This document shows, one piece after another, positions 1 through 64,000 of a DNA stretch of 64,000 nucleotides. The notes below the pieces were generated by a model. The model had not been told where the DNA came from. It worked only from the letters and a program-made list of their open reading frames with translations, and did not search any database. Both the position numbers and the translations under genes were made by a program. This DNA is from Catenulispora pinistramenti. GTDB lineage: Bacteria; Actinomycetota; Actinomycetes; Streptomycetales; Catenulisporaceae. Position 1 is the stretch's first letter; each line of letters opens with the position of its first letter. The stretch covers positions 1 to 64,000 of the forward strand of contig NZ_JAAFYZ010000022.1 of the NCBI RefSeq assembly GCF_018274385.1, written 5' to 3'.

Positions 1-476
1 GCTGACGACGCGACCGTGGGGAACGGACCGCACCACCTCACAGGCCGCAGCCGCTGAGACTAGATCGGCCACCCGAGGGAACCGCGCTAGTTTCCCTGAG
101 GTTGCCGAGGCCCGCCGGAGGCCCGGCCCTTCACCATGGCTCTTGACCTTGACCTTGATCTTGACCTTGCCTGTGGCTGTTGATCTTGCTCTTGATCTGG
201 CCCTTTGCCCTTGCCCGGACTTGCTGGAGTTGAAGAGGCCTGAGGTGGGGCGGGGTTGTGAACGCGGGAACCGGCAGCCGACAAACAAACACGCCGCCCC
301 GAACCCCGAACCGGCTCAACTACGACCGAAGGCCGTAAAAATGCCTTGAAAACCCACAGACAAACCGCACCCGGCCCACAAACTCCATCCCCCCAAAAGA
401 CCCGAACCCGAACAGCCCACAGTCCCGGATAAGGACAGGCGCTCGATGCCGCTATAGCACTGGCGCGCAGAGCCGT
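1..476. other. Gene-poor left edge
   Basis: I see no convincing gene here. The reading frames are short, lack a ribosome binding site and translate to low-complexity Arg/Ser or Leu/Asp strings created by a hexanucleotide repeat. The stretch lies downstream of the MFS gene that ends at 477 on the minus strand. Confidence 0.5.
142..171. repeat. Hexanucleotide CTTGAC repeat, about 5 units
   Basis: Units CTTGAC, CTTGAC, CTTGAT, CTTGAC, CTTGCC run head to tail. Related CTTGAT/CTTGCT pieces continue to about 220. The array is not inside a credible gene. Confidence 0.7.
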
Positions 477-2060
477 TCAGCGCAGCTCGCCAACCAAGTC
501 CTCACTCGCAGAACTCTCGTTCCCCGCTTCCGCTATCGCCCCCGCTCCCGCTACCGCCACCACCGAACCCTCCCGCCGCGCCCCAAGTACAAGCACGAAC
601 ACCAGCAGCGCCGCCATCACCGCCGTGCCGGCCCACATGGCGTGCTGCCAGCCGGTGATGAAGGCGGCGCGGGCGGCGTGGGTCAGCGCTTGTGCCTGCG
701 GGCCTGCTTCGTGGGCGGCCGTGAGGGCGTTGGCGATGCCTTGGCGGGCGGTGTCGGCGACGGGGGACGGGAGGGTGTGCAGGCGCGGGCTGATGGCGTT
801 GCGGTAGCCGGTGGTGACCAGGGCGCCGAGGAGGGCGACGCCTAGGGCGGTGCCGAATTCGCGGGTGACGTCGTTCAGGGCTGAGCCGACTCCTTGCTGT
901 TCCTGGGGGAGTGCGCTGGTGATGGCCTCGGTGGCGGGGGTCATCGTGAGGCCCAGGCCGAGGCCCATGGCGAGCATGCCGGGGAGGATCGACAGGTAGC
1001 CGCCGGAGACGCTGACCGAGGTGGCCATGAGGACCAGGCCGGCGCCGGCCAGTGCGATGCCGGTGGCCATCGTCGCGTGCCGGCCGATTCCGGCGGCCAG
1101 GCGTGGGGCCAGGCCGGAGGCCGCCATCATCAGCAGGGCCATCGGCATGAGGGCCAGGGTGGAGCGCAGGCCGGACCAGCCGAGGACGGCCTCGAAGAAC
1201 GGGAACAGGACCACGAAGATGCCGGCCAGGACGCCGAAGACGACCAGGAGCGACACTGAGCCGCGGGCCAGGCCGCGCTGGCGGAAGAGGCGGACGTCGA
1301 GCAGCGGTGCCGTGGTCCGCAGCTCCCGGGCCACGAATCCGGCGGCTGCGGCGACGCCGACCAGTGCGCTCGCCAGCGTCGTGGGGGTGGTCCAGCCGCT
1401 GGCCGGGCCTTCCTGGAGGAAGTAGACCAGGCCGACCACGGCGACCATCGAGGACAAGGCGCCGACCAGGTCGAAGCCGTGCGCCGACTCCTGGCGCGAG
1501 TTGGGGACGGAGCGCAGCGTCATGGCGCCGGCCACCACCACGAGCACCACCGGCAGCACGAACAGCCAGCGCCAGCTGGCCAGGTCGACCAGGGCCGCGG
1601 ATAGGAACATGCCGAGGATGCCGCCGCCTCCGGCCACGCCGCTCCAGACGCCGATCGCCTTGGCCCGCTCGTCCTCCGGGAAGGTCGAGGTGATGACGGC
1701 GAGGGTGACCGGCATGATCATCGCCGCCCCGACCCCGCTCAGGAACCGGGCCCCCAGCAGGATTTCCGGGGAGGTGGCCAGCCCGGCCGCCGCGCTGGCG
1801 ACGCCGAAGGTGGCCAGGCCGGCCAGCAGCATCGGCTTGCGGCCCCAGCGGTCGCCGAGGGCGCCGAGCGGGAGCAGGAGCGCGGCCAGGGTGATGGTGT
1901 AGACGTTGATGATCCACAGGACCTGGGTCTGCGAGGCGCCGAACGCGGTCGACAGCTCCGGCTGTGCGACGTTCAGCCCGGACACCGAGGCGATGACCGC
2001 CATGAGCGCGATGCAGACCGCGGCCAGGATCGTGCGGCGTTGCCGGATCGTGGTTGGCAT
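477..2060 (-). CDS. MFS transporter, DHA2 (EmrB/QacA) family, 14 TM
   Basis: Proton-driven multidrug-type exporter of 527 residues in the membrane. The start is the ATG at 2060, preceded by AAAGGAA; a longer frame to 2165 would run through the operator next door. Motif A is visible as GDRWGRK near residues 68-75, followed by Arg-rich motif B in the fourth segment and a Gly-rich motif C region. The C-terminus is a hydrophilic tail. It is divergent from an XRE-cupin regulator, and the triple GGCAAA/TTTGCC element between them is the likely control site. The substrate cannot be read from sequence. Confidence 0.9.
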   Translation of the reverse strand: MPTTIRQRRTILAAVCIALMAVIASVSGLNVAQPELSTAFGASQTQVLWIINVYTITLAALLLPLGALGDRWGRKPMLLAGLATFGVASAAAGLATSPEILLGARFLSGVGAAMIMPVTLAVITSTFPEDERAKAIGVWSGVAGGGGILGMFLSAALVDLASWRWLFVLPVVLVVVAGAMTLRSVPNSRQESAHGFDLVGALSSMVAVVGLVYFLQEGPASGWTTPTTLASALVGVAAAAGFVARELRTTAPLLDVRLFRQRGLARGSVSLLVVFGVLAGIFVVLFPFFEAVLGWSGLRSTLALMPMALLMMAASGLAPRLAAGIGRHATMATGIALAGAGLVLMATSVSVSGGYLSILPGMLAMGLGLGLTMTPATEAITSALPQEQQGVGSALNDVTREFGTALGVALLGALVTTGYRNAISPRLHTLPSPVADTARQGIANALTAAHEAGPQAQALTHAARAAFITGWQHAMWAGTAVMAALLVFVLVLGARREGSVVAVAGAGAIAEAGNESSASEDLVGELR

Positions 2061-2115
2061 GGGATTCCTTTCGACGGCGGTACGTCTCCCAAGGTGCGCG
2101 GCGCCGCCGCCGGAA

Positions 2116-2141
2116 GGCAAACATCTTTGCCGAATGGCAAA
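2116..2141. promoter_or_regulatory. Triple alternating half-site operator
   Basis: Three perfect half-sites follow with 4-bp spacers: GGCAAA (2116-2121), TTTGCC (2126-2131), GGCAAA (2136-2141). The middle site is therefore shared by two overlapping palindromes. The last base directly precedes the ATG at 2142 of the XRE-cupin regulator, so binding would block its own expression and the divergent MFS promoter. Confidence 0.75.
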
Positions 2142-2741
2142 ATGGCGGGTATGCCGGACGACCACGAAGACATCGACCGCACCCTGGACGCCGTCGGCCC
2201 GCGGCTGAAGCGGCTCCGCCAGCGCAGTGACGTCACCCTCATCGACCTGGCGAAACAGACCGGGATCTCGGCCAGCACGCTGTCCCGGCTGGAAGCCGGC
2301 CTGCGCCGCCCGACGCTGGAGCAGCTGCTACCGCTGGCCCGCGCGCACGGCGTCACGCTCGACGAACTCGTCGACGCGCCGCCGACCGGCGACCCGCGCC
2401 TGCACCTGCGTCCCATCCCGTGCGGGGACGGCTCGGTGATCCTGCCGCTGACCCGCAGACCGGGCGGGATCCAGGCGTACAAGTTCGTGCTGCCGGCCGG
2501 TGGCGACGATGAGGAGCCGGAGCTGCGGACGCACGAGGGGTTCGACTGGGTCTACGTCCTGAACGGGACGCTTCGGCTGGTGCTCGGAGAACACGACCTC
2601 CTGCTGAAAGCAGGGGAGGTCGCGGAGTTCGACACCCGCACGCCGCATTGGTTCGGCGCCACTGCCGCCGGACCGGTCGAGTATCTGAGCCTGATCGGGC
2701 GGCAGGGCGAGCGGGCCCATATTCGGGCCGTGACTAAGTAG
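2142..2741 (+). CDS. XRE-family regulator with C-terminal cupin
   Basis: Predicted DNA-binding repressor of 199 residues. An HTH_3 helix-turn-helix spans about residues 17-70 (TGISASTLSRLEAG core), and a cupin_2 barrel about residues 105-190 is likely the effector-binding domain. Start candidates are ATG 2142 and ATG 2151. No good ribosome site precedes 2142, which abuts the operator, so a leaderless message or use of 2151 is possible. It is divergent from the MFS exporter. A paralogue with the same layout lies at 7165-7737. The stop TAG sits in a 10-bp repeat. Confidence 0.88.
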   Translation: MAGMPDDHEDIDRTLDAVGPRLKRLRQRSDVTLIDLAKQTGISASTLSRLEAGLRRPTLEQLLPLARAHGVTLDELVDAPPTGDPRLHLRPIPCGDGSVILPLTRRPGGIQAYKFVLPAGGDDEEPELRTHEGFDWVYVLNGTLRLVLGEHDLLLKAGEVAEFDTRTPHWFGATAAGPVEYLSLIGRQGERAHIRAVTK

Positions 2742-2758
2742 TTCGTGGTAGTTCGTTG
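2739..2758. repeat. 10-bp repeat containing the stop codon, 2 units
   Basis: TAGTTCGTGG and TAGTTCGTTG follow each other, and TAA follows at 2759. The first TAG is the stop of the XRE-cupin gene, so the stop is duplicated 10 bp downstream. Confidence 0.7.
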
Positions 2759-2766
2759 TAAGTCGG

Positions 2767-3570
2767 TCAGGGCTTGCGTGCGACTCCGCAGTAGTACCAG
2801 ATCCGCTCGGACCCCTCCGGCGGCTCGCCATCCGGCCGCCACCACGGCAGATGCGCCACCCCGGGCTCGACCAACTCCAGGCCGTCGAAGAACCCGGAGA
2901 CGGCAGCCTCGGGGCGCAGCACGATCGGCGCCGAGGCCTTGTCGTACGCCGCCGCGGCCGCCCGGGCCCGCTCGGAGTCGAAGTCGTCGGTGACGTGCGA
3001 GACCGTGAGGTAGCTCCCGGAGGGCAGCGCCTTCAGCAGCCGCGCGAGGATCCCGCGCGGGTCCTCGTCATCTGTCACGAAGTGCAGCACGGCCACCAGC
3101 ATCAGCGCGATCGGCTGGTCGAAGTCCAGCGCGGCGCGCACCTCGGGGTGGTCCAGGATCTCCTCGGGCCGCCGCAGATCGGCCTGCACGACCGTGGTCG
3201 GCGCCAGATCCGGCTGCACCAGCAGGGCCCGGGAGTGCGCCAACACGATCGGGTCGTTGTCGACGCAGACCACGTGCGAACCCGGCGCCACCGAGTGCGC
3301 GACCTCCCCGGTCCCGCCGGGTCCGGGGATGCCGGTGCCGATGTCCAGGAACTGCCGGATGCCCGCACCGGCCAGATACCGCACGGCACGCCCGAGGAAC
3401 GCGCGGTTGGCCTGCGCCATCGCGAACGCCTCGGGGTAGAACTCCAGGACCTTCGCGGCGGCGGCCCGGTCGACCGGGTAGTTGTCCTTGCCGGAGAGGA
3501 AGTAGTCGTACATCCGCGCCGGGTGCGCTATAGAGGTGTCCACCTCAGGTGCTATCCAGCCCTCGTTCAT
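2767..3570 (-). CDS. SAM-dependent methyltransferase, Methyltransf_19 (DUF574) family
   Basis: Soluble class I methyltransferase-like protein of 267 residues, an actinobacterial family of unknown substrate. The N-terminal family signature (HPARMYDYFLSGKDNYPVD) is at about residues 16-34. Motif I is FLDIGTGIP near residues 74-82, and VCVDNDP follows at the cofactor acidic loop. It lies 33 bp downstream of the LUD gene on the same strand, so both may be read from the ECF41-type promoter at 4230-4257. It converges with the XRE-cupin gene. Confidence 0.9.
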   Translation of the reverse strand: MNEGWIAPEVDTSIAHPARMYDYFLSGKDNYPVDRAAAAKVLEFYPEAFAMAQANRAFLGRAVRYLAGAGIRQFLDIGTGIPGPGGTGEVAHSVAPGSHVVCVDNDPIVLAHSRALLVQPDLAPTTVVQADLRRPEEILDHPEVRAALDFDQPIALMLVAVLHFVTDDEDPRGILARLLKALPSGSYLTVSHVTDDFDSERARAAAAAYDKASAPIVLRPEAAVSGFFDGLELVEPGVAHLPWWRPDGEPPEGSERIWYYCGVARKP

Positions 3571-3603
3571 GGCCGGAATCGTACCCTGACGCCGGAGGGT
3601 GGA

Positions 3604-4221
3604 TCAGAACCCGATGACCTCTCGCAGGAGCAGTACGGTGCCACGCCCCGGAATCAGTTCCCTATTGAGGACAAGCAGGCGGCTCACAATAGAGGGCGAG
3701 CCATACGCCGCCATTGTGCGCTTGCTCTCTAGAGGGAGACTGTGTTCCTCTACCCGGCGTAGCGCAGTAGTCAGGTCGGGTACTACCTTCTGCGCGCCGA
3801 CGATCCAGATCGCATGCGCGGCGCCGCCGGCGCTGGCCGGTAGTTGGCTTCCGGTCCCCGACGCCAGGACCAGCGAGCCGGTCTCGGTGACCGCGGCGAC
3901 ACTGTTCACGACGTAGTCGGGGGTCGCGGTCAGCTTGCGGATCGTGTCCGCTTCGGTGGCGCGGTCGGCGGCCAGGACCCGCGGCCGGATGGCGTCGTAT
4001 CGGCTTCCGCTATTGATGTCGGAGTCGATACCGGACTCACGCAGGGTCTGGCTCGCGCCGGTGAAGACGCTGGCACCGGCGGGGATCAGGCTCTTCAGGC
4101 GGATGCGGGCGGTCGCGACGTCGTCGAGGATTTCGACGGCGAAACCGCGGTTTTGGAGCGCGGCGGCCGCTCGTTCCAGTTGTTCTGCAGAGGCTGGGAT
4201 GGCAAACGTGGAGTCGTTCAT
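3604..4221 (-). CDS. LUD-domain (LutC-like) protein
   Basis: Protein of 205 residues with the LUD (DUF162) fold found in lactate utilisation proteins LutB/LutC. The central VTETGSLVLASG segment and the C-terminal half fit the domain. It lacks iron-sulphur cysteine motifs, so it is not a full LutB. The ATG at 4221 lies only about two bases below the predicted transcription start of the divergent ECF41-type promoter, so the message is probably leaderless. The methyltransferase follows 33 bp downstream. A LUD protein next to an ECF41 sigma factor is not the usual partner I know. Confidence 0.85.
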   Translation of the reverse strand: MNDSTFAIPASAEQLERAAAALQNRGFAVEILDDVATARIRLKSLIPAGASVFTGASQTLRESGIDSDINSGSRYDAIRPRVLAADRATEADTIRKLTATPDYVVNSVAAVTETGSLVLASGTGSQLPASAGGAAHAIWIVGAQKVVPDLTTALRRVEEHSLPLESKRTMAAYGSPSIVSRLLVLNRELIPGRGTVLLLREVIGF

Positions 4222-4226
4222 ACCAA

Positions 4227-4294
4227 TACGACAAGACGGCTCTGCAGAGTGTGAGGCGTGTCGGCCTCACAGTGGGGAGGGCTGTCTTGTCGTA
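4227..4294. promoter_or_regulatory. Symmetric divergent ECF41-type promoter pair
   Basis: The whole intergenic region has one dyad axis at 4260.5. Inner arms are TGTGAGGC (4250-4257) and GCCTCACA (4264-4271). Outer arms are TACGACAAGAC (4227-4237) and GTCTTGTCGTA (4284-4294). Read outward on either strand this gives CCTCACA, 16 bp, TGTC, close to the ECF41 consensus TGTCACA-N16-CGTC. The plus promoter serves the sigma factor gene; the minus promoter serves the LUD gene. Confidence 0.8.
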
Positions 4295-4335
4295 ATAGGT
4301 GGGGGCATAGATGCGAGCGAGGAGACGGGGACACT

Positions 4336-5292
4336 ATGACGGCGCCATCCGAGCCGAAGCCGGACCCGGACCCGGACTCTGGAGAAGCTGATCCCGGCCT
4401 GAGCGCGCTCATGAGTGAGCGGCGTCAGCTGATCAACCTCGGCTACCGGCTCCTCGGATCCCTCGCCGACGCCGAGGACGTCGTCCAGGAGACCTACCTC
4501 CGCTGGTACGCCTTGTCCGCGCAGCAACAACAGGCGATCGAGTCGCCCGGCGCGTGGCTGATGACGGTCGCCAGCCGCATCTGCCTGAACCAGCTCGCGT
4601 CGGCGCGGGTGAGGCGGGAATCGTATGTGGGCGAGTGGATCCCGGAGCCGCTGCCCGAGCCCGGGGAGTGGATCACCGGGCAGCCGGGTGCCGGCGGGCT
4701 CGATCCGGCGGACCGCGTCACCCTCGACGAGTCGGTGACCATGGCGTTCCTGGTCGTGCTCGACGCGATGACCCCCGCCGAGCGGGTGGCGTTCGTCCTG
4801 CACGACGTGTACCGATTCCCGTTCCCCGAGATCGCCGAGATCGTCGGCCGCACCCCGGCTGCCTGCCGCCAACTGGCCTCGTCCGCCCGCCGCCGCATCC
4901 GTGCCGCGCGGGCGCCGGACGGACCGAGTACCGAGCAGGCGGCGATCGTGCGCGACTTCAAGGCGGCGTGGGCGGCCCAGGACATCGACGCGCTGATCGG
5001 CCTGCTCGACCCGGACGCCACCGCGACCGCCGACGGCGGCGGCCTGGTCAACGCGCACCTGGACCCGATCATGGGCGGCGTGCGAGTGGCGCACGCCTAC
5101 GCCGAACTCGCCGGTCGGGTGCGCGACCGCGCGACGTTCCTGGAATACACGGTCAACGGCCGGCCCGGCCTGGTCGCGGTGCAGGACGGCCGCACCGTGA
5201 GCGTGTTCGCGTTCGACATCGTGGGCGGGCGGATCCGGCACATCTGGGCGGTGGCGAACCCCGAGAAGATCCGGCCGTGGCGGCTCGGCTGA
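4336..5292 (+). CDS. sigJ: RNA polymerase sigma factor, ECF41 (SigJ) group
   Basis: ECF sigma factor of 318 residues with a fused C-terminal SnoaL-like regulatory domain in place of an anti-sigma factor. Sigma-2 covers about residues 25-95 and sigma-4 about 140-195. Group signatures are seen: WIPEP in the linker, and in the SnoaL part DGGG and NPEKI (variant of NPDKL). The start is ATG 4336 with GAGGAG upstream; the longer frame to 4258 would begin inside the promoter. The promoter matches the sigma factor's own group, so autoregulation together with the divergent LUD gene is likely. Confidence 0.92.
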   Translation: MTAPSEPKPDPDPDSGEADPGLSALMSERRQLINLGYRLLGSLADAEDVVQETYLRWYALSAQQQQAIESPGAWLMTVASRICLNQLASARVRRESYVGEWIPEPLPEPGEWITGQPGAGGLDPADRVTLDESVTMAFLVVLDAMTPAERVAFVLHDVYRFPFPEIAEIVGRTPAACRQLASSARRRIRAARAPDGPSTEQAAIVRDFKAAWAAQDIDALIGLLDPDATATADGGGLVNAHLDPIMGGVRVAHAYAELAGRVRDRATFLEYTVNGRPGLVAVQDGRTVSVFAFDIVGGRIRHIWAVANPEKIRPWRLG

Positions 5293-5346
5293 AACGCGGC
5301 TGCGACCGAGCGCGAATCTGTCACGTGCGAATCAGCCGAGTGCACC

Positions 5347-5757
5347 TCAGTCCAGCGGATCAGGCCATTCGTGCGCGGGCAGCAACTCCCGCAGCGCCGC
5401 GCTCCGCGCCCGCCCCAGAACCACCTCGGTGTCGATGTTGCCCCAGTCCACCTGCCGAATGAACTCCCGACACCGCCCGCACGGCGGCAGTACATACCAA
5501 GTCCCGTCGTCCCCGCGCCATACCGCCACGATCCGCGCGATCCGATACTCGCGGGCGGTGACCATGGCGGCGATGGCAGCGTGCTCGGCGCAGAACCCGG
5601 TCCCCGAACCGGTGTCGATGCACACGCCGCGGTAGAGGTTCCCGCCCTCGGTGACCAACGCCGCGCCGACGTTGCCGAACAGACGGTCTCCCACGCGGTG
5701 CGGATACACGACCGCCTGGGCCGCGGCGATGAGCTCGTCATGGGAAGCGCTGATCAT
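5347..5757 (-). CDS. cdd: Cytidine deaminase
   Basis: Zinc enzyme of 136 residues that deaminates cytidine or deoxycytidine in pyrimidine salvage. The zinc site is complete: CAEHAA near residue 56 (Cys ligand and catalytic Glu) and PPCGRCREF near residues 91-99 (two Cys ligands). Length is normal for the small homotetrameric class. Blasticidin-S deaminases share this fold, so substrate range is not certain. It converges with the ECF41 gene. Confidence 0.9.
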   Translation of the reverse strand: MISASHDELIAAAQAVVYPHRVGDRLFGNVGAALVTEGGNLYRGVCIDTGSGTGFCAEHAAIAAMVTAREYRIARIVAVWRGDDGTWYVLPPCGRCREFIRQVDWGNIDTEVVLGRARSAALRELLPAHEWPDPLD

Positions 5758-5803
5758 CTTGCGGAAGGTACCGATATCGACTTTCGAGGGCCAGCGATTT
5801 ACC

Positions 5804-7030
5804 TCAGTGCTTCGAGGTCTTCGAGGTGTTTGAGGTGTTCGAGGCTTTCGATGTCTTGGCCGCGCCGCAGAACGCCGGGCTCAGCGCTGCCCGCAAAGCT
5901 GCGAAGACGTTGTTGTTGTTCGACACGTTCGCCGAGATCGTCACCTGCCGGCTGCCGTCCTTGGTCGAGTACGCGTACGTCTCGTAGCCCTCGACGATGC
6001 CGTCGTGCCCGTAGACGTCCACGCCGCACGGCAGCTTGTACTCGCGCATCCCCAACCCGTAGAGCGAGGCCCCGGTGGAGTCGACCGGGGTGGTGGCCTC
6101 CATCTCCGCGAGTTCCTGCGGCGGCAGGACGTGGCCGGTGGTCAGGGCCCGCAGATACTTGTCCAGGTCACCGGTGCTGGAGATGGCGGCGCCGGCGGCC
6201 CAGATCCAGGATCCGGTCTGGGCGGTGGCGTCGGACAGGGCCTTGGCCGGGTCGTCCTGGGTGAGGTAGCCGACCGCGTGCGGGCCGGAGATCCCGGTGT
6301 CGGGCACCACGAAGCTGGTCTGTTCCAGGCCGAGCGGCTGGATGAGCTCCCGGTTCAGCAGGTCGGCGTACTTCGTGCCGGTGACGTGTTCGAGCAGCAG
6401 GCCCAGGACGACGAAGTTGGTGTTCGAGTACTCGTAGGACGTACCGGCGCGGAAGTCCGGACCGTGCTTGACCGCCATCGCCACCAGCGCGGCCGGGTCG
6501 TAGGTCTGGTAGCGGAATCGCTGGTAGGTGCGGACGGTGTCGCCGGCGATCAGGGCATTGCTGTAGTCGTGCAGCCCGCTGCGGTGGTCGAGCAGGTCCC
6601 GGACGGTGATCGTCGAGCCGGCCGGCAGCAGTCCGGCGGGCAGGTAGTCGGTCGCCGGGGCGTCCAGGCGTACCCGGCCCGCGGCGACCAGCTTGAGCAC
6701 CATGACCGCGGTGAAGCTCTTCGTGATGCTGCCGATCCGGAAGCGGCCCCGCGGATCCACGGACGTCTTGGCCGAGATGTCGCCGAGCCCGACGGAGACG
6801 GTGGTCGGCGTGACGTGGCCGTTCGCCGAGTCCTCGATCCGCGCGAAGACCCCCGGCGCACCGTCCGCGACCACCCTGTCCAGGGCCGATCGCAGGCTCT
6901 CGGCATCCGATCCGCCGGTCCAGGACCGCGAATCCATCGCCTGGGCGCTGCCGGCGCTACACAACGTGGCGCCGAGCAGGCCGGTGACCACGGCGACGAT
7001 GATCTTGTGCCGGGTGCCAAGCCGCGTCAT
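5804..7030 (-). CDS. Serine DD-peptidase / beta-lactamase-like carboxypeptidase
   Basis: Secreted serine hydrolase of 408 residues resembling the Streptomyces R61 D-Ala-D-Ala carboxypeptidase. A Sec signal peptide ends at AQA near residue 31. The catalytic SxxK tetrad is SITK, the YxN motif is YSN, and the third motif is HDG. The start is ATG 7030; the frame stays open to 7360 but the extension has no ribosome site and would bury the signal peptide. The last 15 residues are a Thr/Ser/Lys microrepeat. It lies 134 bp downstream of the second XRE-cupin gene. Confidence 0.88.
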   Translation of the reverse strand: MTRLGTRHKIIVAVVTGLLGATLCSAGSAQAMDSRSWTGGSDAESLRSALDRVVADGAPGVFARIEDSANGHVTPTTVSVGLGDISAKTSVDPRGRFRIGSITKSFTAVMVLKLVAAGRVRLDAPATDYLPAGLLPAGSTITVRDLLDHRSGLHDYSNALIAGDTVRTYQRFRYQTYDPAALVAMAVKHGPDFRAGTSYEYSNTNFVVLGLLLEHVTGTKYADLLNRELIQPLGLEQTSFVVPDTGISGPHAVGYLTQDDPAKALSDATAQTGSWIWAAGAAISSTGDLDKYLRALTTGHVLPPQELAEMEATTPVDSTGASLYGLGMREYKLPCGVDVYGHDGIVEGYETYAYSTKDGSRQVTISANVSNNNNVFAALRAALSPAFCGAAKTSKASNTSNTSKTSKH

Positions 7031-7140
7031 GGGATCCCTGCCTCGTCGCTCGAAACAACCAGCCGTATCAGGCTTTTGATCTGGTGCCTGGTACGAGCCT
7101 ATGCGAGCGGGGGCGGGAAATCGTGGACCGCCGCAGGGGC

Positions 7141-7182
7141 GAATCAGGTGGTCCGGACCGTGAATCAGGCGGTCCGGACCAA
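7141..7182. repeat. 21-bp repeat containing the stop codon, 2 units
   Basis: GAATCAGG followed by GGTCCGGACC occurs twice with a period of 21 bp. The gene stop (TCA on this strand, 7165-7167) lies in the second unit. The first unit carries another stop 21 bp further on, in the same frame. Confidence 0.75.
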
Positions 7183-7737
7183 CAGATGCGCGCGTTCCCC
7201 CTGCTTCCCGAACAGAATGAGGAGTTCGACAGTCTGGTCGCCGTCCGCCCCGAGCCAGTGCGGCACCTGCGTGTCGAACTCGGCGGCCTCGCCCGCCTTG
7301 AGCACCAGACTCTGGTCGCCCAGCAGAAGCCGCAGCCGGCCGGCGATGACGTAGAGCCACTCGAAGCCCTCGTGCGTTTTCAGGTCGGGCTCGACGCCGG
7401 GGCGGGGCGGGATGAGCAGCTTGTGGGCCATGACGCCGCCGGGGTGGCTGAGCGGGATGTGGGTCATGCCGTGGCGGTTCACCGGACGCGGGTGGATCCG
7501 CGGGTCGCCGGTGCGGGGCGCGCCGACCAGGTCGTCGAGCGGGACGGCGTAGACCTCGGCCAGCGGGAGCAGCAGTTCCAGGGTCGGCTTGCGGGAGCCG
7601 CCTTCGAGCCGGGACAGGGTGCTCTCGTTGATGCCGGTGCGTTCGGCGAGGTCCGCGAGGGTCATCCCGCGGCGCCGGCGCAGTTCGCGCAGGCGCGGGC
7701 CGACGGCGTCCAGGACGTTCTGCTTCGAGAGGGCCAT
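7165..7737 (-). CDS. XRE-family regulator with C-terminal cupin (paralogue)
   Basis: Regulator of 190 residues with the same architecture as the protein at 2142-2741. The HTH is at about residues 12-65 (TGINESTLSRLEGG core) and the cupin at about 100-185, with shared stretches such as KTHEGFEWLYV and LKAGEAAEFDT. The start is ATG 7735-7737. It is divergent from a class I methyltransferase. The longer frame to 8343 is antisense to that gene and is not real. Confidence 0.88.
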   Translation of the reverse strand: MALSKQNVLDAVGPRLRELRRRRGMTLADLAERTGINESTLSRLEGGSRKPTLELLLPLAEVYAVPLDDLVGAPRTGDPRIHPRPVNRHGMTHIPLSHPGGVMAHKLLIPPRPGVEPDLKTHEGFEWLYVIAGRLRLLLGDQSLVLKAGEAAEFDTQVPHWLGADGDQTVELLILFGKQGERAHLLVRTA

Positions 7738-7745
7738 GACTCCAG

Positions 7746-7774
7746 GTTGCTGAAACGGCATGGAATCTTGCAAC
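7746..7774. promoter_or_regulatory. Possible operator between XRE-cupin and methyltransferase
   Basis: GTTGC (7746-7750) and GCAAC (7770-7774) form an inverted repeat with a 19-bp gap in the divergent intergenic region. The arms are short and could arise by chance. They do not match the GGCAAA half-sites of the paralogous regulator. Confidence 0.3.
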
Positions 7775-7836
7775 TCCGGCGGCGCGCGGCGCACGGTCGA
7801 TGACGGAGCGACCACCCGCGAGCAGAGGAATCCCGC

Positions 7837-8541
7837 ATGCAGCCGCACTTCGATACCGCCACTGATGCTGACACCGCCACTGACACTGGCTCGGCTACTG
7901 ACACTGATTCGGCTACTGACACTGACTCGGCGACCTTCTGGGAGGGCTTCTACTCCCGCGCCGACCCGCGCTGGGGCACCAGACCGAACGTCGTGCTCGA
8001 AGGCCTGGTGACCGCCTTCGCCCGGACCCCGGGCACGGCGCTGGACCTGGGTTGCGGCCACGGCGGCGACGCGATCTGGCTGGCCGGGAACGGCTGGGAC
8101 GTCACCGCGGCCGACGTGGCCCAGACCGCCCTGGACCGGGTCGCCGAGAGCGCGTGGGCGGCCAGCCTGGCCGGGCGGGTCCATCCGGTGCGCCACGATC
8201 TGGCCGAGAGCTTTCCCGAGGGGGAGTTCGACCTGGTCAGCGCCACCTACTTCCAGACCCCCATCGAGATCCCGCGCACCGAGGTGCTGCGCCGGGCCGC
8301 GCGAGCGGTGGCGCCGGACGGGCTGCTGATCGTGGTGGAGCACGCCTCGGTGCCGCCGTGGTCGTGGCAGGCGGGTCAGGACATCCGGTTCCCGACGCCC
8401 GCAGAGGTGCTGGCCTCGCTGGAACTCGGCGCGGGCTGGCGGGTCGAGCGGTGTGACGCGCCCGAACGCGAGGCCGCCGGGCCCGAGGGACAGACCGCGA
8501 TGGTCGTCGAGAACGTCATCGTGGTGCGGCGGGTCGGCTGA
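7837..8541 (+). CDS. Class I SAM-dependent methyltransferase
   Basis: Protein of 234 residues with a Rossmann methyltransferase fold of the Methyltransf_25/TehB type. Motif I is LDLGCGHGGDA near residues 69-79 and the acidic loop is TAADVA. Residues 8-31 are four copies of a six-residue Ala-Thr-Asp-rich repeat, encoded by an 18-bp DNA repeat, and sit outside the catalytic domain. It is divergent from the second XRE-cupin regulator, its likely controller. The substrate is unknown. Confidence 0.87.
   Translation: MQPHFDTATDADTATDTGSATDTDSATDTDSATFWEGFYSRADPRWGTRPNVVLEGLVTAFARTPGTALDLGCGHGGDAIWLAGNGWDVTAADVAQTALDRVAESAWAASLAGRVHPVRHDLAESFPEGEFDLVSATYFQTPIEIPRTEVLRRAARAVAPDGLLIVVEHASVPPWSWQAGQDIRFPTPAEVLASLELGAGWRVERCDAPEREAAGPEGQTAMVVENVIVVRRVG
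7858..7929 (+). repeat. 18-bp in-frame tandem repeat, 4 units
   Basis: Units of the type GCCACTGACACTGGCTCG occur four times in frame in the methyltransferase gene and encode Ala-Thr-Asp repeats at the N-terminus. Copy number could vary without breaking the frame. Confidence 0.8.
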
Positions 8542-8569
8542 GGACGAAGCGGTTCCCGGGTAATACGAA

Positions 8570-8613
8570 GGCGCGCCCAGAGCGATCCTGTTTGTGGACC
8601 GTCGAGGCGCGCC
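8570..8613. terminator. Possible bidirectional terminator
   Basis: Two copies of the self-complementary octamer GGCGCGCC (8570-8577 and 8606-8613) can pair across a 28-nt loop. They lie between the convergent methyltransferase and wall-binding protein genes. There is no T tract. Confidence 0.35.
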
Positions 8614-8630
8614 ACTTCAACGCTGACTAC

Positions 8631-10685
8631 CTACGGCAGCGCCGGAGCATCGCGGTCGAACGCCGCGTTCCACGCGCCGAGCCCGAACGCGTTGTTCGCG
8701 ATCGCCGCGAGCGCCTTGTCCGGAACGGCCGCCGTGCCGCCGAACACGACCAGCCCCTTCAGGTGAGCAGCGCTCACGATGGCACTCTGCGAACCGGGTG
8801 TGCCCGAGGCGTCGGCGAGCAGCAGCGGGCCGCCCTGGTTGCCGATCAGCGCCCCGCCGGCCAGCGCGTCCGGCCAGGTACCCGCGGTCGCGACGCCGAC
8901 CATCGGGTAGCGGCCCGCGGCACCGGAGCCGAACAGCGACGACTTGGCCACCGCGGCCGCGGTCTCGTAGCGGTTCGCACCGGCCAGCGGGGTGACGCCG
9001 GTCCAGCTCGGGAAGGCCGCCGAGACCGCCTTCACCGCCTGGCCGCCGACCGCGTAGACGTGCTGGACGTGCGGGTCGATCTGCTTCAGGTACGCGGCGG
9101 TCTCCGGCGGCATGCTGGTGCCGTCGGTGAGGACCACGACGCCGCCGTTGTCGCCGTTGGACTCGCCCATCCCGGTGTAGCGGTCCTGCCCGGCCGCGAC
9201 TCCGGCGGTCAGCGCGTCCGGGTAGTCGACGCCGGTGGCGATCAGCACCGAGTCGGTCTGATGCGGCGTCCCGCCGATCTCGGTCGCGATCGCGACGGCG
9301 GTCGCGTACCGGTTGTCGCCGGAGACCCGATTGACAGAGAAGCCGAGCGCGGTCAGCTGGTTCGCCACCGCGGGGCTCAGTGCGGAGGTGCCGCCGAGCA
9401 CGTACACGGTCGCGTGCGGCTGCAGGATCCGGGTGAGCTCCGCCGCGACGCCCTTGTCGAGCGCGGCGGTCGGGGTGAGCAGGAGCGGGCCGTTGCTCTG
9501 GATCGCCAGTGCGGTGCCGCCGAGCGCGTCGGCGAAGGTGTCGCTGCGGGCCAGGACGGCCGCGGAGGCCTTGCGGCCGCTGCCGTTCTTGGCGTCGTAC
9601 GTCCACTTCGACGCCGCGATCGAGGTGGCGATCCGGTCGCCGCCGCCGACGCGGTCGGCGACCGGCCGGGTGCCGAAGTTCGCCGGGCCGTCGACCCAGT
9701 CCACGAACTGCACCGGGATGACGCCGGGCTTGGCGCCGACGATCGTGACGACCGTGTGCGGGGTCTGGTTCACCGCGTCCGGCGCGGTCTGGATGGTCGA
9801 GGTGTAGGTGTCCTGTCCGGCGCCGGTCTCGGCGTAGGACGTGTCCGCGTAGACCAGGTCGCCGGACGGGCCGAACCCGAGTGCCCCCAGGCTGTGGTCC
9901 GGGGCCAGTTGGACCGTGTGGTGCATGATGTCGTCGCTGTTCATCGGGTTGACGATCAACGTTTCCAGCGACTGGTTCGAGCCGGGCTTGGACAGCGGGT
10001 AGTCCATGACGTACCGGGTGCCGTCGGGCGAGATCGCCGACGGTTCGATCGACTGGCCCCCGGTCGGCACCGGAAGCAGGTCGCCCGGCCGGTGGATCGC
10101 ATAGCCGGCGTACTGGGCGGGAGACTTACCGGAGCAGGCCCGGGCGAAGTAGATGTAGCCGTTGTGCGTGGTCTGCGGCGAGGTGTCCTTGCAGTTGCCG
10201 GAGTCGGCGAACGCGACGGTCGGGGTTCCGGTGCCGTCGGCGTTCACCTGGAAGATCTGGCCGTTGGCCGAGTAGTAGACCACCTTGCCGTCCGGCGACC
10301 AGGCCACCTTCGGCTGGTAGACGTTGGCGTCCAGAGCGGCGAGCTTGTGCGCGCCGGTGCCGTCCGCCGCGGCCACCCACAGCGCCACCGCGTTGCCGGT
10401 GCCGCCGGCCGCGAAGGCGGCGTGTGATCCGTCCGGCGAGTACTTCAGACCGGACACCGCCATGGTGGTCGGGTCGTAGTCGCCGCCGGAAGGTGTGATC
10501 GTGTGCTGGTTCGTGCCGTCGGTGTTGACGACCGTCCAGCCCGGTCCGCTCCCGCCGAAGGCGATGAACGAGTTCTGGTAGGCCGGAGCGGCCTGTGCCG
10601 CGGGCTGCGATAGGGCGAGCATCCCGCCGATCGCGGCCGCGGCCACCGCGGCCGCGCCCAGGCGGACGCGTATGCGTGAGGTCAT
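8631..10685 (-). CDS. Secreted beta-propeller plus CW_binding_2 repeat protein
   Basis: Exported protein of 684 residues. A signal peptide ends at AQA near residue 32. About residues 40-340 contain TolB/WD40-like blades marked by SPDG (YSPDG, WSPDG, ISPDG). The C-terminal half has three CW_binding_2 (PF04122) repeats marked by RVGGGDR, RVSGDNR and LAGANRYET, a family that attaches proteins non-covalently to the cell wall. It is a tandem paralogue of the next gene upstream, 62 bp beyond a 17-bp repeat array. The role of the propeller is unknown. Confidence 0.88.
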   Translation of the reverse strand: MTSRIRVRLGAAAVAAAAIGGMLALSQPAAQAAPAYQNSFIAFGGSGPGWTVVNTDGTNQHTITPSGGDYDPTTMAVSGLKYSPDGSHAAFAAGGTGNAVALWVAAADGTGAHKLAALDANVYQPKVAWSPDGKVVYYSANGQIFQVNADGTGTPTVAFADSGNCKDTSPQTTHNGYIYFARACSGKSPAQYAGYAIHRPGDLLPVPTGGQSIEPSAISPDGTRYVMDYPLSKPGSNQSLETLIVNPMNSDDIMHHTVQLAPDHSLGALGFGPSGDLVYADTSYAETGAGQDTYTSTIQTAPDAVNQTPHTVVTIVGAKPGVIPVQFVDWVDGPANFGTRPVADRVGGGDRIATSIAASKWTYDAKNGSGRKASAAVLARSDTFADALGGTALAIQSNGPLLLTPTAALDKGVAAELTRILQPHATVYVLGGTSALSPAVANQLTALGFSVNRVSGDNRYATAVAIATEIGGTPHQTDSVLIATGVDYPDALTAGVAAGQDRYTGMGESNGDNGGVVVLTDGTSMPPETAAYLKQIDPHVQHVYAVGGQAVKAVSAAFPSWTGVTPLAGANRYETAAAVAKSSLFGSGAAGRYPMVGVATAGTWPDALAGGALIGNQGGPLLLADASGTPGSQSAIVSAAHLKGLVVFGGTAAVPDKALAAIANNAFGLGAWNAAFDRDAPALP

Positions 10686-10747
10686 TTCTTGGAGTTCCTT
10701 AGTAGACGCACAGCAGACGAGAGAACGCGAAGCGATGGAGTACGGGA

Positions 10748-10798
10748 CTACTTGAGCGCCGGAGCTACTTGAGCGCTGGAGCTACTTGAGCGCCGGAG
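10748..10798. repeat. 17-bp repeat containing the stop codon, 3 units
   Basis: CTACTTGAGCGCYGGAG occurs three times head to tail (10748, 10765, 10782). The CTA at 10782-10784 is the TAG stop of the wall-binding gene, so the last codons and the stop are triplicated. Because 17 is not a multiple of 3, the copied stops fall in all three frames. Confidence 0.85.
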
Positions 10799-12797
10799 CC
10801 TGACGGTTCAGGCCCTTGTCCCAGCCGCCCACGCCGAACGCGAGGTCGGCGGTGGCGGAAAGTGCCTTGTCGGAGACCACGGACGTGCCGCCGAACACCG
10901 CGATGCCGCCGAGCCCGGGAGTCCCCAGGACGCTCGCCTCCTGCGGGGTCAGGCCGTTGGGACCGGACAGCAGCAGCGGTCCGTGCTGCAGCCCGATCAG
11001 CGCGCCGCCGGACAGCGCGTCGGGCCAGTTCGCGGCGGTCGCGACGCCGACCTCGTGGAGCGTGGGGCCGAACACCGAGTGCGTGGCGACCAGGTAGGCG
11101 GTCTCGTAGCGGTTGGCGCCGGCCAGCGGCGTGGTCCGGCCCTTCCACTGCGGGAACGCCTTGGCCACCGCGGTGGTCGCCGGGCCGCCGACCGTGTAGA
11201 TGTGGGTCGTGGCCGGGTTGAGCGTGGCCAGGTAGGCCTGGGTCCACGGCAGTAGGGCCGAGCCGTCCGAGAGCATCACGACGCCGGTGCCGTCCGGGTC
11301 CTGGGCCGCCGCCGCGCCCGCGGTCAGGGCGTCGGGGTAGTCGACGCCGGTGGCGACGAACACCGAGTGCGGAGCGGCGCTCGGGACCAGGTGGCCGCCG
11401 ACGTTGCTGTAGCCGGTGATCTGGTCGGCGATGGCCTGCGCGGTGCCGTAACGGTCGTCGGCGTAAGCCTTGCCGTCGCCGGCCAGCCGCACCGGCGTGA
11501 AGCCCAACGCGCCGACTTGGGTGTCGATCTCGTCGCTCAGCGCCCTGGTCCCGCCCAGGATGTAGACGTTCGCGCCGCGCGGCAGGATCCGGGTCAGCTC
11601 GGCCTGCACCCGCGGGTCCAGCGAGGTGGTGCCGGTCATGAACAGCGGGCCGTCTTTCTCGGCGGCCAGCGCGTTGCCCGCGAGCGCGTCGGCAGCCAGG
11701 TCCGAGCGGGTGATGACGGCGCTGGCCGCCTGCCGGCCGCCGGTGCCGACGGCGTCGAATGACCACTGCGAGGCCCGGACCGAGGTGTCGACGCGGTCCG
11801 CGCCGCCGATCCGGTCGGCCACCGGCCGGGCCGGGGCGGTGCTCGCGCCGGTCTGCCAGCCGGCCTCGAAGGAGGCGTCGGGGTCGGCCTGGGTGCTGAG
11901 CGGGACCAGCGGTGAGTTCGCCTTGGCGGCGACCTTGTTCAGGACGCCGAGTTGGCCCCCGGAACCGTTGGCCTTGGTGGTCCAGGCGAGCAGGCTCTTG
12001 CCGTCCGGGGACCAGGTGATCGCGCCGCCCAAGGTCGTGGAGCTGATCTGGATCTTGACACCGCCGGCGGCCGGGGTGATGAACAAACCGCTGTCCGGGC
12101 CGAAGCTGTACGCGGTGTAGGCGATCCAGTTGCCGTCAGGGGAGAAGGCCAGGGACCGCGGCCGGAAGGCCAGATTGCGCAGAGTGGTCGCACCGGGGTC
12201 GAGGGCCACGGCCGTGGGCATCGATGTGCCGGCGCACTGCTCGGCGAACACGACGCGCCCGTTCGGAGCCACCGTCGGCGAGGTCGACCAGCAGTTCGCC
12301 TGTCCGGGCAGCTCGGCCAGGCCCGACCCGTCCGTGCCGACGACATCGATCTTGCCGGCGGTGCTCGGGCTGGTCAGCACGAAGTAGATCTTCTTGCCGT
12401 CAGGCGACCAGGCCAGCTGGCCCACGCCGGTCTGCCCGCCGAGAACGCGGCGCGCGTTCGCCCCGGACGCGTCGGCGATCCACAGTTCGCCGCTCGCCGG
12501 AGTGTTGTTTGCAGCCGGCACCGTCACCGCGAACGCGACCTTGGTGCCGTCCGCCGAATAGACGACCTGCGTGACGTGGCCGTCGCCGGTGTACCCGCCG
12601 CCGGTCGGCGTGACCGTCTGGACGTTGGAGCCGTCGGCGTCGGACTGGCTCCAGCCGGCGGTGTTCGTGGGCCAGGCGATGTGGCCGTTGACGTGGGCGG
12701 CGGCCGCCTGAGCGGCCGTCGACGGCAGCGCGATGGCCCCGGCGGCCGCGGCGAGCACGCCGACCGAGGCCAGCACGCGGGATGCGCGTCGGGACAT
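10782..12797 (-). CDS. Secreted beta-propeller plus CW_binding_2 repeat protein (paralogue)
   Basis: Exported protein of 671 residues with the same order as its downstream neighbour: signal peptide to AQA near residue 36, propeller blades with YSADG, WSPDGKK and FSPDGNW, then three CW_binding_2 repeats (RIGGADR, RLAGDGK, LAGANRYET). The start is ATG 12795-12797 with AGGAGGGGG upstream; the frame to 12884 adds residues before the signal peptide. The pair looks like a tandem duplication that has diverged widely. It sits beside an LCP ligase, consistent with envelope work. Confidence 0.88.
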   Translation of the reverse strand: MSRRASRVLASVGVLAAAAGAIALPSTAAQAAAAHVNGHIAWPTNTAGWSQSDADGSNVQTVTPTGGGYTGDGHVTQVVYSADGTKVAFAVTVPAANNTPASGELWIADASGANARRVLGGQTGVGQLAWSPDGKKIYFVLTSPSTAGKIDVVGTDGSGLAELPGQANCWSTSPTVAPNGRVVFAEQCAGTSMPTAVALDPGATTLRNLAFRPRSLAFSPDGNWIAYTAYSFGPDSGLFITPAAGGVKIQISSTTLGGAITWSPDGKSLLAWTTKANGSGGQLGVLNKVAAKANSPLVPLSTQADPDASFEAGWQTGASTAPARPVADRIGGADRVDTSVRASQWSFDAVGTGGRQAASAVITRSDLAADALAGNALAAEKDGPLFMTGTTSLDPRVQAELTRILPRGANVYILGGTRALSDEIDTQVGALGFTPVRLAGDGKAYADDRYGTAQAIADQITGYSNVGGHLVPSAAPHSVFVATGVDYPDALTAGAAAAQDPDGTGVVMLSDGSALLPWTQAYLATLNPATTHIYTVGGPATTAVAKAFPQWKGRTTPLAGANRYETAYLVATHSVFGPTLHEVGVATAANWPDALSGGALIGLQHGPLLLSGPNGLTPQEASVLGTPGLGGIAVFGGTSVVSDKALSATADLAFGVGGWDKGLNRQAPALK

Positions 12798-12953
12798 GGT
12801 GGGACCCCCTCCTGATGGACTTGAGGGGATCTTGGATCCGGGCGCCTCCCGGTGGCTCGTGCATCGGGCGTATTCGGGTCCCACACAAAGTGTCTATACG
12901 CAGGTTGGCAGTGTCCTTCGAAGCAGGTTCCGACGCGGCTTTCCGGTCCGGAA

Positions 12954-14792
12954 TCAGTTGATACAGGGGATCCCGTTGACGGAGTCCGGTCCGTTCCCGG
13001 TGATCGTCCCGCCGTTCTCCCCGTTCCCGGAACTGGTGGCCGTCGACGATCCCGAAGGCGTCGAGCTGCCGGACGTCGAGCTGCCGGCGGTCGAGCTGCC
13101 GGCGGTCGAGCCCGGCGTCGAAGGCGTGCTCGACAGGTTCCCGGCGGCGATCGAGTCGCCCTTGTCGGTCCCGATGACGACCAGGATCGAGCCGGCCTTC
13201 ACCGTGCTGTCGGCGGTCGCGGTCACACCGCCGAGCTGGGTCCCGACGGCCTGCGCGGCGGCGCTCGCGCCGGACCCGTACAACACCGTGGTCTTCTGGT
13301 GCGAGGGGCGGATGTTGTCGCCGACGCTGGCGGTGAGGCCGAGCGCGCTCAGCGCCGAGACCTCCTTGGCGGCCGCGCCGTTGACGCCGGAGGCGTTCTC
13401 CACCACCGCCGTGCCGGTGACGTGCTGCGCGCTGGAAGAGCTGGTCGGCGCCGGGGTCGGGGTGGAGTCGGTGCTGGTCGGTGTCGTCGGGGTCGTGGCG
13501 GTCGAGGAGGTGGCGTCGCTGTCGGCGAACGCGCTCTTCACGAAGGCCTGCACCGTCGGGATGTCGATCTCGTTGCCGACCTCGTGGTTCTTCCCGATCC
13601 ACTTCCACGACGAGTCGGTGATGATCGGCGCGGTGCGGAACGAGGTGCTGCCGTCGGACAGCGCCGAGGCGTTGCCGGCGAAGTCGAGCAGGTTCCAGCC
13701 GCTGTCGATGATCACGTCCTTCTCGGCGGTGCCGATCAGGCTGTCCATCTTCGACAGGTCGCTGAGGAATCCCTGGTCCTTGAGCCTCTTCAGGACCGCG
13801 GTGATGTAGGCCTGCTGCCGGTGCGTCCGGTCCAGGTCGCCGTTCGGCAGGTCCTCGCGCTCGCGGACGAAGGCCAGCGCCTTGGTCGGGGTGTCGAGCG
13901 TGAACACCCCGGCCGGGAAGTTCGCGCCGGAGTTCTCGTCCTGGGTCGGGCGCTTCAGGCAGACCTGGACCGGGCCGACGTCGCCGGCGACGTCGTAGAA
14001 GCCCATCAGGTTCACTTCGGCGAAGTGGTCGATGGGGATGTTCAGCAGCGTCTCCAGCGTGGCGATCTGCGCCTTGACCCCGGCGGCGTGGCCGATCTTG
14101 GCCAGGGCGTGGGTGTCGGAGGTGCCGGAGGCGGAGGCCTTCTGGGTCGCGTAGTAGTAGGCGTTGCCGTAGGCCTCCTTCACCTTCATCGTGCCCATGG
14201 AGTTGCCGTAGCCGTCCTGGGCGTCGACCCAGTCGTCGCGCGGGATCGAGACCGCGGTCGGCGTCCCGTTGCCGGCCGGGACGTGCAGGATGATCTCGCT
14301 GTTGGCGTTCTCGCCGCCGAGCAGGTCGGAGGCGGAACCGGCGTGGAGTTCGTCGTGGACGACGTCGTCCGGCAGCGCGTCGCCGTTCATCGCGTAGCGC
14401 GAGTCCAGGCCGATCAGCAGGATGTTGACGGATTTGTCCAGGCCGCTGTGCACCGGCGCCGGCTTGCCGTGCGCCACTTCCACTTTGCTGGTGTCCACCG
14501 ACTGCACGCCGGTGTCCAGCTTGTGCACGCCGTACCAGGCGATGCCCGAGCCGGCCAGGACGGCCGCCCCGGCGACCGCGAAGACCCCGCGCGCGGCGAT
14601 GACCGCCGGGGACGTCCGGCGCGCGGCGGTACCGGACTTCTCCGCGGCGCGGCCGGGCTGCGCTGCGGGCTCGGCGCTCTCGGTGCTACCGCTGCTCTCA
14701 GCGGTCTCGCCGCTCTCGACGGTTTCGGGGTCCGGGGCGCCGTCGGCGTTCTGGAGGTCATCGAGGCCGTCGGTGTTTTCGTTCTCAGCCAC
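12954..14792 (-). CDS. LytR-CpsA-Psr (LCP) family protein with LytR_C domain
   Basis: Membrane-anchored phosphotransferase-like protein of 612 residues that in this family joins lipid-linked glycopolymers to peptidoglycan. An acidic cytoplasmic tail (about 1-60) is followed by one TM helix (about 65-85). The LCP domain starts at NILLIGLDSR, with the Arg/Asp pyrophosphate site SIPRDDWV and the FVREREDLPNGDLDRTHRQQ block. A Ser/Thr linker leads to a LytR_C domain (VENASGVNGAA) and a Ser/Thr/Gly-rich end. It overlaps the upstream membrane-protein gene by 8 bp, so the two are coupled. Confidence 0.92.
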   Translation of the reverse strand: MAENENTDGLDDLQNADGAPDPETVESGETAESSGSTESAEPAAQPGRAAEKSGTAARRTSPAVIAARGVFAVAGAAVLAGSGIAWYGVHKLDTGVQSVDTSKVEVAHGKPAPVHSGLDKSVNILLIGLDSRYAMNGDALPDDVVHDELHAGSASDLLGGENANSEIILHVPAGNGTPTAVSIPRDDWVDAQDGYGNSMGTMKVKEAYGNAYYYATQKASASGTSDTHALAKIGHAAGVKAQIATLETLLNIPIDHFAEVNLMGFYDVAGDVGPVQVCLKRPTQDENSGANFPAGVFTLDTPTKALAFVREREDLPNGDLDRTHRQQAYITAVLKRLKDQGFLSDLSKMDSLIGTAEKDVIIDSGWNLLDFAGNASALSDGSTSFRTAPIITDSSWKWIGKNHEVGNEIDIPTVQAFVKSAFADSDATSSTATTPTTPTSTDSTPTPAPTSSSSAQHVTGTAVVENASGVNGAAAKEVSALSALGLTASVGDNIRPSHQKTTVLYGSGASAAAQAVGTQLGGVTATADSTVKAGSILVVIGTDKGDSIAAGNLSSTPSTPGSTAGSSTAGSSTSGSSTPSGSSTATSSGNGENGGTITGNGPDSVNGIPCIN

Positions 14793-15240
14793 GATGCGCT
14801 CCTACCGGCCGGGCGCCGTCGGGCGCGGGTTCGGAGCCGGCCAGGCCGGGCTGCCGGTCCCCGCCGCGGCCGAAGACGGCCTTGGCCAGGGCCACGACCA
14901 GCACGGCGCCCAATGCCACCAGCGTGATGATGAACGCGTGGTGCAGCGCGGTCACAGAGTCCGTGCCCAGCTTCGTGTGGTTGGTGCCGCGCGGCTCGGC
15001 CAGCAGCACCCCGCCGACGGTGGACGGCACCACGATCATCGGCTGTGCCGGCACCAGCCACCACAGGCCGCGCCGGGTCGCCAGCAGCGTCGCGGCGCAC
15101 GCGCCGACCACTACGCCGCCTTGAAGCAGCGGCCCGTCGCCGTTGCCGTTCACCCCGGCCGCGATTCCAGCCGCCATGGGTATAGCCACGGCGACCAGGG
15201 CTGTCAGCCCCGCCCGCCAGCGCTCATCGAGCCCCGCCAT
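14785..15240 (-). CDS. Small integral membrane protein upstream of LCP gene
   Basis: Protein of 151 residues with about four hydrophobic segments and a Gly/Pro/Arg-rich tail; it resembles actinobacterial DUF6542-type proteins. The start is taken as ATG 15240 with GGGGAA upstream; a GTG at 15282 is the alternative. The 3' end overlaps the LCP start, which suggests co-translation and a shared envelope role. Its function is unknown. Confidence 0.75.
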   Translation of the reverse strand: MAGLDERWRAGLTALVAVAIPMAAGIAAGVNGNGDGPLLQGGVVVGACAATLLATRRGLWWLVPAQPMIVVPSTVGGVLLAEPRGTNHTKLGTDSVTALHHAFIITLVALGAVLVVALAKAVFGRGGDRQPGLAGSEPAPDGARPVGAHRG

Positions 15241-15403
15241 GATGTTCCCCACCCCAGATCCGTAGGAGGATGCTCCCTCCACATTGACGCATGGATGTTC
15301 GGGATGGTTGCAGTCTTCCGGGCGGCATATGGGCTTTCGGCAGCCATCCCGGCTTTATACACTCGCTATTGACGTGATGGGTTGAACACGAGGGGGGCGT
15401 GCA

Positions 15404-15688
15404 ATGCCAGATCTTGCTGTAGACGTCGACGCGCTGGAGACCTTCGGCGGTCAGCTGGAGTCGATCCGGACTCGGATGAACGCCGCGCGCGACTGGACGC
15501 ACCAGTACGACGGACAAATGGGGGCATCCCAGGTCGAGGACGCGCTGCACTCGTTCTCGTCGGGGTGGAAGGACGGCCGCACGGAGATCGACGGCTCCCT
15601 GAAGGCGCTGTCCGACATGCTGACGAACACCTCGCAGAACTTCCGGCAGGCCGACGCCGACCTGGCGAAGCCCTTCCAGAAGAATTAG
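15404..15688 (+). CDS. WXG100-like small helical protein
   Basis: Protein of 94 residues made of two predicted helices around a Ser-Gly-Trp turn (FSSGWKDG), close to the WXG100/ESX substrate layout, although the Trp is followed by Lys-Asp-Gly and not by X-Gly. The start is ATG 15404 with GAGGGGGG upstream. No ESX secretion gene (EccC, EccD, MycP) is in the window, so export by a type VII system is inference from the fold only. Confidence 0.7.
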   Translation: MPDLAVDVDALETFGGQLESIRTRMNAARDWTHQYDGQMGASQVEDALHSFSSGWKDGRTEIDGSLKALSDMLTNTSQNFRQADADLAKPFQKN

Positions 15689-15826
15689 CGGCGGTGCGGT
15701 AGCGCTTCGCATTCCGCGGCGCCGGTCGTTCAACCGGTCGGCGCCGCGGGTCGTGGACGCCCCTGGACGTCTGAAGAGCTGACGGTACTCTGTCAGCTGC
15801 TTGTCAGCCGTACGGGGAGGGAACCG

Positions 15827-16681
15827 ATGAGCGAGCAGCCGAACCACGGCCAGCCGAATCAGCAGCCGCCGTACCCTTACTCGCCGCCGCCGGTACCGCC
15901 GAATCAGCAGCAGCCGTACCCGTATCCGCCGCAGCAGCAGGGATATCAGGGTCCGCCGCCGCAGCAACAGCAGCAGCCGTACCAGAACCCGTACCCGCAG
16001 CAGCAGCCCTACGGCCAGCCGCCGCAGCAGCAGGCCCACGGCCAGCCGCAGCAGTACGGGGCCCCGCAGGGCTATCCCCAGCAGCAGCCGTATCCGCAGG
16101 TCCCGCCGCAGCAGTATTCCGGCCCCGGCCAGCAGCCTTATGGCCAGCCCTACGGTCAGCCCGGTCAGCAGCCCGGTCAGCAGCCCGGTCAGCAGCCCGG
16201 ACAGCCTGGCCAGTTCGGCCAGCCGGGCCAGCTAGGCCAACCCGGCCAGTTCGGCCAGCCGGGGCAGATGGGCCTTCAGCCGGACCAACTTCCGCCGGGT
16301 GCCGGCCTTGGTCCGGACCAGGCTCAGGCTCAGGCGGGCAAGAAGCCGAAGAAGAAGCGCAGCGGCTGCGCGACCTTCTTCATCGTCGTGTTCAGCCCCC
16401 TCATAGCCCTGGCCTTCGTCGTCTACGGCCTTTACTGGGTCCTGGCCTGGCTGCTGACCCCGGTCGCGCTGGTCATCCACCTCGTGTTCTGCGGCCTGGG
16501 CCTGATCTGGTACTCGGGGGTGAAGGTGCTGGCCTCGGGTCGCTCGAAGTACCGGTTGCTCCAGCCGCTGTATCCGAAGTTCCCGCCGTTGTGGACCGGT
16601 AAGTACTGGGTCGGGCTGAACCGGACCGTGCGTTCAACTGTCGAAGGTCTGGCGGGGATCCTCGAGATCTTCAACTGGTGA
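15827..16681 (+). CDS. Q/P/Y-rich protein with C-terminal membrane segments
   Basis: Protein of 284 residues. Residues 1-165 are a Gln/Pro/Tyr/Gly-rich disordered region with QQPG and PGQ microrepeats. A Lys/Arg patch is followed by two closely spaced TM helices (about 183-235) and a short basic tail. The start is ATG 15827 with GGGAGGGAA upstream. It converges with a TetR gene and overlaps it by 11 bp. The disordered region probably faces the cytoplasm under the positive-inside rule. The function is unknown. Confidence 0.75.
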   Translation: MSEQPNHGQPNQQPPYPYSPPPVPPNQQQPYPYPPQQQGYQGPPPQQQQQPYQNPYPQQQPYGQPPQQQAHGQPQQYGAPQGYPQQQPYPQVPPQQYSGPGQQPYGQPYGQPGQQPGQQPGQQPGQPGQFGQPGQLGQPGQFGQPGQMGLQPDQLPPGAGLGPDQAQAQAGKKPKKKRSGCATFFIVVFSPLIALAFVVYGLYWVLAWLLTPVALVIHLVFCGLGLIWYSGVKVLASGRSKYRLLQPLYPKFPPLWTGKYWVGLNRTVRSTVEGLAGILEIFNW

Positions 16682-17294
16682 GCCGGACGCCGGGCTCCCC
16701 GGCGAGGTCCGCCAGGTGCCCGGCGACGATCGCCCGCGCCTCGTCCGCGGTCAGCCGGGGCGGATCGGCGGTCAGCTGGATCACCAGGCCGTCCAGCAGC
16801 GCGTGCAGTCGGCGGGTCTCCAGGGCCTGATCCCGGCCTTCCGTCAGGCGTCCGATCTCGGCCAGGACCAGCACGACGCTCTCGACCGAGCCTCGGATCA
16901 CGTCGTCGATCTCGTGTCGGCGCCGGGCCACGCGGGCGTCGGAGCGGGCCAGTGTGACCAGTGCGAACCACACCTCGGATTCGACGCGCCGCGCCGGGTC
17001 GAGGGGGAGCAGCTGTTCCAGGTGCATCTGTAGCGCCTCCGGCGCCGGTATGCGGTCGCCGCTGTCGTAGAGCTCCCGCACCCGGTCCTGCACCGTGCCG
17101 ACGATCAGATCCACGGCGAACAGGACCATCTCGGCCTTGTCCGGGAAGTAGTGCCGCAGCGCCCCGGCCGACCAGCCCGCCTCCTGCGCGACCGAGCGCA
17201 CCGTCACCGCGTCGAAGCCGTCCCGCAGCGCCACCCGCCACAGGGCCTCGCTGAGCTCGGCGCGGCGGCGGTCGTGGTCGACGATTTTCGGCAC
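16671..17294 (-). CDS. TetR-family regulator
   Basis: Repressor-type protein of 207 residues. The N-terminal TetR HTH covers about residues 10-55 (TVRSVAQEAGWSAGALRHYF core), and the C-terminal part is a helical ligand domain. The start is ATG 17294. It is divergent from a 68-residue membrane protein, and two ACAC-N4-GTGT palindromes between them are the likely binding sites, so it probably controls itself and that small gene. Confidence 0.88.
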   Translation of the reverse strand: MPKIVDHDRRRAELSEALWRVALRDGFDAVTVRSVAQEAGWSAGALRHYFPDKAEMVLFAVDLIVGTVQDRVRELYDSGDRIPAPEALQMHLEQLLPLDPARRVESEVWFALVTLARSDARVARRRHEIDDVIRGSVESVVLVLAEIGRLTEGRDQALETRRLHALLDGLVIQLTADPPRLTADEARAIVAGHLADLAGEPGVRLTS

Positions 17295-17306
17295 CGCGCC
17301 ATTCTC

Positions 17307-17349
17307 ACACAGCCGTGTTAGATTGTTTTTGACACTAGCGTGTTAAAAA
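17307..17349. promoter_or_regulatory. Two TetR-type operators
   Basis: Site 1 is ACAC-AGCC-GTGT (17307-17318). Site 2 is a 24-bp palindrome with arms TTTTTGACAC (17326-17335) and GTGTTAAAAA (17340-17349), 9 of 10 pairs matching. Their centres are 25 bp apart. The region lies between the TetR start (17294) and the small membrane protein start (17362). Confidence 0.8.
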
Positions 17350-17361
17350 CGGGAGGCGGCT

Positions 17362-17568
17362 ATGGGACGCGGTTGGACTCGACGGGGGCCGTGGTGGCTT
17401 TACGTGCTGGTGGTGGGCGGGCTGAACGTGGCGCGCCAGATTGCCTTCCCGCCGTCGCGGGTCGGGAGCGGGATGACGATCCTGCTGTTCTTCGTGGTCC
17501 TGGCCGTCAGCTTCGTGGTGATCGAGGCGCTGCGGCGGACCCGGAATCGGGCCGACCGGCCCCGGTGA
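17362..17568 (+). CDS. Small two-TM membrane protein, putative TetR target
   Basis: Protein of 68 residues. The first hydrophobic segment is at about 11-27 (WWLYVLVVGGLNV) and the second at about 38-58. The C-terminus is Arg-rich. The start is ATG 17362 with GGGAGGCGG upstream. It is divergent from the TetR gene behind strong palindromes, which supports it as a real regulated gene. I do not recognise the family. Confidence 0.7.
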   Translation: MGRGWTRRGPWWLYVLVVGGLNVARQIAFPPSRVGSGMTILLFFVVLAVSFVVIEALRRTRNRADRPR

Positions 17569-17760
17569 TGGCGGGGTCGGCGGGCCCGACCCGTCCATGG
17601 TGGGGAAACACCGGCCTCTGCCGCAACATTCCGCGCCGGATCCGTGGTGTGGCGAACGCCTCAGATCACTGACTCGGCCGTCGCGGTCGGCGCGATCCCG
17701 GCCGATCCGCGCTTGAACGGCAACGCTTTTTCGGCCCGGGTGCGTCGTAATGGATAGACG

Positions 17761-17789
17761 GGTTCTGGACCGTGGGGCGGTCCGGAACC
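17761..17789. terminator. Hairpin downstream of the YbaK-like gene
   Basis: Arms GGTTCTGGACCG and CGGTCCGGAACC pair with one mismatch across a 5-nt loop. With the stronger hairpin next to it, it separates the small membrane protein gene from the convergent YbaK-like gene. Confidence 0.5.
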
Positions 17790-17810
17790 CGGCCTGTCCG
17801 AGTCGGCGTC

Positions 17811-17850
17811 CGGTCGGCGCTGCGGCATCGGGGGTCCGCAGCGCCGACCG
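17811..17850. terminator. Strong hairpin terminator
   Basis: A perfect 15-bp stem (17811-17825 with 17836-17850) and a 10-nt loop lie 7 bp beyond the stop of the YbaK-like gene on the minus strand. There is no T tract, as is common in GC-rich actinobacteria. Confidence 0.75.
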
Positions 17851-17856
17851 CCCGGC

Positions 17857-18399
17857 TCAGCGCGGGACGCCGAGCCCCTCCAGCACCTGCGCACCGGGCA
17901 GCCCGGCGATCGCCGTCCCCGGCAGCCACAGCTTGGAGCCCCGGATCCCGGACCCGACCACGGCCACCGGCGCCGCGGCCACCGCCGCATCCACCAGCAC
18001 CGGCCACCCCTCGGGCAGCCCGATCGGCGTGATGCCGCCGTACTCCATCCCGCTGAGCTCCACCGCCGCGTCCATCGGCGCGAACGACGCCTTACGCGCC
18101 CCGAGATGCTTGCGCACCAGCGAGTTGACGTCGGCCTTCGTGGTCGCCAGCACTATGCACGCGGCGTACGTGGTCTCCTCGCCCCGCCGGGCCGCGACGA
18201 TCACGCAGTTCGCGGACTCCTCGGGCAGCACACCGTACGCGGCACAGAAGGCCTCGGTATCGGCCAACTCGGGATCGATCCCCGCCACCTCGACCAGCGG
18301 CGCCAGCGCCGGCAGCGCACGCAGCGCGGCCGCCACCGGCGCGGCGAGCAGTTCGGGACGGTCCAGGGCGGGGGTGCGGACTACGGCTTCGGTGGGCAT
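17857..18399 (-). CDS. YbaK/EbsC-type aminoacyl-tRNA deacylase
   Basis: Stand-alone tRNA editing domain of 180 residues, the family that hydrolyses misacylated tRNA such as Cys-tRNA-Pro or Ala-tRNA-Pro. The family core is visible: an invariant Lys region (ADVNSLVRKHLGARKASFA) and the glycine loop GMEYGGITPIGLP, then GSGIRGSKLW near the end. The start is ATG 18399. A perfect hairpin follows the stop. Which misacylated tRNA it corrects cannot be told from sequence. Confidence 0.87.
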   Translation of the reverse strand: MPTEAVVRTPALDRPELLAAPVAAALRALPALAPLVEVAGIDPELADTEAFCAAYGVLPEESANCVIVAARRGEETTYAACIVLATTKADVNSLVRKHLGARKASFAPMDAAVELSGMEYGGITPIGLPEGWPVLVDAAVAAAPVAVVGSGIRGSKLWLPGTAIAGLPGAQVLEGLGVPR

Positions 18400-18420
18400 G
18401 GACCGAATCTACGCCGCGGG

Positions 18421-18596
18421 TTCGGTCGGCCGGAAAGCGCGGGGCCGGCGCGGCGATCTGGCTGCTGACGGCTGCCGGAGGTCGTCCGCGACGTATCACG
18501 CATGCTGCTTCGGTCGGCCGGAGAGTGCGGTGCCGGCGCGGCGATCCGGCTGCTGACGGGCACTCGAAATCGTCCGCGAGGCATCGCGCACGCTGC
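18421..18596. repeat. 88-bp tandem repeat, 2 copies plus a fragment
   Basis: Copies at 18421-18508 and 18509-18596 match at about 73 of 88 positions. A third partial copy begins at 18597 (TTCG, then CGATCCGGCTGC). The block fills the gap between the YbaK-like and MarR genes and has no credible frame on either strand. Confidence 0.8.
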
Positions 18597-18667
18597 TTCG
18601 CCGATCCGGCTGCCACGGCTGATCGGCAGCCCGCGCCGATCGATCCGACGCGGGCCGCGACCTGCCG

Positions 18668-19132
18668 CTACTTTCCCTGCGTCCCGCTCTCGACCAGCAC
18701 CGCATCGGTGCCCGTCGGCTCGGCGGTCAGCTCGGCGGACGGCCCATCGGCCAGCTCGGCGGCCAGCACCGAGCGGTGCGTCGGGCGGGCCTCGGTCAGG
18801 CGCTGCATGCCCTCGTCGGTCAGCACCACGAAGACGCCTCGGCGGTCGGAGCTGCACAGGGTTCGGGTGACCAGGTTCTGGTTCTCCAGGCGGCCGATCA
18901 TCCGGGACAGCGCGCTCTGCGTGATCGGCACGTGCGCGGCCAGCTCCTGCACCCGCGGCGGCTCGGCGCAGTCGTACTCCGACAGCGTGTCCAGCACCTC
19001 GAACTCGCTGGCCGACAGGCCGTGCTGTCGGTCGAGCTCCAGCTCCAGGGCATTCCACACGCGGGTCTTGCGCGCGACGAGGTCCCGCCACTGTTCGACG
19101 AGGCTTCGCTCAAGGAGGGACTCGGACTCCAT
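18668..19132 (-). CDS. MarR-family regulator
   Basis: Winged-helix regulator of 154 residues. The recognition region is ITQSALSRMIGRLENQNLVTR (about residues 70-90), followed by the wing CSSDRRGVFVVLTDEG. The start is ATG 19132; the longer frame to 19207 would translate the operator array. It is divergent from an MFS exporter, and the five-unit 15-bp array between them is the likely binding region, so it probably represses both genes until a ligand binds. Confidence 0.88.
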   Translation of the reverse strand: MESESLLERSLVEQWRDLVARKTRVWNALELELDRQHGLSASEFEVLDTLSEYDCAEPPRVQELAAHVPITQSALSRMIGRLENQNLVTRTLCSSDRRGVFVVLTDEGMQRLTEARPTHRSVLAAELADGPSAELTAEPTGTDAVLVESGTQGK

Positions 19133-19157
19133 GCGCACATGATAACACGTGCGAGCG

Positions 19158-19232
19158 CACAAGGTTCCCTCACATAAAGTGCTGATGCACAAGGTGTCAC
19201 AGCACAAAGTGTTTGCGCACTAAGTGCACGTG
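19158..19232. promoter_or_regulatory. Five-unit 15-bp operator array for MarR
   Basis: CAC-N3-GTG type sites recur with an exact 15-bp period: 19158 (CACAAGGTT), 19173 (CATAAAGTG), 19188 (CACAAGGTG), 19203 (CACAAAGTG), 19218 (CACTAAGTG). The array fills most of the divergent intergenic region. Adjacent sites would sit on opposite faces of the helix. Confidence 0.8.
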
Positions 19233-19249
19233 CATGTAATCTCCACGGC

Positions 19250-20770
19250 ATGAGCCACAGCGACACCGCAACCACCCTGCGTCCCGGCGAGTCCGCCGCG
19301 TCGGGACGCTGGCCGCTCCGTCTGTGGGGCGCCCTGATAGTCCTGTGCGGCGCCCTCTTCCTCGATGCCCTCGACACCTCGATGGTCGGCGTGGCCCTGC
19401 CGTCGATCCGTGAGTCCCTGCACCTGTCCACCTCGTCGTTGCAGTGGGTCGTCAGCGGTTACGTCCTCGGCTACGGCGGGTTCCTGCTGCTCGGCGGACG
19501 CGCGGCGGACCTGCTCGGGCGGCGGCGGGTGTTCCTGACCGCGCTGGCCGTGTTCGCCGTCGCCTCGCTGCTGTCCGGGCTGGTCGACGACGGCAGCCTG
19601 CTGATCGCGACCCGGTTCGTGAAGGGCATCAGCGCCGCGTTCACCGCCCCGGCCGGGCTGTCCATCATCACCACGACCTTCGCCGAGGGGCCGGACCGCA
19701 ACCGGGCCCTGAGCATCTACACCACCTGCGGCGCCGCCGGCTTCTCGCTCGGCCTGGTGCTCTCCGGCCTGCTCACCGAGGCCGGCTGGCGCTGGACGCT
19801 GCTGGTCCCGGCGCCGGTGGCGGCGCTGATCCTGGTGATCGGCAGCAAGCTGATCCACCGCGACCAGCCGGTGGCCAAGGAGCAGCGCGGCGGATACGAC
19901 GTTCTGGGCGCCGTGACCAGCACCGGTTCGGTACTGCTGCTGGTCTTCGGCATCGTCCGGGCCCCGCAGGTGGGCTGGCTCGCGCCGATCAGCATCGGCA
20001 CGTTCGTGGCGGCCGTGGCGCTGGCCGCCGGGTTCGTCGTCACCGAACTGCGGGTGGCCAACCCGCTGGTGCGGCTCGGCGTGCTGCGCTCCCCGTCCCT
20101 GATCCGGGCCCTGATCGGCGGCGGCCTGATGTTCGGCGCGTACGCCTCGTTCCAGTTCGTCGTCACCCAGTACCTGCAGACGCTGTCCGGGTGGAGCGCG
20201 CTGCGCACCGCGCTGGCATTCCTGCCAGCCGGTCTGATCGTGCTGCTCGCCAGCTTCAAGATCGCCGACGTCCTCAACAAGTACGGCACGGCCCGGGTCG
20301 GCGTCGCCGGCTTCGCCGCCCTGTCGCTGGGCTACCTGCAGTTCCTGCGGATCGGCCAGACCCCGAGCTGGTGGGTGATCCTGCCCTCGATCGTGCTGCT
20401 CGGCCTGGGCTTCGGGCTGGCCTTCCCGGCGATCAACGTGCAGGCCGCCTCCGGCATCGCCGACGAGGAACAAGGCTTGGTCTCCGGGCTGCTGAACACC
20501 GCCTTGCAGGTCGGCATCACCGTGGTGCTGGCCGCCTCGACCGCGATCATCGCCGCCAACGGCGGCGGCACCGCGCACAGCAACGCGCAGGTGCTGGCCA
20601 GCTACCGGCCGGTGCTGGTGTTCGTGGCCGTGGCCACGGTCGGCGGGCTCCTGATCCTGGCCGGCGGTCTGCTGCGCAGCCGCCGCAGCCCGGTGGAGTC
20701 CACGTTGGCCGAGGAGCTGGAGGACGAGCTCGACGTCCTGACCCTGCGCGAGCAGGATCTGATGGTCTGA
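19250..20770 (+). CDS. MFS transporter, DHA2 family, 14 TM
   Basis: Multidrug-type exporter of 506 residues. Motif D1 is LDALDTSMVGVALPSI near residue 40, motif A is GGRAADLLGRRR near residues 83-94, and a motif C-like region lies near residues 160-175. It ends in an acidic Glu/Asp tail. The start is ATG 19250 after the MarR operator array. The stop TGA is the first base triplet of a 17-bp repeat that occurs five times. The substrate is unknown; a toxic aromatic compound would fit MarR control. Confidence 0.9.
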   Translation: MSHSDTATTLRPGESAASGRWPLRLWGALIVLCGALFLDALDTSMVGVALPSIRESLHLSTSSLQWVVSGYVLGYGGFLLLGGRAADLLGRRRVFLTALAVFAVASLLSGLVDDGSLLIATRFVKGISAAFTAPAGLSIITTTFAEGPDRNRALSIYTTCGAAGFSLGLVLSGLLTEAGWRWTLLVPAPVAALILVIGSKLIHRDQPVAKEQRGGYDVLGAVTSTGSVLLLVFGIVRAPQVGWLAPISIGTFVAAVALAAGFVVTELRVANPLVRLGVLRSPSLIRALIGGGLMFGAYASFQFVVTQYLQTLSGWSALRTALAFLPAGLIVLLASFKIADVLNKYGTARVGVAGFAALSLGYLQFLRIGQTPSWWVILPSIVLLGLGFGLAFPAINVQAASGIADEEQGLVSGLLNTALQVGITVVLAASTAIIAANGGGTAHSNAQVLASYRPVLVFVAVATVGGLLILAGGLLRSRRSPVESTLAEELEDELDVLTLREQDLMV

Positions 20771-20852
20771 GCAGGCTGTCGGTCTGAGCAGGCCATCGGC
20801 TTGAGCGGGCTGTTCGTCTGAGTCGGCTGTCGGCTTGAGCTAGCCGCATCAT
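20768..20852. repeat. 17-bp repeat beginning with the stop codon, 5 units
   Basis: Five units each start with TGA: 20768, 20785, 20802, 20819, 20836, with consensus TGAGCNGGCTGTCGGYY. The first TGA ends the MFS gene. Since 17 mod 3 is 2, the copies place stops in all three frames. Confidence 0.85.
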
Positions 20853-20890
20853 CGGCGCCGGTCCCCGAACCAGGGGGACCGGCGCCGATG
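20850..20890. terminator. Strong bidirectional-looking terminator hairpin
   Basis: A perfect 17-bp stem (20850-20866 with 20874-20890) and a 7-nt loop lie downstream of the MFS gene and its repeat array. No T tract follows on the plus strand. Confidence 0.8.
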
Positions 20891-20966
20891 AGTTTCGCGG
20901 CGGCGCGTCGTCTGTTGTGCTGAGAGCGGGAAACGCCGCACCATCCACGAACCGCCGGAGGGCACC

Positions 20967-21371
20967 ATGGCCGCCAAGACCGTCGCCGAGAAGCTCGTCA
21001 TCAAGCCGGGCCACTCGGTCTGGACCTCGCACCCCGACCGCTTCGCGGGTATCGGCGCGCTGCCGGCGGGTGCCGGGCGCACCGACGACCTGGCCACGGC
21101 CGACGTCGCGGTCCTCTACGCCGACGACGCCGACTCCGCGCGGGCCCTGCTGACCGCGAACAAGGCCGACGTCGCCAAGCCGCCGGTGGTCTGGATCGCC
21201 TATCCGAAGGCGAACCGGACCGACATCAACCGCGACAGCTTGTGGCCGATCGTCGTCGAGTTCGGCATGCGGCCCAACGGTCAGGTGGCGATCGACGAGG
21301 TCTGGTCCGCCCTGCGCTTCCGCGCGGACAAGCCCGGCGAGGAGCCGTTCAAGGGCGGCGCGAAGAAGTAG
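20967..21371 (+). CDS. DUF3052-like small soluble protein
   Basis: Protein of 134 residues with a compact alpha/beta pattern: a substrate-like KPGHSVWTSHPDR start, two Asp-rich strands (VAVLYADDADSA), then VVWIAYPKANRTDINRDSLWPIV. It resembles DUF3052 family proteins, which have no firm function. The start is ATG 20967 with GGAGGG upstream. It is a single gene, convergent with Ohr. Confidence 0.65.
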   Translation: MAAKTVAEKLVIKPGHSVWTSHPDRFAGIGALPAGAGRTDDLATADVAVLYADDADSARALLTANKADVAKPPVVWIAYPKANRTDINRDSLWPIVVEFGMRPNGQVAIDEVWSALRFRADKPGEEPFKGGAKK

Positions 21372-21406
21372 CGCCGTACCTGGCGCCCCGGCGCCGCCCG
21401 GGTCCG

Positions 21407-21452
21407 GTTCCTACTCGACTTCTACTCGGCTTCTACCCGGCTTCCTTACTCG
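21407..21452. repeat. 11-bp repeat containing the stop codon, 4 units
   Basis: Read on the minus strand, the ohr end carries TAA (21446-21448) and then three TAG stops (21433-21435, 21422-21424, 21411-21413). Each lies in a unit like CGAGTAGAAGC; the first unit is 13 bp and the others 11 bp. Confidence 0.75.
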
Positions 21453-21859
21453 ACGACGATCTCGACCGGGATGTTGCCGCGGGTCGCGTTGGAGTACGGG
21501 CAGACCTGGTGCGTGGCCTCCAGCAGGGCCTGGCCCTTCTCTCCGTGCAGCGCCTCCGGGAGCTCGGCGCGCAGCACTACCGACAGGCCGAAGGCGCCGC
21601 CGTCCAGGCTGTTCAGCGTGACCTCGGCGGTCACCGACGCCTCGGAGACGTCCACCCCCTGCTGCTTGGCGACCAGCTGCATCGCGCTGGCGAAACACGC
21701 CGAGTAGCCCGCGGCGAACAGCTGCTCGGGGTTGGTGCCCTGGCCGTTGCCGCCCAGCGACTCCGGGAAGGCCATGTTCAGGTCGAGCTTGCCGTCATCG
21801 GTGAAGGAACGGCCTTCGCGACCGACGGAGGTGGCGACGGCGGTGTAGACGGGCTTCAT
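21446..21859 (-). CDS. ohr: Organic hydroperoxide resistance protein (Ohr)
   Basis: Thiol peroxidase of 137 residues that reduces organic and lipid hydroperoxides. Both catalytic cysteines are present: the peroxidatic Cys in GYSACFASAM (about residue 56) and the resolving Cys in HQVCPYSNATRGN (about residue 119). The start is ATG 21859. The divergent gene is a TetR regulator, not the usual MarR-type OhrR, and a 28-bp palindrome lies just upstream of the start. Members of the wider OsmC family share the fold, but the two-Cys spacing supports Ohr. Confidence 0.92.
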   Translation of the reverse strand: MKPVYTAVATSVGREGRSFTDDGKLDLNMAFPESLGGNGQGTNPEQLFAAGYSACFASAMQLVAKQQGVDVSEASVTAEVTLNSLDGGAFGLSVVLRAELPEALHGEKGQALLEATHQVCPYSNATRGNIPVEIVVE

Positions 21860-21890
21860 GGGAGAGCCTCCAAGCTGCGGGGTGGGGCGT

Positions 21891-21944
21891 GAACCAGACA
21901 GATCTGTCTGTCTGGTTCACTGCTTACAGTAGACAGATCTGTCT
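21891..21944. promoter_or_regulatory. Two palindromic operators between ohr and tetR
   Basis: Site 1 (21891-21918) is a perfect palindrome with 12-bp arms (GAACCAGACAGA) and a 4-bp centre. Site 2 (21931-21944) is the perfect palindrome AGACAGATCTGTCT. The shared core is AGACAGATCTGTCT. The sites lie between the ohr start (21859) and the TetR start (21960). Confidence 0.85.
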
Positions 21945-21959
21945 GGTACCGTCAAGTGT

Positions 21960-22490
21960 GTGAGCTCAGCCCGTTCCCGCATCCTCGACACCGCCACTCG
22001 GCTCTTCTACGCCGAGGGCATTCACACAGTCGGCGTAGACCGGGTGATCGCCGAGGCCACGGTGGCGAAGGCGACCTTCTACCACCACTTCAAGTCCAAG
22101 GAAGACCTGGTCCTGGCCTACCTGACGACCGAGTACGAACGGCAGAAGGCCCTGCTCGGCGGCGCCCCCGGCGTCGGCGTCGAGCGCATCGAGGCGATCC
22201 TGGCCAAGCTGGCGGAGGTCAGCGTCGGCCCCGGCTTCCGGGGCTGCCCGTTCCTGAACGCCGCCGCGGAGTACGCCGACCCCGACCACCCGGTCCGCCA
22301 CGTGGTCGACGACTACCGCTCCTGGTACCGCGACCTGATGCGCGACAGCCTCAAGGCCTCCGGCCGGCCGAACGCCGACCAGAAGGCCGACCTGCTGCTG
22401 CTGGTGCGGGACGGCATCGCCGTCGCCGGCGGGCTGGGGGACAAGGACGCGGTCCAGGCCGGCGTCCGGACCGCGCTCGCCGCGGTGTGA
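21960..22490 (+). CDS. TetR-family regulator, probable ohr repressor
   Basis: Regulator of 176 residues. The HTH is at about residues 5-50 (VDRVIAEATVAKATFYHHFKSKEDL). The ligand domain has one Cys in GFRGCPFLNAAAEY, a position conserved in related TetR proteins and a possible redox or electrophile sensor. The start is the GTG at 21960; a GTG two bases earlier is out of frame. It probably binds the two palindromes upstream and represses ohr and itself. Confidence 0.9.
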   Translation: MSSARSRILDTATRLFYAEGIHTVGVDRVIAEATVAKATFYHHFKSKEDLVLAYLTTEYERQKALLGGAPGVGVERIEAILAKLAEVSVGPGFRGCPFLNAAAEYADPDHPVRHVVDDYRSWYRDLMRDSLKASGRPNADQKADLLLLVRDGIAVAGGLGDKDAVQAGVRTALAAV

Positions 22491-22532
22491 GGACGTCGGC
22501 CGACTGACGCGGCCGACCAAGGTTGCTCGCTG

Positions 22533-23240
22533 TCAGGTCGATGTCACCGTGACCGCGCCCGCGTTCGAGGACACCTTGAGATGCCGCGTCGCCGACGGAT
22601 CGTTGGGCACGTCCACGGTCCGCGCGCCCGCGTTGGTGGACGCCTCGACGGCGTAGCTCCCGTCCGGCACGGCCACGGTCACCTCGCCCGCGTTGCTGTG
22701 CGCGGTGACCTCGTTCGGCGGCGCGGTGAAGGCCAGGTGGACCGCGCCGGCCGAGGCCTGGACCCGCACGCTCGGGGCGCTCAGGTCCTTGCCCTCGACC
22801 TCGCCCGCGGCGGCCGTGACGTCGACCGTTCCGGCGATGCCGGCCACCGTGACCTGGCCCGCGTTGTCGGTGATCGTCACCGCGAGCGAGGACGGCACCG
22901 TCACGTCGTAGGCGATCCCGCAGTCGTCGCAGTTGGCGGTCAGGTCCAGCACGCCGTCGGTGACCGCCTGGCCCGGGGTCGGCGGATGGTCGGAGTGGTA
23001 GTCGATGTCGCGGTGCACGACGATGTCGCCGCCGGTGCCTCCGCTGTGCACCACCACCTGGCCGGCGCCGTTGTCGATCCGCAGCGCCCGGACCTGCTGG
23101 GTGATGGTGGCGTCGACCTCGACGTGGTGGTCGTTGAGATAGCCGCACCCCGACACGCCGACCGCGACCGCGGCCGCCGCGCATACCGCCGCCAGTGCGG
23201 CGATCCGGCCCCCTGAAGTGCGCACGGCACCCACCCCCAT
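22533..23240 (-). CDS. DUF4097-type beta-helix lipoprotein
   Basis: Surface lipoprotein of 235 residues. A hydrophobic leader ends in the lipobox VSGC (Cys about residue 28). The body is a run of short beta strands with the recurring N/SAGxV pattern (DNAGQVTV, SNAGEVTV, SNAGAVTV), a DUF4097 right-handed helix. The start is ATG 23240; the frame is open to 23312 without a ribosome site. It is divergent from an ArsR-type regulator with a palindromic operator between them. Confidence 0.8.
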   Translation of the reverse strand: MGVGAVRTSGGRIAALAAVCAAAAVAVGVSGCGYLNDHHVEVDATITQQVRALRIDNGAGQVVVHSGGTGGDIVVHRDIDYHSDHPPTPGQAVTDGVLDLTANCDDCGIAYDVTVPSSLAVTITDNAGQVTVAGIAGTVDVTAAAGEVEGKDLSAPSVRVQASAGAVHLAFTAPPNEVTAHSNAGEVTVAVPDGSYAVEASTNAGARTVDVPNDPSATRHLKVSSNAGAVTVTST

Positions 23241-23305
23241 CGATGACCAGCCCACGCGGCGCCGATCGCCTGCGTTCACTGCCAGCGTAGAGAGTGCAGA
23301 GCTAG

Positions 23306-23339
23306 TTTGCAAAGACTCTCTGCAAAATCATTTGCAGAG
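23306..23339. promoter_or_regulatory. ArsR-type operator
   Basis: A 21-bp near-palindrome with arms TTTGCAAAGA (23306-23315) and TCTCTGCAAA (23317-23326) has 9 of 10 pairs matching. A further direct half-site TTTGCAGAG lies at 23331-23339. It sits 39 bp upstream of the regulator start. Confidence 0.7.
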
Positions 23340-23377
23340 TTCTCGGCATAGCGCGGCATGCGAGGTATGGTGACGCC

Positions 23378-23986
23378 GTGCCCCAAACCCCTCCCGAACC
23401 GATCGGCACCGCGGACGGCGACCGGTCCAGCATCTACCGGGTGCTGTCCAACCCGCTGCGCCGCCGCATGCTCGCCTACCTGCAGCAGCACCGCGAGGCC
23501 AACTCCACGAGCCTGGCCAAGGCCCTCGGCGAGAGCACCGGCACCACCAGCTACCACCTCCGCAAGCTCGCCGAGCTCCGCTTCGTCGAGGAGATCCCGG
23601 AACGCTCGACCGGTCGTGAGCGCTGGTGGCGGGCCCTGCCGATCCAGCTCGAGGCGCCGGACCCGGGGGCGATGGACCCCGCCGAGTTCGCGGCGCTCGC
23701 GGAACGCGCGCGGGAGCAGGCGAAGCACGACATCGACCTGTACTACCGGGTGCTCACGCAGTACGAGGGTCCGGAAGGCTGGGCCCAGGCGTTCCGTGGC
23801 GGGTTCTGGATGAGCAAGGAAGAGTTGTTGGGTTTCCTGAACGAGTACAAGCAGCTCCAGTGGAAGTACGGGCACGCCGATCCTCGCGAGGCACCGGAGG
23901 GGGCGCGGCTGATGGCTTTGCGGACGTTCGTCGTCCCCGAGCCGCCGGAAGAGGCGGCGGGGGAGAACGAACAGGCCGAGCGGTGA
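23378..23986 (+). CDS. ArsR-type winged-helix regulator
   Basis: Regulator of 202 residues. The HTH_20/ArsR domain covers about residues 15-90 (NPLRRRMLAYLQ, then STSLAKALGESTGTTSYHLRKLAELRFVEE), followed by a helical C-terminal region. It has no cysteine metal site, so metal sensing is unlikely. The start is GTG 23378. The TGA stop overlaps the GTG start of the next gene. It likely controls the divergent lipoprotein and its own operon. Confidence 0.87.
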   Translation: MPQTPPEPIGTADGDRSSIYRVLSNPLRRRMLAYLQQHREANSTSLAKALGESTGTTSYHLRKLAELRFVEEIPERSTGRERWWRALPIQLEAPDPGAMDPAEFAALAERAREQAKHDIDLYYRVLTQYEGPEGWAQAFRGGFWMSKEELLGFLNEYKQLQWKYGHADPREAPEGARLMALRTFVVPEPPEEAAGENEQAER

Positions 23987-24522
23987 ACCTCCTTCCGAGA
24001 CTGATCGCCGTCAGCGGCCCGCCCGGCGCGGGCAAGACGACGTTGGCGCACGCGCTGGCCGACGCGCTCGGCTGGCCGGCGGTGTGTCGTGACGAGATCA
24101 AGGAGCGCATGGCCGGCGCCGGAGCCGATCCCGCCGAGGACCTGAACCTGAAGACGTTCGACGTGTTCTTCGGCACCCTCGCTGACCACCTGCGATCGGG
24201 GACCAGCCTGGTCGCGGAGGCGGCGTTCCAAGACCGCCTCTGGCGTCCGGGGCTCGAGCCGCTGCTCGGCCTGGCCGACATCCGCGTCGTGCGCTGCGTC
24301 GTCGCCCCCGAACTCGCTCGTGACCGCATCGCCCACCGGGCCGCCACCGAGCCTTCGCGCTCGGCGCACGATGACGTGGCCCTGCTGCGCCGCATCACCG
24401 AGGGGCAACGGCCGATCGAGTCGTGGGTGCCGATCGCTCTGGACGTTCCCACCTTGACCGTGGACACCACCCGGGAGTGGGAGCCGGCCTTGGACCGGAT
24501 CGTCGAGTTCGCCACGCGGTGA
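23983..24522 (+). CDS. P-loop AAA-type small-molecule kinase-like protein
   Basis: Protein of 179 residues with a Walker A motif GPPGAGKTT near the N-terminus and a DEIKERM segment after strand 2, similar to Zeta-toxin/chloramphenicol phosphotransferase-like kinases. The start is GTG 23983, overlapping the stop of the ArsR-type gene by 4 bp, so translation is coupled. The substrate is unknown. Confidence 0.82.
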   Translation: MNLLPRLIAVSGPPGAGKTTLAHALADALGWPAVCRDEIKERMAGAGADPAEDLNLKTFDVFFGTLADHLRSGTSLVAEAAFQDRLWRPGLEPLLGLADIRVVRCVVAPELARDRIAHRAATEPSRSAHDDVALLRRITEGQRPIESWVPIALDVPTLTVDTTREWEPALDRIVEFATR

Positions 24523-24534
24523 CGGCCTGCGAGG

Positions 24535-26028
24535 TCAGACTGCGGGCAGAACGACCGTCGACCCGGACCGGACCTCGATGCGGAAGGCCTGGCGGCCGGC
24601 CGCGAAGCGGGGGTACGCGCCGCCGCTGATCTGGACACGTAATCGGTGGCCGGGGAGGAAGCGGTGTGCGGTGGAGGACATCGCGACGGTGATCGTGAGC
24701 GGCGGCGGTCCGGTCACCCGGGTGATGCCGTCGCAGACGTTCCAGGAATGACCACGTTCGTCGACGTCGCAGAGCCGGACGAACAGCGTCGCGGCGAGGG
24801 GTTCCGCGCCAGGCCCGACCAGGATTTCGGCGGCCACCGCGCCGATCACCTCGGTCGGTTCGGTCAGCGGCGGACCGGTGAATACGAGGACATCGTCACG
24901 CTCCTCCAAACTCTTGTTGTTCTGGACTCCTGGCTTCTGCGCCAGGCTGTTGCCGCCGACTGACGGAGTCGGATCGTCAGGGTCGTAGCGGACGACGCCC
25001 ACAGCGACGTCCGTACGCGGCGGTTCGCGGCTCAGAGCTCCGCCAGGGTGCGGGTACCAGGACAGCGGGATGGCCGCCGGCGGCCAGGCCGACAGGTCGC
25101 GCCATCCGGTGGTGCGGCCGACAGCCACGCGTATCTGCCCTTGAGGCGGGGCGGGGCCGATGAGGTGCCCGCGTAACCAGGCCAGCGATTCGGCGAAGAT
25201 TCTCGCGGCCCCTTTCCGCAACGCCGAGGTGTGCGTCCAGGGCCCGATCAGCAGCGATCGGTGTCCGGCGGGCAGTCGGCCGTACTGCTGGAGCGCCTGG
25301 TCCAGAGCCACGTCGGCCCAGCCGCTGATCACCAGCGTCGGGACGGCGAGGCGGTCGGCTGCGTCGAGCAGATCCGTGCCCTGCCAATAGCCGTCGCCGG
25401 CGGTGGAGTCGGGGTCGGGGTGGGTCGCGGCACCATGGAATCGGCGCGGGCCGGGAAGCTGTGTCTTGACCATGGTGGTCGCGATCAGGGCGTCGTCGAG
25501 GGCGAAGACCCCGCTTCGGTGGAAGAGGCCACGCGGATTGTGCAGCGGCATCTGCATCACCATCGCCTTCAGTTCAGGTGGCGGGGCGGCGGCCAGGGCC
25601 CAGTGCGCGTAGGCCACCGCGCTGGGGCCGACCAGCCCGAGCCGGCCGTCGAACCAGGGCCGCCGCCGCAGCCAGGCGACCGTCGAGCGGCCATCGGGCC
25701 CGTCATCGCGCCAGGGCTGGAAGACGCCGCCGGATCCGGCTGTGCCGCGAGTGCTCTGTAACAGCACGTGGAAGCCCTGCTCGGCGAAGGCCACGCCGTA
25801 CAACGCCGCCCATCGGAAGCCACGGCCGTACGGCGAGCGCACGAGCAGGGTCGGGAAGTCCTGCGGCGTCCCCGAATCGGGCAAGTCGGGGAAGTAGTGG
25901 TCGGCCAGCAGCTCGACGCCGTCGGCCATCGGTATGCGCAGCCCGGGCTCACAGGACACGGCGTACCGCGGGGCGGGCATCCCGCGCAGGACTCGGCGGG
26001 CTATACGGGTGCTGACTGGGAGCTTCAT
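24535..26028 (-). CDS. CocE/NonD family (S15-type) alpha/beta hydrolase
   Basis: Hydrolase of 497 residues of the X-Pro dipeptidyl-peptidase/cocaine esterase family. The N-terminal alpha/beta domain has the GPSAVAY nucleophile elbow (Ser near residue 136), a later SGWADVAL Asp region and GPWTHT for the His. The C-terminal third is the jelly-roll domain typical of the family (HRFLPGHRLRVQISGG). The start is ATG 26028. It is divergent from a TetR regulator with a perfect operator between. No signal peptide is clear. Confidence 0.87.
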   Translation of the reverse strand: MKLPVSTRIARRVLRGMPAPRYAVSCEPGLRIPMADGVELLADHYFPDLPDSGTPQDFPTLLVRSPYGRGFRWAALYGVAFAEQGFHVLLQSTRGTAGSGGVFQPWRDDGPDGRSTVAWLRRRPWFDGRLGLVGPSAVAYAHWALAAAPPPELKAMVMQMPLHNPRGLFHRSGVFALDDALIATTMVKTQLPGPRRFHGAATHPDPDSTAGDGYWQGTDLLDAADRLAVPTLVISGWADVALDQALQQYGRLPAGHRSLLIGPWTHTSALRKGAARIFAESLAWLRGHLIGPAPPQGQIRVAVGRTTGWRDLSAWPPAAIPLSWYPHPGGALSREPPRTDVAVGVVRYDPDDPTPSVGGNSLAQKPGVQNNKSLEERDDVLVFTGPPLTEPTEVIGAVAAEILVGPGAEPLAATLFVRLCDVDERGHSWNVCDGITRVTGPPPLTITVAMSSTAHRFLPGHRLRVQISGGAYPRFAAGRQAFRIEVRSGSTVVLPAV

Positions 26029-26090
26029 GATGCTGCCTCCTTGGTTGCGGACTTGGTGCCGGAAAGTGATGGATCTTGTGCGGAGAGTAG

Positions 26091-26111
26091 TTCTCGTATC
26101 ACGTACGAGAA
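26091..26111. promoter_or_regulatory. TetR operator
   Basis: Perfect arms TTCTCGTA (26091-26098) and TACGAGAA (26104-26111) flank a 5-bp centre between the hydrolase and TetR starts. The size fits a TetR dimer site. Confidence 0.85.
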
Positions 26112-26159
26112 TAGAGCTGTCAAGATTGACTGCGCAACCGATCTCGAGAGGAAGTCGGC

Positions 26160-26855
26160 GTGGATCCCGAAACGCTGTGGTCAGAGCGTCGAAATCACCT
26201 AGGACGGCCCCCGGCGCACACCCGGGAGGCCGTCGTCGCCACCGCGATCGGCGTCGCGGACGCCGAAGGCCTGTCCGGTCTCACCATGCGCGCGGTGGCG
26301 ACCAGCCTCGGCTCCGGCACGATGTCGCTGTACACGTATGTGTCCGAGCGCGATGCCCTGCTGGAGCTGATGATCGACGCCGTGACCGGGGAGCAGGAAC
26401 TGCCCACGGCCTCCGGCGACTGGCGTGCCGACCTGGCCGCCTTCGCCCGAGCCCAGCGGACCCTGCTGCGCCGCCACCCCTGGCTTCCGGTGGCGCTGAC
26501 CGGCCGCCGCACGCTGGGCCCGAACGCCCTCAAAGCGCTGGACCACGGGCTCGCGCTGCTGGAGCCCTCAGGCCTGGCGCCGAGCGAGCGTGCCGAGGCG
26601 GTGGCGCTGGTCAGCGGTTTCGTGATCACGTACATCGGCCGCGAGGTGGCGGAGCACCAGGCGCTGGGACGCGCCGGCGACGCACGGCAGTTCAGCGAGT
26701 CGAACGCGCGCTACCTGGCTGCCGCAACGGCGTCCGGCGCTTATCCGCACCTCGCGGCGGCGATGGCGGACACGGCGGCGAGCCCCGAGCAGCCGCCGGA
26801 CCCCGACCAGGCCTTCGAGCGGATGCTGGCGCGGCTGATCAGCGGGTTGGGATAG
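26160..26855 (+). CDS. TetR-family regulator (TetR_C_1 type)
   Basis: Regulator of 231 residues. The HTH is at about residues 22-68 (LTMRAVATSLGSGTMSLYTYVSERDAL), and the long C-terminal ligand domain resembles that of tetracycline-type repressors. The start is GTG 26160, 48 bp after a perfect palindrome. It is divergent from the CocE-type hydrolase, its probable target. Confidence 0.88.
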   Translation: MDPETLWSERRNHLGRPPAHTREAVVATAIGVADAEGLSGLTMRAVATSLGSGTMSLYTYVSERDALLELMIDAVTGEQELPTASGDWRADLAAFARAQRTLLRRHPWLPVALTGRRTLGPNALKALDHGLALLEPSGLAPSERAEAVALVSGFVITYIGREVAEHQALGRAGDARQFSESNARYLAAATASGAYPHLAAAMADTAASPEQPPDPDQAFERMLARLISGLG

Positions 26856-26946
26856 TGGCCCATCCCGTCGTGCCGAACGAAGCAACCTGTCTGCCAACCG
26901 GACGTCACTGTGTTGAGAGCCGAAGTCGTCCTGGAGAGGGAAACTC

Positions 26947-27828
26947 ATGAACGTCAAGGTGCCCGTCGCCCTGGCCATCCTCGCGGTGTCCGCCGTCGGG
27001 GTGAGCGCCTGCGCGTCCTCCCCGTCCAAGAGCGCCGCGTCCACGCCGGCCGGCGCCGACACCGGATCGACCTCGGCCACGTCCGACCTCGCCGCGACGA
27101 CCTCGGCGACCTCGGCAACGTCGTCCTCCTCGTCGTCGGCGGCCTCCAGCACATCGAGCCCGGCCGGCACCCCCGCCACTTCGAGCTCGGCCACCTCGCA
27201 CGGCCCGGTCCGCACCGACATCCCGGCCGGCGCGATGCTGGCCCAGTCGGATCTGGCCCGTCCCACGCGCGGGATCTGGACGTCCTCCGGCCTCGACCAG
27301 AACACCCCCGGCCAGCAGGTCCTCGATCCGGACAACTGCGATCCGATCCTGCGTCCGCAAGCCCCCGACCCGCGGTACCCGCACAACCCCGCCTGGGCGA
27401 ACATGCGCAGCTCGATGTGGACGGGGGCGAACAACGCGCAGGTCAGCGAGTCGGTGATCACCTACACCTCGGCTGCCGCCGCAGGCCAGGACCTGGCTAC
27501 GCACAAGAGCTGGATCGCGAACTGCGCGGCCCGATTCCAGTGGACCGACCAACCTTCGAGGGCCGTGATCACGACCGCCGCCCTGGACGGTGTGAGCGAC
27601 GCCTACGGCATCCGCGTGGTCATGTACCCGCCGGACCAGCCGGCCTCGGTGGCGAAGGTCGAGGCCTACGACTACATGGCGGTGATCCTGCGGGGCAACA
27701 GCCTCACCGTCCTGAACGTGTCCGACGGGGCCTCGGACTCCACCAAGGCGCAGGATCCGGGGTCGACCGCCTTCGGGCACGACGTGCAGGCCGCCGCGTC
27801 GAAGCTGGCCGCGACCTTCGCGCAGTAG
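26947..27828 (+). CDS. Lipoprotein with PknH-like sensor domain
   Basis: Exported lipoprotein of 293 residues. The lipobox is VSAC (Cys about residue 22). A Ser/Thr/Ala-rich linker (about 25-85) leads to a folded domain of about 200 residues with conserved-looking cysteines (DNCDPI and WIANCAAR), like the extracellular PknH-type sensor domain. The start is ATG 26947. It is a single gene after the TetR gene. Confidence 0.8.
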   Translation: MNVKVPVALAILAVSAVGVSACASSPSKSAASTPAGADTGSTSATSDLAATTSATSATSSSSSSAASSTSSPAGTPATSSSATSHGPVRTDIPAGAMLAQSDLARPTRGIWTSSGLDQNTPGQQVLDPDNCDPILRPQAPDPRYPHNPAWANMRSSMWTGANNAQVSESVITYTSAAAAGQDLATHKSWIANCAARFQWTDQPSRAVITTAALDGVSDAYGIRVVMYPPDQPASVAKVEAYDYMAVILRGNSLTVLNVSDGASDSTKAQDPGSTAFGHDVQAAASKLAATFAQ

Positions 27829-27863
27829 ACCTGAGCCGCCGACCAAGCCGATGAATAGAACCG

Positions 27864-28841
27864 TCAGCGAACCGCCGCCTCGGCGGCGACCGGGTCCTCC
27901 TCCCGGCCCCACCGCGAAGGACTCACCCCTTTCGCCCGCTTGAAAGCCACGCTGAACGCGAACGCGTCCTGATACCCGACCGCCCGAGCCGCGGCGGCGA
28001 CCGTCGTCGCCGCTTCCTCGCGCAGCAGGTCGGCGGCCAGCGTCATCCGCCAGTCGGTCAGATAGGCCATCGGCGGCTGCCCGACCAGCCGGGCGAAGCG
28101 GGCGGCGAACGCGGCCCGTGACATCCCCGCCACCTCCGCGAGCTCGGCGACCGTCCAGGGCCGGGCCGGATCGGTGTGCAGCTGGTCGAGGGCGGTGCCG
28201 ATCGAGGGGTCGGTGAGTGCGGCATACCAGGACGGGTCGGCCGGGCCGATGCTCGCGCACCACGAGCGCAGCGCGAGGACCAGCACCAGATCCAGCGAGC
28301 GGTTCAGCACGGCGTCCTGCCCGGGCTCGTCGCGCGCGGCCTCACCGGCCAACAGGTCCAGGGCGGCGCCGGTGCGCGGCCCGGCCGGGATGACGGCCAG
28401 CGGCGGGAGCATCGCCAGCAGTCGGCGGCCGGCCTCGCCGCGCAGCTGGAACATGCCACGCAGCACCCTGGTCGCCCCGGGCAGCCCGTCGCCCCAGGTA
28501 CGCGGAGCCAGGCGCCCCTCCATGACGGCTTGCGCCCGCGAGCCGCCGAGCAGCTGCTTGCGACCGCCGCGGATCAGCACCTGCGGCGGCGTCGCCAGGT
28601 CGTCGGAGATCGTGTGCCGCGCGCTGTGGGCGACCAGGGCGATGTCCCCGGCCGCGAGCCGGGTCGGCGGCACCGCGGGCACATCCTCCAGCCGCAGCAT
28701 CGCCGGGCCGCCGAAGGTGGCGAACACTGTGAGCGCCGGGGGGTCGGCGTACGTCATCGACCACGGCGGCCGTTGGATCAGCTGCCGCACCCGCGCGTCT
28801 GTGGCCCCGGCGCGGCGGAGCAGATCGCTGAGCGTGTCCAC
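27864..28841 (-). CDS. AraC-family regulator
   Basis: Regulator of 325 residues. The N-terminal cupin_6 domain (about 1-190) holds a ligand pocket. The C-terminal AraC HTH pair (about 215-310) shows TVAELAEVAGMSRAAFAARF and TVAAAARAVGYQDAFAFSVAFKR. The start is taken as GTG 28841 because homologues begin at DTLSDLLR; a TTG at 28865 is also possible. It is divergent from the NmrA-like gene, a common AraC-type arrangement. Confidence 0.87.
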   Translation of the reverse strand: MDTLSDLLRRAGATDARVRQLIQRPPWSMTYADPPALTVFATFGGPAMLRLEDVPAVPPTRLAAGDIALVAHSARHTISDDLATPPQVLIRGGRKQLLGGSRAQAVMEGRLAPRTWGDGLPGATRVLRGMFQLRGEAGRRLLAMLPPLAVIPAGPRTGAALDLLAGEAARDEPGQDAVLNRSLDLVLVLALRSWCASIGPADPSWYAALTDPSIGTALDQLHTDPARPWTVAELAEVAGMSRAAFAARFARLVGQPPMAYLTDWRMTLAADLLREEAATTVAAAARAVGYQDAFAFSVAFKRAKGVSPSRWGREEDPVAAEAAVR

Positions 28842-28922
28842 ATCGCCGAGGCTAGACGATCGCAAAGGTTTCGGCGACGTTCTCCCATGGAGAGTCCAGA
28901 CCCATCACGGTTACCTGGAGAG

Positions 28923-29753
28923 GTGAAGAACTTCCTGATCCTGGGCGGCACCGGCAAGACCGGCCGCCGCATCGCGTCCCGCCTCACCGCCGCCGGCCAC
29001 GAGGTCCGCACCGCCAGCCGCACCGGCGGTGACGTCCGGCTCGACCTCGACGACCCCGCCACCCACGCCCCGGCCCTGGCCGGCATCACCGCCGCCTACC
29101 TCATCGAACCCGGGAGCGTCGCCGGCGTCACGGACCCGCCCCGGATGGCGGCCCTGGTCGACGCCGCGGTGACGGCGGGGGTCCAACGCCTGGTCCTGCT
29201 CTCCGCACCCGGCGCCGACCGGGAGACCCACCCGCTCCACACCACCGAGCAGGCGGTCCGCGGGTCGGGTCTGGAATGGACCGTCCTGCGCCCGGGCTGG
29301 TTCGCGCAGAACTTCAGCGAGGACTTCTGGCTCCCGGCGGTCCGCAGCGGGACGCTCGCCTTCCCGGCCGGCGAGGCCCGGCTGCCCTTCATCGACGCCG
29401 AGGACATCGCCGACGTCGCCACGGCGGCGCTCACCGCGGACGGCCACCACGGCCAGGTCTATGAGCTCAGGGGTCCGCGATCGATCGGCTTCGGCGAGGC
29501 GGCCGACCTGATCGCCAAGGCGTCCGGAAGGCCGCTCCAGTACCTCGCGATCACCCCCGAGGCCTTCCTCGAGCAGCAGCTCTCCCGCGGCGTCCCGCAG
29601 CAGGTGGCCGAGCGTATGACCGGCCTGATGACGATTGACAGCACCCGCGGTCCCGACGGCCCGACCGACGGTGTCGAACGCGCGTTGGGACGTGCCCCGC
29701 GCCGGTTCGAGGACTTCGTCGTCGCGGCGGCGGCCACCGGCTGCTGGAGCTGA
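28923..29753 (+). CDS. NmrA-like NAD(P)-binding protein
   Basis: Atypical short-chain dehydrogenase-fold protein of 276 residues. The dinucleotide motif GGTGKTG starts at residue 8 and an NmrA-type core continues through VLLSAPGADRE and LRPGWFAQNF. The start is uncertain: GTG 28923 fits the fold but has GGAG only 2 nt away, while ATG 28887 adds 12 residues without a ribosome site. It is divergent from the AraC gene, which probably controls it. The role may be quinone or azo reduction, or redox sensing. Confidence 0.82.
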   Translation: MKNFLILGGTGKTGRRIASRLTAAGHEVRTASRTGGDVRLDLDDPATHAPALAGITAAYLIEPGSVAGVTDPPRMAALVDAAVTAGVQRLVLLSAPGADRETHPLHTTEQAVRGSGLEWTVLRPGWFAQNFSEDFWLPAVRSGTLAFPAGEARLPFIDAEDIADVATAALTADGHHGQVYELRGPRSIGFGEAADLIAKASGRPLQYLAITPEAFLEQQLSRGVPQQVAERMTGLMTIDSTRGPDGPTDGVERALGRAPRRFEDFVVAAAATGCWS

Positions 29754-29881
29754 GGGCTGAGCTGAGCGCCGCCGGGGGCGCCGGGGTCGCGGAGGCCGCG
29801 GGGTCGCGAGTTTTCACCGGATGGCGGCAGCCCCGCGCCGCCCGGGGCGCGCCGCCGCCGCGCCCCGGTTACTAAGGACCC

Positions 29882-30793
29882 ATGCCCGACTTCCTGACCG
29901 GTGAGCAATACGAGATCACCGCCGGCCCCTACCGCGCGGTGATCACGGAAGCAGGAGCGGGGCTCAGAGAGCTGACCCACGACGGCGAACCCCTCGTCCT
30001 CACCTACGCCGCCGACGAACCCGCGCCGGCTGCGTTCGGGCAGCTCCTGATCCCCTGGCCGAACCGGGTGGACCGGGGCCGCTACCGCTTCGACGGCCGC
30101 GACCACCAGCTCGACCTGTCCGAGCCGGAGCTGGACAACGCCATCCACGGGCTCACACGCTGGTCTCCGTGGTCCCTCGTGGAGCAGAGCCCCGACGCCG
30201 TCAGCCTGGCCTACTCGCTGCCCGGCTCGACCGGCTACCCGTTCCGCCTCGGCCTCCAGGCCGAGTACCGCCTGGACGCCGCCGCCGGTCTGACGGTCAC
30301 GCTCACCGCGACCAACCCCGGCACCCGGGCGCTGCCCTACGCGCACGGCATGCACCCCTACATCACCGTCGGCGAGCCGCTGGACACCTGCACGATCCAG
30401 CTCCCGGGCACCCAGTACCAAGCGGTGGACGACCGGATGATCCCGACCGGCGGCCCGAAGGACGTCACCGGCAGCGAGTACGACCTGCGCGCCGGCCGGG
30501 TCCTCGGCGACCAGAAGATCGACATCGCCTTCACCGGCCTGGACCGCGGAGCCGACGGCCTGGCCCGGGTCCGCCTGACCGGCAGCCGGCGCAGCACCTC
30601 GTTCTGGTCGGACCGGGCCCAGCCCTGGCTGGAGATCTACACCGCCGACAGCGTCCCCGCCGAGAGCCGCCGCCGCGGCCTGGGCTGCGAGCCGATGACC
30701 GGCCCGCCGAACGCCCTGGCCAGCGGCGTGGACCTGATCCGTCTGGAACCGGGCGCGCAGTACCGCGGCTCGTGGGGGATCGCAGCCGGCTGA
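29882..30793 (+). CDS. Aldose 1-epimerase family protein
   Basis: Mutarotase-like enzyme of 303 residues that interconverts sugar anomers. Family features are the first conserved His region (NAIHGLTRWSPW), the second (YAHGMHPYITVG) with the catalytic His, and a late Glu (CEPMTGPPNAL). The start is ATG 29882 with AAGGA upstream. It is followed by the G6PD-like gene on the same strand after a short 12-bp repeat, which suggests a sugar-use role. Confidence 0.9.
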   Translation: MPDFLTGEQYEITAGPYRAVITEAGAGLRELTHDGEPLVLTYAADEPAPAAFGQLLIPWPNRVDRGRYRFDGRDHQLDLSEPELDNAIHGLTRWSPWSLVEQSPDAVSLAYSLPGSTGYPFRLGLQAEYRLDAAAGLTVTLTATNPGTRALPYAHGMHPYITVGEPLDTCTIQLPGTQYQAVDDRMIPTGGPKDVTGSEYDLRAGRVLGDQKIDIAFTGLDRGADGLARVRLTGSRRSTSFWSDRAQPWLEIYTADSVPAESRRRGLGCEPMTGPPNALASGVDLIRLEPGAQYRGSWGIAAG

Positions 30794-30818
30794 TCGGCGC
30801 CGACCTCCACAGCCCACC

Positions 30819-30866
30819 AGCCACCAGTCCAGCCACCAGTCCAGCCGCCAGTCCAGCCGCCGCCAC
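30819..30866. repeat. 12-bp repeat, about 4 units
   Basis: AGCCACCAGTCC-type units lie head to tail between the epimerase stop and the G6PD-like start. The last unit is degenerate. Confidence 0.7.
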
Positions 30867-30884
30867 CAGCAAGGGAGCCCGCTC

Positions 30885-32429
30885 ATGCCGTTGTCCCCCG
30901 CCGTGACCTCGACCCACAACGCCGACATGGAGGGCGCCGACGTCCTGGTGCTCTACGGCATCACCGGCGACCTGGCCAAGAAGATGCTGCTGCCGGCGCT
31001 GTACAAGCTCACCGAGCGCGGCCTGCTCAAGGTCCCGGTGGTCGGCGTGGCCTATTCGGACTTCGATGACGCGGCGCTGCGCACGCACGCCCGCCAATCG
31101 GTGATCGACGCCGGCTACGAGCTCGACGAGAAGGTGTTCAAGAAGTTCGCCGCCGACCTGAGCATCGTCACCGGCGACTTCACCGACCCGGCGATCTACG
31201 CGAAGGTCGGCAAGGCGATCGCCGGCAAGGGCTTCGCCGCGCACTACCTCGCGATCCCGCCCTCGCTGTTCGACAAGGTCGCCGCCGGGCTGGCCGGGGC
31301 CGGGCTGAACAAGAACGCCCGGCTGGTCGTGGAGAAGCCGTTCGGCGACGACCTGGCCTCGGCGCGGCAGCTGGAAGCCGATCTGGAGCAGTACTTCGAC
31401 CGCGACCACCTGCTGCGCGTCGACCACTTCCTGGGCGACGAGTCCGTCGAGGGCCTGGGCACCTTCCGGTTCGGCAACACCCTGCTGGCGCCGGTGTGGG
31501 ACCGCTCCTCGATCGACAACGTGCAGATCACCCTGGCCGAGGACTTCGACGTCGCCGACCGCGGCTCCTTCTACGACGCCGTCGGCTGCCTGCGCGACGT
31601 GGTCCAGAACCACCTGTTCCAGGTCATGACCCTGCTCGCGATGGACCCGCCGACCATCGCCGACCCGCAGGCACAGGCCCTGGAGAAGTGGCGGCTGCTG
31701 CACTCGGTGCGGACCGTCGAGGCGGCGGACGTCGTGCGCGGGCAGTACGAGGGCTACCTCGACGTGCCGGGCGTGAAGAAGGGCTCGCAGACCGAGACCT
31801 ACATCGCGCTGCGGCTGTGGATCGACAACTGGCGCTGGGCCGGGGTCCCGTTCTACATCCGCAGCGGCAAGGCGCTGGCGGTGACCGCGACCGAGGTGTG
31901 CGTGCAGCTGCGGCGGCCGCCGTCCGAGCTGTTCCGGGGCCTGGCCGGCGACGTCCCGCCGAACCTGATCCGGATCCGGCTGGAGCCCGGCGCCGGGATC
32001 GCGTTCGAGCTGATGGCCCGGCGCGGCGAGCGCGGCGAGCTGCCGGTGGCGTTCCCGATGGGCATCGACTTCGAGAAGGTGCTCGGCGGGCAGGCCAAGC
32101 CCTACGAGAACATCCTCTACGCGGCGATCGTCGGCGACTCCAGCGGCTTCGCGTTCTTCCCGGCCATCGAGGAGAGCTGGCGCATCGTCGGCGACATCCT
32201 CAAGAGCACCAAGCCGACCGTCTACAAGGCCGGCAGCTGGGGCCCGGACCAGGCGGCGAAGCTGCCCGGCCCGGACGGCTGGCACAACCCGGCCGAGGAG
32301 CTGTTGGACGACTCGCGGGTCCAGGCCGAGGCAGCGGCCGCGCCGAAGCTGTCGGCCTACGACAAGGGCCGGGCCGCGGCGAAGGGACAGACCGTGCCGA
32401 AGGGCCGGACCGCGGCGAAGAAGAAGTAG
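30885..32429 (+). CDS. zwf: Glucose-6-phosphate dehydrogenase family protein (variant)
   Basis: Oxidises glucose-6-phosphate with NAD(P)+ at the head of the pentose phosphate path, if active. The protein has 514 residues. The cofactor loop is GITGDLAKK. The active-site signature reads RVDHFLGDE where the usual form is DHYLGKE, so the phosphate-binding Lys is Asp. The catalytic His in VQNHL and a second site RSGK are kept. The C-terminus is an unusual Lys/Ala-rich tail of about 30 residues. The next gene (K+ channel) follows a strong hairpin. Confidence 0.87.
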   Translation: MPLSPAVTSTHNADMEGADVLVLYGITGDLAKKMLLPALYKLTERGLLKVPVVGVAYSDFDDAALRTHARQSVIDAGYELDEKVFKKFAADLSIVTGDFTDPAIYAKVGKAIAGKGFAAHYLAIPPSLFDKVAAGLAGAGLNKNARLVVEKPFGDDLASARQLEADLEQYFDRDHLLRVDHFLGDESVEGLGTFRFGNTLLAPVWDRSSIDNVQITLAEDFDVADRGSFYDAVGCLRDVVQNHLFQVMTLLAMDPPTIADPQAQALEKWRLLHSVRTVEAADVVRGQYEGYLDVPGVKKGSQTETYIALRLWIDNWRWAGVPFYIRSGKALAVTATEVCVQLRRPPSELFRGLAGDVPPNLIRIRLEPGAGIAFELMARRGERGELPVAFPMGIDFEKVLGGQAKPYENILYAAIVGDSSGFAFFPAIEESWRIVGDILKSTKPTVYKAGSWGPDQAAKLPGPDGWHNPAEELLDDSRVQAEAAAAPKLSAYDKGRAAAKGQTVPKGRTAAKKK

Positions 32430-32469
32430 GACAGACCGCGCCGAAGAAGAAGTCGGACCGACCGGGAAA

Positions 32470-32499
32470 GCGAACCACTGCCAGGGTGCGGTGGTTCGC
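32470..32499. terminator. Terminator hairpin after the G6PD-like gene
   Basis: Perfect arms GCGAACCAC (32470-32478) and GTGGTTCGC (32491-32499), extendable by one pair, enclose a 12-nt loop. It lies 40 bp after the stop and 38 bp before the K+ channel start. Confidence 0.7.
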
Positions 32500-32537
32500 T
32501 CCCTGATGTCCGGCTATCCGCCGATTACACTCGGCAC

Positions 32538-33671
32538 GTGCCGGTCACCCCCGCCGGCGGCGCCGACGGCCGGGTGTGCTCCGTCGACCAAAGCCGCTCC
32601 CTGCTGCGGATCCCGCGCCGCGTGCACCCTCCGCTGACCACCATCACCTGGCGGCTGGCGCTGGCCCTGGGGATCGTCGTGCTGGGCGCGGTCGTGGTCT
32701 GGTTCGGCCGGGACGGCTACCGCGACTCCACCGGCCGGCCGGTGGGCTGGCTGACCGCGTTCTACTACTCGACCGTCACCCTGACCACCATCGGCTACGG
32801 CGACGTGGTCCCGGTCAGCGACACCGCGCGCCTGGTCAACACCCTGGTCATCACCCCGCTGCGGCTCAGCTTCCTGCTGATCCTGGTCGGTACCACGCTG
32901 CGGGCGCTCACCGAGCGCACCCGGGCGCAGTGGCGCGAGCAGAAATGGAGGCACAAGGTGCGCGCTCACGCCCTGGTCATCGGCTACGGCACCAAGGGCC
33001 GGGCGGCGGTGGACACGCTGCTGTTCCGCGGCTGGCGGCCGCGCGACGTGGTGGTGGTCGACGTGGACCGGGAGGCGGTCCAGGACGCGAACCGGGTCGG
33101 ACTGGTCGGGGTGGTCGGCGACGGCACCCGCACCGCGGTGCTGGACCGGGCCGAGGTCCGCAAGGCCGCGCAGGTGATGGTGACCACCGGCCGCGACGAC
33201 ACCGCGGTGCTGGCCGTGCTGACCGTGCGCCGGATGCACAAGCGGGTGGCGATCACCGCCTCGGTGAAGCAGACCGAGAACGCCCCGCTGCTGCGCGACA
33301 GCGGCGCGGACGTCGTCATCACCTCCTCGGAGGTGGCCGGGCAGCTGGTCGGGACGGCCGCGGTGAACCCGACCGTGGGCATCGTGATGGAGGACATGCT
33401 CTCCGGCCTGGACCTGCGGGTGCTGGAGCGCGATCCGGCGCCGGCCGAGATCGGGCTGGTGCCGCAGCAGGTCCGGGAGGCGGTGATGGCCGTGGTCCGG
33501 GAGGGCAAACCGGTGCTCTACGACGATCCCGGGCTCGGGGTCATCCGGTCCGGCGACCAACTCGTGGTGCTGCGTTCGACGCCGCCGGAGCCGCCGGCCG
33601 AGCTGCACCGGAGGCGGCGGCTCCGGCGGCCGCGGTTCACCGGCGATCCTGGCGACGATCAGCGGGATTGA
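32538..33671 (+). CDS. Two-TM potassium channel with RCK domain
   Basis: Ion channel of 377 residues. TM1 is at about 38-58, the pore carries the K+ selectivity filter TTIGYGD, and TM2 follows at about 105-125. The cytoplasmic part is an RCK_N domain with a dinucleotide loop (VIGYGTKG) and an RCK_C domain at the end (VRSG-type DQLVVL). The start is GTG 32538. The 3' end overlaps the convergent sugar porter gene by 35 bp. The ligand (NAD or other) is not clear. Confidence 0.92.
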   Translation: MPVTPAGGADGRVCSVDQSRSLLRIPRRVHPPLTTITWRLALALGIVVLGAVVVWFGRDGYRDSTGRPVGWLTAFYYSTVTLTTIGYGDVVPVSDTARLVNTLVITPLRLSFLLILVGTTLRALTERTRAQWREQKWRHKVRAHALVIGYGTKGRAAVDTLLFRGWRPRDVVVVDVDREAVQDANRVGLVGVVGDGTRTAVLDRAEVRKAAQVMVTTGRDDTAVLAVLTVRRMHKRVAITASVKQTENAPLLRDSGADVVITSSEVAGQLVGTAAVNPTVGIVMEDMLSGLDLRVLERDPAPAEIGLVPQQVREAVMAVVREGKPVLYDDPGLGVIRSGDQLVVLRSTPPEPPAELHRRRRLRRPRFTGDPGDDQRD

Positions 33672-35160
33672 CCGCCGGACCGGCGTCGGCGCGCCCCGCG
33701 TCGTAAGCGGACGTCGAAGCGCGTGCTTCGGGCACCGGCTTCATCCCGAACCGCCGGAACAGCGCGGTCTGCACCTCGCCGGTGTCGCGGTTCTTGGTCT
33801 CCGGCACGTAGCGCCCGACGAACATCAGCCCGACCACGCACACCCCGGCGAAGATCAGGAACGTCTGGCCCTGGCCGATCCCGTTGGCCACGGTCAGGAA
33901 GGACTGGCTGACGATGAAGTTCGACAGCCAGTTCACCGTGGTCGCCGCGCTGGAGCCGTCGGCCTTGGCCCGGGTCGGGAAGATCTCGCCGACCAGCACC
34001 CAGAACACCGGCCCGAGGCCGCCGGCGAAGGCCGCGATGTAGGCGACCATGAACAGCAGCGTCAGGTTGGAGTTCCAGTTCCAGATGAAGCTGAAGCCCA
34101 GCAGCGCCACGAAGCCGGCCATCCCGGCCAGCGAGATCAGCAGCAGCTGGCGCCGGCCCAGCCGGTCGATGGTGTTGATGGCCACGACCGTCATCACGAA
34201 GTTGATGATGCCGATGTAGACCGAGTAGATGATCGAGTTGCTGGCGCTGCGGCCGGTCTGTTCGATGATCGTCGGGGCGTAGTAGATGATCGTGTTGATG
34301 CCGCCGAACTGCTGCAGCGCGGCCATCGTCACCCCGACGATCATCGCCGGCCGCACGGCCGGGGTGAGCAGGATCCGCCAGCCCTTCTCGTCCGCGCCGC
34401 GCGCCGCCTCCTGCCGCGCGGCCTGCTCGGTGCGCTGCCGGTAGACCTCGATGATCTCGTCGGCCTGTTCGCCGTCGGTGACCTTCAGCAGCCCCTGCCG
34501 CAACTGCTCGATCCGGCCCCGGCCGAACAGCCAGGTCGGGGACTCCGGCACCAGGAACCACACGCCCAGGCTCAGCACCAGCGCCGGGATCGCGCCGAAG
34601 GCGAACATCGCGCGCCAGTTCCCGCTGTGCGAGAACGCCAGGTCGATCAGGTAGGAGCAGAGGATGCCGACGGTGATCAGCAGCTGGTTCAGGGACAGGA
34701 TGCGGCCGCGGATGTTCGCCGGGGACATCTCGCCGAGGTAGACCGGGACCTGCGCCGAGGCGCCACCGACGGCCAGGCCCAGGACGAACCGCGCGACGAT
34801 CAGCGTCCCGTAGTTCTGCGAGACGACCGCGATCAGCGTGCCCACGGCGAACACCAGGCCGAAGAGCGTGACCGTCTTCTTGCGGCCGAGGGAGTCCGAG
34901 ATCCGGCCGGCGACCAGCGCGCCGATCATCGCGCCGATCAGCAGGACGCTGACCACGCTGCTCTTCTCGGAGTTCGAGAGGTGGAAGTCCTTGGCGATGT
35001 AGAGCAGCGCGCCGGACACCACGCCGGTGTCGAAGCCGAACAAGAACCCGCCGACGGCGATGATGATCGCCCATCCCCACACCCGCCGCTCGCCCCGTTT
35101 GGGCAGCGTGATGGCGGTGATCGGCCCGGAGGTGCCGGGTTCGCGGGAGAAGCCTTGCAT
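33637..35160 (-). CDS. Sugar porter family MFS transporter
   Basis: Proton-sugar symporter of 507 residues, 12 TM. Family motifs are GFDTGVVSGALLYI in TM1, GRISDSLGRKK after TM2, VPESPTWLF after TM6, the QQFGGINTIIYYAPTI block in TM7, and VPETKNRDTGEV at the end. The start is ATG 35160. Together with the epimerase and G6PD-like genes it suggests uptake and use of a hexose or pentose. The gene overlaps the convergent channel gene by 35 bp. Confidence 0.92.
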   Translation of the reverse strand: MQGFSREPGTSGPITAITLPKRGERRVWGWAIIIAVGGFLFGFDTGVVSGALLYIAKDFHLSNSEKSSVVSVLLIGAMIGALVAGRISDSLGRKKTVTLFGLVFAVGTLIAVVSQNYGTLIVARFVLGLAVGGASAQVPVYLGEMSPANIRGRILSLNQLLITVGILCSYLIDLAFSHSGNWRAMFAFGAIPALVLSLGVWFLVPESPTWLFGRGRIEQLRQGLLKVTDGEQADEIIEVYRQRTEQAARQEAARGADEKGWRILLTPAVRPAMIVGVTMAALQQFGGINTIIYYAPTIIEQTGRSASNSIIYSVYIGIINFVMTVVAINTIDRLGRRQLLLISLAGMAGFVALLGFSFIWNWNSNLTLLFMVAYIAAFAGGLGPVFWVLVGEIFPTRAKADGSSAATTVNWLSNFIVSQSFLTVANGIGQGQTFLIFAGVCVVGLMFVGRYVPETKNRDTGEVQTALFRRFGMKPVPEARASTSAYDAGRADAGPAVNPADRRQDRR

Positions 35161-35292
35161 CGGTCGCTCGCATTCTGGCGCGCTCGGGGCGGGGCATTCG
35201 GGACACGGTGTTCGCCTCTGCCATCGTGGTCGGGCGCGCGGGCGGCGGCATGTGTGGTGGGCCGAATGGTGCGCCGCCAGGAGGGCGATCCT

Positions 35293-35352
35293 GGTTCAGA
35301 GCTCGGTTCAGAGCCCGGTTCAGAGGCCGGTTCAGAACGCGGTTCAGAGCCC
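35293..35352. repeat. 12-bp repeat containing the stop codon, 5 units
   Basis: Five units of GGTTCAGAGCCC type start at 35293, 35305, 35317, 35329 and 35341. On the minus strand each unit holds TGA in the reading frame of the XRE gene, so its stop (35344-35346) is followed by four more in-frame stops at 12-bp intervals. Confidence 0.85.
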
Positions 35353-36213
35353 GACGAGCAACCGCGGCTCACCCCGCTCCTGGGCCCGCCGGTCCCGGGC
35401 CGCCAGGATCTCGGTGCTCTCGGCGTCCGCCGGAAGGAAGGATTCGAGGACCGACTCCGCGACCGTGACGTCCACCGCCGTCGCGAACGACGTCAGCGCC
35501 GTCATCAGCCGCAGTTCGCCCTCGGGCACGGTCAGCCGCATCGGCACCGCGAACCCGAGGTACGCCTGGTCGGCCGGCGCCTCTGGCACGTACCCGGCCA
35601 GTTCCTCCACCAGAGCGTCCAGCCCCCGGTCCGGGCTCTGCATCGCCATCAACCGCAGATTGTCGATGACATGCCGGCCCCACTGCGCGAGGTTGGCGAC
35701 CCGCGGCGCGATCCCGTCGGGGTGCAGCATGACCCGCAGCAGATCGATCGGCGGGGTGAGCAGGTGCGGCGCGCAGTCTTCCAAGAACACGGAGAAGGCG
35801 CGGTTGGCGGCGATCACGCGTCCCGGCCGCCGAAGCACCAGCGCCGGATACGGCAGATGTCCCTCGATCACCCGTTCCATCGCCTCGCGGACCGGAGCCA
35901 GCGCCGGGGCGTCGTAGCTGGTCTCCTCATATGCCGGCGTGTATCCGGCCGAGAACAGCAGGGCGTTACGTTCCCGCAGCGTGAGCCGCAGCGATTCGGC
36001 CAGCCGCAGCACTATCGCCCGCCCCGGATGCGAGCGGCCCTGCTCCATGAAGCTCAGGTGGCGCTGCGTGGTGCCGGCCCGGTTGGCCAGCTCCAGCTGG
36101 CTCACCCGGCGCAGTGTCCGCCAACGCCGTAGCTCGGCGCCGAAAATCGGCGAGGTGTCGGAGATCGCGGTGCTCACACCGGAAGTCTTCGCTATTGACC
36201 GACGCCGGTCCAT
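35344..36213 (-). CDS. XRE-family regulator with MmyB-like ligand domain
   Basis: Regulator of 289 residues. The HTH is at about residues 25-80 (LELANRAGTTQRHLSFMEQG). The C-terminal MmyB-like/MltR_LBD domain (about 105-280) has the typical PALVLRRPGRVIAANRAF start. The ATG at 36213 has GGAGGG only 2 nt away; GTG 36177 is an alternative. It is divergent from a quinone oxidoreductase-like gene, and a palindrome covers the ATG. The stop lies in a 12-bp repeat. Confidence 0.88.
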   Translation of the reverse strand: MDRRRSIAKTSGVSTAISDTSPIFGAELRRWRTLRRVSQLELANRAGTTQRHLSFMEQGRSHPGRAIVLRLAESLRLTLRERNALLFSAGYTPAYEETSYDAPALAPVREAMERVIEGHLPYPALVLRRPGRVIAANRAFSVFLEDCAPHLLTPPIDLLRVMLHPDGIAPRVANLAQWGRHVIDNLRLMAMQSPDRGLDALVEELAGYVPEAPADQAYLGFAVPMRLTVPEGELRLMTALTSFATAVDVTVAESVLESFLPADAESTEILAARDRRAQERGEPRLLVGL

Positions 36214-36227
36214 TCCCTCCAGGGAAT
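36212..36227. promoter_or_regulatory. Palindrome at the XRE start
   Basis: Arms ATTCCCT (36212-36218) and AGGGAAT (36221-36227) flank CC. The site overlaps the regulator start codon and lies 35 bp before the oxidoreductase start, so it fits an operator for both genes. Confidence 0.65.
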
Positions 36228-36261
36228 TGGATCACCGCCCGCGCCGCCGCACGCTGAAGCC

Positions 36262-37293
36262 ATGCGTACCTACCGTTTGCCGGGACCCGGCCCGCTCGAC
36301 GACCTCAAGCTCGCCACCGAAGACATGCCGACCCCCGGCCCCAACCAACTCCTGGTCGCGACCAGGGCCGCGGCGGTCAACCGCCGCGACCTGCTCATCA
36401 TCACCGGCCGCTATCCGCTTCCGACCCGGGCCGGGGTGATCCCGCTCAGCGACGGCGCCGGCGAGGTCGTCGCGGTCGGGGACGCCGTCCGCCGCTTCGC
36501 CGTCGGCGACCGGGTCACCGCTTCGTACTGGCCGCGGTGGATCAGCGGCCGGCTCCGGCCGGAGGTGGTCGACCAGCTCGGCTGCACCGTCGACGGCTGG
36601 CTGACCGAGTACGCGCTGCTCGACCAGGCCGCGGCGGTGGCCGTGCCCGAGCACCTGACCTGGGCCGAAGCCGCGGCGCTGCCCTGCGCCGGGGTGTCGG
36701 CCTGGAACGCGCTCACCCGGCCCGGGACGCTGACCGCCGGACAGACGGTGCTGGTCCTCGGAACCGGCGACGTCGCCCTGTTCGCGGCCCAGCTCGCCAA
36801 GGCGATGGGCTGCCGCGTGATCGCCACGACGTCCAGCGCGGCGAAAGCCGAGCGGCTCAGAGGTATAGGCGTGGACGACGTGGTCGACTACGTCGCGACG
36901 CCGGAATGGTCGAAAGAGGTCCGCGCGCTGACCGGTGGCGCGGGCGCTGATCTGGTGGTGGAGACCCAAGGTCCGGCGACCTTCGGCCAGTCGTTGCGAG
37001 CAGCGGCCACCTACGCTCAGATCTGCCTGCTCTGGGTCGCGTCCCCGCGGCCGGAAGTCCTGACCATCACCGAGGACGACCTCATGGGCTCGCTGGCCAC
37101 CATCCGCCGCGAGTTCGTCGGCAATCGGGTGGAGCTGGAAGCGCTGTGCCAGGCGCTCGCGGCGCACCGGATCCGGCCGATCGTGGACCGGGCCTTCGGG
37201 TTCGACGACGCGATCGCCGCCTATCGCTCCTACCGTGATGAGGACAGCTTCGGGAAGGTCGTCGTCGAGATCGACTCCACGCAGCCCGCTTGA
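36262..37293 (+). CDS. Zinc-independent alcohol dehydrogenase / quinone oxidoreductase-like protein
   Basis: MDR-superfamily oxidoreductase of 343 residues. The GroES-like N-terminal part (VNRRDLLIITGRYP, PLSDGAGEVVAVG) is followed by a Rossmann domain with VLVLGTGDVALFAAQLAK. It lacks the cysteine clusters of zinc enzymes. MmyB-family regulators often control a divergent oxidoreductase, as here. The ECF41-type promoter of the next gene starts 8 bp after the stop. Confidence 0.88.
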   Translation: MRTYRLPGPGPLDDLKLATEDMPTPGPNQLLVATRAAAVNRRDLLIITGRYPLPTRAGVIPLSDGAGEVVAVGDAVRRFAVGDRVTASYWPRWISGRLRPEVVDQLGCTVDGWLTEYALLDQAAAVAVPEHLTWAEAAALPCAGVSAWNALTRPGTLTAGQTVLVLGTGDVALFAAQLAKAMGCRVIATTSSAAKAERLRGIGVDDVVDYVATPEWSKEVRALTGGAGADLVVETQGPATFGQSLRAAATYAQICLLWVASPRPEVLTITEDDLMGSLATIRREFVGNRVELEALCQALAAHRIRPIVDRAFGFDDAIAAYRSYRDEDSFGKVVVEIDSTQPA

Positions 37294-37300
37294 GTTCCGA

Positions 37301-37327
37301 TGTCACAGGCGGGGAGGCCGTCTCGTC
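37301..37327 (+). promoter_or_regulatory. Exact ECF41 consensus promoter
   Basis: TGTCACA (37301-37307), 16 bp, CGTC (37324-37327) is an exact match to the ECF41 group promoter as I recall it. It lies 53 bp before the start at 37380 and resembles the 4265-4291 promoter even within the spacer (GGGGAGG, GTCT). Confidence 0.85.
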
Positions 37328-37379
37328 TCGTGCGATGACAGGGCTGTCGAGTGGGCCGGGATCGAGGGAAGGGGCCGGT

Positions 37380-38300
37380 ATGACGCGCGACGAGGAGTTC
37401 CAGGACTTGCGACCGCTGCTGTTCTCGATCGCGTACCGGATCCTGGGCAGCGTGGTCGAAGCCGAGGACGCGGTGCAGGACACCTGGCTGCGCTGGCAGG
37501 CCACGTCCACGGAGCCGGTCTCGACGAAGTCCTACCCCTCGGCGGTGGTCACGCGGATCTCGATCGACGTGCTGCGCTCGGCACGGGTGCGGCGGGAGGC
37601 CTACGTCGGGCCGTGGATGCCCGAGCCGTTGCTGGCCGACCCCTACGAGGACCCCGAGCGCGCGGCCGAACTGGCCGACTCGCTGTCCACGGCCGCGCTG
37701 CTCCTGCTGGAACGCCTGTCCCCGCTGGAGCGCGCGGTGTTCGTGCTCCGCGAGGTGTTCGGCTTCGGCTTCCCCGAGGTGGCCTCGGCGGTCGGCCGCT
37801 CGGAGGCGGCGTGCCGGCAGCTCGCGGTGCGGGCCCGGCGGCACATGAGCGAGGGCCGGCCGCGCTTCGAGGCCGACCACCGCGAACGCGAGGAACTGGC
37901 CGGCCGCTTCTTCGACTCCTTCCGCGAGGGCGACGTCGCGGCCTTGCGCGAACTGCTGGCGGCCGATGTGCACCTGGTCGGCGACAACGGCGGCAAGGCC
38001 CCGCTGATCACGCAGGAGGCGTGGGGCGCCGACACGGTCGCTGGACTGATGGTGCAGGTGCTGGAGCGCTTTGACCGGATCGGCGTCAGCCTGGAGCCGC
38101 GCACCCTCAACGGGCAGCCCGGCGCCATCTGCCACGCGCCGGACGGGAAGGTGCTCAGCGTGCTGACACTGGACGTCGCCGAGGGCCGGATCCAGGCCAT
38201 CCACGCGCTGGTCAACCCGGACAAGCTCGCGCACGTGGGCCCGGTCGCCGATATCTGGGCACTGAGCCGGGCGGCGGAGCAGGGGACTCCGGGGGAGTAG
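37380..38300 (+). CDS. sigJ: RNA polymerase sigma factor, ECF41 (SigJ) group, second copy
   Basis: ECF sigma factor of 306 residues with a fused SnoaL-like C-terminal domain. Sigma-2 is at about 8-75 and sigma-4 at about 115-170. Group motifs: WMPEP in the linker, DNGGK and a perfect NPDKL in the SnoaL part. The start is ATG 37380 with GAGGGAAGGGG upstream; the frame is open to 37290 but that start precedes the promoter. It is probably autoregulated. Its likely partner is the upstream oxidoreductase, which fits the usual ECF41 neighbourhood. Confidence 0.92.
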   Translation: MTRDEEFQDLRPLLFSIAYRILGSVVEAEDAVQDTWLRWQATSTEPVSTKSYPSAVVTRISIDVLRSARVRREAYVGPWMPEPLLADPYEDPERAAELADSLSTAALLLLERLSPLERAVFVLREVFGFGFPEVASAVGRSEAACRQLAVRARRHMSEGRPRFEADHREREELAGRFFDSFREGDVAALRELLAADVHLVGDNGGKAPLITQEAWGADTVAGLMVQVLERFDRIGVSLEPRTLNGQPGAICHAPDGKVLSVLTLDVAEGRIQAIHALVNPDKLAHVGPVADIWALSRAAEQGTPGE

Positions 38301-38335
38301 GCCGCTGTGGCCCCGGTCGGCGTTGGCGTCAGCGT

Positions 38336-39364
38336 TCAGCGTCGACCGGCGCGCTTCCGGTCCGCCGCATCGAACTCTGCCAACGTCCGAGCACCGGCCA
38401 TCAGCGCGTCGCAGAGACCTGATACCGCGGTCGGCTCCAACCCGCCGAGCTCTTCCGAGACCTCTTCCGCCGCGTCCTTCGCGATCTCGCTCGCCACCAC
38501 ATCCATCGGCGCACCCGGCCCCAGCTTGCTCACCGCGGCCGCGGCCCGCGTCGGCGTCAGCAAGGCGGCTGCCTGCACCACCAACCAAGCCGGCACTCCA
38601 GCCGCACCCTCCGGCGGCGCGATATAAGGCCGCGCACCCGCGAACCGCTCGTCCTCAGCGAAAGCCTTCTGCTTCACCTTCAGTACCGGCCGCTCGGGAC
38701 CCTCCTCCCAAGCGCCGGCCGGCTTCAGTACATAGCCCTCAGCCAGGTTGTCCGCCAACTCCGGCAACCCGAACAACGCCGGGACCCGACTCGGAAACGC
38801 CGCCGGCACGTCCTGCACCTGCTTCAACGCGCCGCGTGCCAATACCGGTACGCTCGCCAGCCCCGCCTGCGCAGCCGCCGTGCGCAGCTCGCGTTCCGCG
38901 ACCCACCACCGGCGCCCGCCGACCGTCAGCTGTGCGTCGAAGAGCAGCCAGAACAGGTCTGGCGCGTACCAGACTCCGGTCTGCACCGGCTGTGCGCCGT
39001 CGATCTCGGCAATATCAGGGTGCGGATAACGGCCGCCGGCCAATTCGCCGTACAAGGCCACGACGCCATCGGCGGCGTCCCGCAACAACGCCGCACACCG
39101 TGCCGCAGCCACCGACAGTGTCGGCCAGATCCGGCTCACCCCGAAGAATCCGTCGAGATCGTCCTCGCCGAGCAGTTCCCGGCGTTTGGCCGGGCGTACC
39201 TCGGCGGTGCCGTCCTCGCCGACGGTGCAGACCAGAGCGAAATGCGCGCCGTGGACTTTCTCGGTCGCGACCCACTCCCGGGCGGCGGGGGTGTTGCCTT
39301 TCCCCTTCGACGCCATCTTCGGATAGGGCCGCAGTACCGAACCCGATGGAACACTTTCGGACAT
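38336..39364 (-). CDS. T4 Rnl2-like RNA ligase
   Basis: Predicted ATP-dependent RNA ligase of 342 residues that would seal nicked RNA through a Lys-AMP intermediate. Motif I is TEKVHG with the Lys at residue 36, almost the position in T4 Rnl2 (Lys35). Motif IV is EGYVLKP and motif V KVKQKAF. Length matches Rnl2, with a C-terminal helical domain. The start is ATG 39364 with GAGGA upstream; ATG 39382 and GTG 39400 are alternatives. It is divergent from an S53 protease gene. A TROVE protein lies 13.7 kb away. Confidence 0.85.
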   Translation of the reverse strand: MSESVPSGSVLRPYPKMASKGKGNTPAAREWVATEKVHGAHFALVCTVGEDGTAEVRPAKRRELLGEDDLDGFFGVSRIWPTLSVAAARCAALLRDAADGVVALYGELAGGRYPHPDIAEIDGAQPVQTGVWYAPDLFWLLFDAQLTVGGRRWWVAERELRTAAAQAGLASVPVLARGALKQVQDVPAAFPSRVPALFGLPELADNLAEGYVLKPAGAWEEGPERPVLKVKQKAFAEDERFAGARPYIAPPEGAAGVPAWLVVQAAALLTPTRAAAAVSKLGPGAPMDVVASEIAKDAAEEVSEELGGLEPTAVSGLCDALMAGARTLAEFDAADRKRAGRR

Positions 39365-39693
39365 CTGCGGATCCTCGCTCATCCGGTGCCGGCCGGCCAC
39401 CGAAAAATTGCCGTCTTCCGGTTGCGCCGTTACGAAGCGTGGCCTCGATAACCGTGGTGATTGCCCAGTTCATGACGGTTTCATCGGGCTCGTCCGGCAA
39501 CCCACGGTGACCGCTTCGTGAAATTCTGATCAACTCGGCGTGGGCCGATCAAACTCATGTGCTTCTTACCCTTGTGTTTCTCGGTGGGCCGTCTATAGAA
39601 ATGACCGACGCGGGCTCGTATCCCACTGCCCACGAAGCGTTGATTCGGGCATTGGGAACATTCATCCCTCTTTTCGGGAAGGGAACACGCACC

Positions 39694-41718
39694 ATGACCA
39701 ATGCCGTACCACGGCACCGCCGACGAATAGCCACGGCCACGACCATGACGGCCGTCGCGGCGTTCGTGACCGCGGGGGTCGCGCTCGCGGCCCCGTCCAA
39801 CGCGGACTCCGGCTCGGCGACGCTCGCCGGCAGCACCCCGGCCTACGCGACCGCCTCGGCCGACCTCGGGCAGAGCGGCACAGCCGCGACGCTGAGCGTG
39901 CGGGTGTACCTCGCGGGCCAGGACCAGGCCGGGCTGGCAGCTTTCGCCCGCGCCGTGAGCGACCCGTCCAGCGCGACCTACAAGCACTACCTGAGCGCCG
40001 CTCAGGTGCAGCAGCGCTTCGGGGCCTCGCAGAAGCAGATCGACCAGGTCAGCACCTGGCTGAAGAGCGCGGGCCTGACCGTCGCCGGCAGCAACACCCA
40101 CTGGATCGACGTCACCGGTACCGTGGCCGCCACGCAGAAGGCGTTCGGCACGCAACTGCACAACTACCGCACATCCGACGGCACGCTGCGGGCTCCGCAG
40201 AGCGACGCGAAGATCCCCGCCGCGCTGTCCAGCGTGATCCTGGGCGTCACCGGTCTGTCGCAGAGCACGACGCACGCGGTCACCAACCACCAGACGGACC
40301 CGCTGACGGCGAAGAAGGGGCCGGTCTCCAACAACGACCCGTCCTGCTCGGACTACTACGGCCAGAAGAAGGCGCCGTCCACGACGCCGGCCGTGCCGTC
40401 CGGCTACACCACCCCGGCCACCCTGGCGCAGTGCTCGCTGGTCCCCTCCGAGCTCCGCCAGGCCTACGGCGTCAGCAACACCGGCCTGACCGGCAAGGGC
40501 GCTACGATCGCGATCGTGAACTGGTACGGCTCCCCGACCATGGAGTCCGACGCCAACCAGTACGCGGTCAACCACGGTGACAAGCCGTTCGCCCCGGGGC
40601 AGTACTCCGAGGTCAACGACCCGTCGCAGTACACGAACCAGGCCGCCTGCGGCTTCGGCGACTACGGAGAGGAGTCGCTGGACGTCGACATGGCGCACGG
40701 CCTGGCGCCGGACGCCAAGGTCATCACGGTCGCCGCGAACTCCTGCTTCGACAGCGACCTGATCGCGGCCGAGGCGAAGATCGTCGACAACCACCTGGCC
40801 GACATCGTGTCGAACAGCTGGGGCGAGATCATGTACTCCACCGGCGGAGACATGACCCAGGCCCAGATGCAGGCCTACGACCAGGTCTTCATGGAGGGCG
40901 CGGCCGAGGGCATCGCCTTCGACTTCTCCTCCGGCGACTGCATGAACAACGACGCCTACTCCATCTCCAAGGGCCTGAACTGCGACCCGACCTCCTCGCG
41001 CGCGCAGGTCGAGTGGCCGACCAGCTCCTCGTGGGTGACCTCGGTCGGCGGCACCGCGCTGGCGCTGAACAAGCAGGGCGGCTACGGCTTCGAGGCGCCG
41101 ATGGGCGACAACCGCAGCGGCCGTACGGCACCGGGCGCCACCTCGTGGGTGCCGGCCGGTGAGACGTTCGGCGGTGGCGGCGGCGTCAGCGAGTCGATCG
41201 CCCAGCCCTGGTACCAGAGCTGGACGGTCCCGAACAGCGAGTCCACCACGCTGATGAGCGGCGCCAAGGCCGCCCACCCGATGCGCACGATCCCGGACAT
41301 CTCGCTGAACGGCGACCTGTACTTCAGCAGCACCCTGGTCGGCCAGACCACCAACGGTGCCTACGGCGAGGCCGGCTACGGCGGCACCTCGGTGTCGGCG
41401 CCGTCCTGGGCGGGCATCCTGGCCGACGCTCAGCAGGCGCAGTACGGCATCCCGGTCGGCTTCGCCAACCCGGCGATCTACGCCCGCTCGTTCCTGACCA
41501 ACGACGTGGTCCAGAACCCGAAGCAGATCTCGGGCTCCCCGACCCACTCGGTGGTGTTCCAGTACCCGACCAGCAGCGGACCCGGCATCGCCGGCCAGTA
41601 CCGGCTGATCCAGTACGGCGTCGACGAGGGCCTGCCGGCGTCTCGCGGGTACGACGAGGCCACCGGCGTGGGTTCGCCGAACGCCTGGTTCCTGCGGTCG
41701 TTCGGGTTCGGCCACTGA
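39694..41718 (+). CDS. Secreted S53 (sedolisin) protease
   Basis: Exported acid protease of 674 residues. A Sec leader (ATATTMTAVAAFVTAGVALA) is followed by a pro-kumamolisin activation domain (about 60-205, SDPSSATYKHYLS) and the catalytic domain. The Glu/Asp pair is in EESLDVDMAHG, the oxyanion Asp in FSSGDC, and the nucleophile Ser in GYGGTSVSAPSWAG. The start is ATG 39694 with GGGAAGGGA upstream; the frame extends to 39559. A strong hairpin follows. It likely supplies extracellular peptides under acid conditions. Confidence 0.93.
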   Translation: MTNAVPRHRRRIATATTMTAVAAFVTAGVALAAPSNADSGSATLAGSTPAYATASADLGQSGTAATLSVRVYLAGQDQAGLAAFARAVSDPSSATYKHYLSAAQVQQRFGASQKQIDQVSTWLKSAGLTVAGSNTHWIDVTGTVAATQKAFGTQLHNYRTSDGTLRAPQSDAKIPAALSSVILGVTGLSQSTTHAVTNHQTDPLTAKKGPVSNNDPSCSDYYGQKKAPSTTPAVPSGYTTPATLAQCSLVPSELRQAYGVSNTGLTGKGATIAIVNWYGSPTMESDANQYAVNHGDKPFAPGQYSEVNDPSQYTNQAACGFGDYGEESLDVDMAHGLAPDAKVITVAANSCFDSDLIAAEAKIVDNHLADIVSNSWGEIMYSTGGDMTQAQMQAYDQVFMEGAAEGIAFDFSSGDCMNNDAYSISKGLNCDPTSSRAQVEWPTSSSWVTSVGGTALALNKQGGYGFEAPMGDNRSGRTAPGATSWVPAGETFGGGGGVSESIAQPWYQSWTVPNSESTTLMSGAKAAHPMRTIPDISLNGDLYFSSTLVGQTTNGAYGEAGYGGTSVSAPSWAGILADAQQAQYGIPVGFANPAIYARSFLTNDVVQNPKQISGSPTHSVVFQYPTSSGPGIAGQYRLIQYGVDEGLPASRGYDEATGVGSPNAWFLRSFGFGH

Positions 41719-41766
41719 TCACCGGGCGCTGATCACCTGACGGTGATGGAGCCCGCGCTCTAGAGC

Positions 41767-41806
41767 GGACCGGCCGCTTCGCCCTTCGGGGCGGGGCGGC
41801 CGGTCC
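41767..41806 (+). terminator. Strong terminator after the S53 protease gene
   Basis: An 11-bp outer stem (GGACCGGCCGC with GCGGCCGGTCC) and an inner CGCCC/GGGCG stem close a TTCG tetraloop. A short T run follows at 41808-41810. Confidence 0.8.
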
Positions 41807-41943
41807 GTTTCCGCAGCTGGGCCGGGGGACGGTTGCGCGGTCGGGAGGCCGGGGTGCATGATTCCGGTGTCCATCGTCCCCGATGACCACCAACGAAGAA
41901 TGCTGATGCAGAGAATGGAGGCCGCCGACACCACCGTAGCCCC

Positions 41944-43512
41944 ATGACGGGAACGGAGCCGGTGCGGACGGCTGGTTGTGCGGGCTCGCGCGCTGTTGCG
42001 TCGCTTGCCGGCCCCTTTGGTTCTGGTGATTCCGGTGCAGGTGCACCCGTCACTTCAGCGATTCTCTCCGAAACCCGGGCGCGGGCGGCTGTCGCGGCAC
42101 GCCGGTACGGGGTTCCGCCCACGATGATCGCCTCGGTCGCCGAGCGGCGTGCCGCGGGCGACTGGCGTGGTGCTTGTGCCGCTGCTGACGTCGATGTGTG
42201 TCTGAGAACTGATTCATTCCGGCGAGACTACGGCGCCGAGATCGCCGACCAGGCGTCGCGCGTTTTGTGTGACCTGGCACCGGATCTGCTGCGCTGGCAC
42301 CTACCGCGACGTGGACACGGTTCGGGCGATCTGCTCGCCGGTCTGCTCGTGCCGCTGGCGGAGTTCACCGATGGCAGTCGGCGGCTGACGCTGGCGGCCG
42401 CCACCCCGCAGTTCGCGCTCGACGCCGGGCAGCGGATCGTGCTGGTGGTGCTCGGCGGACGTGATGACGGGGCGACGCGCTCGGTGCTGGAGGCTGTGCG
42501 GCTGAAGTATCCGGAGCGTCTCAGCCTGCTGCGTCACTCGATGTTCTGGAGTGCGGAAGGGGCGCCGGGGCTCGCGGGGCTGGGTGACGCCACGCCTGCC
42601 GAGCGTCAGATCTGCCGGTTGCAGGACGCGGGCCTGACCGCGGAAGCCTGGCAGGCAGCCGGAATCGAGCTCCAGCTCCCCGCGTCGGCTGCTCAGCAGC
42701 GCTGGCTCGCGGCCCTGCCGATTCGCCTTTCCGGACTTGCGGATCGGGTACGCGCGGCGCTGCCCGGCGTGGACCAAGCCGTGGTGCGTTCCGGCGTCGG
42801 CGCGTTGGCGCTCTCCGGCCTGAACGCGGCCACGGCCGGCGCGCGGGTGGCCGGGGATCGCGCGGCCCTCGACCTGCCGATCGTCCCGAACGCGGTGTGG
42901 TCGCGGGTACTGGACGCCGACCTGCTCCGCCTCGGCCACCTCGGCGACCACGAGCTCCACCCGCTGATCGCCTCGGCGCTCCTCGACGGCCCGCAGCCGG
43001 CCGTCCCCGAACCCGACGCATGGCTCTACCGCGAGGTCCCCTTCATCGCCGGACCCTGCCACAACGCCGAAGGCATCCCGGCCCTGTGGATCCACTGCGG
43101 AACCACCCGGCACCGCATCGCCCACCACCGAAACGCATGGCACATCCTCGACCACCGCGCCCACTCGGGCCGCGAGTCCCTCCTGGCCCGCCTGGGCGGC
43201 CCGACCAACCCCTGCCAGCAGGCGCTGGACTATCTGTCCTCCGGCCGCCACGTCATCGACCTCATCGAATCCCTCCTGCACCACGGCCGCACCACCGACA
43301 TCCGCGACCTCCTGCGCACCCACGCCGGCGCGAGCACCACCCTGAGCCACATCGACCTGCCCGCCGGCGGCACAGTCGCCGCCGCCCTGGCCGCGCTCCG
43401 CGAGAACACCCTGCGCCACCGCATGATCCTCGCCGACGCCACCCGCACTCCCGACCGCATCGACCACCGCCGGCGTGCCCGAAAGGGGGTTCCGGCCCGA
43501 ACTCACTGGTGA
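41944..43512 (+). CDS. Unknown protein, first gene of the MoxR/VWA operon
   Basis: Protein of 522 residues that I do not recognise as a named family. It has no signal peptide or TM segment. It is rich in Arg, Ala, Leu and His, with His-dense segments near residues 395-415 and 445-455, and looks mostly helical. The start is uncertain: ATG 41944 lacks a good ribosome site and ATG 42124 is possible. The TGA stop overlaps a GTG of the MoxR frame, so it is translationally coupled to the ATPase. The context suggests a substrate or adaptor of the ATPase. Confidence 0.75.
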   Translation: MTGTEPVRTAGCAGSRAVASLAGPFGSGDSGAGAPVTSAILSETRARAAVAARRYGVPPTMIASVAERRAAGDWRGACAAADVDVCLRTDSFRRDYGAEIADQASRVLCDLAPDLLRWHLPRRGHGSGDLLAGLLVPLAEFTDGSRRLTLAAATPQFALDAGQRIVLVVLGGRDDGATRSVLEAVRLKYPERLSLLRHSMFWSAEGAPGLAGLGDATPAERQICRLQDAGLTAEAWQAAGIELQLPASAAQQRWLAALPIRLSGLADRVRAALPGVDQAVVRSGVGALALSGLNAATAGARVAGDRAALDLPIVPNAVWSRVLDADLLRLGHLGDHELHPLIASALLDGPQPAVPEPDAWLYREVPFIAGPCHNAEGIPALWIHCGTTRHRIAHHRNAWHILDHRAHSGRESLLARLGGPTNPCQQALDYLSSGRHVIDLIESLLHHGRTTDIRDLLRTHAGASTTLSHIDLPAGGTVAAALAALRENTLRHRMILADATRTPDRIDHRRRARKGVPARTHW

Positions 43513-43514
43513 TC

Positions 43515-44936
43515 ATGACACTGACTTCTGAGATACAGACTCCTGAAATAAAGACTTCCAAGACGCAGGCTTCCAAGACGCAGGCTTCTGACATGCCGGT
43601 CACTGCGCCGGATATCACTACCGCGACAGCTACGATCGGCGCCGCTTCGGCGGCTGCCGCGCCTGCTGACTTCGCGGTGGCTCCGACCGCCGCCGCACCC
43701 CAGCCCGCTCTCGCCCCCGAGCACCTCCAACTCCAAGCCGCCGACCACCTCATCTCCCTCACCCGCGCCGCCACCACCGAGCCGCGTGCCGATCCCCACG
43801 TCGAGGCGCTGGCTCTCGCGGTGGCGGCGAACCTGCCGGTCCTCCTGTGGGGCCAGCCGGGCATCGGCAAGTCCTCCACCCTCGTGCAGCTCGCGCGCGG
43901 GCTGGCCCTGCCGCTGGAGACTGTGATCGCCAGCGTGCATGATCCGTCCGACTTCGCGGGGCTGCCGATCGTCGGTGCGGATCCTGCCTCGCAGGGCATT
44001 GCGATGGCGCCGCCGGATTGGGCCGTGCGGTTGCGTCGGGCGGGCAGCGGTCTGCTGTTCCTCGACGAGATCTCGTCCGCGCCGCCGGCGGTGCAGGCCG
44101 CGTTGTTGCGCGTGGTGTTGGAGCGGCAGGTCGGCAGCCTCGCGCTGCCCGCGCCGGTGCGGATCGTCGCCGCCGCGAATCCGGCGGGGAGTGCGGCCGA
44201 CGGGTGGCAGCTGGCGCCGCCGCTGGCCAACCGCTTCGTGCACCTGGCGTGGGTCCACGATCCCGACGTGGTGGTGCGCGGCCTCGGCGGCGTCTGGCCC
44301 CACGTGCCGCTGCCCCGCCTCGACCCGGCCGCGTTGGAACGCTCGGTGGCCAGGGCTCGCGCCGCGATCTGCGCGTTCCTGACCGTGCGTCCCGACTACG
44401 CGCACCGGATGCCGGGCACGGCCGCCGCCCGCGGTGGCGCCTGGCCGTCACCGCGCACCTGGGAGATGGCTCTGCGCCTGCTGGCCTTCGGCTTCGCGGC
44501 CGACGCGAGACGCGAAGTCGTGGCCATCGCCATCCGCGGAGCCGTCGGCGACGGCGCGGGCCTGGAGTTCCTAGCCTTCCTGGAACGCCAAGACCTCCCC
44601 GACCCCGAAGCGGTCCTCGCCGATCCCGAGCACGTAGAGCTGCCCGAACGCGGCGACCTCGTCCACGCCACACTCGCCGCGGTCATCGACGCCGTCGGCC
44701 GCGATGCCGTCGGCCGCAACGCTGTAGGCCGCGACGGCAGCCGCAACGCCATCACCACCCGCGAACGCTGGGAAGCCGGCTGGACCCTCATCGCCCGCCT
44801 GGCCAAGACGGTCCCCGTCGACCTCCTCGCCGCACCCGCGATGCAACTGGCCGCTCTCCGCGAACCCCACTGGGAACTCCCCGCACAACTGGACGGCCTC
44901 GCGGCCCTCGAAGCCCTGCTGGTGTGGAGCGAATGA
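43515..44936 (+). CDS. MoxR-type AAA+ ATPase
   Basis: AAA+ ATPase of 473 residues of the chaperone-like MoxR class. A Thr/Ala/Lys-rich N-terminus (about 1-75) carries SKTQA microrepeats. Walker A is GQPGIGKSS (about 113-121), Walker B is LLFLDEIS (about 179-186), and sensor 1 is IVAAANPAG. The C-terminal part holds an AVGRD/AVGRN 15-bp repeat. The start is ATG 43515; GTG 43509 overlaps the previous stop. It ends in an ATGA overlap with the VWA gene. MoxR/VWA pairs usually remodel or activate a client protein complex. Confidence 0.9.
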   Translation: MTLTSEIQTPEIKTSKTQASKTQASDMPVTAPDITTATATIGAASAAAAPADFAVAPTAAAPQPALAPEHLQLQAADHLISLTRAATTEPRADPHVEALALAVAANLPVLLWGQPGIGKSSTLVQLARGLALPLETVIASVHDPSDFAGLPIVGADPASQGIAMAPPDWAVRLRRAGSGLLFLDEISSAPPAVQAALLRVVLERQVGSLALPAPVRIVAAANPAGSAADGWQLAPPLANRFVHLAWVHDPDVVVRGLGGVWPHVPLPRLDPAALERSVARARAAICAFLTVRPDYAHRMPGTAAARGGAWPSPRTWEMALRLLAFGFAADARREVVAIAIRGAVGDGAGLEFLAFLERQDLPDPEAVLADPEHVELPERGDLVHATLAAVIDAVGRDAVGRNAVGRDGSRNAITTRERWEAGWTLIARLAKTVPVDLLAAPAMQLAALREPHWELPAQLDGLAALEALLVWSE

Positions 44937-46339
44937 GCCCATTGAAACCATCACCGGCGGTCATGGCCGGCCCAAGCCGTCTCTCCGCCCGCCCCCAAGA
45001 CCTGCCGCCGCGTCCCGAGAACCAGCATCAGAATCCTGATCAAGACGCCGCCACCGCCCTGGACACCCCCAAACTCCTAGCCGCCCGCCACCTAGCCGTC
45101 ACCACCTGCCCCTACCTGGCCGTCCCCCTCCACGCCATAGCCGTCGTCCCCACCTACGCCGTCCCCACCATGGGCGTCGACCGCCACTGGCGCTGCTACG
45201 TCAACCCCGCGTTCGTCCGCGCCATCCCCGTCCGCGACCTGGCCGGCGTCTGGCTCCACGAAATCGCGCACCTGGTCCGCGACCACCACACCCGGGCCCG
45301 CCGCCTCACCGAGGCCAGCGCCCGGCACGAAGCCGCCGGCCGCCCCGGCGATCCCCGCCTGGACCCCGACAACCCGCGCCGCGAGCAGGCCCGCCTCAAC
45401 ATCGCCATGGACCTGGAGATCAACGACGACCTCTTCCAGGGCCTGGACGACCCCACCGACACCGGGCCGCGGCTCCCGGCCGGTGCCCTGACCCCTGACC
45501 GGCTCCTCCTGAAGGAACGCGACCTCTTCGAGGAGTACCTCGTCTACGTCACCCCGACCATGGTCGCCGAACACTGGCCCGACTGCGGCTCCGGTGCCCA
45601 CAACTTCCCAGCCCCCTGGGAAGACGACGCCGCCGGCGCCCACCCTCTCGGCGACTACGAGGCCGCCGCCATCCGCATCAGCGTCCGCGACGCCATCGCC
45701 GCCGGCCGCGGCACCGCCCCGGCCGGCTGGCAGCGCTGGGCCGAGCGCTACGACAGAGCGCCGCAGGACTGGCGCACGCTCCTCGGCGCCGCATTCCGCA
45801 CCAGCCTCGGCGCGGCCGCCGGCGCCGGCGACTACACCTACCGCCGCCCCAGCCGCCGCACCGCGAGTCTGGGCGGCCGCCTGGTCCTGCCCAGCCTGCG
45901 CCGCCCGCTCCCGCAGGTGGCCGTGGTCATCGACACTTCAGGCTCGGTCTCCGACGTGGACCTCGGCAGTGCCCTGACCGAGGTCGCCGCCATCACCCGC
46001 GCGGTCGGTGTCACCGGGAACAACGTCGCCGTCTACACCTGCGACGCGGCGGTCCAGACCGCGCAGAACGTCTGCCGCGCCGAGGACCTGAACCTGGTCG
46101 GCGGAGGCGGTACCGATCTGCGGAGAGGGATCCGCGCGGCGATGAGGCGCGTGCCCCGCCCCGACGTGACCGTGGTCCTCACCGACGGCGGAACCCCGTG
46201 GCCCGCAGAGGAACCGGGCTGCCGCATCGTCGCCGGTATCTTCGCGACCAGCCGCCGCCCCCTCGCCCGCTACGACGACGAAGGGAACTTCATCGACTGC
46301 CGCCCGCCGGAGTGGATCGAGACGGTCTATCTGGAATAA
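44933..46339 (+). CDS. DUF2201-like metallopeptidase-fold plus VWA protein
   Basis: Protein of 468 residues. The N-terminal half has a zincin motif HEIAH in WLHEIAHLVRDH (about residue 106). The C-terminal VWA-like domain has a MIDAS DTSGS (about residue 333) and a later Thr/Asp site (VVLTDGG). The start is ATG 44933, overlapping the MoxR stop (ATGA). Such proteins pair with MoxR ATPases. Whether it cleaves protein is unknown; the HEXXH is intact. It converges with the ECF42 gene. Confidence 0.88.
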   Translation: MSPLKPSPAVMAGPSRLSARPQDLPPRPENQHQNPDQDAATALDTPKLLAARHLAVTTCPYLAVPLHAIAVVPTYAVPTMGVDRHWRCYVNPAFVRAIPVRDLAGVWLHEIAHLVRDHHTRARRLTEASARHEAAGRPGDPRLDPDNPRREQARLNIAMDLEINDDLFQGLDDPTDTGPRLPAGALTPDRLLLKERDLFEEYLVYVTPTMVAEHWPDCGSGAHNFPAPWEDDAAGAHPLGDYEAAAIRISVRDAIAAGRGTAPAGWQRWAERYDRAPQDWRTLLGAAFRTSLGAAAGAGDYTYRRPSRRTASLGGRLVLPSLRRPLPQVAVVIDTSGSVSDVDLGSALTEVAAITRAVGVTGNNVAVYTCDAAVQTAQNVCRAEDLNLVGGGGTDLRRGIRAAMRRVPRPDVTVVLTDGGTPWPAEEPGCRIVAGIFATSRRPLARYDDEGNFIDCRPPEWIETVYLE

Positions 46340-46347
46340 GGGCCCTG

Positions 46348-47574
46348 CTACACGGCGGGAGAGTCCCGCAGCTTCTTCGCCCGAGACTCCAAGTAGCGCT
46401 GCTCAGCCATACTCGCGGTCGCCTTGGCAGCGTTCCGATAGTTCTCATACGCGCCGTCCGAATCCCCGGCCATCTCCAGCAGATGTGCCCGCACCGACAA
46501 CAGCCGGTGGTGCTTGGCCATCCGCTCGTCCGCGTCCAACGCCGCCAGCACGGCGAGCCCGGCCTGCGGCCCTTCGAGCTCGGCGAGCGCGACGGCGCGG
46601 TTCAACGTGACCATCGGGTTCGGCGCGATGCGTTCCAGGATCAGGTACAGCGCGTGGATCTGCTTCCAGTCGGTGTCCGCGGCGTCCGTGGCGACGGCGT
46701 GCGTAGCGGCTATCGCCGCCTGCAGTTGGTACGGCCCCAGCTCCGTCCCGCCCAGCGAACTCTTCGCCAGCTCCAGCCCTTCGGCGATCAGGCCGGCGTC
46801 CCAACTGGCCCGGTCCTGCTCCTCCAGCGGCACCAGATCGCCGCTCGCGGTCGTCCGGGCCTCGCGCCGGGAGTGGGTGAGCAGCATCAGCGCCAGCAGC
46901 CCGGTCACCTCGCCGTCGGCCGGCAGTTGCGCGTGCACCATCCTGGTCAGCCGGATCGCCTCGGTCGCGAGGTCCACGCGGTCCAGATCCTCGCCGGAGG
47001 AGGCCGTGTAGCCCTCGTTGAAGATCAGGTACAGCACGTGCAGCACGACCCGCAGCCGCTCCTCGCGCTCGGGGCCCTCGGGCAGCTCGAACGAGCTCCC
47101 GGCGGCCTTGATGCGCTGCTTGGCGCGGCTGATCCGGGCCGCCAGCGTGGCCTCGGGCACCAGGAACGCGCGGGCGATCTCGGCGGTGGTCAGGCCGCCG
47201 ACGGCGCGCAGCGTCAGCGCGGTCTGGGAGGCCGCGGTCAGCGTCGGGTGGCAGCACAGGAACAGCAGGACCAGGGTGTCGTCGGTGTCCGGGACCTCCT
47301 CCGGCGGCACCTCGGCGGCGAAGACCTGCTCCTCCCGGTCGCGCCGGGCGGAATCGCTGCGGACCTGGTCGATGAGCCGGCGGGAGGCGACGGTGGCCAG
47401 CCAGCCGCGCGGATTGGCCGGCACGCCCTCGGCCGGCCACTGCACGCTGGCCGCCAGGACCGCCTCCTGCACGGCGTCCTCGCAGCCTTCGAACGTTCCG
47501 TACCTGCGGACCAGCGCACCGAGGACCTGCGGGGTGAGCTCACGGAGCAGGTCCTCGATCGCCGATGCCGTCAT
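46348..47574 (-). CDS. RNA polymerase sigma factor, ECF42 group
   Basis: ECF sigma factor of 408 residues with the long TPR-like C-terminal extension (about 190-408) that marks group ECF42. Sigma-2 is at about 10-80 (CEDAVQEAVLAA) and sigma-4 at about 110-165. The start is ATG 47574, overlapping the stop of the YCII gene (ATGA), so the two are co-translated. ECF42 factors are known to sit with DGPF/YCII proteins, as here. A group-type promoter precedes the pair, and a mirror copy precedes the divergent MFS gene. Confidence 0.92.
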   Translation of the reverse strand: MTASAIEDLLRELTPQVLGALVRRYGTFEGCEDAVQEAVLAASVQWPAEGVPANPRGWLATVASRRLIDQVRSDSARRDREEQVFAAEVPPEEVPDTDDTLVLLFLCCHPTLTAASQTALTLRAVGGLTTAEIARAFLVPEATLAARISRAKQRIKAAGSSFELPEGPEREERLRVVLHVLYLIFNEGYTASSGEDLDRVDLATEAIRLTRMVHAQLPADGEVTGLLALMLLTHSRREARTTASGDLVPLEEQDRASWDAGLIAEGLELAKSSLGGTELGPYQLQAAIAATHAVATDAADTDWKQIHALYLILERIAPNPMVTLNRAVALAELEGPQAGLAVLAALDADERMAKHHRLLSVRAHLLEMAGDSDGAYENYRNAAKATASMAEQRYLESRAKKLRDSPAV

Positions 47575-47942
47575 GCCTCCAATTGTCCATCGGAGAACAT
47601 GACCTGGCGCACCTCGACGCCCAAACCGTCGATGGCGGCGTCCGGAATCTGCGCCGCCAGCTCCAGCGCGCGCGCCTTGTCCTCGACGTCGATCAGGTAG
47701 AAGCCGCCCAGGTACTCCTTCGCCTCCAGGAACGGACCGTCGGTCACCACCGGCTGGCTGTTGCGGATCCGCACCACGGCCGCCTGCGACGGGTCGACCA
47801 GAGCCTGGGTCAGGATCAGTTCCCCGCGGTCCTTCAGGTTCTGGATGAACTTGCCGTGGCCCTCGCCGATCGCCGCCTTCTCGTCATCGGTCAGCGCGTC
47901 GAGCACGGCGGGGTTGATGTGCATGCTGATCACGAACTTCAT
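47571..47942 (-). CDS. YCII/DGPF-domain protein, ECF42 partner
   Basis: Small protein of 123 residues with the DGPF motif (VTDGPFLEAKEYLGG) that names the family. The fold is a dimeric ferredoxin-like alpha/beta. The start is ATG 47942 with GAGGAG upstream. Its stop overlaps the ECF42 start. DGPF proteins are the usual targets of ECF42 factors; the enzymatic or sensor role is not settled. Confidence 0.92.
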   Translation of the reverse strand: MKFVISMHINPAVLDALTDDEKAAIGEGHGKFIQNLKDRGELILTQALVDPSQAAVVRIRNSQPVVTDGPFLEAKEYLGGFYLIDVEDKARALELAAQIPDAAIDGLGVEVRQVMFSDGQLEA

Positions 47943-47993
47943 CTCGTCACTCCTCGTGTCGCGGGGCGCCCGGCGGGGCCCTGTCACCTGGTG

Positions 47994-48113
47994 GTCGGAG
48001 CCGCTGCGGCGTCCTTGACATCCTGGCCGACATCTTGGCCCGAAATTTTTTCCGCGGCCTGTTCTGGAAGATTCTCGGCGCGGCGGTGTCAAGGATCGGC
48101 AACCGGCTCCGAC
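47994..48113. promoter_or_regulatory. Divergent ECF42-type promoter pair
   Basis: Minus strand: TGTCAA (48020-48015), 17 bp, CGAC (47997-47994), leading to the YCII-ECF42 pair. Plus strand: TGTCAA (48087-48092), 17 bp, CGAC (48110-48113), leading to the MFS gene. Both share GGA after the -35 box and GGCTC before the -10 box. The known ECF42 consensus, from memory, is TGTCGA with CG(A/T)C. Confidence 0.8.
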
Positions 48114-48157
48114 TGCCCGGTGACACGTCGAGAGAGGTCGAGAGAAGGAGTACGGCG

Positions 48158-49717
48158 ATGCGAACGAACCGGGCTTGGTGGGGACTGGTCCTGCTGATGC
48201 TGCCGACCCTGCTGGTCGCGATGGACATGACGGCGCTGATCCTGGCGCTGCCGCACCTGAGCGCCGACCTCGGTGCCGGCCCCGTGCAGCAGCTGTGGAT
48301 CAGCGACAGTTACGGACTGACGGTCGCCGGGATGGTCATCACGATGGGCACGCTCGGCGACCGGATCGGCCGCCGCCGGCTGTTGCTGATCGGGGCGTCG
48401 GCGTTCGCGGTGCTCTCGGTGGTCGCGGCGTTCTCGGTGAATCCGCTGATGCTGATCATCGTGCGGGCGCTGCTCGGGGTCGCCGGGGCCACCCTGGCGC
48501 CGTCCACGCTGGCGCTGATCACCAACATGTTCGGCGAGGACCGCTCCCGCGGCCGCGCCATCGCGATCTGGGCCACGTGCCAGTTCACCGGGGGAGCGGT
48601 CGGTCCGGTGCTGGCCGGGTTCCTGCTTCAGCACTTCTGGTGGGGTTCGGTGTTCTTGGCCGCGGTGCCGGCGATGCTGGTGCTCGTGCTGGCAGGTCCG
48701 TTCGTACTGCCGGAGTACCGGGGTTCGCAGGCCGGGAAGCTGGACCCGCTGAGCGTCGCGCTCTCGCTGTCCGCCGTGCTGCTGATGGTCTACGGAATCA
48801 AGCAGCTGACGGTGGCGCACGCGGTGACCGTTCCGATCGCGGCGCTGATCGTCGGGGCGGCGATCGGCACGGTATTCGTGCGCCGCCAGTTCCGGCTGAC
48901 CACGCCGCTGCTGGACCTGCGCCTGTTCCGCAGCCGTCCGTTCACCGCGGTCCTGATCGCGCTGGTCTTCGCCGGCCTGGCGATGGCCGGGGTCGGGCTG
49001 CTGGTGACGCAGTACCTGCAAGGCGTGCTCGGGCACTCGCCGATGGCGGCCGCGGCCCTGTTCGCCCCGATGGGCCTGGGTGTGGCCGTCGGCACCATGT
49101 CCGCTCCGATGCTGAGCCGCCGCCTCCGGCAGCCGACCGCCATCGCCGGCGGCCTGGCGATCTCCGCCCTCGGCGCCCTGTCGCTGGTCGCCGTGCACGG
49201 CCCCGGCAGCCTGCCGCTCCTGATGGCCGGCATCGCGGTCCTGGCCTTCGGCGCCGGCCCGCTGTTCGCCCTCGGCACCGGACTGGTGATCGGCAGCGTC
49301 CCGCCGGAGCGCGCCGGCAGCGCCGCCTCGATGTCCGAGACCGGCAACTACTTCGGCGGCTCCCTGGGCCTGGGCCTGCTCGGCGCGGTCGCCGCCGTCG
49401 TCTACCGGGCCCACGCGCACGGCAGCTCCGACTCGCTGGCCGCCGCGCTCGCCGCGAGCGGTCACCAGAGCGCCGGTCAGGCCGTCGCGACGCTGGACAC
49501 GGCCCGCGCGGCCTTCACCGCGGGCGTGCACGTGACCGGCGTCATCGCCGCCGTGGTCTTCGCCGCGCTGGCGGTGCTGGTGCTGGCGATGCGGTCGACC
49601 GGGACGGCGACGGCTTCGGCGTCGGTCTCGGCGACGGCCGCATCGGCCGCTCAGCAGCCGGCGGCGCAGGTCGGATCTGCTATCACCGAACCGGTCCTCC
49701 AGGAAATGACTGTCTGA
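48158..49717 (+). CDS. MFS transporter, DHA2 family, in the ECF42 regulon
   Basis: Exporter of 519 residues, 14 TM. TM1 motif is LLVAMDMTALILALPHL, motif A is GTLGDRIGRRR near residue 65, and a motif C-like GGAVGPVLAG lies near residue 150. The tail is a Thr/Ser/Ala-rich stretch. The start is ATG 48158 with AAGGAG upstream; the frame extends to 48035 but that would begin before the promoter. It shares a promoter type with the divergent YCII-ECF42 operon, so it is a likely direct target. The substrate is unknown. Confidence 0.9.
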   Translation: MRTNRAWWGLVLLMLPTLLVAMDMTALILALPHLSADLGAGPVQQLWISDSYGLTVAGMVITMGTLGDRIGRRRLLLIGASAFAVLSVVAAFSVNPLMLIIVRALLGVAGATLAPSTLALITNMFGEDRSRGRAIAIWATCQFTGGAVGPVLAGFLLQHFWWGSVFLAAVPAMLVLVLAGPFVLPEYRGSQAGKLDPLSVALSLSAVLLMVYGIKQLTVAHAVTVPIAALIVGAAIGTVFVRRQFRLTTPLLDLRLFRSRPFTAVLIALVFAGLAMAGVGLLVTQYLQGVLGHSPMAAAALFAPMGLGVAVGTMSAPMLSRRLRQPTAIAGGLAISALGALSLVAVHGPGSLPLLMAGIAVLAFGAGPLFALGTGLVIGSVPPERAGSAASMSETGNYFGGSLGLGLLGAVAAVVYRAHAHGSSDSLAAALAASGHQSAGQAVATLDTARAAFTAGVHVTGVIAAVVFAALAVLVLAMRSTGTATASASVSATAASAAQQPAAQVGSAITEPVLQEMTV

Positions 49718-49733
49718 TTAACCAAGGTCTCAT

Positions 49734-49790
49734 GAATGGCTTTCTCGGGGCGCTGCCGATAATGGCGGCGCCCCCTTGTTCACCCATTCT
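49734..49790 (+). terminator. Hairpin downstream of the MFS gene
   Basis: An inner stem GGGGCGC (49747-49753) with GCGCCCC (49768-49774) is nested in an outer GAATGG/CCATTC pairing. It lies 30 bp after the stop. Confidence 0.55.
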
Positions 49791-49874
49791 GATCCGCCCG
49801 TACGGGTGACTTTTAACCCCCTTTCACAATGCTCTGACCTGCTGAAATATCGCTGAGAGCGGGTATTCGCCGGG

Positions 49875-49903
49875 TTGACGCACCATCCGGCCGACGGTGT
49901 AGA
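49875..49903 (+). promoter_or_regulatory. Possible promoter of the chaplin gene
   Basis: TTGACG (49875-49880), 17 bp, TGTAGA (49898-49903) resembles a housekeeping-type promoter. It would give a leader of about 65 nt before the chaplin start. The rest of 49791-49973 shows nothing else I can name. Confidence 0.4.
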
Positions 49904-49973
49904 CCGGAGATGAGCAGCGGCCGGACGGGGTAAAGCCCCCGACGTTCGCACCTTCCAACGTCAGGGAGCTTCA

Positions 49974-50213
49974 ATGAGCATGCGCAAGACCATCGTGGCC
50001 GCCGCCATGGCAGCGTTCGCGGTCGTGGGCTTCGCCGGCACGGCCTCCGCGTCCGGTGCCGGTGCCATCGGCGGCGCGATCGGTTCGCCGGGCCTGCTGT
50101 CCGGCAACAACATCCAGGTGCCGGTCAACATCCCGATCAACGTCTGCGGCGACAACGTGGGCATCCTGTCGGCTCTGCTCGGCAGCGCCGGCAACGTCTG
50201 CGTCAACCGCTGA
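49974..50213 (+). CDS. Short chaplin
   Basis: Secreted amyloid-forming surface protein of 79 residues that coats aerial hyphae in sporulating actinomycetes. The Sec signal ends at ASA near residue 26. A single chaplin domain follows with the SGNNIQVPVNIPINVCG core and paired cysteines (NVCGDN and NVCVN). Being short with no sorting signal, it belongs to the small chaplin class. The start is ATG 49974 with AGGGAG upstream. A perfect terminator follows. Confidence 0.92.
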   Translation: MSMRKTIVAAAMAAFAVVGFAGTASASGAGAIGGAIGSPGLLSGNNIQVPVNIPINVCGDNVGILSALLGSAGNVCVNR

Positions 50214-50228
50214 CGCACTCCAGCTGAG

Positions 50229-50258
50229 GACCCCGGGCCTGGTGGCCCGGGGTCTTTT
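50229..50258 (+). terminator. Perfect intrinsic terminator after the chaplin gene
   Basis: A perfect 11-bp stem (GACCCCGGGCC with GGCCCGGGGTC), a TGGT loop and a TTTT run lie 15 bp after the stop. Confidence 0.9.
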
Positions 50259-50368
50259 CGCGTTTCCCGGGCACCGGCGAAGGGTTCTCGGGCGGACGCC
50301 TTGGTTTGCCGTCCGGTGCGGTGCGGGAGAGCGTTGTTCGGGGAGTCTGTTCTCTAGGAGGCGCACGC

Positions 50369-51760
50369 ATGCCGCATAACAACCGCGAACGCGATCTGCG
50401 CGGGGACGTCGACGTCAACCCGCTGTTCGCCCGGCCCGGCGAGCTGCGCAGCCGTCCCCGGACCCGGTTGGCCGACCTGCCGATGCTGCCGGAGACGGCC
50501 TACCAGGTGGTCCACGACGAGGCGATGCTCGACGGCAACGCCCGGCTGAACCTGGCCACCTTCGTCGGCACGTGGATGGACGACCAGGCGCGAAGGCTCT
50601 ACCTGGAAGCCTCCGACAAGAACATGATCGACAAGGACGAGTACCCGAGCACGGCGGCCATCGAGGAGCGGTGCTGGCGGATCCTGGCCGACCTGTGGCA
50701 CGCGCCGGACCAGGAACGGGCCATCGGCTGCTCGACCATCGGCTCCTCCGAGGCCTGCATGCTCGGCGGCCTGGCCTTCAAGCGGCGCTGGCAGGAGGCC
50801 CGCCGCGCGGCCGGCAAGCCGACCGACCGGCCGAACCTGGTGATGAGCTCGGCGGTGCAGGTGGTGTGGGAGAAGTTCTGCAACTACTGGGACGTCGAGC
50901 CCCGCTTCGTGCCGATCACCGAGGAACACCGGACCCTGGACGGCGCGAACCTGAAGTCCTACGTGGACGAGAACACCATCGGCGTGGTCAGCATCCTCGG
51001 CGTCACCTACACCGGCATGTACGAACCGGTGCTAAAGGTGAGCCGGGCCCTGGACGAGATCCAGCACGAGACCGGCCTGGACATCCCGATCCACGTCGAC
51101 GGCGCCTCCGGCGCGATGATCGCCCCGTTCCTGCAGCCGCACCTGGAGTGGGACTTCCGGGTCCCGCGTGTCGCCTCGATCAACACCTCCGGCCACAAGT
51201 ACGGGCTCGTCAACCCGGGCCTGGGCTGGGTCCTGTGGCGGGACCGCGACCTGCTGCCGGAGAGCCTGGTCTTCAAGGTCAGCTACCTCGGCGGCGACAT
51301 GCCGACCTTCGCCCTGAACTTCTCCCGTCCGGCCGCGCAGGTGCTGGTGCAGTATTTCCAGTTCCTGCGGCTGGGACGGCTGGGCTACCACGAGGTCCAG
51401 AAGGCGTCCATGGAGGTCGCGAAGTACCTCGCCGACCGCATCGGGGCGATGGAGTGCTTCGAGCTGTGGAACGACGCCGACGACATCCCCGTCTTCGCCT
51501 GGCGCCAGAAACCCGGCTACGGGCCGAACTGGACGCTCTACGACGTCTCCGACCGGCTCCGGATGAAGGGCTGGCTGGTGCCGGCGTATCCGATGCCGGA
51601 CAACCTGTCCGACACCGTCGTGCAGCGGGTGGTGGTCCGCAACGGGATGAGCATGGACCTGGCCACGAACCTGGTGGCGGACATTGAGGAGACGGTCGCC
51701 TACCTCGACAAGCTGACGCAGCCGCTGCCGGACGCCGACCGGTCGGTGTTCCACCACTGA
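50369..51760 (+). CDS. gadB: Glutamate decarboxylase (PLP-dependent)
   Basis: Converts glutamate to GABA and CO2, consuming a proton. The protein has 463 residues, normal for the family. The PLP lysine is in NTSGHKYGLV (about residue 277), with the upstream HVDGASGA aspartate and the substrate region STIGSSEA. The start is ATG 50369 with AGGAGG upstream. No glutamate/GABA antiporter lies next to it, so acid resistance is only a possibility. The stop region carries two nested tandem repeats. Confidence 0.93.
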   Translation: MPHNNRERDLRGDVDVNPLFARPGELRSRPRTRLADLPMLPETAYQVVHDEAMLDGNARLNLATFVGTWMDDQARRLYLEASDKNMIDKDEYPSTAAIEERCWRILADLWHAPDQERAIGCSTIGSSEACMLGGLAFKRRWQEARRAAGKPTDRPNLVMSSAVQVVWEKFCNYWDVEPRFVPITEEHRTLDGANLKSYVDENTIGVVSILGVTYTGMYEPVLKVSRALDEIQHETGLDIPIHVDGASGAMIAPFLQPHLEWDFRVPRVASINTSGHKYGLVNPGLGWVLWRDRDLLPESLVFKVSYLGGDMPTFALNFSRPAAQVLVQYFQFLRLGRLGYHEVQKASMEVAKYLADRIGAMECFELWNDADDIPVFAWRQKPGYGPNWTLYDVSDRLRMKGWLVPAYPMPDNLSDTVVQRVVVRNGMSMDLATNLVADIEETVAYLDKLTQPLPDADRSVFHH

Positions 51761-51778
51761 GGCTTCCACCACTGAGAC
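51749..51778. repeat. 15-bp repeat containing the stop codon, 2 units
   Basis: TTCCACCACTGAG occurs at 51749 and 51764. The TGA at 51758-51760 ends the decarboxylase gene, and the second copy gives an in-frame stop 15 bp on. Confidence 0.75.
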
Positions 51779-51861
51779 GGGGATCGGCACGCCGCACCCC
51801 CGCGGCTGCACGCCCGCTGAGACCGGGATCGGCGCGCCGCACCCCCGCGGCTGCGCGCCTG
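51772..51861. repeat. 45-bp tandem repeat, 2 units
   Basis: Units at 51772-51816 and 51817-51861 differ at only a few positions and both begin CTGAGAC. They lie between the decarboxylase and the convergent hydrolase gene and overlap the 15-bp repeat. Confidence 0.8.
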
Positions 51862-51902
51862 CTCGTTGCGCACTTCAGGCCGCGGCTTCCAAGGCTTCCC
51901 GC

Positions 51903-52805
51903 TCACACCGCGTGCTCGGCGAGGAACCCGGTCATCAGCCCGAGCCATTCCTTGGGCCGCTCGGCGAACGGCAGGTGCCCGGTGGCGATGCGGGCCAGGC
52001 GCGCGCCGGGGATCTGTGCTGCCAGTTCCTCGTGCAGATGCGGCGAGACCAGCGGATCGCCGGTGGTCGAGATGACCAGCGTCGGCGCCGCGATCGAGGC
52101 CAGATCGGCCCGCACATCCGCACGCCGCACCAGGTCCACGTGCTCGGGCGTGCCGGCCGGGATCAGCTTGGCCAGCCCCTCGATCGCCCCGCGCAGATCC
52201 GGTGCCGGGGTGGCCCGCAGCGCCTCGGTACTGAGCGCGACCAGCGTCAGGTACTCCGCGAGCCGTACCTTGTCGCCGGCCCGATAGAGCTCACCCCACA
52301 GCTTCGCGGCCAGATCCAGCCGCGTGTCCCGCCGCGCGAACGTCGCAGTGAGCATCAGGGCACTAACGCGCTCCGGATGCTTTGCCGCCACCCGGATCGC
52401 CACCGGCCCGCCCAGCGAGAAACCCGCCACCGCGAACCGCTGCAACCCCTCGGCATCCGCGGCGGCGACCAACTGGTCGGCGAGGAAGTCCACACTCAGC
52501 GGCCCGCCGGCCCGCGGGCTGCGACCGGTCCCCGGGTAGTCGACCCCGACCACGGTGTGCCCCGTACTCAGCCCGTCCAGGACCGGCCCGTAGTTCAGGG
52601 CCACGCTGCCCCCGGCGCCGTGTGCCAGGAGCAGGCCGGGGCCGGTGCCGCCGACGGTGCGGGCCAGGACGGGCTCGACGGCGGCGGCCGGCTCGGTGGC
52701 GGGTGCGGTGTCGGTGTCGGCGGGCCTGGCGTCGGCGCGTCCGGTGACGGCGGGCTGGGCAGCGGCGGGTGCGGCAGCGGCGGCTGGCGTGCTGATGACC
52801 GGCAT
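51903..52805 (-). CDS. Alpha/beta hydrolase
   Basis: Soluble hydrolase of 300 residues. An Ala/Pro/Thr-rich N-terminus (about 1-45) precedes the fold. The oxyanion loop is LLAHGAGG, the nucleophile elbow GFSLGG, the acid region is in STTGDPLV, and the His in IATGHLPF. The start is ATG 52805 with GAGGGG upstream. Two TGTAG/CTACA palindromes lie just upstream and likely control it, but no regulator gene adjoins. The substrate is unknown. Confidence 0.88.
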   Translation of the reverse strand: MPVISTPAAAAAPAAAQPAVTGRADARPADTDTAPATEPAAAVEPVLARTVGGTGPGLLLAHGAGGSVALNYGPVLDGLSTGHTVVGVDYPGTGRSPRAGGPLSVDFLADQLVAAADAEGLQRFAVAGFSLGGPVAIRVAAKHPERVSALMLTATFARRDTRLDLAAKLWGELYRAGDKVRLAEYLTLVALSTEALRATPAPDLRGAIEGLAKLIPAGTPEHVDLVRRADVRADLASIAAPTLVISTTGDPLVSPHLHEELAAQIPGARLARIATGHLPFAERPKEWLGLMTGFLAEHAV

Positions 52806-52826
52806 GGAAGACCCCTCACAAGGATA

Positions 52827-52880
52827 TGTAGCGCTCGCTACACAAAAACCGTACCACATTCTGTAGTGCCTACTACAGAA
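52827..52880. promoter_or_regulatory. Two palindromic operators without an adjacent regulator
   Basis: Site 1 is TGTAGCG-CT-CGCTACA (52827-52842). Site 2 has arms TTCTGTAGT and ACTACAGAA around GCCT (52859-52880). Both contain TGTAG-N6-CTACA. Centres are 35 bp apart, between the hydrolase start (52805) and the TROVE gene (53035). Confidence 0.75.
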
Positions 52881-53034
52881 GCTTGCCGTAAATCAGATGC
52901 TCGCTCCGGCGGCCGTGGGTAACGTCTCCTTTCGCACCTCCCGTTGCGCGGCGCCCCGGCTACTTCTGAAACTCACATCAGCCGGTGCGCCACTTGGGTC
53001 TCGGGAGGTGCCGGCGTCTATGGGGAGACCGCTG

Positions 53035-54711
53035 ATGGCTCGTTTCAACCGGCAGCAGATGAAGTCCGCGACGCGTGAGGAGATCCAGCGCGATGCCGCG
53101 GAACTGACGGTGCGGCATCTGGCACCCTGGCAGCAGGCTCGCGGCGCCGTGATGGTGCGCCCTACGTGGGAGACCGAGAAGGTCTACCGGCCGCACCAGG
53201 CCAACTTCGCGCGTGATTGCGCGCGCGACTCCAAGACAGAGCTCTTCCTTCTCGCCGTCGCGAACATGGCCGGCCAGGAGACGTTTTACGAGGCGGCCGT
53301 GGCACGCGACATCCGCTTCTCCCAGTTGGTCCGGCAGCACGCGCTCCTCGACCCGGAGTGGACAGTCGGGCTACTGCGATGGCTGCGCGACGCGGGCGGC
53401 ATGCGCGCCGCTTCCCTTGTCGGCGCTGCGGTTTTCGCGCACGCCCGGCAAGCGGAGGGACTACACGGCTACTCCCGCGAGGCCGTCTCAGCGGTGCTTC
53501 AGCGTCCTGATGAACCCGGCGAGTTCATGCGCCACTGGATCAGCCGGTACGGGCGGAAGCTGCCGATGCCGGTGAAGCGCGGCGTCGCCGATGCGGTGCG
53601 GCGGTTGTATACCGGGCGCGCGTTGTTGAAGTACGACACCCCTTCCGCCGCCTTCCGGTTCGGCGATGTGCTGGAGCTGACGCATCCGTCGCCGGATCCA
53701 GAGCGTCCGTGGCAGGCGGCGGTGTTCCGCTACGCGCTGGACCGTCGGCACCATCCCGCTCGGGCGATGCCTCCGGCCGACTCTGAACTGCTTGTCGCAC
53801 ACCACGCGCTGATGTCGATGCCGGTGGCTTCGCGGCGTGCGGTCGTGGCTTTCCCCGACGCCGCCTCGGTTTTGGCCGCCGCCGGGATGACGTGGGAGTC
53901 CCTGGCGGGCTGGCTGCACGGGCCGATGGACGCCGCCGCGTGGGAGGCCGTCATCCCGTCGATGGGCGCGATGGCGCTGGTGCGCAACCTGCGCAACTTC
54001 GACCAGGCCGGGATCAGCGAAGCGGCGGTGGCCACCGTCGCTCGCCGGCTCTCCGATCCCGCCGAGGTGGCCCGCTCCCGCCAATTCCCGTTCCGCTTCC
54101 TGTCGGCCCACCGGCACGCCGACGCCGCCCGCTGGGGCGCCGCTCTGGAAGCCGCGCTCGGGCACTCGCTGGGCAACGTCCCCGCGCTGCCCGGCAAGAC
54201 CCTGATCCTCATCGACCGCTCCGACTCGATGTTCTGGGCCACCGAAGGCCAGACCGAGCTCACCCGCGCCGACGCCGCGGCCCTCTTCGGCACCGCCCTG
54301 GCGGTCCGCTCCGAGACCGCGGACCTCGTCGAGTTCGGCACCGGCAGCCGCCGCGTCGATCCGGACCCGCAGGACTCGCTCCTGACCACCGTCGGCCGCT
54401 TCACCGAATGCGGCGGCACCAACACCGCCTTCGCCGTGAAGCAGCACTACAAAGGCCACGACCGCGTGGTCATCATCACCGACGAGCAGGCATTCGGCGC
54501 CCCGAAGGACGTCCTCGCCCCGATCCCGAACGACGTCCCCGTCTACACCTGGAACCTCGTCGGCTACGCCCAAGGCCACACCTCCGGCCCCCGCCGCTAC
54601 GCTCTCGGCGGCCTCAGCGACGCGGCGTTCAGGCCCATCCCGCTCATCGAGGCGGGGGACACGGCGCGGTGGCCTTGGGGGTGTGGGGACGGCGATCGAG
54701 TACACGTTTGA
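53035..54711 (+). CDS. rsr: TROVE-domain (Ro60/Rsr-like) RNA-binding protein
   Basis: Bacterial Ro60-like protein of 558 residues. In this family a ring of helical repeats binds the ends of misfolded RNAs and non-coding Y RNAs. The TROVE HEAT-like region is at about 20-370 (VRPTWETEKVYRPHQANFARD, YGRKLPMPVKRGVAD). The C-terminal VWA domain has a MIDAS-like DRSDSM (about residue 393) and VVIITDEQAFG. The start is ATG 53035; the frame is open upstream to 52897. It overlaps the next small gene by 29 bp. I could not identify a Y RNA gene nearby. Confidence 0.9.
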   Translation: MARFNRQQMKSATREEIQRDAAELTVRHLAPWQQARGAVMVRPTWETEKVYRPHQANFARDCARDSKTELFLLAVANMAGQETFYEAAVARDIRFSQLVRQHALLDPEWTVGLLRWLRDAGGMRAASLVGAAVFAHARQAEGLHGYSREAVSAVLQRPDEPGEFMRHWISRYGRKLPMPVKRGVADAVRRLYTGRALLKYDTPSAAFRFGDVLELTHPSPDPERPWQAAVFRYALDRRHHPARAMPPADSELLVAHHALMSMPVASRRAVVAFPDAASVLAAAGMTWESLAGWLHGPMDAAAWEAVIPSMGAMALVRNLRNFDQAGISEAAVATVARRLSDPAEVARSRQFPFRFLSAHRHADAARWGAALEAALGHSLGNVPALPGKTLILIDRSDSMFWATEGQTELTRADAAALFGTALAVRSETADLVEFGTGSRRVDPDPQDSLLTTVGRFTECGGTNTAFAVKQHYKGHDRVVIITDEQAFGAPKDVLAPIPNDVPVYTWNLVGYAQGHTSGPRRYALGGLSDAAFRPIPLIEAGDTARWPWGCGDGDRVHV

Positions 54712-55057
54712 GATCAGGGCTTCGCAGAATGCTGCGGAAGTGGCTGCGGCGGTCGCGGTGGTCGCGCGAGAGTTGGCTTTGGTCGATCCTGAGGCTGGAC
54801 CAGAGCAGTTCTCGGCGGGTATCACCGCCGCGAACGGGACGTGGCTTCGGGTCAGGGACTCGCGGGTCCGCCTCTCGCTCGGTCTGCTGGACCGCGTCGC
54901 CGGCGACGCGGTGTTGCACCGGGAGTTCGAAGACGCTTGGTTTGTGCGGAAGGCCGGCGCGTTGACGCTGAGCGACAGCGCCGAATCGTGGACTCCCCGG
55001 CGGCTGGCCTGGGTGCTGCCGCCTTATCGCCGGGCTTTCACCGACCTCGACGCCTGA
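54683..55057 (+). CDS. Small protein overlapping the TROVE gene
   Basis: Protein of 124 residues that I do not recognise. It starts at GTG 54683, inside the last 29 bp of the TROVE gene in another frame, so it is probably translationally coupled. It has a beta strand-rich start (IEYTFEIRASQ), a central helix and a Trp/Arg-rich end (WTPRRLAWVLPPYRRAF), with no TM segment. Coupling suggests it works with the TROVE protein. Confidence 0.7.
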   Translation: MGTAIEYTFEIRASQNAAEVAAAVAVVARELALVDPEAGPEQFSAGITAANGTWLRVRDSRVRLSLGLLDRVAGDAVLHREFEDAWFVRKAGALTLSDSAESWTPRRLAWVLPPYRRAFTDLDA

Positions 55058-55109
55058 CTTGCTCCACGGCTGATCGCGGTGGCTCTCCCGATTACCCCAG
55101 CCGCCGCAT

Positions 55110-56234
55110 TCAGCCCGCCTCGCTCAGCCGATTACTGAACTTCCGCAGCAACCGCGTGTAGGACGTCTCCGGAATCCGGCGCCCCAAGAACGCCGGGATC
55201 CGCTGGTTGGCCGGGTTCCGCTTGGCCATCCGCGACACCAGCGCGGCGTGCGGGTACCGCGCCCGCTCGTACTCGCGCAGTCGCTCGGGCACTTGTGCGG
55301 GCTCGGCCGCTGCTAGCGCCTTTCCCAGGACCCACACGTCCTCAAAGCTCTGATTCGCTCCCTGCCCCAGAGTCGGTGGCATGGTGTGCGCGGCGTCGCC
55401 GAGCAGCGTGACGCGTCCCTCGCCCCAGACCGGGCGCACCTTGTTCCAGTGGTGGCCGAAGAAGCCGAGGGTGTCGTCGGTGGCGGCGGCCAGTACCTCC
55501 GGGATCGGGGATGCCCAGTGCCCGAAGCGGCGGCGCAGGTCCTCCAGGGGCTTCTCGGGGCGCGGGTCGCCGGGCTGCCAGCGCACGTCGAACCACCATT
55601 GCACCAGCCCGCCCCCGGCCGGCATCAGGCCGCAGGCTCCCTCCTTGCCGGTGATCATGTAGTGCAGATGGGTGTCGGTGATGTCGGTGTCCATCGGGCC
55701 GCGGCCCTGCCAGGTCCCGAACGTGGCCGGTACGACCGCGCCGTCGCCCCACAGCTGTCGGCGCACCGCGGAGTGGTGGCCGTCGGCCGCGATCAGCAGG
55801 TCGGCGGTGGCTGACGTGCCGTCGGCGAAGGTCGCGGTGACGTCGCGCTCGGTCTGGCTCACCCCCGTGCACGCCTTCCCGTACGCGACAAGATCCGCGG
55901 GCAGCCCCTCCGACAAGCGCTCCACCAACTCGGCCCGCGAAACCGCACGGCTGTCGAACCCGTACGTCTGCGCGGCGTGCACGAGGTTCACCCGGGTCCG
56001 CAGCGTTCCGCCGGCAGTCCGCGCGTCGATCCGGTCCAGCCGTTGCCCGAGCCCGTCGAGGCGCACGCCGAGATCGTGCAGCACGGCTTGTCCGTTGCAG
56101 AACAGCCCCAACCCGGCGCCGCCGGTCCGCCGCTCCGAAGCCTGCTCGAAGACCCGCACCCGATGTCCGTCGGCCAGCAACCGCCGGGCCGTGGCCAGCC
56201 CGCCGAGCCCCGCGCCGATCACGATGACGTCCAT
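55110..56234 (-). CDS. FAD-dependent monooxygenase
   Basis: Flavoprotein hydroxylase of 374 residues of the PHBH/UbiH fold. The FAD dinucleotide motif VIGAGLGGLATARRL is at residue 4, a DG motif (LIAADGHHSAVR) lies mid-protein, and GDAAHTMPPTLGQGAN binds the FAD phosphates. The start is ATG 56234 with GGAGGGG upstream; the frame to 56720 is antisense to the MarR gene. It is divergent from that MarR gene, its likely regulator. The substrate is an unknown aromatic or similar compound. Confidence 0.9.
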   Translation of the reverse strand: MDVIVIGAGLGGLATARRLLADGHRVRVFEQASERRTGGAGLGLFCNGQAVLHDLGVRLDGLGQRLDRIDARTAGGTLRTRVNLVHAAQTYGFDSRAVSRAELVERLSEGLPADLVAYGKACTGVSQTERDVTATFADGTSATADLLIAADGHHSAVRRQLWGDGAVVPATFGTWQGRGPMDTDITDTHLHYMITGKEGACGLMPAGGGLVQWWFDVRWQPGDPRPEKPLEDLRRRFGHWASPIPEVLAAATDDTLGFFGHHWNKVRPVWGEGRVTLLGDAAHTMPPTLGQGANQSFEDVWVLGKALAAAEPAQVPERLREYERARYPHAALVSRMAKRNPANQRIPAFLGRRIPETSYTRLLRKFSNRLSEAG

Positions 56235-56250
56235 AACCCCTCCATTGCGG

Positions 56251-56289
56251 TGTATCTCCACTTTGAATTCTCTCCATTTCGAAGATACA
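56251..56289. promoter_or_regulatory. Possible MarR operator
   Basis: Inverted repeats TGTATCT (56251-56257) and AGATACA (56283-56289) lie three helical turns apart between the monooxygenase (56234) and MarR (56313) starts, within an AT-rich stretch. Confidence 0.5.
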
Positions 56290-56312
56290 TCGAACCGAAG
56301 TAGAATGCGACC

Positions 56313-56828
56313 GTGAGCGACGCAGAAGCAGAGACAGCGGCAGAGGCCGAAGCACAAGCCCCCGCCTTCCAACCGGGTCCCGCCGAAGCCGACATCTTCC
56401 GCGAGTTCCTGGTCGCGCTCATGGTCCACAACGAAGCCGTCGCCGCCCGCCTGGGCCTGCAGTCGGCTGACATCGCCGCCGCGATCCTGCTCGAATCGCG
56501 CGGCCCCATGCCGGTCGGCGCGATCGCCGAAGAACTCGGCCTGCCCTCCGCCTCCGCGACCCGCGTCATCGACCGGCTCCAGAAGGCCGGTTACGTCCGC
56601 CGCGTCCGCAGCGACCAGGACCGCCGCGCGGTCTACGTCGAACTCCTCCCGGACGGCATGACCGACTACCACGCCGCCGCCGAGATCTCCCAGCGCCACC
56701 TGGCCGAGGTCGCGGCCCACTATTCGCTGGACCAGGTCATGGTCATGCTCGACATGTACCGGCGCACCACCGAGGCCTATCGCTCGGCGACCGCCGAGGT
56801 CCGGAACGGCGGTACCGCCGGACCCTGA
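56313..56828 (+). CDS. MarR-family regulator
   Basis: Winged-helix regulator of 171 residues. An acidic Ala/Glu-rich N-terminus precedes the HTH (VGAIAEELGLPSASATRVIDRLQKAGYVRR, about residues 68-97) and a wing with the SDQDRRAVYVELL signature. The start is GTG 56313. It is divergent from the FAD monooxygenase, with inverted repeats between. Confidence 0.88.
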   Translation: MSDAEAETAAEAEAQAPAFQPGPAEADIFREFLVALMVHNEAVAARLGLQSADIAAAILLESRGPMPVGAIAEELGLPSASATRVIDRLQKAGYVRRVRSDQDRRAVYVELLPDGMTDYHAAAEISQRHLAEVAAHYSLDQVMVMLDMYRRTTEAYRSATAEVRNGGTAGP

Positions 56829-56856
56829 TGTCTGCGGCCCTCCCTATACTGCCCGC

Positions 56857-57903
56857 ATGGCGAGGAAGAAGAAGCGGCTGCCGAAGGACTTCGACGCCAC
56901 GCTCCGCTCCGGCGACCTGGACGCGGCGAAAGCAGTCTTCGAGACCACCGAGCTCGACGCCCACCAGGACGCCTACGGCCCCACCGCACTCGGGATGTAC
57001 GACATCCCGCCGGCCCTGGTCGGCTGGCTGGTAGCCCAGGGCGCCGATATCGAGGCCCCCGACCACTACGGCCACACCCCGCTGTGGCAGCACGCACGCA
57101 TAGGCAACGACCCGGTCGTCACCGCCCTCCTGGACGCCGGTGCCGACCTCCGCTCCTCACGACGCCCCGTCCTCCGCGCAGCCGCCGAAGGCCACAAGCC
57201 GGCGACCGTGCGCCTCCTCCTAGCCCGCGGCGCCGACCCGCTGGAGCTCGAAGGCGGCCGGTCCGTGCTGGAGAACGCACTCGCGTCCTGCTCCAACGCC
57301 GACCTGCCCAGGATGGCCGAGATCACGGAAGTCCTGCTCGCGGCCGGAACCCCGACCAACGAGCGGATGCGCCGGCGGGTCGAGGAGATCGGCAAGCGCT
57401 TCGAGTTCCACCGTGCGGGCTTCAACCCGGACTACCTGGCCGAGACCGATGCCGCGCTGACCCGCCTGTACGAGCTCTTCGACGTCACCCCGGTAGCGCC
57501 ACGCCGCACCCACGACGGCACGTCCCCGATCACCGTCACCGCCGCAACCTGGCCCGACCAACACCAGGAACTCTGGGACACGCTGGTCCCGAGCAGCGGC
57601 CCGGCCGCCACCGCCCAAGGCGAAGCCATCCGCGTCACCGGCCGCCTGGCCCACGAAGTCCTCGACAACGGCGGCATCAACTGGGATCAGGACTTCCGGA
57701 CGATGGCCCGCACGGTTCCCACCCTCCTGGCCTGCGGCGTCCCGCTCCCCGAAGCCGAACTCGCCGAGGCGACCAAACTGGCCTCCGCCTACGGCCGCAA
57801 CAACCCCGACGAGCACGTCAGGCGACTCAGTGAGCTGGCAGTCCGCTGGGTGCTCGCCAACCCGGACCCGCTTCCGGCCCCGGAACCGGCCTACAAGCGC
57901 TGA
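56857..57903 (+). CDS. Ankyrin-repeat protein
   Basis: Protein of 348 residues. About three ankyrin repeats lie in residues 15-130, with the typical G-HTPLW and AAAEGHKPATVRLLLARGADP patterns. The C-terminal half is helical without a clear domain. A Lys/Arg patch starts the protein. The start is ATG 56857. It lies 28 bp after the MarR gene on the same strand. It probably binds proteins; the partner is unknown. Confidence 0.82.
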   Translation: MARKKKRLPKDFDATLRSGDLDAAKAVFETTELDAHQDAYGPTALGMYDIPPALVGWLVAQGADIEAPDHYGHTPLWQHARIGNDPVVTALLDAGADLRSSRRPVLRAAAEGHKPATVRLLLARGADPLELEGGRSVLENALASCSNADLPRMAEITEVLLAAGTPTNERMRRRVEEIGKRFEFHRAGFNPDYLAETDAALTRLYELFDVTPVAPRRTHDGTSPITVTAATWPDQHQELWDTLVPSSGPAATAQGEAIRVTGRLAHEVLDNGGINWDQDFRTMARTVPTLLACGVPLPEAELAEATKLASAYGRNNPDEHVRRLSELAVRWVLANPDPLPAPEPAYKR

Positions 57904-57964
57904 AGCACGCTGCCGCACACGACAACGCGCCGCCGCACCCGACAAACACGCCGCGGGCCGACGA

Positions 57965-58474
57965 TCAGTCCCCTGAATCGCTCCGAATGCGCACGTCGGC
58001 GACCCCGCTGACATGCCGCGCGCCGCAGACGTCGCCCGGCACGACCAGCTGCGGTCCCTCCGCGTCCAAGGCGCCGCCGTCCCGCGCGAGCCCGAGCAAC
58101 ACCGGCACGTTCCCGAACTCCGGATCGATCTCAGCCCACGACAACACGACCCGGTGCCCGTCGCCGGCCCGCACCGAGATCAGGAACCGCAGCCGGTCCT
58201 TCCGCTCCCCGGGTACGAAAGCCGGCTCGGCGAGCCGCGCGACGTCCAGCAACAGCGGCCCGGCGAACCGATGCCGGCGGGGCCCGCTCTTGCGGCAGGT
58301 GAACTCCACCTCGCACTCGTGGCGCGGCAGCGACCACAGCTCGGGGACGCTCAGGACGCGGGGCGACCGCACCTCGCCGCCGAGCCGTACGAGCCGTCCC
58401 GGCTGGGCTGGCTGAGCTGGCCGAGCCGCCCCGTCGACGGCCGGTCCGATCGCGCCGATGTGCTCAGCGACCAT
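57965..58474 (-). CDS. Small molybdopterin-dependent oxidoreductase-like protein
   Basis: Protein of 169 residues with the sulphite-oxidase-type molybdopterin fold (Oxidored_molyb). The likely Mo-ligand Cys is in EFTCRKSGPRRHRFAG, and the C-terminal GPQLVVPGD...GARHVSGVADVRI is typical of the family. It lacks a Tat signal and a heme domain and is much shorter than sulphite oxidase. The start is ATG 58474. Its location beside the molybdate-uptake genes supports a molybdenum role. Confidence 0.8.
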   Translation of the reverse strand: MVAEHIGAIGPAVDGAARPAQPAQPGRLVRLGGEVRSPRVLSVPELWSLPRHECEVEFTCRKSGPRRHRFAGPLLLDVARLAEPAFVPGERKDRLRFLISVRAGDGHRVVLSWAEIDPEFGNVPVLLGLARDGGALDAEGPQLVVPGDVCGARHVSGVADVRIRSDSGD

Positions 58475-58589
58475 GGGATCCCTCCTCGCGGCCGCGCTCG
58501 CGTCCCACCGGCGGTGCGGCCCACGATCCACAGTAGGCCGCACCTGGCCGGAAGCAAGGGGTGTCAAAGCACCTGCGGGTCACTAAGCG

Positions 58590-58602
58590 CCATTCGTAAT
58601 GG
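58590..58602. promoter_or_regulatory. Small palindrome before the HTH-TOBE gene
   Basis: CCATT-CGT-AATGG lies 56 bp before the HTH-TOBE start at 58658 and 116 bp from the divergent oxidoreductase start. It is a candidate site for a molybdenum-responsive regulator; the arms are short. Confidence 0.4.
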
Positions 58603-58657
58603 AAATGCAAGGTCTTCAGGCCTTTCCCCCTCGCGTCTGCGATGTAAGCTCACCGGC

Positions 58658-59077
58658 GTGGACGTCTACCGGATGGGTGAGGCCGCCGAACTGCTCGGCG
58701 TGAGTGCCGACACCGTGCGCCGCTGGGCCGACGCCGGCCGGCTGACCGCGCAGCGGGATGAGAACGGGCACCGGGTGATCCCCGGCCCCGAGCTCGCCTC
58801 GTTCGCCGCGTCGCTGGCGGCGTCCGCCGACGAGCGCTCGGAGGTGTCCTCGGCCCGCAACCGGCTGCGCGGCATCATCACCGCGGTGACCAAGGACGCG
58901 GTGATGGCGCAGGTCGACATCCAGGCCGGGCCGTTCCGGGTGGTGTCGCTGATGAGCCGGGAGGCCGTGGACGAGCTGGATCTGCGGGTCGGCGCCACCG
59001 CGGTCGCGGTGATCAAGTCGACGACCGTGGTCGTGGAACGCGCCGGGACCGCCCGCAAGCACGCCGACGAGGGCTGA
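58658..59077 (+). CDS. HTH plus TOBE molybdate-binding regulator
   Basis: Protein of 139 residues. The N-terminal MerR-like excisionase-type HTH (MGEAAELLGVSADTVRRWADAGRL) is followed by a C-terminal TOBE (molbindin) domain of about 70 residues (SARNRLRGIITAVTKDAVMAQVDI, AVAVIKSTTVVVE) that binds molybdate or tungstate. The start is GTG 58658. It precedes the ModA-type and ModBC genes, so it is the likely molybdenum-responsive switch, in place of the long ModE. Confidence 0.88.
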   Translation: MDVYRMGEAAELLGVSADTVRRWADAGRLTAQRDENGHRVIPGPELASFAASLAASADERSEVSSARNRLRGIITAVTKDAVMAQVDIQAGPFRVVSLMSREAVDELDLRVGATAVAVIKSTTVVVERAGTARKHADEG

Positions 59078-59189
59078 GGCCCGCTGGCCGGAGTGCGGGA
59101 GGCCGCGCGCTGTCCGCGACCGTCGAGCAGCAGCCAGCAGCCGCTAGTAGAAGCCAGCAGAAGATCGTGAAGACCCGAAGGGGGCGTTC

Positions 59190-60104
59190 GTGAAGAAGCC
59201 AGTCGCCGCAGCCATCGCCGTCGGCCTGTTGCTGGCCGGAGCCGGGTGCAGCAGCTCGAAGAGCACGCCGAAGAGCGGGTCGTCACCGTCCTCGGCATCG
59301 ACCTCCGGGTCCTCGGCCGCCACCGGATCCTCCTCGGCGCTGTCCGCACCGGGCCCGGTCAAGGTCGCCTACGCCGCCTCGCTGGCGAACCTGATGGAAC
59401 ACGACCTCGGCCCGGCCTACGACAAGGCCACCGGCGGCGACTTCCAGGGCGACGCGGCCGGCTCCACCCAGCTGGTCAGCGAGATCAAGGGCAAGGTCAA
59501 GCAGGCCGACGTCTTCATCAGCGCCGCCACCGACGCCAACACCGGCCTGATCGGCGACGCCAACGGCGGCTGGGAGACCTGGTACGCCACCTTCGCCACC
59601 GCCCCGCTGGTCATCGCCTACAACCCGAAGAGCAAGTTCGCCGCCGACATCAAGTCCAAGCCGTGGAACCAGGTCATCACCGAGGCCGGTTTCAAGATGG
59701 GCTCGACCGACCCCAAGCTGGACCCCAAGGGCAAGCTCGCCGCGCAGGCGCTGACCAAGGACAACATCCCCTCCTCGGCGGTGCAGGTGTTCCCCGAGGA
59801 GCAGCTGGTCGGTCGCCTTCAGTCCGGGCAGCTGGACGCTGGCTTCTTCTACTCCAGCGAGGCCGCTGATCTGAACATCCCGACGGTCAGCCTCGGCGAC
59901 ATCAAGCTCCAGGCGACGTACACCGTCAGCGTCCTGAACAAGGCGCCGGACAACGCGGCCGGTATCGCGTTCGTGCAGTACCTGTTCAGCGACGCGGGCA
60001 AGGCCTTCATGACCAAGCACGGTCTGCAGCTGCTGCCGGTCAAGGTCACCGGCGCCGCCGGATCCGTGCCCGCACAGCTCCAGACCCTGCTCAGCGCCGG
60101 CTGA
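59190..60104 (+). CDS. modA: Molybdate/tungstate-type ABC substrate-binding lipoprotein
   Basis: Solute-binding lipoprotein of 304 residues. The lipobox is AGAGC (Cys about residue 20), followed by a Ser/Thr-rich linker. The binding fold opens with VKVAYAASLANLM and has the family DVFISAATDAN region; it looks closer to the WtpA-like branch than to classical ModA. The start is GTG 59190 with AAGGGGG upstream. It is followed 26 bp later by the fused permease-ATPase gene. Confidence 0.88.
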   Translation: MKKPVAAAIAVGLLLAGAGCSSSKSTPKSGSSPSSASTSGSSAATGSSSALSAPGPVKVAYAASLANLMEHDLGPAYDKATGGDFQGDAAGSTQLVSEIKGKVKQADVFISAATDANTGLIGDANGGWETWYATFATAPLVIAYNPKSKFAADIKSKPWNQVITEAGFKMGSTDPKLDPKGKLAAQALTKDNIPSSAVQVFPEEQLVGRLQSGQLDAGFFYSSEAADLNIPTVSLGDIKLQATYTVSVLNKAPDNAAGIAFVQYLFSDAGKAFMTKHGLQLLPVKVTGAAGSVPAQLQTLLSAG

Positions 60105-60130
60105 ACCTCCTGAAGCCGGGTACTGACACA

Positions 60131-62110
60131 GTGGCGGGCACAGCGGGCACAGCGGGCACAGCGGGCACAGCGGGCACAGCGGGCACAGCGCGGTCGGCCG
60201 TCGGGAGCCCGGGAGCGCGGATGCTGCGCACCCCGCTGCCCTGGCTGGCCGCACTGCTGGTCGCCTACCTGCTGGTCCCGCTGGTCGCGTTCCTGGTCCG
60301 GGCACCGGGCCAGGGCGGCTCGGCCACCGCCGCGCCCGGCGTCGGCGACGCGCTGCGGACCTCGCTGATCACCGCGACCATCAGCACGGCCGTCGTCACC
60401 CTGCTCGGCGTGCCGCTGGGCTATCTGCTGGCCCGCTCCAGCAGCCGCACCGCCGGTGCGCTCGGCGTCGCGGTCCAGCTGCCGCTGGCGCTTCCGCCAC
60501 TGATGAGCGGCATCCTGCTGATCTACCTGGTGGGCCCGTACACGACCATCGGCCAGTTCTTCAACGGCGCGCTCACCGACAGCGCCACCGGCGTCGTGCT
60601 GGCCCAGTGCTTCGTCGCCGCGCCGTTCCTGGTGGTCTCGGCGCGCTCCGCCTTCGCCGCGGTGGACCCGGCCCAACTGGACGTCGCGGCGACCCTGGGC
60701 CACGGCACGCTGTCCCGGACGCTGCGGGTCGCGCTGCCGATCGCCGCGCGGGGCATCCGCGCCGGGATGCTGCTGGCCTGGCTGCGGGCCTTCGGCGAGT
60801 TCGGCGCGACGATCGTGCTGGCCTACCACCCCTACACCCTGCCGGTGTTCACCTACGTCCAGTTCAGCAGCACCGGGCTGGCCGCGACCACGGTCCCGGT
60901 GCTGGTGACGCTCGGCGCGGCCCTGGTCGTCCTGCTGATCGCCGACCGCGGGCCGGCCCGGCGCGCGCACCGGCGCCGACCGGTCCGGCTCCCGGCCCCC
61001 CGCCCCCCGGCTCTGTCGCAGGGCCCTGTCCTGGACTTCGCGATGGCGGCCCGCCTCGGCGGCTTCGGACTGGCGGTCGAGCATCGCGGGGCGGGCCGCA
61101 ACCTGGCCATCCTCGGCGCCTCCGGCTCCGGCAAGTCCGCGACCCTGCGCCTGCTCGCCGGAGTGCTCAAGCCGCAGGCCGCCGAGATCTCCCTCGGCGG
61201 CCGCGATCTGGCCGCGCTGCCCGCCGAGCGACGCGGCATCGGCTACCTTCCGCAGCACCCGACGTTGCTGCCGCACCTGCGGGTCTGGGAGCAGGTCACC
61301 TTCGGCGTCGGCGCCGATCCGGCGTTGGCGGCGTTCTGGCTGGACCGGCTCAAGCTGACCGACCTCGCCGATCGCTATCCCGATCAGCTCTCCGGCGGCC
61401 AGGCGCGGCGGGTCGGCCTGGCCCGGGCCCTGGCGCGTGAGCCCCGGCTGCTCCTGCTCGACGAACCGTTCGCCGGCCTGGACGCCCCGGTCCGCGACGA
61501 ACTCCGCCGGCTGCTGCGCACCGTGCTGCGCGAGACCACGCTGACCTCGGTGCTGGTGACGCACGATCCGGACGACGCGGCGCTGCTGTCGCAGGACACG
61601 CTGCTGTTCGCCGACGGCGCCGTGCTGCAGGACGGCCCCACGCGCGCGGTGCTGACCCACCCGGCCGGCCCCGCGGCGGCCCGGCTGCTCGGGGTCCGCA
61701 ACATCGCACACGGCCACGTCGGCGCCGACGGGGTATTGGCAAGCGGGCCGCTGCGCATCGCGCTTCCCGAGGCGGCCCTCAACACTCCCGCATGGCAGCA
61801 CACGAAGGCGCCCACCGCGGTCGCCTGGTGCGTCCAGCCGCACGACGTCCGCCTGGTCGCCGCCGGTGGGACGGCGGCCATCGTGGACGACGTGGCCCAC
61901 CTCGGGCCGGTCGCCGAGCTGCTGCTCCGGCTCGGCGGCGACGACGGCAGCGACGCGATCGACAGCGACGGCGACGCGATCGACAGCATCGGACACACCG
62001 TCGGCCACGAACTGACGGTCACCGTCCCCAGCGGTCAGGAGCCGGAGATCGGCGACCGCTGCGAGGTGGACGTGCCGGGCGCGGCGGTCATCGTTTGGCC
62101 CGAGGTCTGA
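60131..62110 (+). CDS. modBC: Fused molybdate permease-ATPase (ModB-ModC)
   Basis: One polypeptide of 659 residues joins an ABC permease and its ATPase. Residues about 30-280 are six TM helices with the EAA loop (AATLGHGTLSRTLRVALPIAARGIRAG). The ATPase follows a Pro/Arg linker: Walker A GASGSGKSA, signature LSGGQARR, Walker B LLLLDEP. A TOBE domain ends the protein. The start is GTG 60131, which puts a six-fold 9-bp repeat in the coding region, or ATG 60221 with GGGAG upstream. Separate ModB and ModC are the norm. Confidence 0.9.
   Translation: MAGTAGTAGTAGTAGTAGTARSAVGSPGARMLRTPLPWLAALLVAYLLVPLVAFLVRAPGQGGSATAAPGVGDALRTSLITATISTAVVTLLGVPLGYLLARSSSRTAGALGVAVQLPLALPPLMSGILLIYLVGPYTTIGQFFNGALTDSATGVVLAQCFVAAPFLVVSARSAFAAVDPAQLDVAATLGHGTLSRTLRVALPIAARGIRAGMLLAWLRAFGEFGATIVLAYHPYTLPVFTYVQFSSTGLAATTVPVLVTLGAALVVLLIADRGPARRAHRRRPVRLPAPRPPALSQGPVLDFAMAARLGGFGLAVEHRGAGRNLAILGASGSGKSATLRLLAGVLKPQAAEISLGGRDLAALPAERRGIGYLPQHPTLLPHLRVWEQVTFGVGADPALAAFWLDRLKLTDLADRYPDQLSGGQARRVGLARALAREPRLLLLDEPFAGLDAPVRDELRRLLRTVLRETTLTSVLVTHDPDDAALLSQDTLLFADGAVLQDGPTRAVLTHPAGPAAARLLGVRNIAHGHVGADGVLASGPLRIALPEAALNTPAWQHTKAPTAVAWCVQPHDVRLVAAGGTAAIVDDVAHLGPVAELLLRLGGDDGSDAIDSDGDAIDSIGHTVGHELTVTVPSGQEPEIGDRCEVDVPGAAVIVWPEV
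60136..60189 (+). repeat. 9-bp repeat, 6 perfect units
   Basis: GGGCACAGC occurs six times without change at the 5' end of modBC. If translated it gives Ala-Gly-Thr repeats; if the start is ATG 60221 it lies in the leader. Perfect copies suggest recent expansion. Confidence 0.9.
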
Positions 62111-62122
62111 GAAACTTCATCT

Positions 62123-62716
62123 GTGACACCGTCAGATCTGAACTCGTTCTTCGCCACATCCGCCGGCGTCGCCGGGGCGCTGGTGGGTCTGCTGTTCGTC
62201 GCGATCTCGGTCTCCGGTGACCGGCTCTCCCACCATGTCGATGCCCGGGCTTACCGGCTCCGCGCGTCCGGCACGCTGACCGCCTTCACCAACGCGCTGG
62301 CGGTCTCGCTGTTCGCGATCCTGCCCGGGAAGAAGGTCGGATACACGACGGTGAGCGTGTCGGTGGTGGGGCTGATGTTCGTCGCCGCGTCGATGATCTC
62401 GCTGGTGCGGGCCCACGCCCTGAAGTGGCGGTACCGGCGGGACGTCGCCTTCTTGGCGACGCTGACCGCGGCCTTCGCCTTCCAGCTCGGCTTCGGCCTG
62501 GCCATCATCGCCAAGCCGCACGACACCGACGCGGTCGACAACGTCGCGATCCTGGTCATCGTGTTCTTCCTGATCGGCATCGCCCGCACCTGGGAGCTGA
62601 TCGGCGGCCCGGCCTTCGGGCTCGCGCACGAGATCCGCGGGCTGGCCGGACATGGAGAGCCGAAGGAAGAAGACCAGTCCGCTTTCGGCTCTGAGGGCGA
62701 CGCCGCGGCACCCTAG
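62123..62716 (+). CDS. Four-TM membrane protein
   Basis: Protein of 197 residues with four TM segments (about 12-32, 50-68, 75-95 and 112-160 region) and a charged C-terminal tail. No family is recognised. The start is GTG 62123, 12 bp after modBC, so it may be the last gene of the molybdate operon, but the sequence gives no metal motif. Confidence 0.7.
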   Translation: MTPSDLNSFFATSAGVAGALVGLLFVAISVSGDRLSHHVDARAYRLRASGTLTAFTNALAVSLFAILPGKKVGYTTVSVSVVGLMFVAASMISLVRAHALKWRYRRDVAFLATLTAAFAFQLGFGLAIIAKPHDTDAVDNVAILVIVFFLIGIARTWELIGGPAFGLAHEIRGLAGHGEPKEEDQSAFGSEGDAAAP

Positions 62717-62823
62717 CCGCGCGAGAGGCCCTGCCCACCTATACAGGCGTTGTCCTGTGACCTAGTCGTGGAAGCGCGTGATAGCTTCCTGGCACTCAAC
62801 CGGGGCACAGTCAGGGGCGGGGC

Positions 62824-64000
62824 ATGACGTCGGATACTGAGCTCGCCGCTGCGGCCGGTTCGCTTCCAGAGCCAAAGCCGGAACCGGTTGAAGAGGATTT
62901 GGCCGCCTCCGATCCCGTAGGCGCCGGTAACCGTTTCACCGCGCGGTTCGACCGGTTGGTGCACCGTGACATCCTCGGCGTCAACGCCGCGGTGCTGCTG
63001 ATCGTGCTCGTCCCGCTGGTCTTCGGCTACTACGCGCGGCTGCACTACTCGGCATACGCCTTCCCGCCGGACAGCCGGTACTACGTCACGATGGCGCTGC
63101 GTGACCTGGGTTTCAGCGACGCCGACGCGCTGCGCAAGCAGTTCGCCAACTCCGGCACCGTCGCCGAGTCCTGGTACTTCGCGCACAGCGACCCCACGTG
63201 GCTGATGGTCCAGTCGCGCATGCTGTACCCGTTCTTGGCCGTGCCGTTCGTCGCGGTGTTCGGTATCACCGAGGGCATGCCGATCGCCGCGATGGTGGCG
63301 TTCGCGGTGATGCTGTGGGCGGTGACCCGGCTGGTGCAGCGGCTTTACGGGCCGACGGCGGCGTTGGCCGCGGGCGGGGTGCTCGGGGCGTGCGGGTTCA
63401 TGATGACGCTGGCCGAGGCGGTCACCGATCCGGTCGCGATCGCGGTGCTGGCGCTGATTCTGCTGAACCTGCCGCTGGGGCGGCGCGCTCGCCCGCACAA
63501 CTTGATTCTGTTGGCGCTGCTGTCGGTGTTGCTGGAGCTGAGCCGGCAGGTGATGCCGACCGCCGCGGGTCTGGCGTTCTTCGGCTGGGCGTGGGCGGTC
63601 GCGTTCCCCGGACGCGGGCGGAGTCGCCGGTGGCGCAACGACTGGCTGTGGCCGTCCGCGATCGTGGTCGGGACGACGGTGTTCGTCCACCTGCTGGAGG
63701 GGCGGTTCGCGGGCAGCGGGACCGGATCGCAGATGTCGCAGGTGTCCGCGGACCCGGGGCAGGTGGCGTGGACGATCACGCGCGTCGACGTGCTCGGGAT
63801 GCTGCAAGGGGACAAGGCGCTGTCGGCGTTGCTGGCCGGGGCGTTGATCTTCGTGCTGATCCGGTTCACCGACGTCGTCTCCGGCGTCCTGCTCGGGGCG
63901 ATCGCGGGGACCTACCTCGTCATGCTCGCCGGGGTCAGCCCCTCGCACATGCGGTACGAGGCGATCATGTTCCCGGTGGCCGGGCTGGCGGTCGGCGCGC
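62824..64000 (+). CDS. Polytopic membrane protein, cut by the window edge
   Basis: Open frame of at least 392 codons from ATG 62824 (GGGGCGGGG upstream) with no stop before the window ends. An acidic N-terminal tail of about 50 residues precedes a TM helix at about 57-75. A luminal-type loop holds PPDSRYYV with an Asp-Ser pair, and at least six more TM helices follow. The layout resembles GT-C type glycosyltransferases or related lipid-linked sugar enzymes, but the family is not certain. Frames on the other strand here are shadows. Confidence 0.8.
   Translation, partial: MTSDTELAAAAGSLPEPKPEPVEEDLAASDPVGAGNRFTARFDRLVHRDILGVNAAVLLIVLVPLVFGYYARLHYSAYAFPPDSRYYVTMALRDLGFSDADALRKQFANSGTVAESWYFAHSDPTWLMVQSRMLYPFLAVPFVAVFGITEGMPIAAMVAFAVMLWAVTRLVQRLYGPTAALAAGGVLGACGFMMTLAEAVTDPVAIAVLALILLNLPLGRRARPHNLILLALLSVLLELSRQVMPTAAGLAFFGWAWAVAFPGRGRSRRWRNDWLWPSAIVVGTTVFVHLLEGRFAGSGTGSQMSQVSADPGQVAWTITRVDVLGMLQGDKALSALLAGALIFVLIRFTDVVSGVLLGAIAGTYLVMLAGVSPSHMRYEAIMFPVAGLAVGA

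What the first reader, a model, noticed from the sequence alone, without database searches (positions are those of the whole stretch)
4227..4294. Almost perfect dyad holding two divergent ECF41-type promoters, with a LUD protein as partner
The intergenic region is symmetric about 4260.5 with both inner 8-bp arms and outer 11-bp arms. On each strand it reads CCTCACA-N16-TGTC, near the ECF41 consensus TGTCACA-N16-CGTC. The sigma factor and the LUD gene thus seem to be fired equally by the same factor. The LUD start is about two bases from the predicted transcript start, implying a leaderless message. LUD proteins are not among the usual ECF41 partners I know (carboxymuconolactone decarboxylases, oxidoreductases, epimerases).
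Basis: partly seen in the sequence, partly recalled or inferred. Interest (0 to 1): 0.75.

Follow-up and report, generated by a model that had tools for sequence, protein, structure and literature searches.

The report
Self-regulated ECF41 sigma–LUD gene pair
Two near-identical back-to-back start signals, apparently read by one alternative sigma factor, should switch on both that factor's own gene and a LUD-domain gene; the pair is conserved across actinomycetes, and its promoter has changed at the very base that an altered amino acid of the sigma factor should touch.

Summary
The 4227-4294 dyad (25 of 31 pairs) is the best in the 64-kb window. It is two divergent copies of one promoter, CCTCACA-N16-TGTC, facing an ECF41 (SigJ-type) sigma gene and a LUD gene. 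The unit is conserved: 72 of 87 LUD loci carry the sigma gene divergently next door, in six actinomycete families. 44 of the 72 have the motif both ways; only 2 of 15 loci without sigma have it; this genome holds no other perfect copy in 11.46 Mb. Other ECF41 factors in this genome, where a promoter was found, use canonical (T/C)GTCACA.

The -35 change (G-35 to C) coincides with Arg to Ser at sigma4 residue 183 in all 71 clade members. The equivalent Arg in SigW and sigma-E bonds G-35. Two Gln183 relatives also lie beside C-35 promoters. This looks like sigma-promoter co-evolution and is directly testable.

In 16 loci LUD carries an N-terminal SnoaL_4 domain, the fold class of the sigma's own extension. 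The leaderless LUD geometry occurs only here and in C. pinisilvae. 'Fired equally' is unsupported: the promoters overlap and probably compete. Verdict: real; a new variant of a known kind.

The parts
4227..4294 (.). imperfect dyad = two head-to-head copies of one ECF41-type promoter (arms 4227-4257 / 4264-4294)
4230..4256 (-). LUD-directed promoter CCTCACA-CTCTGCAGAGCCGTCT-TGTC (-35 4256-4250, -10 4233-4230)
   Evidence: conserved in orthologues
4265..4291 (+). sigma-directed promoter CCTCACA-GTGGGGAGGGCTGTCT-TGTC (-35 4265-4271, -10 4288-4291)
3604..4221 (-). LUD-domain protein, 205 aa (PF02589); ATG 8 nt after the -10, no Shine-Dalgarno: probably leaderless
4336..5292 (+). ECF41 / SigJ-type sigma factor, 318 aa, sigma2 + sigma4 + SnoaL-like C-terminal extension
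4319..4324 (+). Shine-Dalgarno GAGGAG of the sigma gene
4624..4650 (+). ECF41 linker signature YVGEWIPEP (canonical YVGPWLPEP)
   Evidence: signature as given in PMC7730460
4882..4884 (+). codon for Ser183 in the sigma4 recognition helix (Arg in 31 of 32 other ECF41 sampled); equivalent to SigW R175 / sigma-E R176, which contact G-35
4948..5163 (+). SnoaL_2-like C-terminal extension (weak Pfam hit here, E 0.0045; clearer in the WrbA-linked sister, E 1.2e-6)

Best explanation
The dyad is a pair of overlapping, divergent promoters for one autoregulated ECF41-family sigma factor. When the sigma's SnoaL-like C-terminal extension is relieved by a still unknown signal, the holoenzyme binds CCTCACA-N16-TGTC on either strand and transcribes its own gene rightward and the LUD gene leftward; in this species the LUD mRNA starts at or within a few bases of its ATG. 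Because the two -35s are only 8 bp apart, probably one polymerase at a time can occupy the site, so the two directions compete. The sigma belongs to a monophyletic ECF41 subclade whose sigma4 recognition helix carries Ser instead of Arg at position 183 and whose -35 has C instead of G at the base that this Arg contacts in SigW and sigma-E; that pair of changes would insulate the circuit from the other ECF41 factors of the same cell. Its predicted regulon is these two genes only. Shown by sequence: anatomy, conservation, clade, residue and base changes, uniqueness of the motif. Inferred: transcription itself, signal, competition, insulation, enzymatic role of LUD.
For: Both promoters present and symmetric. 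72 of 87 LUD loci have the sigma gene divergent within 1.5 kb; motif both ways in 44, sigma side only 17, LUD side only 6, neither 5; in 15 loci without sigma the motif occurs in 2. Close head-to-head spacing kept: 11 bp between -35s in 35 of 44, 8 in 4, 10 in 2, and 9, 5, 0 once each. In the 11.46-Mb genome only the two dyad sites match the clade consensus perfectly. Sigma: NCBIfam SigJ subfamily above cut-off, best PDB match Mtb SigJ 5xe7, WIPEP and NPEK motifs. LUD/WrbA-linked sigmas form one clade, SH-aLRT 100 in a quick tree. Residue 183 = Ser in 69/69 plus 2 further orthologues, Arg in 31/32 others; that Arg H-bonds G-35 in SigW and sigma-E (PMC6713349). Arg183 sigmas have G at that base in (T/C/A)GTCACA; the two Gln183 sigmas outside the clade lie next to TCTCACA.
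Against: No transcript or binding data. Three sigma-directed promoters of Ser183 members have G at the second position (CGTCAC). 28 of 72 loci lack a recognisable motif on one or both sides. The Ser change is one evolutionary event, so its 71 members are not independent; of the two Gln cases, L011's promoter could be read by the Ser183 sigma of the same genome, and their independence from each other rests on weak support. Position 183 was matched to SigW R175 by the helix pattern, not by a structure of this protein. Competition between polymerases is inferred from distances only.
Confidence: 0.78

Rival explanations
1. The dyad is the operator of a dimeric DNA-binding repressor or activator, and its likeness to ECF41 promoters is secondary or additional.
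For: Long near-symmetric dyad in a divergent intergenic region; the head-to-head spacing is well kept (11 bp in 35 of 44); spacer bases of the promoters are conserved too, more than a bare -35/-10 pair needs.
Against: No regulator gene other than the sigma is conserved beside the pair in the loci read; each half carries a full -35/N16/-10 at ECF41 spacing; the spacing between halves also takes values 0, 5, 8, 9 and 10, which a rigid dimer operator would not tolerate well; many loci keep only one half; the GCTGTCTYGTC stretch is also seen in canonical single ECF41 promoters.
Confidence: 0.08
2. Only the sigma-directed promoter is active; the LUD-directed copy is a relic or weak and LUD is expressed from elsewhere.
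For: In 17 of 72 loci only the sigma side has the motif.
Against: LUD-side motif found in 50 of 72 loci, including loci where it precedes a SnoaL-LUD fusion; in this species it keeps all -35 and -10 bases; only 8 nt lie between it and the ATG.
Confidence: 0.12
3. The Arg183Ser / G-35C pair is coincidental clade drift, not a specificity change; the promoter pair is real but the sigma would also read TGTCACA.
For: Single ancestral event in the main clade; three Ser183 loci have CGTCAC on the sigma side.
Against: Structures place exactly this Arg on exactly this base; Gln183 relatives also show C at that base.
Confidence: 0.3

Closest known systems
ECF41 sigma factors with divergent COE genes (<ECF< >COE>), Wecke et al. 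2012, PMC3426412
   Same: Sigma with SnoaL-like extension, no anti-sigma, divergent neighbour, promoter motif before both genes, single-target regulon
   Different: Partner is LUD (or SnoaL-LUD, or in a sister clade a WrbA-like flavoprotein), not the carboxymuconolactone decarboxylases, oxidoreductases or epimerases described there; -35 is CCTCACA, not TGTCACA; recognition helix has Ser183, not Arg
Mycobacterium tuberculosis SigJ (5xe7)
   Same: Same domain order, linker and C-terminal motifs; best PDB sequence match
   Different: Arg at the residue equivalent to 183 (alignment)
LutC / DR_1909 (2g40) and the lutABC operon, PMC3924224
   Same: LUD fold (Foldseek E 1.3e-6)
   Different: About 16% identity; no lutA or lutB beside it; under an ECF sigma; N-terminal SnoaL_4 fusion in 16 relatives
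ECF56 SigG1 of S. tsukubaensis, PMC7730460
   Same: SnoaL_2-type extension
   Different: SigG1 lacks the NPDKL motif and has an anti-sigma; ours keeps WIPEP and NPEK motifs and has no such neighbour

Membership tests
ECF41 | sigma2 + sigma4 with C-terminal SnoaL-like extension | tested here: met
   Pfam sigma2/sigma4; SnoaL_2 weak here (E 0.0045), significant in the sister clade; SigJ subfamily model above cut-off over residues 27-313
ECF41 | YVGPWLPEP linker and NPDKL C-terminal motif | tested here: met
   YVGEWIPEP and NPEKI here; similar in 62-63 of 67 clade members
ECF41 | promoter TGTCACA-N16-CGTC | tested here: not met
   CCTCACA-N16-TGTC in the clade; spacing and TCACA core kept, first two bases changed. 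Hence filed as a variant subgroup
ECF41 | COE gene next to the sigma gene (about 64% of ECF41 in 2012; not obligatory) | tested here: not met
   LUD partner; several paralogs in the same genome do have COE-type neighbours
ECF41 | no adjacent anti-sigma factor | tested here: met
   flanking genes are a SAM methyltransferase and a cytidine deaminase
ECF41 | assignment in the 2021 ECF reclassification | not testable with these tools
   paper and models not held
LUD family (PF02589) | LUD domain match above gathering score and LutC-like fold | tested here: met
   69.4 bits vs 22.6; model pLDDT 91.6, best solved folds LutB and LutC
LutC of lactate utilisation | lutAB neighbours | tested here: not met
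   absent from the immediate flanks
LutC of lactate utilisation | cavity residues Y55, H201, R204 of LutC | not tested
   no residue-level superposition made

The most novel reading that the evidence does not exclude
An actinomycete ECF41 subclade re-wired its promoter specificity by Arg183Ser matched with G-35 to C, insulating a self-amplifying two-gene circuit whose sensor (SnoaL-like sigma extension) and whose output protein (SnoaL_4-LUD in many relatives) use the same class of ligand-binding fold, so that the target enzyme may consume the inducer.
Probability: 0.35. Interest if true: 0.75.

Novelty: new variant of a known kind. Interest (0 to 1): 0.6.

Why it matters
How closely related ECF sigma factors stay apart in one cell is rarely traceable to one residue and one base. 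Here about ten ECF41-type factors coexist, one of them with a conserved residue-base swap that a single mutation can test; this also bears on the use of ECF factors as orthogonal switches. The pair gives stand-alone LUD proteins, whose function outside lutABC is unknown, a regulatory context and a possible sensor. It may also account for some actinobacterial ECF41 genes that were counted as orphans because they lack a COE neighbour (inference).

Tried and rejected
The extra site C544:23813 (2 mismatches) lies inside a long open reading frame and was dropped. No sequence match of LUD in the PDB; fold search used instead. Literature: no held paper with 'LUD domain' and 'sigma factor', none useful for the -35 letters; the ECF reclassification, the Mtb SigJ structure paper and Lane & Darst 2006 are not held. 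The careful tree did not finish; the quick tree was used. I first thought that loci with an inserted SnoaL part had their promoters moved apart; one search showed they stay 10-11 bp apart, so that argument was dropped. Considered and rejected: pure operator dyad, chance palindrome, LUD as a lut operon member.

Full report
What is there. The window comes from a Catenulispora genome (nearest named relative C. pinisilvae, LUD protein 94% identical). A LUD gene (3604-4221, -) and an ECF sigma gene (4336-5292, +) diverge from a 114-bp gap. Arms 4227-4257 and 4264-4294 pair at 25 of 31 positions about 4260.5, outer 11 and inner 8 unbroken. It is the best such dyad in the window and none of 2000 shuffles came near. 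Each half reads CCTCACA-N16-TGTC outward.

The proteins. Pfam gives LUD_dom (69 bits) for one and sigma2/sigma4 for the other. NCBIfam places the sigma in the SigJ subfamily above cut-off and the best PDB relative is Mtb SigJ. The ECF41 linker and C-terminal signatures are present as YVGEWIPEP and NPEKI (signatures as in PMC7730460). The LUD model (pLDDT 91.6) is closest to LutB and LutC (DR_1909, 2g40) among solved folds. The flanking genes are a SAM methyltransferase and a cytidine deaminase, not lutAB.

Conservation. A scan of GTDB genomes gave 80 LUD loci, all actinomycete. With the family's own genomes, 72 of 87 loci have the sigma gene divergently within 1.5 kb: 44 have the motif on both sides, 17 on the sigma side only, 6 on the LUD side only, 5 on neither; of 15 loci without sigma, 2 have it. 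The families are Catenulisporaceae, Streptomycetaceae, Streptosporangiaceae, Micromonosporaceae, Thermomonosporaceae and Pseudonocardiaceae. The consensus is CCTCACATTCCGGTGCGCTGTCTTGTCG; spacer positions (T two bases after the -35, GCTGTC before the -10) are conserved too, and GCTGTCTYGTC recurs in canonical ECF41 promoters. Between the -35s lie 11 bp in 35 of 44 loci, 8 in 4, 10 in 2 and 9, 5, 0 once each (the stricter count agrees). In this 11.46-Mb genome a clade-consensus pattern finds exactly two perfect sites, both in the dyad, in line with the single-target regulons reported for ECF41 (PMC3426412).

Variants of the partner. In 16 loci the LUD protein carries an N-terminal SnoaL_4-type domain, and in 6 a separate SnoaL-like frame lies upstream of LUD. 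In a Catenulispora genome the sister sigma diverges, with the same double promoter, from a flavodoxin-fold WrbA-like protein; a second genome has the same sister sigma and double promoter. Inference: the target of this circuit is exchangeable, as with COE in ECF41, and SnoaL-type folds on both sensor and target hint at a shared ligand; this was not tested.

Specificity. The same genome has nine more matches to the sigma. Several have an epimerase, a carboxymuconolactone decarboxylase or an oxidoreductase beside them, with (T/C)GTCACA promoters where found, one of them inside this window at 37301-37327. LUD- and WrbA-linked sigmas form one clade (SH-aLRT 100, quick tree). In the recognition helix residue 183 is Ser in all 69 (plus two further orthologues) and Arg in 31 of 32 other ECF41 sampled. 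By helix alignment this is SigW R175 / sigma-E R176, whose side chain bonds O6 of G-35 and lies near -36 (PMC6713349). Setting the AC of TGTCACA on A-32 C-31 puts its G at -35, so TG to CC changes exactly -36/-35. Arg183 sigmas have G there. Two Gln183 sigmas outside the clade (L011, L198) lie next to TCTCACA, and a FastTree tree separates them by Arg members with weak support. L011 is ambiguous because its genome also has a Ser183 sigma. Three Ser183 loci have CGTCAC on the sigma side. I hold the specificity change as likely (about 0.7) and untested.

Leader. The LUD ATG starts 8 nt after the -10 without a Shine-Dalgarno only here and in C. pinisilvae; about 30 other loci have it 32-113 nt away, mostly 49-52, nearly all with a Shine-Dalgarno. 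Leaderless translation is thus probable but lineage-specific.

Equal firing. Predicted starts are about 76 bp apart and the -35s 8 bp apart, so polymerases that reach some 45 bp upstream (general knowledge) would clash. Competition is more likely than equal simultaneous firing; this is geometry, not data.

Conclusion. A real, conserved, probably autoregulated ECF41 variant with a partner not found in the held literature and a probable one-residue/one-base specificity switch. Divergent double ECF41 promoters as such are known: of 55 <ECF< >COE> loci, 36 have the motif before ECF and 41 before COE (PMC3426412).

Noticed in passing
window 37335-38300 (+), promoter 37301-37327, ORF 36262-37293 (+): Second ECF41 sigma (Arg at the 183 position, YVGPWMPEP, NPDKL) with a canonical TGTCACA-N16-CGTC promoter, behind an alcohol dehydrogenase/quinone reductase-like gene: an internal control for the finding.
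   Followed up: yes
window 4184-4192 and 4240-4248: The 9-mer TCTGCAGAG occurs inside the start of the LUD gene and again, inverted, in the spacer of the LUD promoter; the spacer copy is kept in C. pinisilvae.
   Followed up: no
L054:2545-3603 (Streptacidiphilus carbonis): SnoaL_4-LUD fusion with a CCTCACA-type promoter but no sigma gene within 3 kb; a sigma elsewhere may act in trans.
   Followed up: partly
L023, L034, L036, L042: Sigma genes beside LUD that match only in fragments: pseudogenes or draft frameshifts.
   Followed up: no
L011:29-2103 (G004): Tandem, not divergent, pair: Gln183 ECF41 sigma followed by a SnoaL-LUD fusion with a TCTCACA promoter, perhaps a separate recruitment of LUD.
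   Followed up: partly

Follow-up and report, generated by a model that had tools for sequence, protein, structure and literature searches.

A putative ECF42 regulon with back-to-back promoters for a YCII-sigma factor operon and a divergent DHA2-type exporter in Catenulispora

Introduction

Sigma factors of the ECF42 group are widespread, but little is known of what they sense and what they control. In Streptomyces venezuelae their targets are reportedly the DGPF genes, and the promoter box is said to be of the TGTCGA type. A literature search (with the primary ECF42 papers lying outside its reach) turned up no report of an MFS exporter under ECF42 control, and a text search of PMC3817407 gave no mention of ECF42. 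According to the accessible portions of PMC8999054 and PMC6180224, the described members (Sven_0747, Sven_4377 and Sven_7131 of Streptomyces venezuelae, ECF-10 of Pseudomonas putida and RpoE10 of Sinorhizobium meliloti) have the sigma2-sigma4 core, long C-terminal extension, YCII neighbour and TGTC...CG[AT]C-type box that we also find in the factor described here. The targets of RpoE10 given in the accessible part of PMC6180224 are hypothetical, glyoxalase-like and hydrophobic-ligand-binding proteins, with no exporter named there; in comparison with that system, the locus analysed here has TGTCAA as its -35 element and a divergent DHA2 exporter that shares the box.

Results and Discussion

Gene content and promoter architecture

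The window (i.e. the whole stretch of 64,000 nucleotides that was analysed) derives from a member of Catenulispora. Its minus strand encodes an ECF42-group sigma factor of 408 aa (46348..47574), in which regions 2 and 4 of the ECF core (Pfam Sigma70_r2 and Sigma70_r4_2) both score above the Pfam cut-off, and which continues for approximately 250 residues beyond sigma4 (the group being marked by an extension of about 200 residues), with DUF6596 at residues 173-273. A Pfam search of the extension at sequence level gave zero TPR matches at E 0.001. As is characteristic of the ECF42 group, the sigma gene adjoins a gene for a YCII-domain protein (123 aa, 47571..47942, minus strand; PF03795, E 8e-16), and since the stop codon of the latter and the start codon of the former share 4 nt (ATGA, from the coordinates), the two genes are probably translationally coupled. 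As ten DUF6596-type (ECF42-like) sigma factors are present in the genome, the local one included, the identity of 'the sigma factor' spoken of in the first-pass annotation had to be argued for.

The divergent gene (48158..49717, plus strand) encodes a protein of 519 aa that family models and PDB homology assign to the DHA2-type MFS exporters. It belongs to the MFS over its full length (MFS_1, E 1e-47) and is homologous, likewise over its full length, to the drug:H+ antiporters QepA, LfrA, QacA, EmrB and EfpA, but it lies far under the curated cut-offs of the named families (QepA and EmrB type): the closest NCBIfam models, QepA (E 5e-106) and LfrA (E 1e-98), are both matched below cut-off (355 bits against 1075 in the case of QepA), and the EmrB-type DHA2 permease model (TIGR00711) is matched with 169.7 bits against a cut-off of 230.2. 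The closest PDB chains (E 1e-65) are named 'Antiseptic resistance protein', which we take to be QacA. A crude hydropathy scan gave no resolved helix number for comparison with the 14 of DHA2 proteins.

The intergenic region holds two exact TGTCAA-N17-CGAC sites, each predicted as an ECF42-type promoter with TGTCAAGGA as the -35 element and GGCTCCGAC as the -10 region: one on the minus strand (47994..48020), directed to the YCII-sigma operon, with 51 nt from the end of the site to the YCII ATG, and one on the plus strand (48087..48113), directed to the MFS gene, with 44-45 nt to its ATG. The positions and directions proposed by the first-pass annotation agree with the gene calls and coordinates, as do the shared spacer ends GGA and GGCTC (spacers GGACGCCGCAGCGGCTC and GGATCGGCAACCGGCTC); its assertion that the motif occurs once on each strand holds for the YCII-MFS intergenic region and fails for the window, where a third exact match stands at 12034-12060(-), devoid of the GCTCCGAC end and probably due to chance. 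The -35 hexamers face each other across a gap of 66 bp (48021..48086), the equivalent of which ranges from 8 to 116 bp in relatives, so that, judged by its length, the gap is not one fixed operator. A consensus scan of 47900-48200 found no sigma70-type promoter.

Additional elements were seen around the two sites: between both promoters (48025-48040), a plus-strand hairpin that, with its T run, resembles a terminator, a GC-rich inverted repeat in the YCII leader, and a GTGA/GCGA-like element approximately 6-8 nt past the -10 region (47943-47993 and 48114-48157 in the window), which relatives share on both sides and which is also seen at many distant ECF42 operons.

Specificity of the motif

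Although the bare TGTCAA-N17-CGAC pattern is enriched in the window (3 found versus 0.09 expected by chance), genome-wide (11.46 Mb) it yields 7 matches versus 7 in the reversed control, and with one mismatch 247 versus 277; it was therefore rejected as evidence and, taken alone, weighs little. The extended form TGTCAAG-N13-CTCCGAC, on the other hand, occurs in the whole genome at the two twin sites only (control 0), so that the genome scan suggested by the first-pass annotation bears out the extended motif and not the bare one. Searched without gene information in 394 genomes, the extended motif gave 19 sites in 14 genomes, 15 at such a locus and 4 elsewhere, against 4 matches of its reversed control; a one-base-longer pattern gave 7 matches, none of them at such a locus. 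A wider regulon was sought with two mismatches in ten Catenulispora genomes, where the overall matches did not exceed controls, and we claim no further targets from it. One of the four sites elsewhere is an exact extended match in genome G332 (L174:1501-1527, plus strand), approximately 58 nt 5' of a gene whose product, judged by eye, resembles an alpha/beta hydrolase; this gene could also be under the control of the same sigma factor.

Conservation of the mirrored site

Orthologues of the sigma factor are found in all ten Catenulispora genomes searched (79-100% identity) and, at 77-83% identity, in named genomes of Streptomyces, Nonomuraea, Planotetraspora, Actinoallomurus, Kitasatospora, Streptacidiphilus and Actinoplanes, after which identities drop to 67% and below. 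Twenty-three distinct orthologous loci were compared, i.e. the 26 examined minus L042 and L050 (printed sequences identical to L071 and L084) and L086 (a truncated locus without YCII). The exporter side was scanned with a matrix derived solely from the YCII-side sites and scored against 1000 dinucleotide shuffles per locus. All 17 loci with an MFS gene or MFS remnant carry the exporter-side site, which in each case beats 1000/1000 shuffles, and none of the six without MFS does (p 0.09 to 0.94). Each site keeps one orientation and stands, where the gene is intact, about 35-67 nt from its own start codon.

The mirror site is imperfect in several Catenulispora genomes (G009 and G008 CGTCAAG, G003 CGTCAAA, G007 CGTCGAG, G004 TGTTAAG); two of these genomes, G003 and G007, retain no more than a deletion remnant of the MFS gene, with a promoter that has decayed further than those of their congeners. 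S. violens also has a broken MFS gene, but an intact mirror site.

The same pattern is seen in a sample of 394 genomes from the class of the host (which overlaps the set of 23 loci). The YCII orthologue is present in 12 of these, the genome of the window included; the mirror site is present in every one of the seven with an adjacent MFS gene (15-16 of 16 positions) and absent from the five without such a gene (8-10 of 16 positions), one of which (L208) keeps a truncated mirror. Relatives that share the gene order thus carry the motif, whose absence from them the first-pass annotation had named as an outcome that would speak against its interpretation. The exact motif occurs in 11 of the 12 YCII genomes and in three genomes devoid of YCII (Fisher p 6e-18, kinship ignored), the latter having no sigma factor above 67% identity. 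When both locus sets are joined (33 distinct loci, with the window, L203, and L210, identical to L080, counted once), ten keep the YCII-sigma pair without an adjacent MFS gene, which indicates that the exporter is not an obligatory partner.

Covariation of the -35 element with sigma residue 146

The box TGTC..GA...GCTCCGAC is common to other ECF42 operons, distant ones included, the -35 elements of which mostly read TGTCGA or TGTCCG. The twin sites fit this promoter box with A for G at base 5 of the -35 element; relative to the wider ECF42 box TGTCGA (TGTCGAGA...GCTCCGAC), TGTCAA is the derived form. In a tree of 60 loci (L042, L050 and loci with bases 5-6 other than AA, GA or CG left out), the operons with TGTCAA correspond to a single, fully supported sigma clade. 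The other ECF42 operons of the window's own genome either carry TGTCGA, not TGTCAA (L003, L004, L008, L009 and L010), or have no clear site.

We compared the sigma alignment with the -35 element in those 66 of 119 loci that have a clear site, chosen without use of bases 5-6. Residue 146 was the most informative of 299 columns (0.90, the next 0.62): Q accompanies GA in 29/29 loci, A or V accompanies AA in 25/25 and R accompanies CG in 10/10, the two other loci being GG/Q and CA/K. From its position in the Pfam region, residue 146 would belong to the recognition helix predicted for region 4.2, which reads the -35 element. Among 16 further sigma loci, six have a site that scores 11 of 13 or better, and all of these follow the same rule; one belongs to the same clade, and in one the site lies at an unusually large distance upstream. 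The rule breaks at 2 of 77 loci under a looser site threshold (GA/R and CG/Q) and in distant paralogues (L004, L008 and L010 of the own genome, plus L252, with A146 and TGTCGAT-type sites), and of the four concordant residue/base changes on the tree there is only one independent GA/CG pair on starred (well-supported) branches. We regard as evenly balanced the proposition that residue 146 sets bases 5-6 of the -35 element in ECF42 factors (Q for GA, A/V for AA, R for CG) and thereby keeps some ten paralogues apart, with targets being handed between paralogues by base changes. Such a link would make target assignment among many ECF42 paralogues checkable by point mutation.

Exporter orthologues away from the sigma factor

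Orthologues of the MFS protein at about 73% identity or more are present in nine of the 394 genomes (the own included), and all nine have an ECF42-type site (12-13 of 13) 36-45 nt upstream of the gene. Seven adjoin the YCII-sigma pair and have sites that read AA. The remaining two, G268 and G324, keep the exporter without an A-type sigma factor; their MFS promoters read TGTCGAG and TGTCATG respectively, and their best sigma factors (67% and 64% identical to that of the window) both have Q at position 146. This is what a change of the controlling sigma factor would look like, two cases being few; if the reading of residue 146 holds, an exporter with a TGTCGA promoter in a genome without an A-type sigma would be a hand-over. 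Among 21 MFS relatives at 44-54% identity no site exceeded 11 of 13, and the best of these boxes before distant DHA2 relatives (11 of 13) were taken as chance. The nine genomes without an intact adjacent MFS gene have no orthologue at the 73% level elsewhere (closest relatives 43-54%), and two of seven newly scanned loci have box-like sites approximately 100 nt upstream. At L121 and L126, two distant ECF42 loci where the divergent MFS gene has 28-30% identity, the candidate mirror sites were unconvincing (best 12 of 15 and 9 of 15) and were set aside.

Proposed regulon and alternative explanations

We consider it highly probable that one ECF42-group sigma factor drives both its own YCII-sigma operon and the divergent DHA2 exporter from back-to-back promoters. 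The tie between exporter and sigma factor put forward in the first-pass annotation is supported by the sequence itself, by conservation of the sites on both sides, by the co-occurrence of the mirror site with the exporter gene, by the specificity of the extended motif, and by the covariation of the -35 element with the sigma clade. We infer that both sites are functional promoters read by the local sigma factor (from the TGTCAA variant of the -35 element together with the sigma4.2 residue), that positive feedback operates and that efflux is the physiological output. Under this model, the product of the YCII-sigma operon would recognise two promoters of the class TGTCAAGA-N11-GCTCCGAC, of which one would fire the operon itself, in a positive feedback, and the other the DHA2-type exporter; sigma activity, and with it the exporter level, would increase in response to a signal probably sensed via the C-terminal extension of the sigma factor, the YCII protein or both, with removal of a toxic compound by the exporter as the result. 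Control through the C-terminal extension and YCII has been proposed for the ECF42 group in a review (accessible part of PMC8999054). Feedback cannot be assumed, since overexpression of RpoE10 in S. meliloti did not raise its own YCII gene (accessible part of PMC6180224). A conserved, nearly self-contained two-promoter regulon with a drug-type exporter would provide a concrete compound-efflux hypothesis and a simple reporter system.

The principal alternative is that the promoters are of the ECF42 type and that a paralogous ECF42 sigma factor of the same cell drives the exporter. The ten DUF6596 sigma factors of the genome make this conceivable, and the ECF42-type MFS promoter (TGTCGA) kept by G268 without an A-type sigma indicates that another sigma factor can apparently serve; as the own-genome paralogue operons with a recognised site read TGTCGA, however, and TGTCAA tracks the clade of the local sigma factor, we hold this explanation to be improbable. 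It is more improbable still that the paired elements are two halves of an operator bound by a regulatory protein, or a conserved leader sequence, instead of sigma factor promoters: they are mutually inverted and their similarity extends slightly beyond the -10 region on both sides, as such a reading would have it, but their distance varies from 8 to 116 bp across relatives, their orientation and spacing to the own start codons of intact genes are constrained, the same box stands singly at other ECF42 operons, and no regulator gene lies between them. As to a chance match of a short motif, the equality of the bare pattern with its reversed control is outweighed by conservation at 17/17 and 7/7 loci and by the extended motif, and we assign it a negligible probability. 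Of these readings we retain control of both transcription units by the local sigma factor.

Related loci

Exporters near ECF42 sigma factors of other clades were found in two further cases, both of which differ from the window in having no twin divergent pair with a YCII-sigma operon. In Salinispora cortesiana (L140), an MFS protein of 56% identity is encoded near a Q-type ECF42 sigma factor, with an ECF42-like box upstream; TGTCGAG boxes at 6924-6950 (-) and 8164-8190 (-) stand 5' of this MFS gene and of a reductase-like gene. In Catenulispora G003 (L215/L216), an MFS homologue of 52-53% identity lies near an R-type ECF42 sigma factor, likewise with an ECF42-like box upstream; its site reads TGTCGG and that of the sigma factor's own operon TGTCCG. 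Along contig C26 of this genome (1-26000), four ECF42-like boxes (637+, 1271+, 10774+ and 21626-) are located 5' of two YCII genes (one of them before an ECF42 sigma gene), an oxidoreductase-like gene and a DHA2-like MFS gene, which could amount to another and larger ECF42 regulon that includes an exporter.

Lastly, a gene for a small secreted protein of approximately 79 aa (49974-50213, plus strand), presumably chaplin-like, lies 3' of the MFS gene in the window and is retained beside the MFS remnants in G003 and G007.
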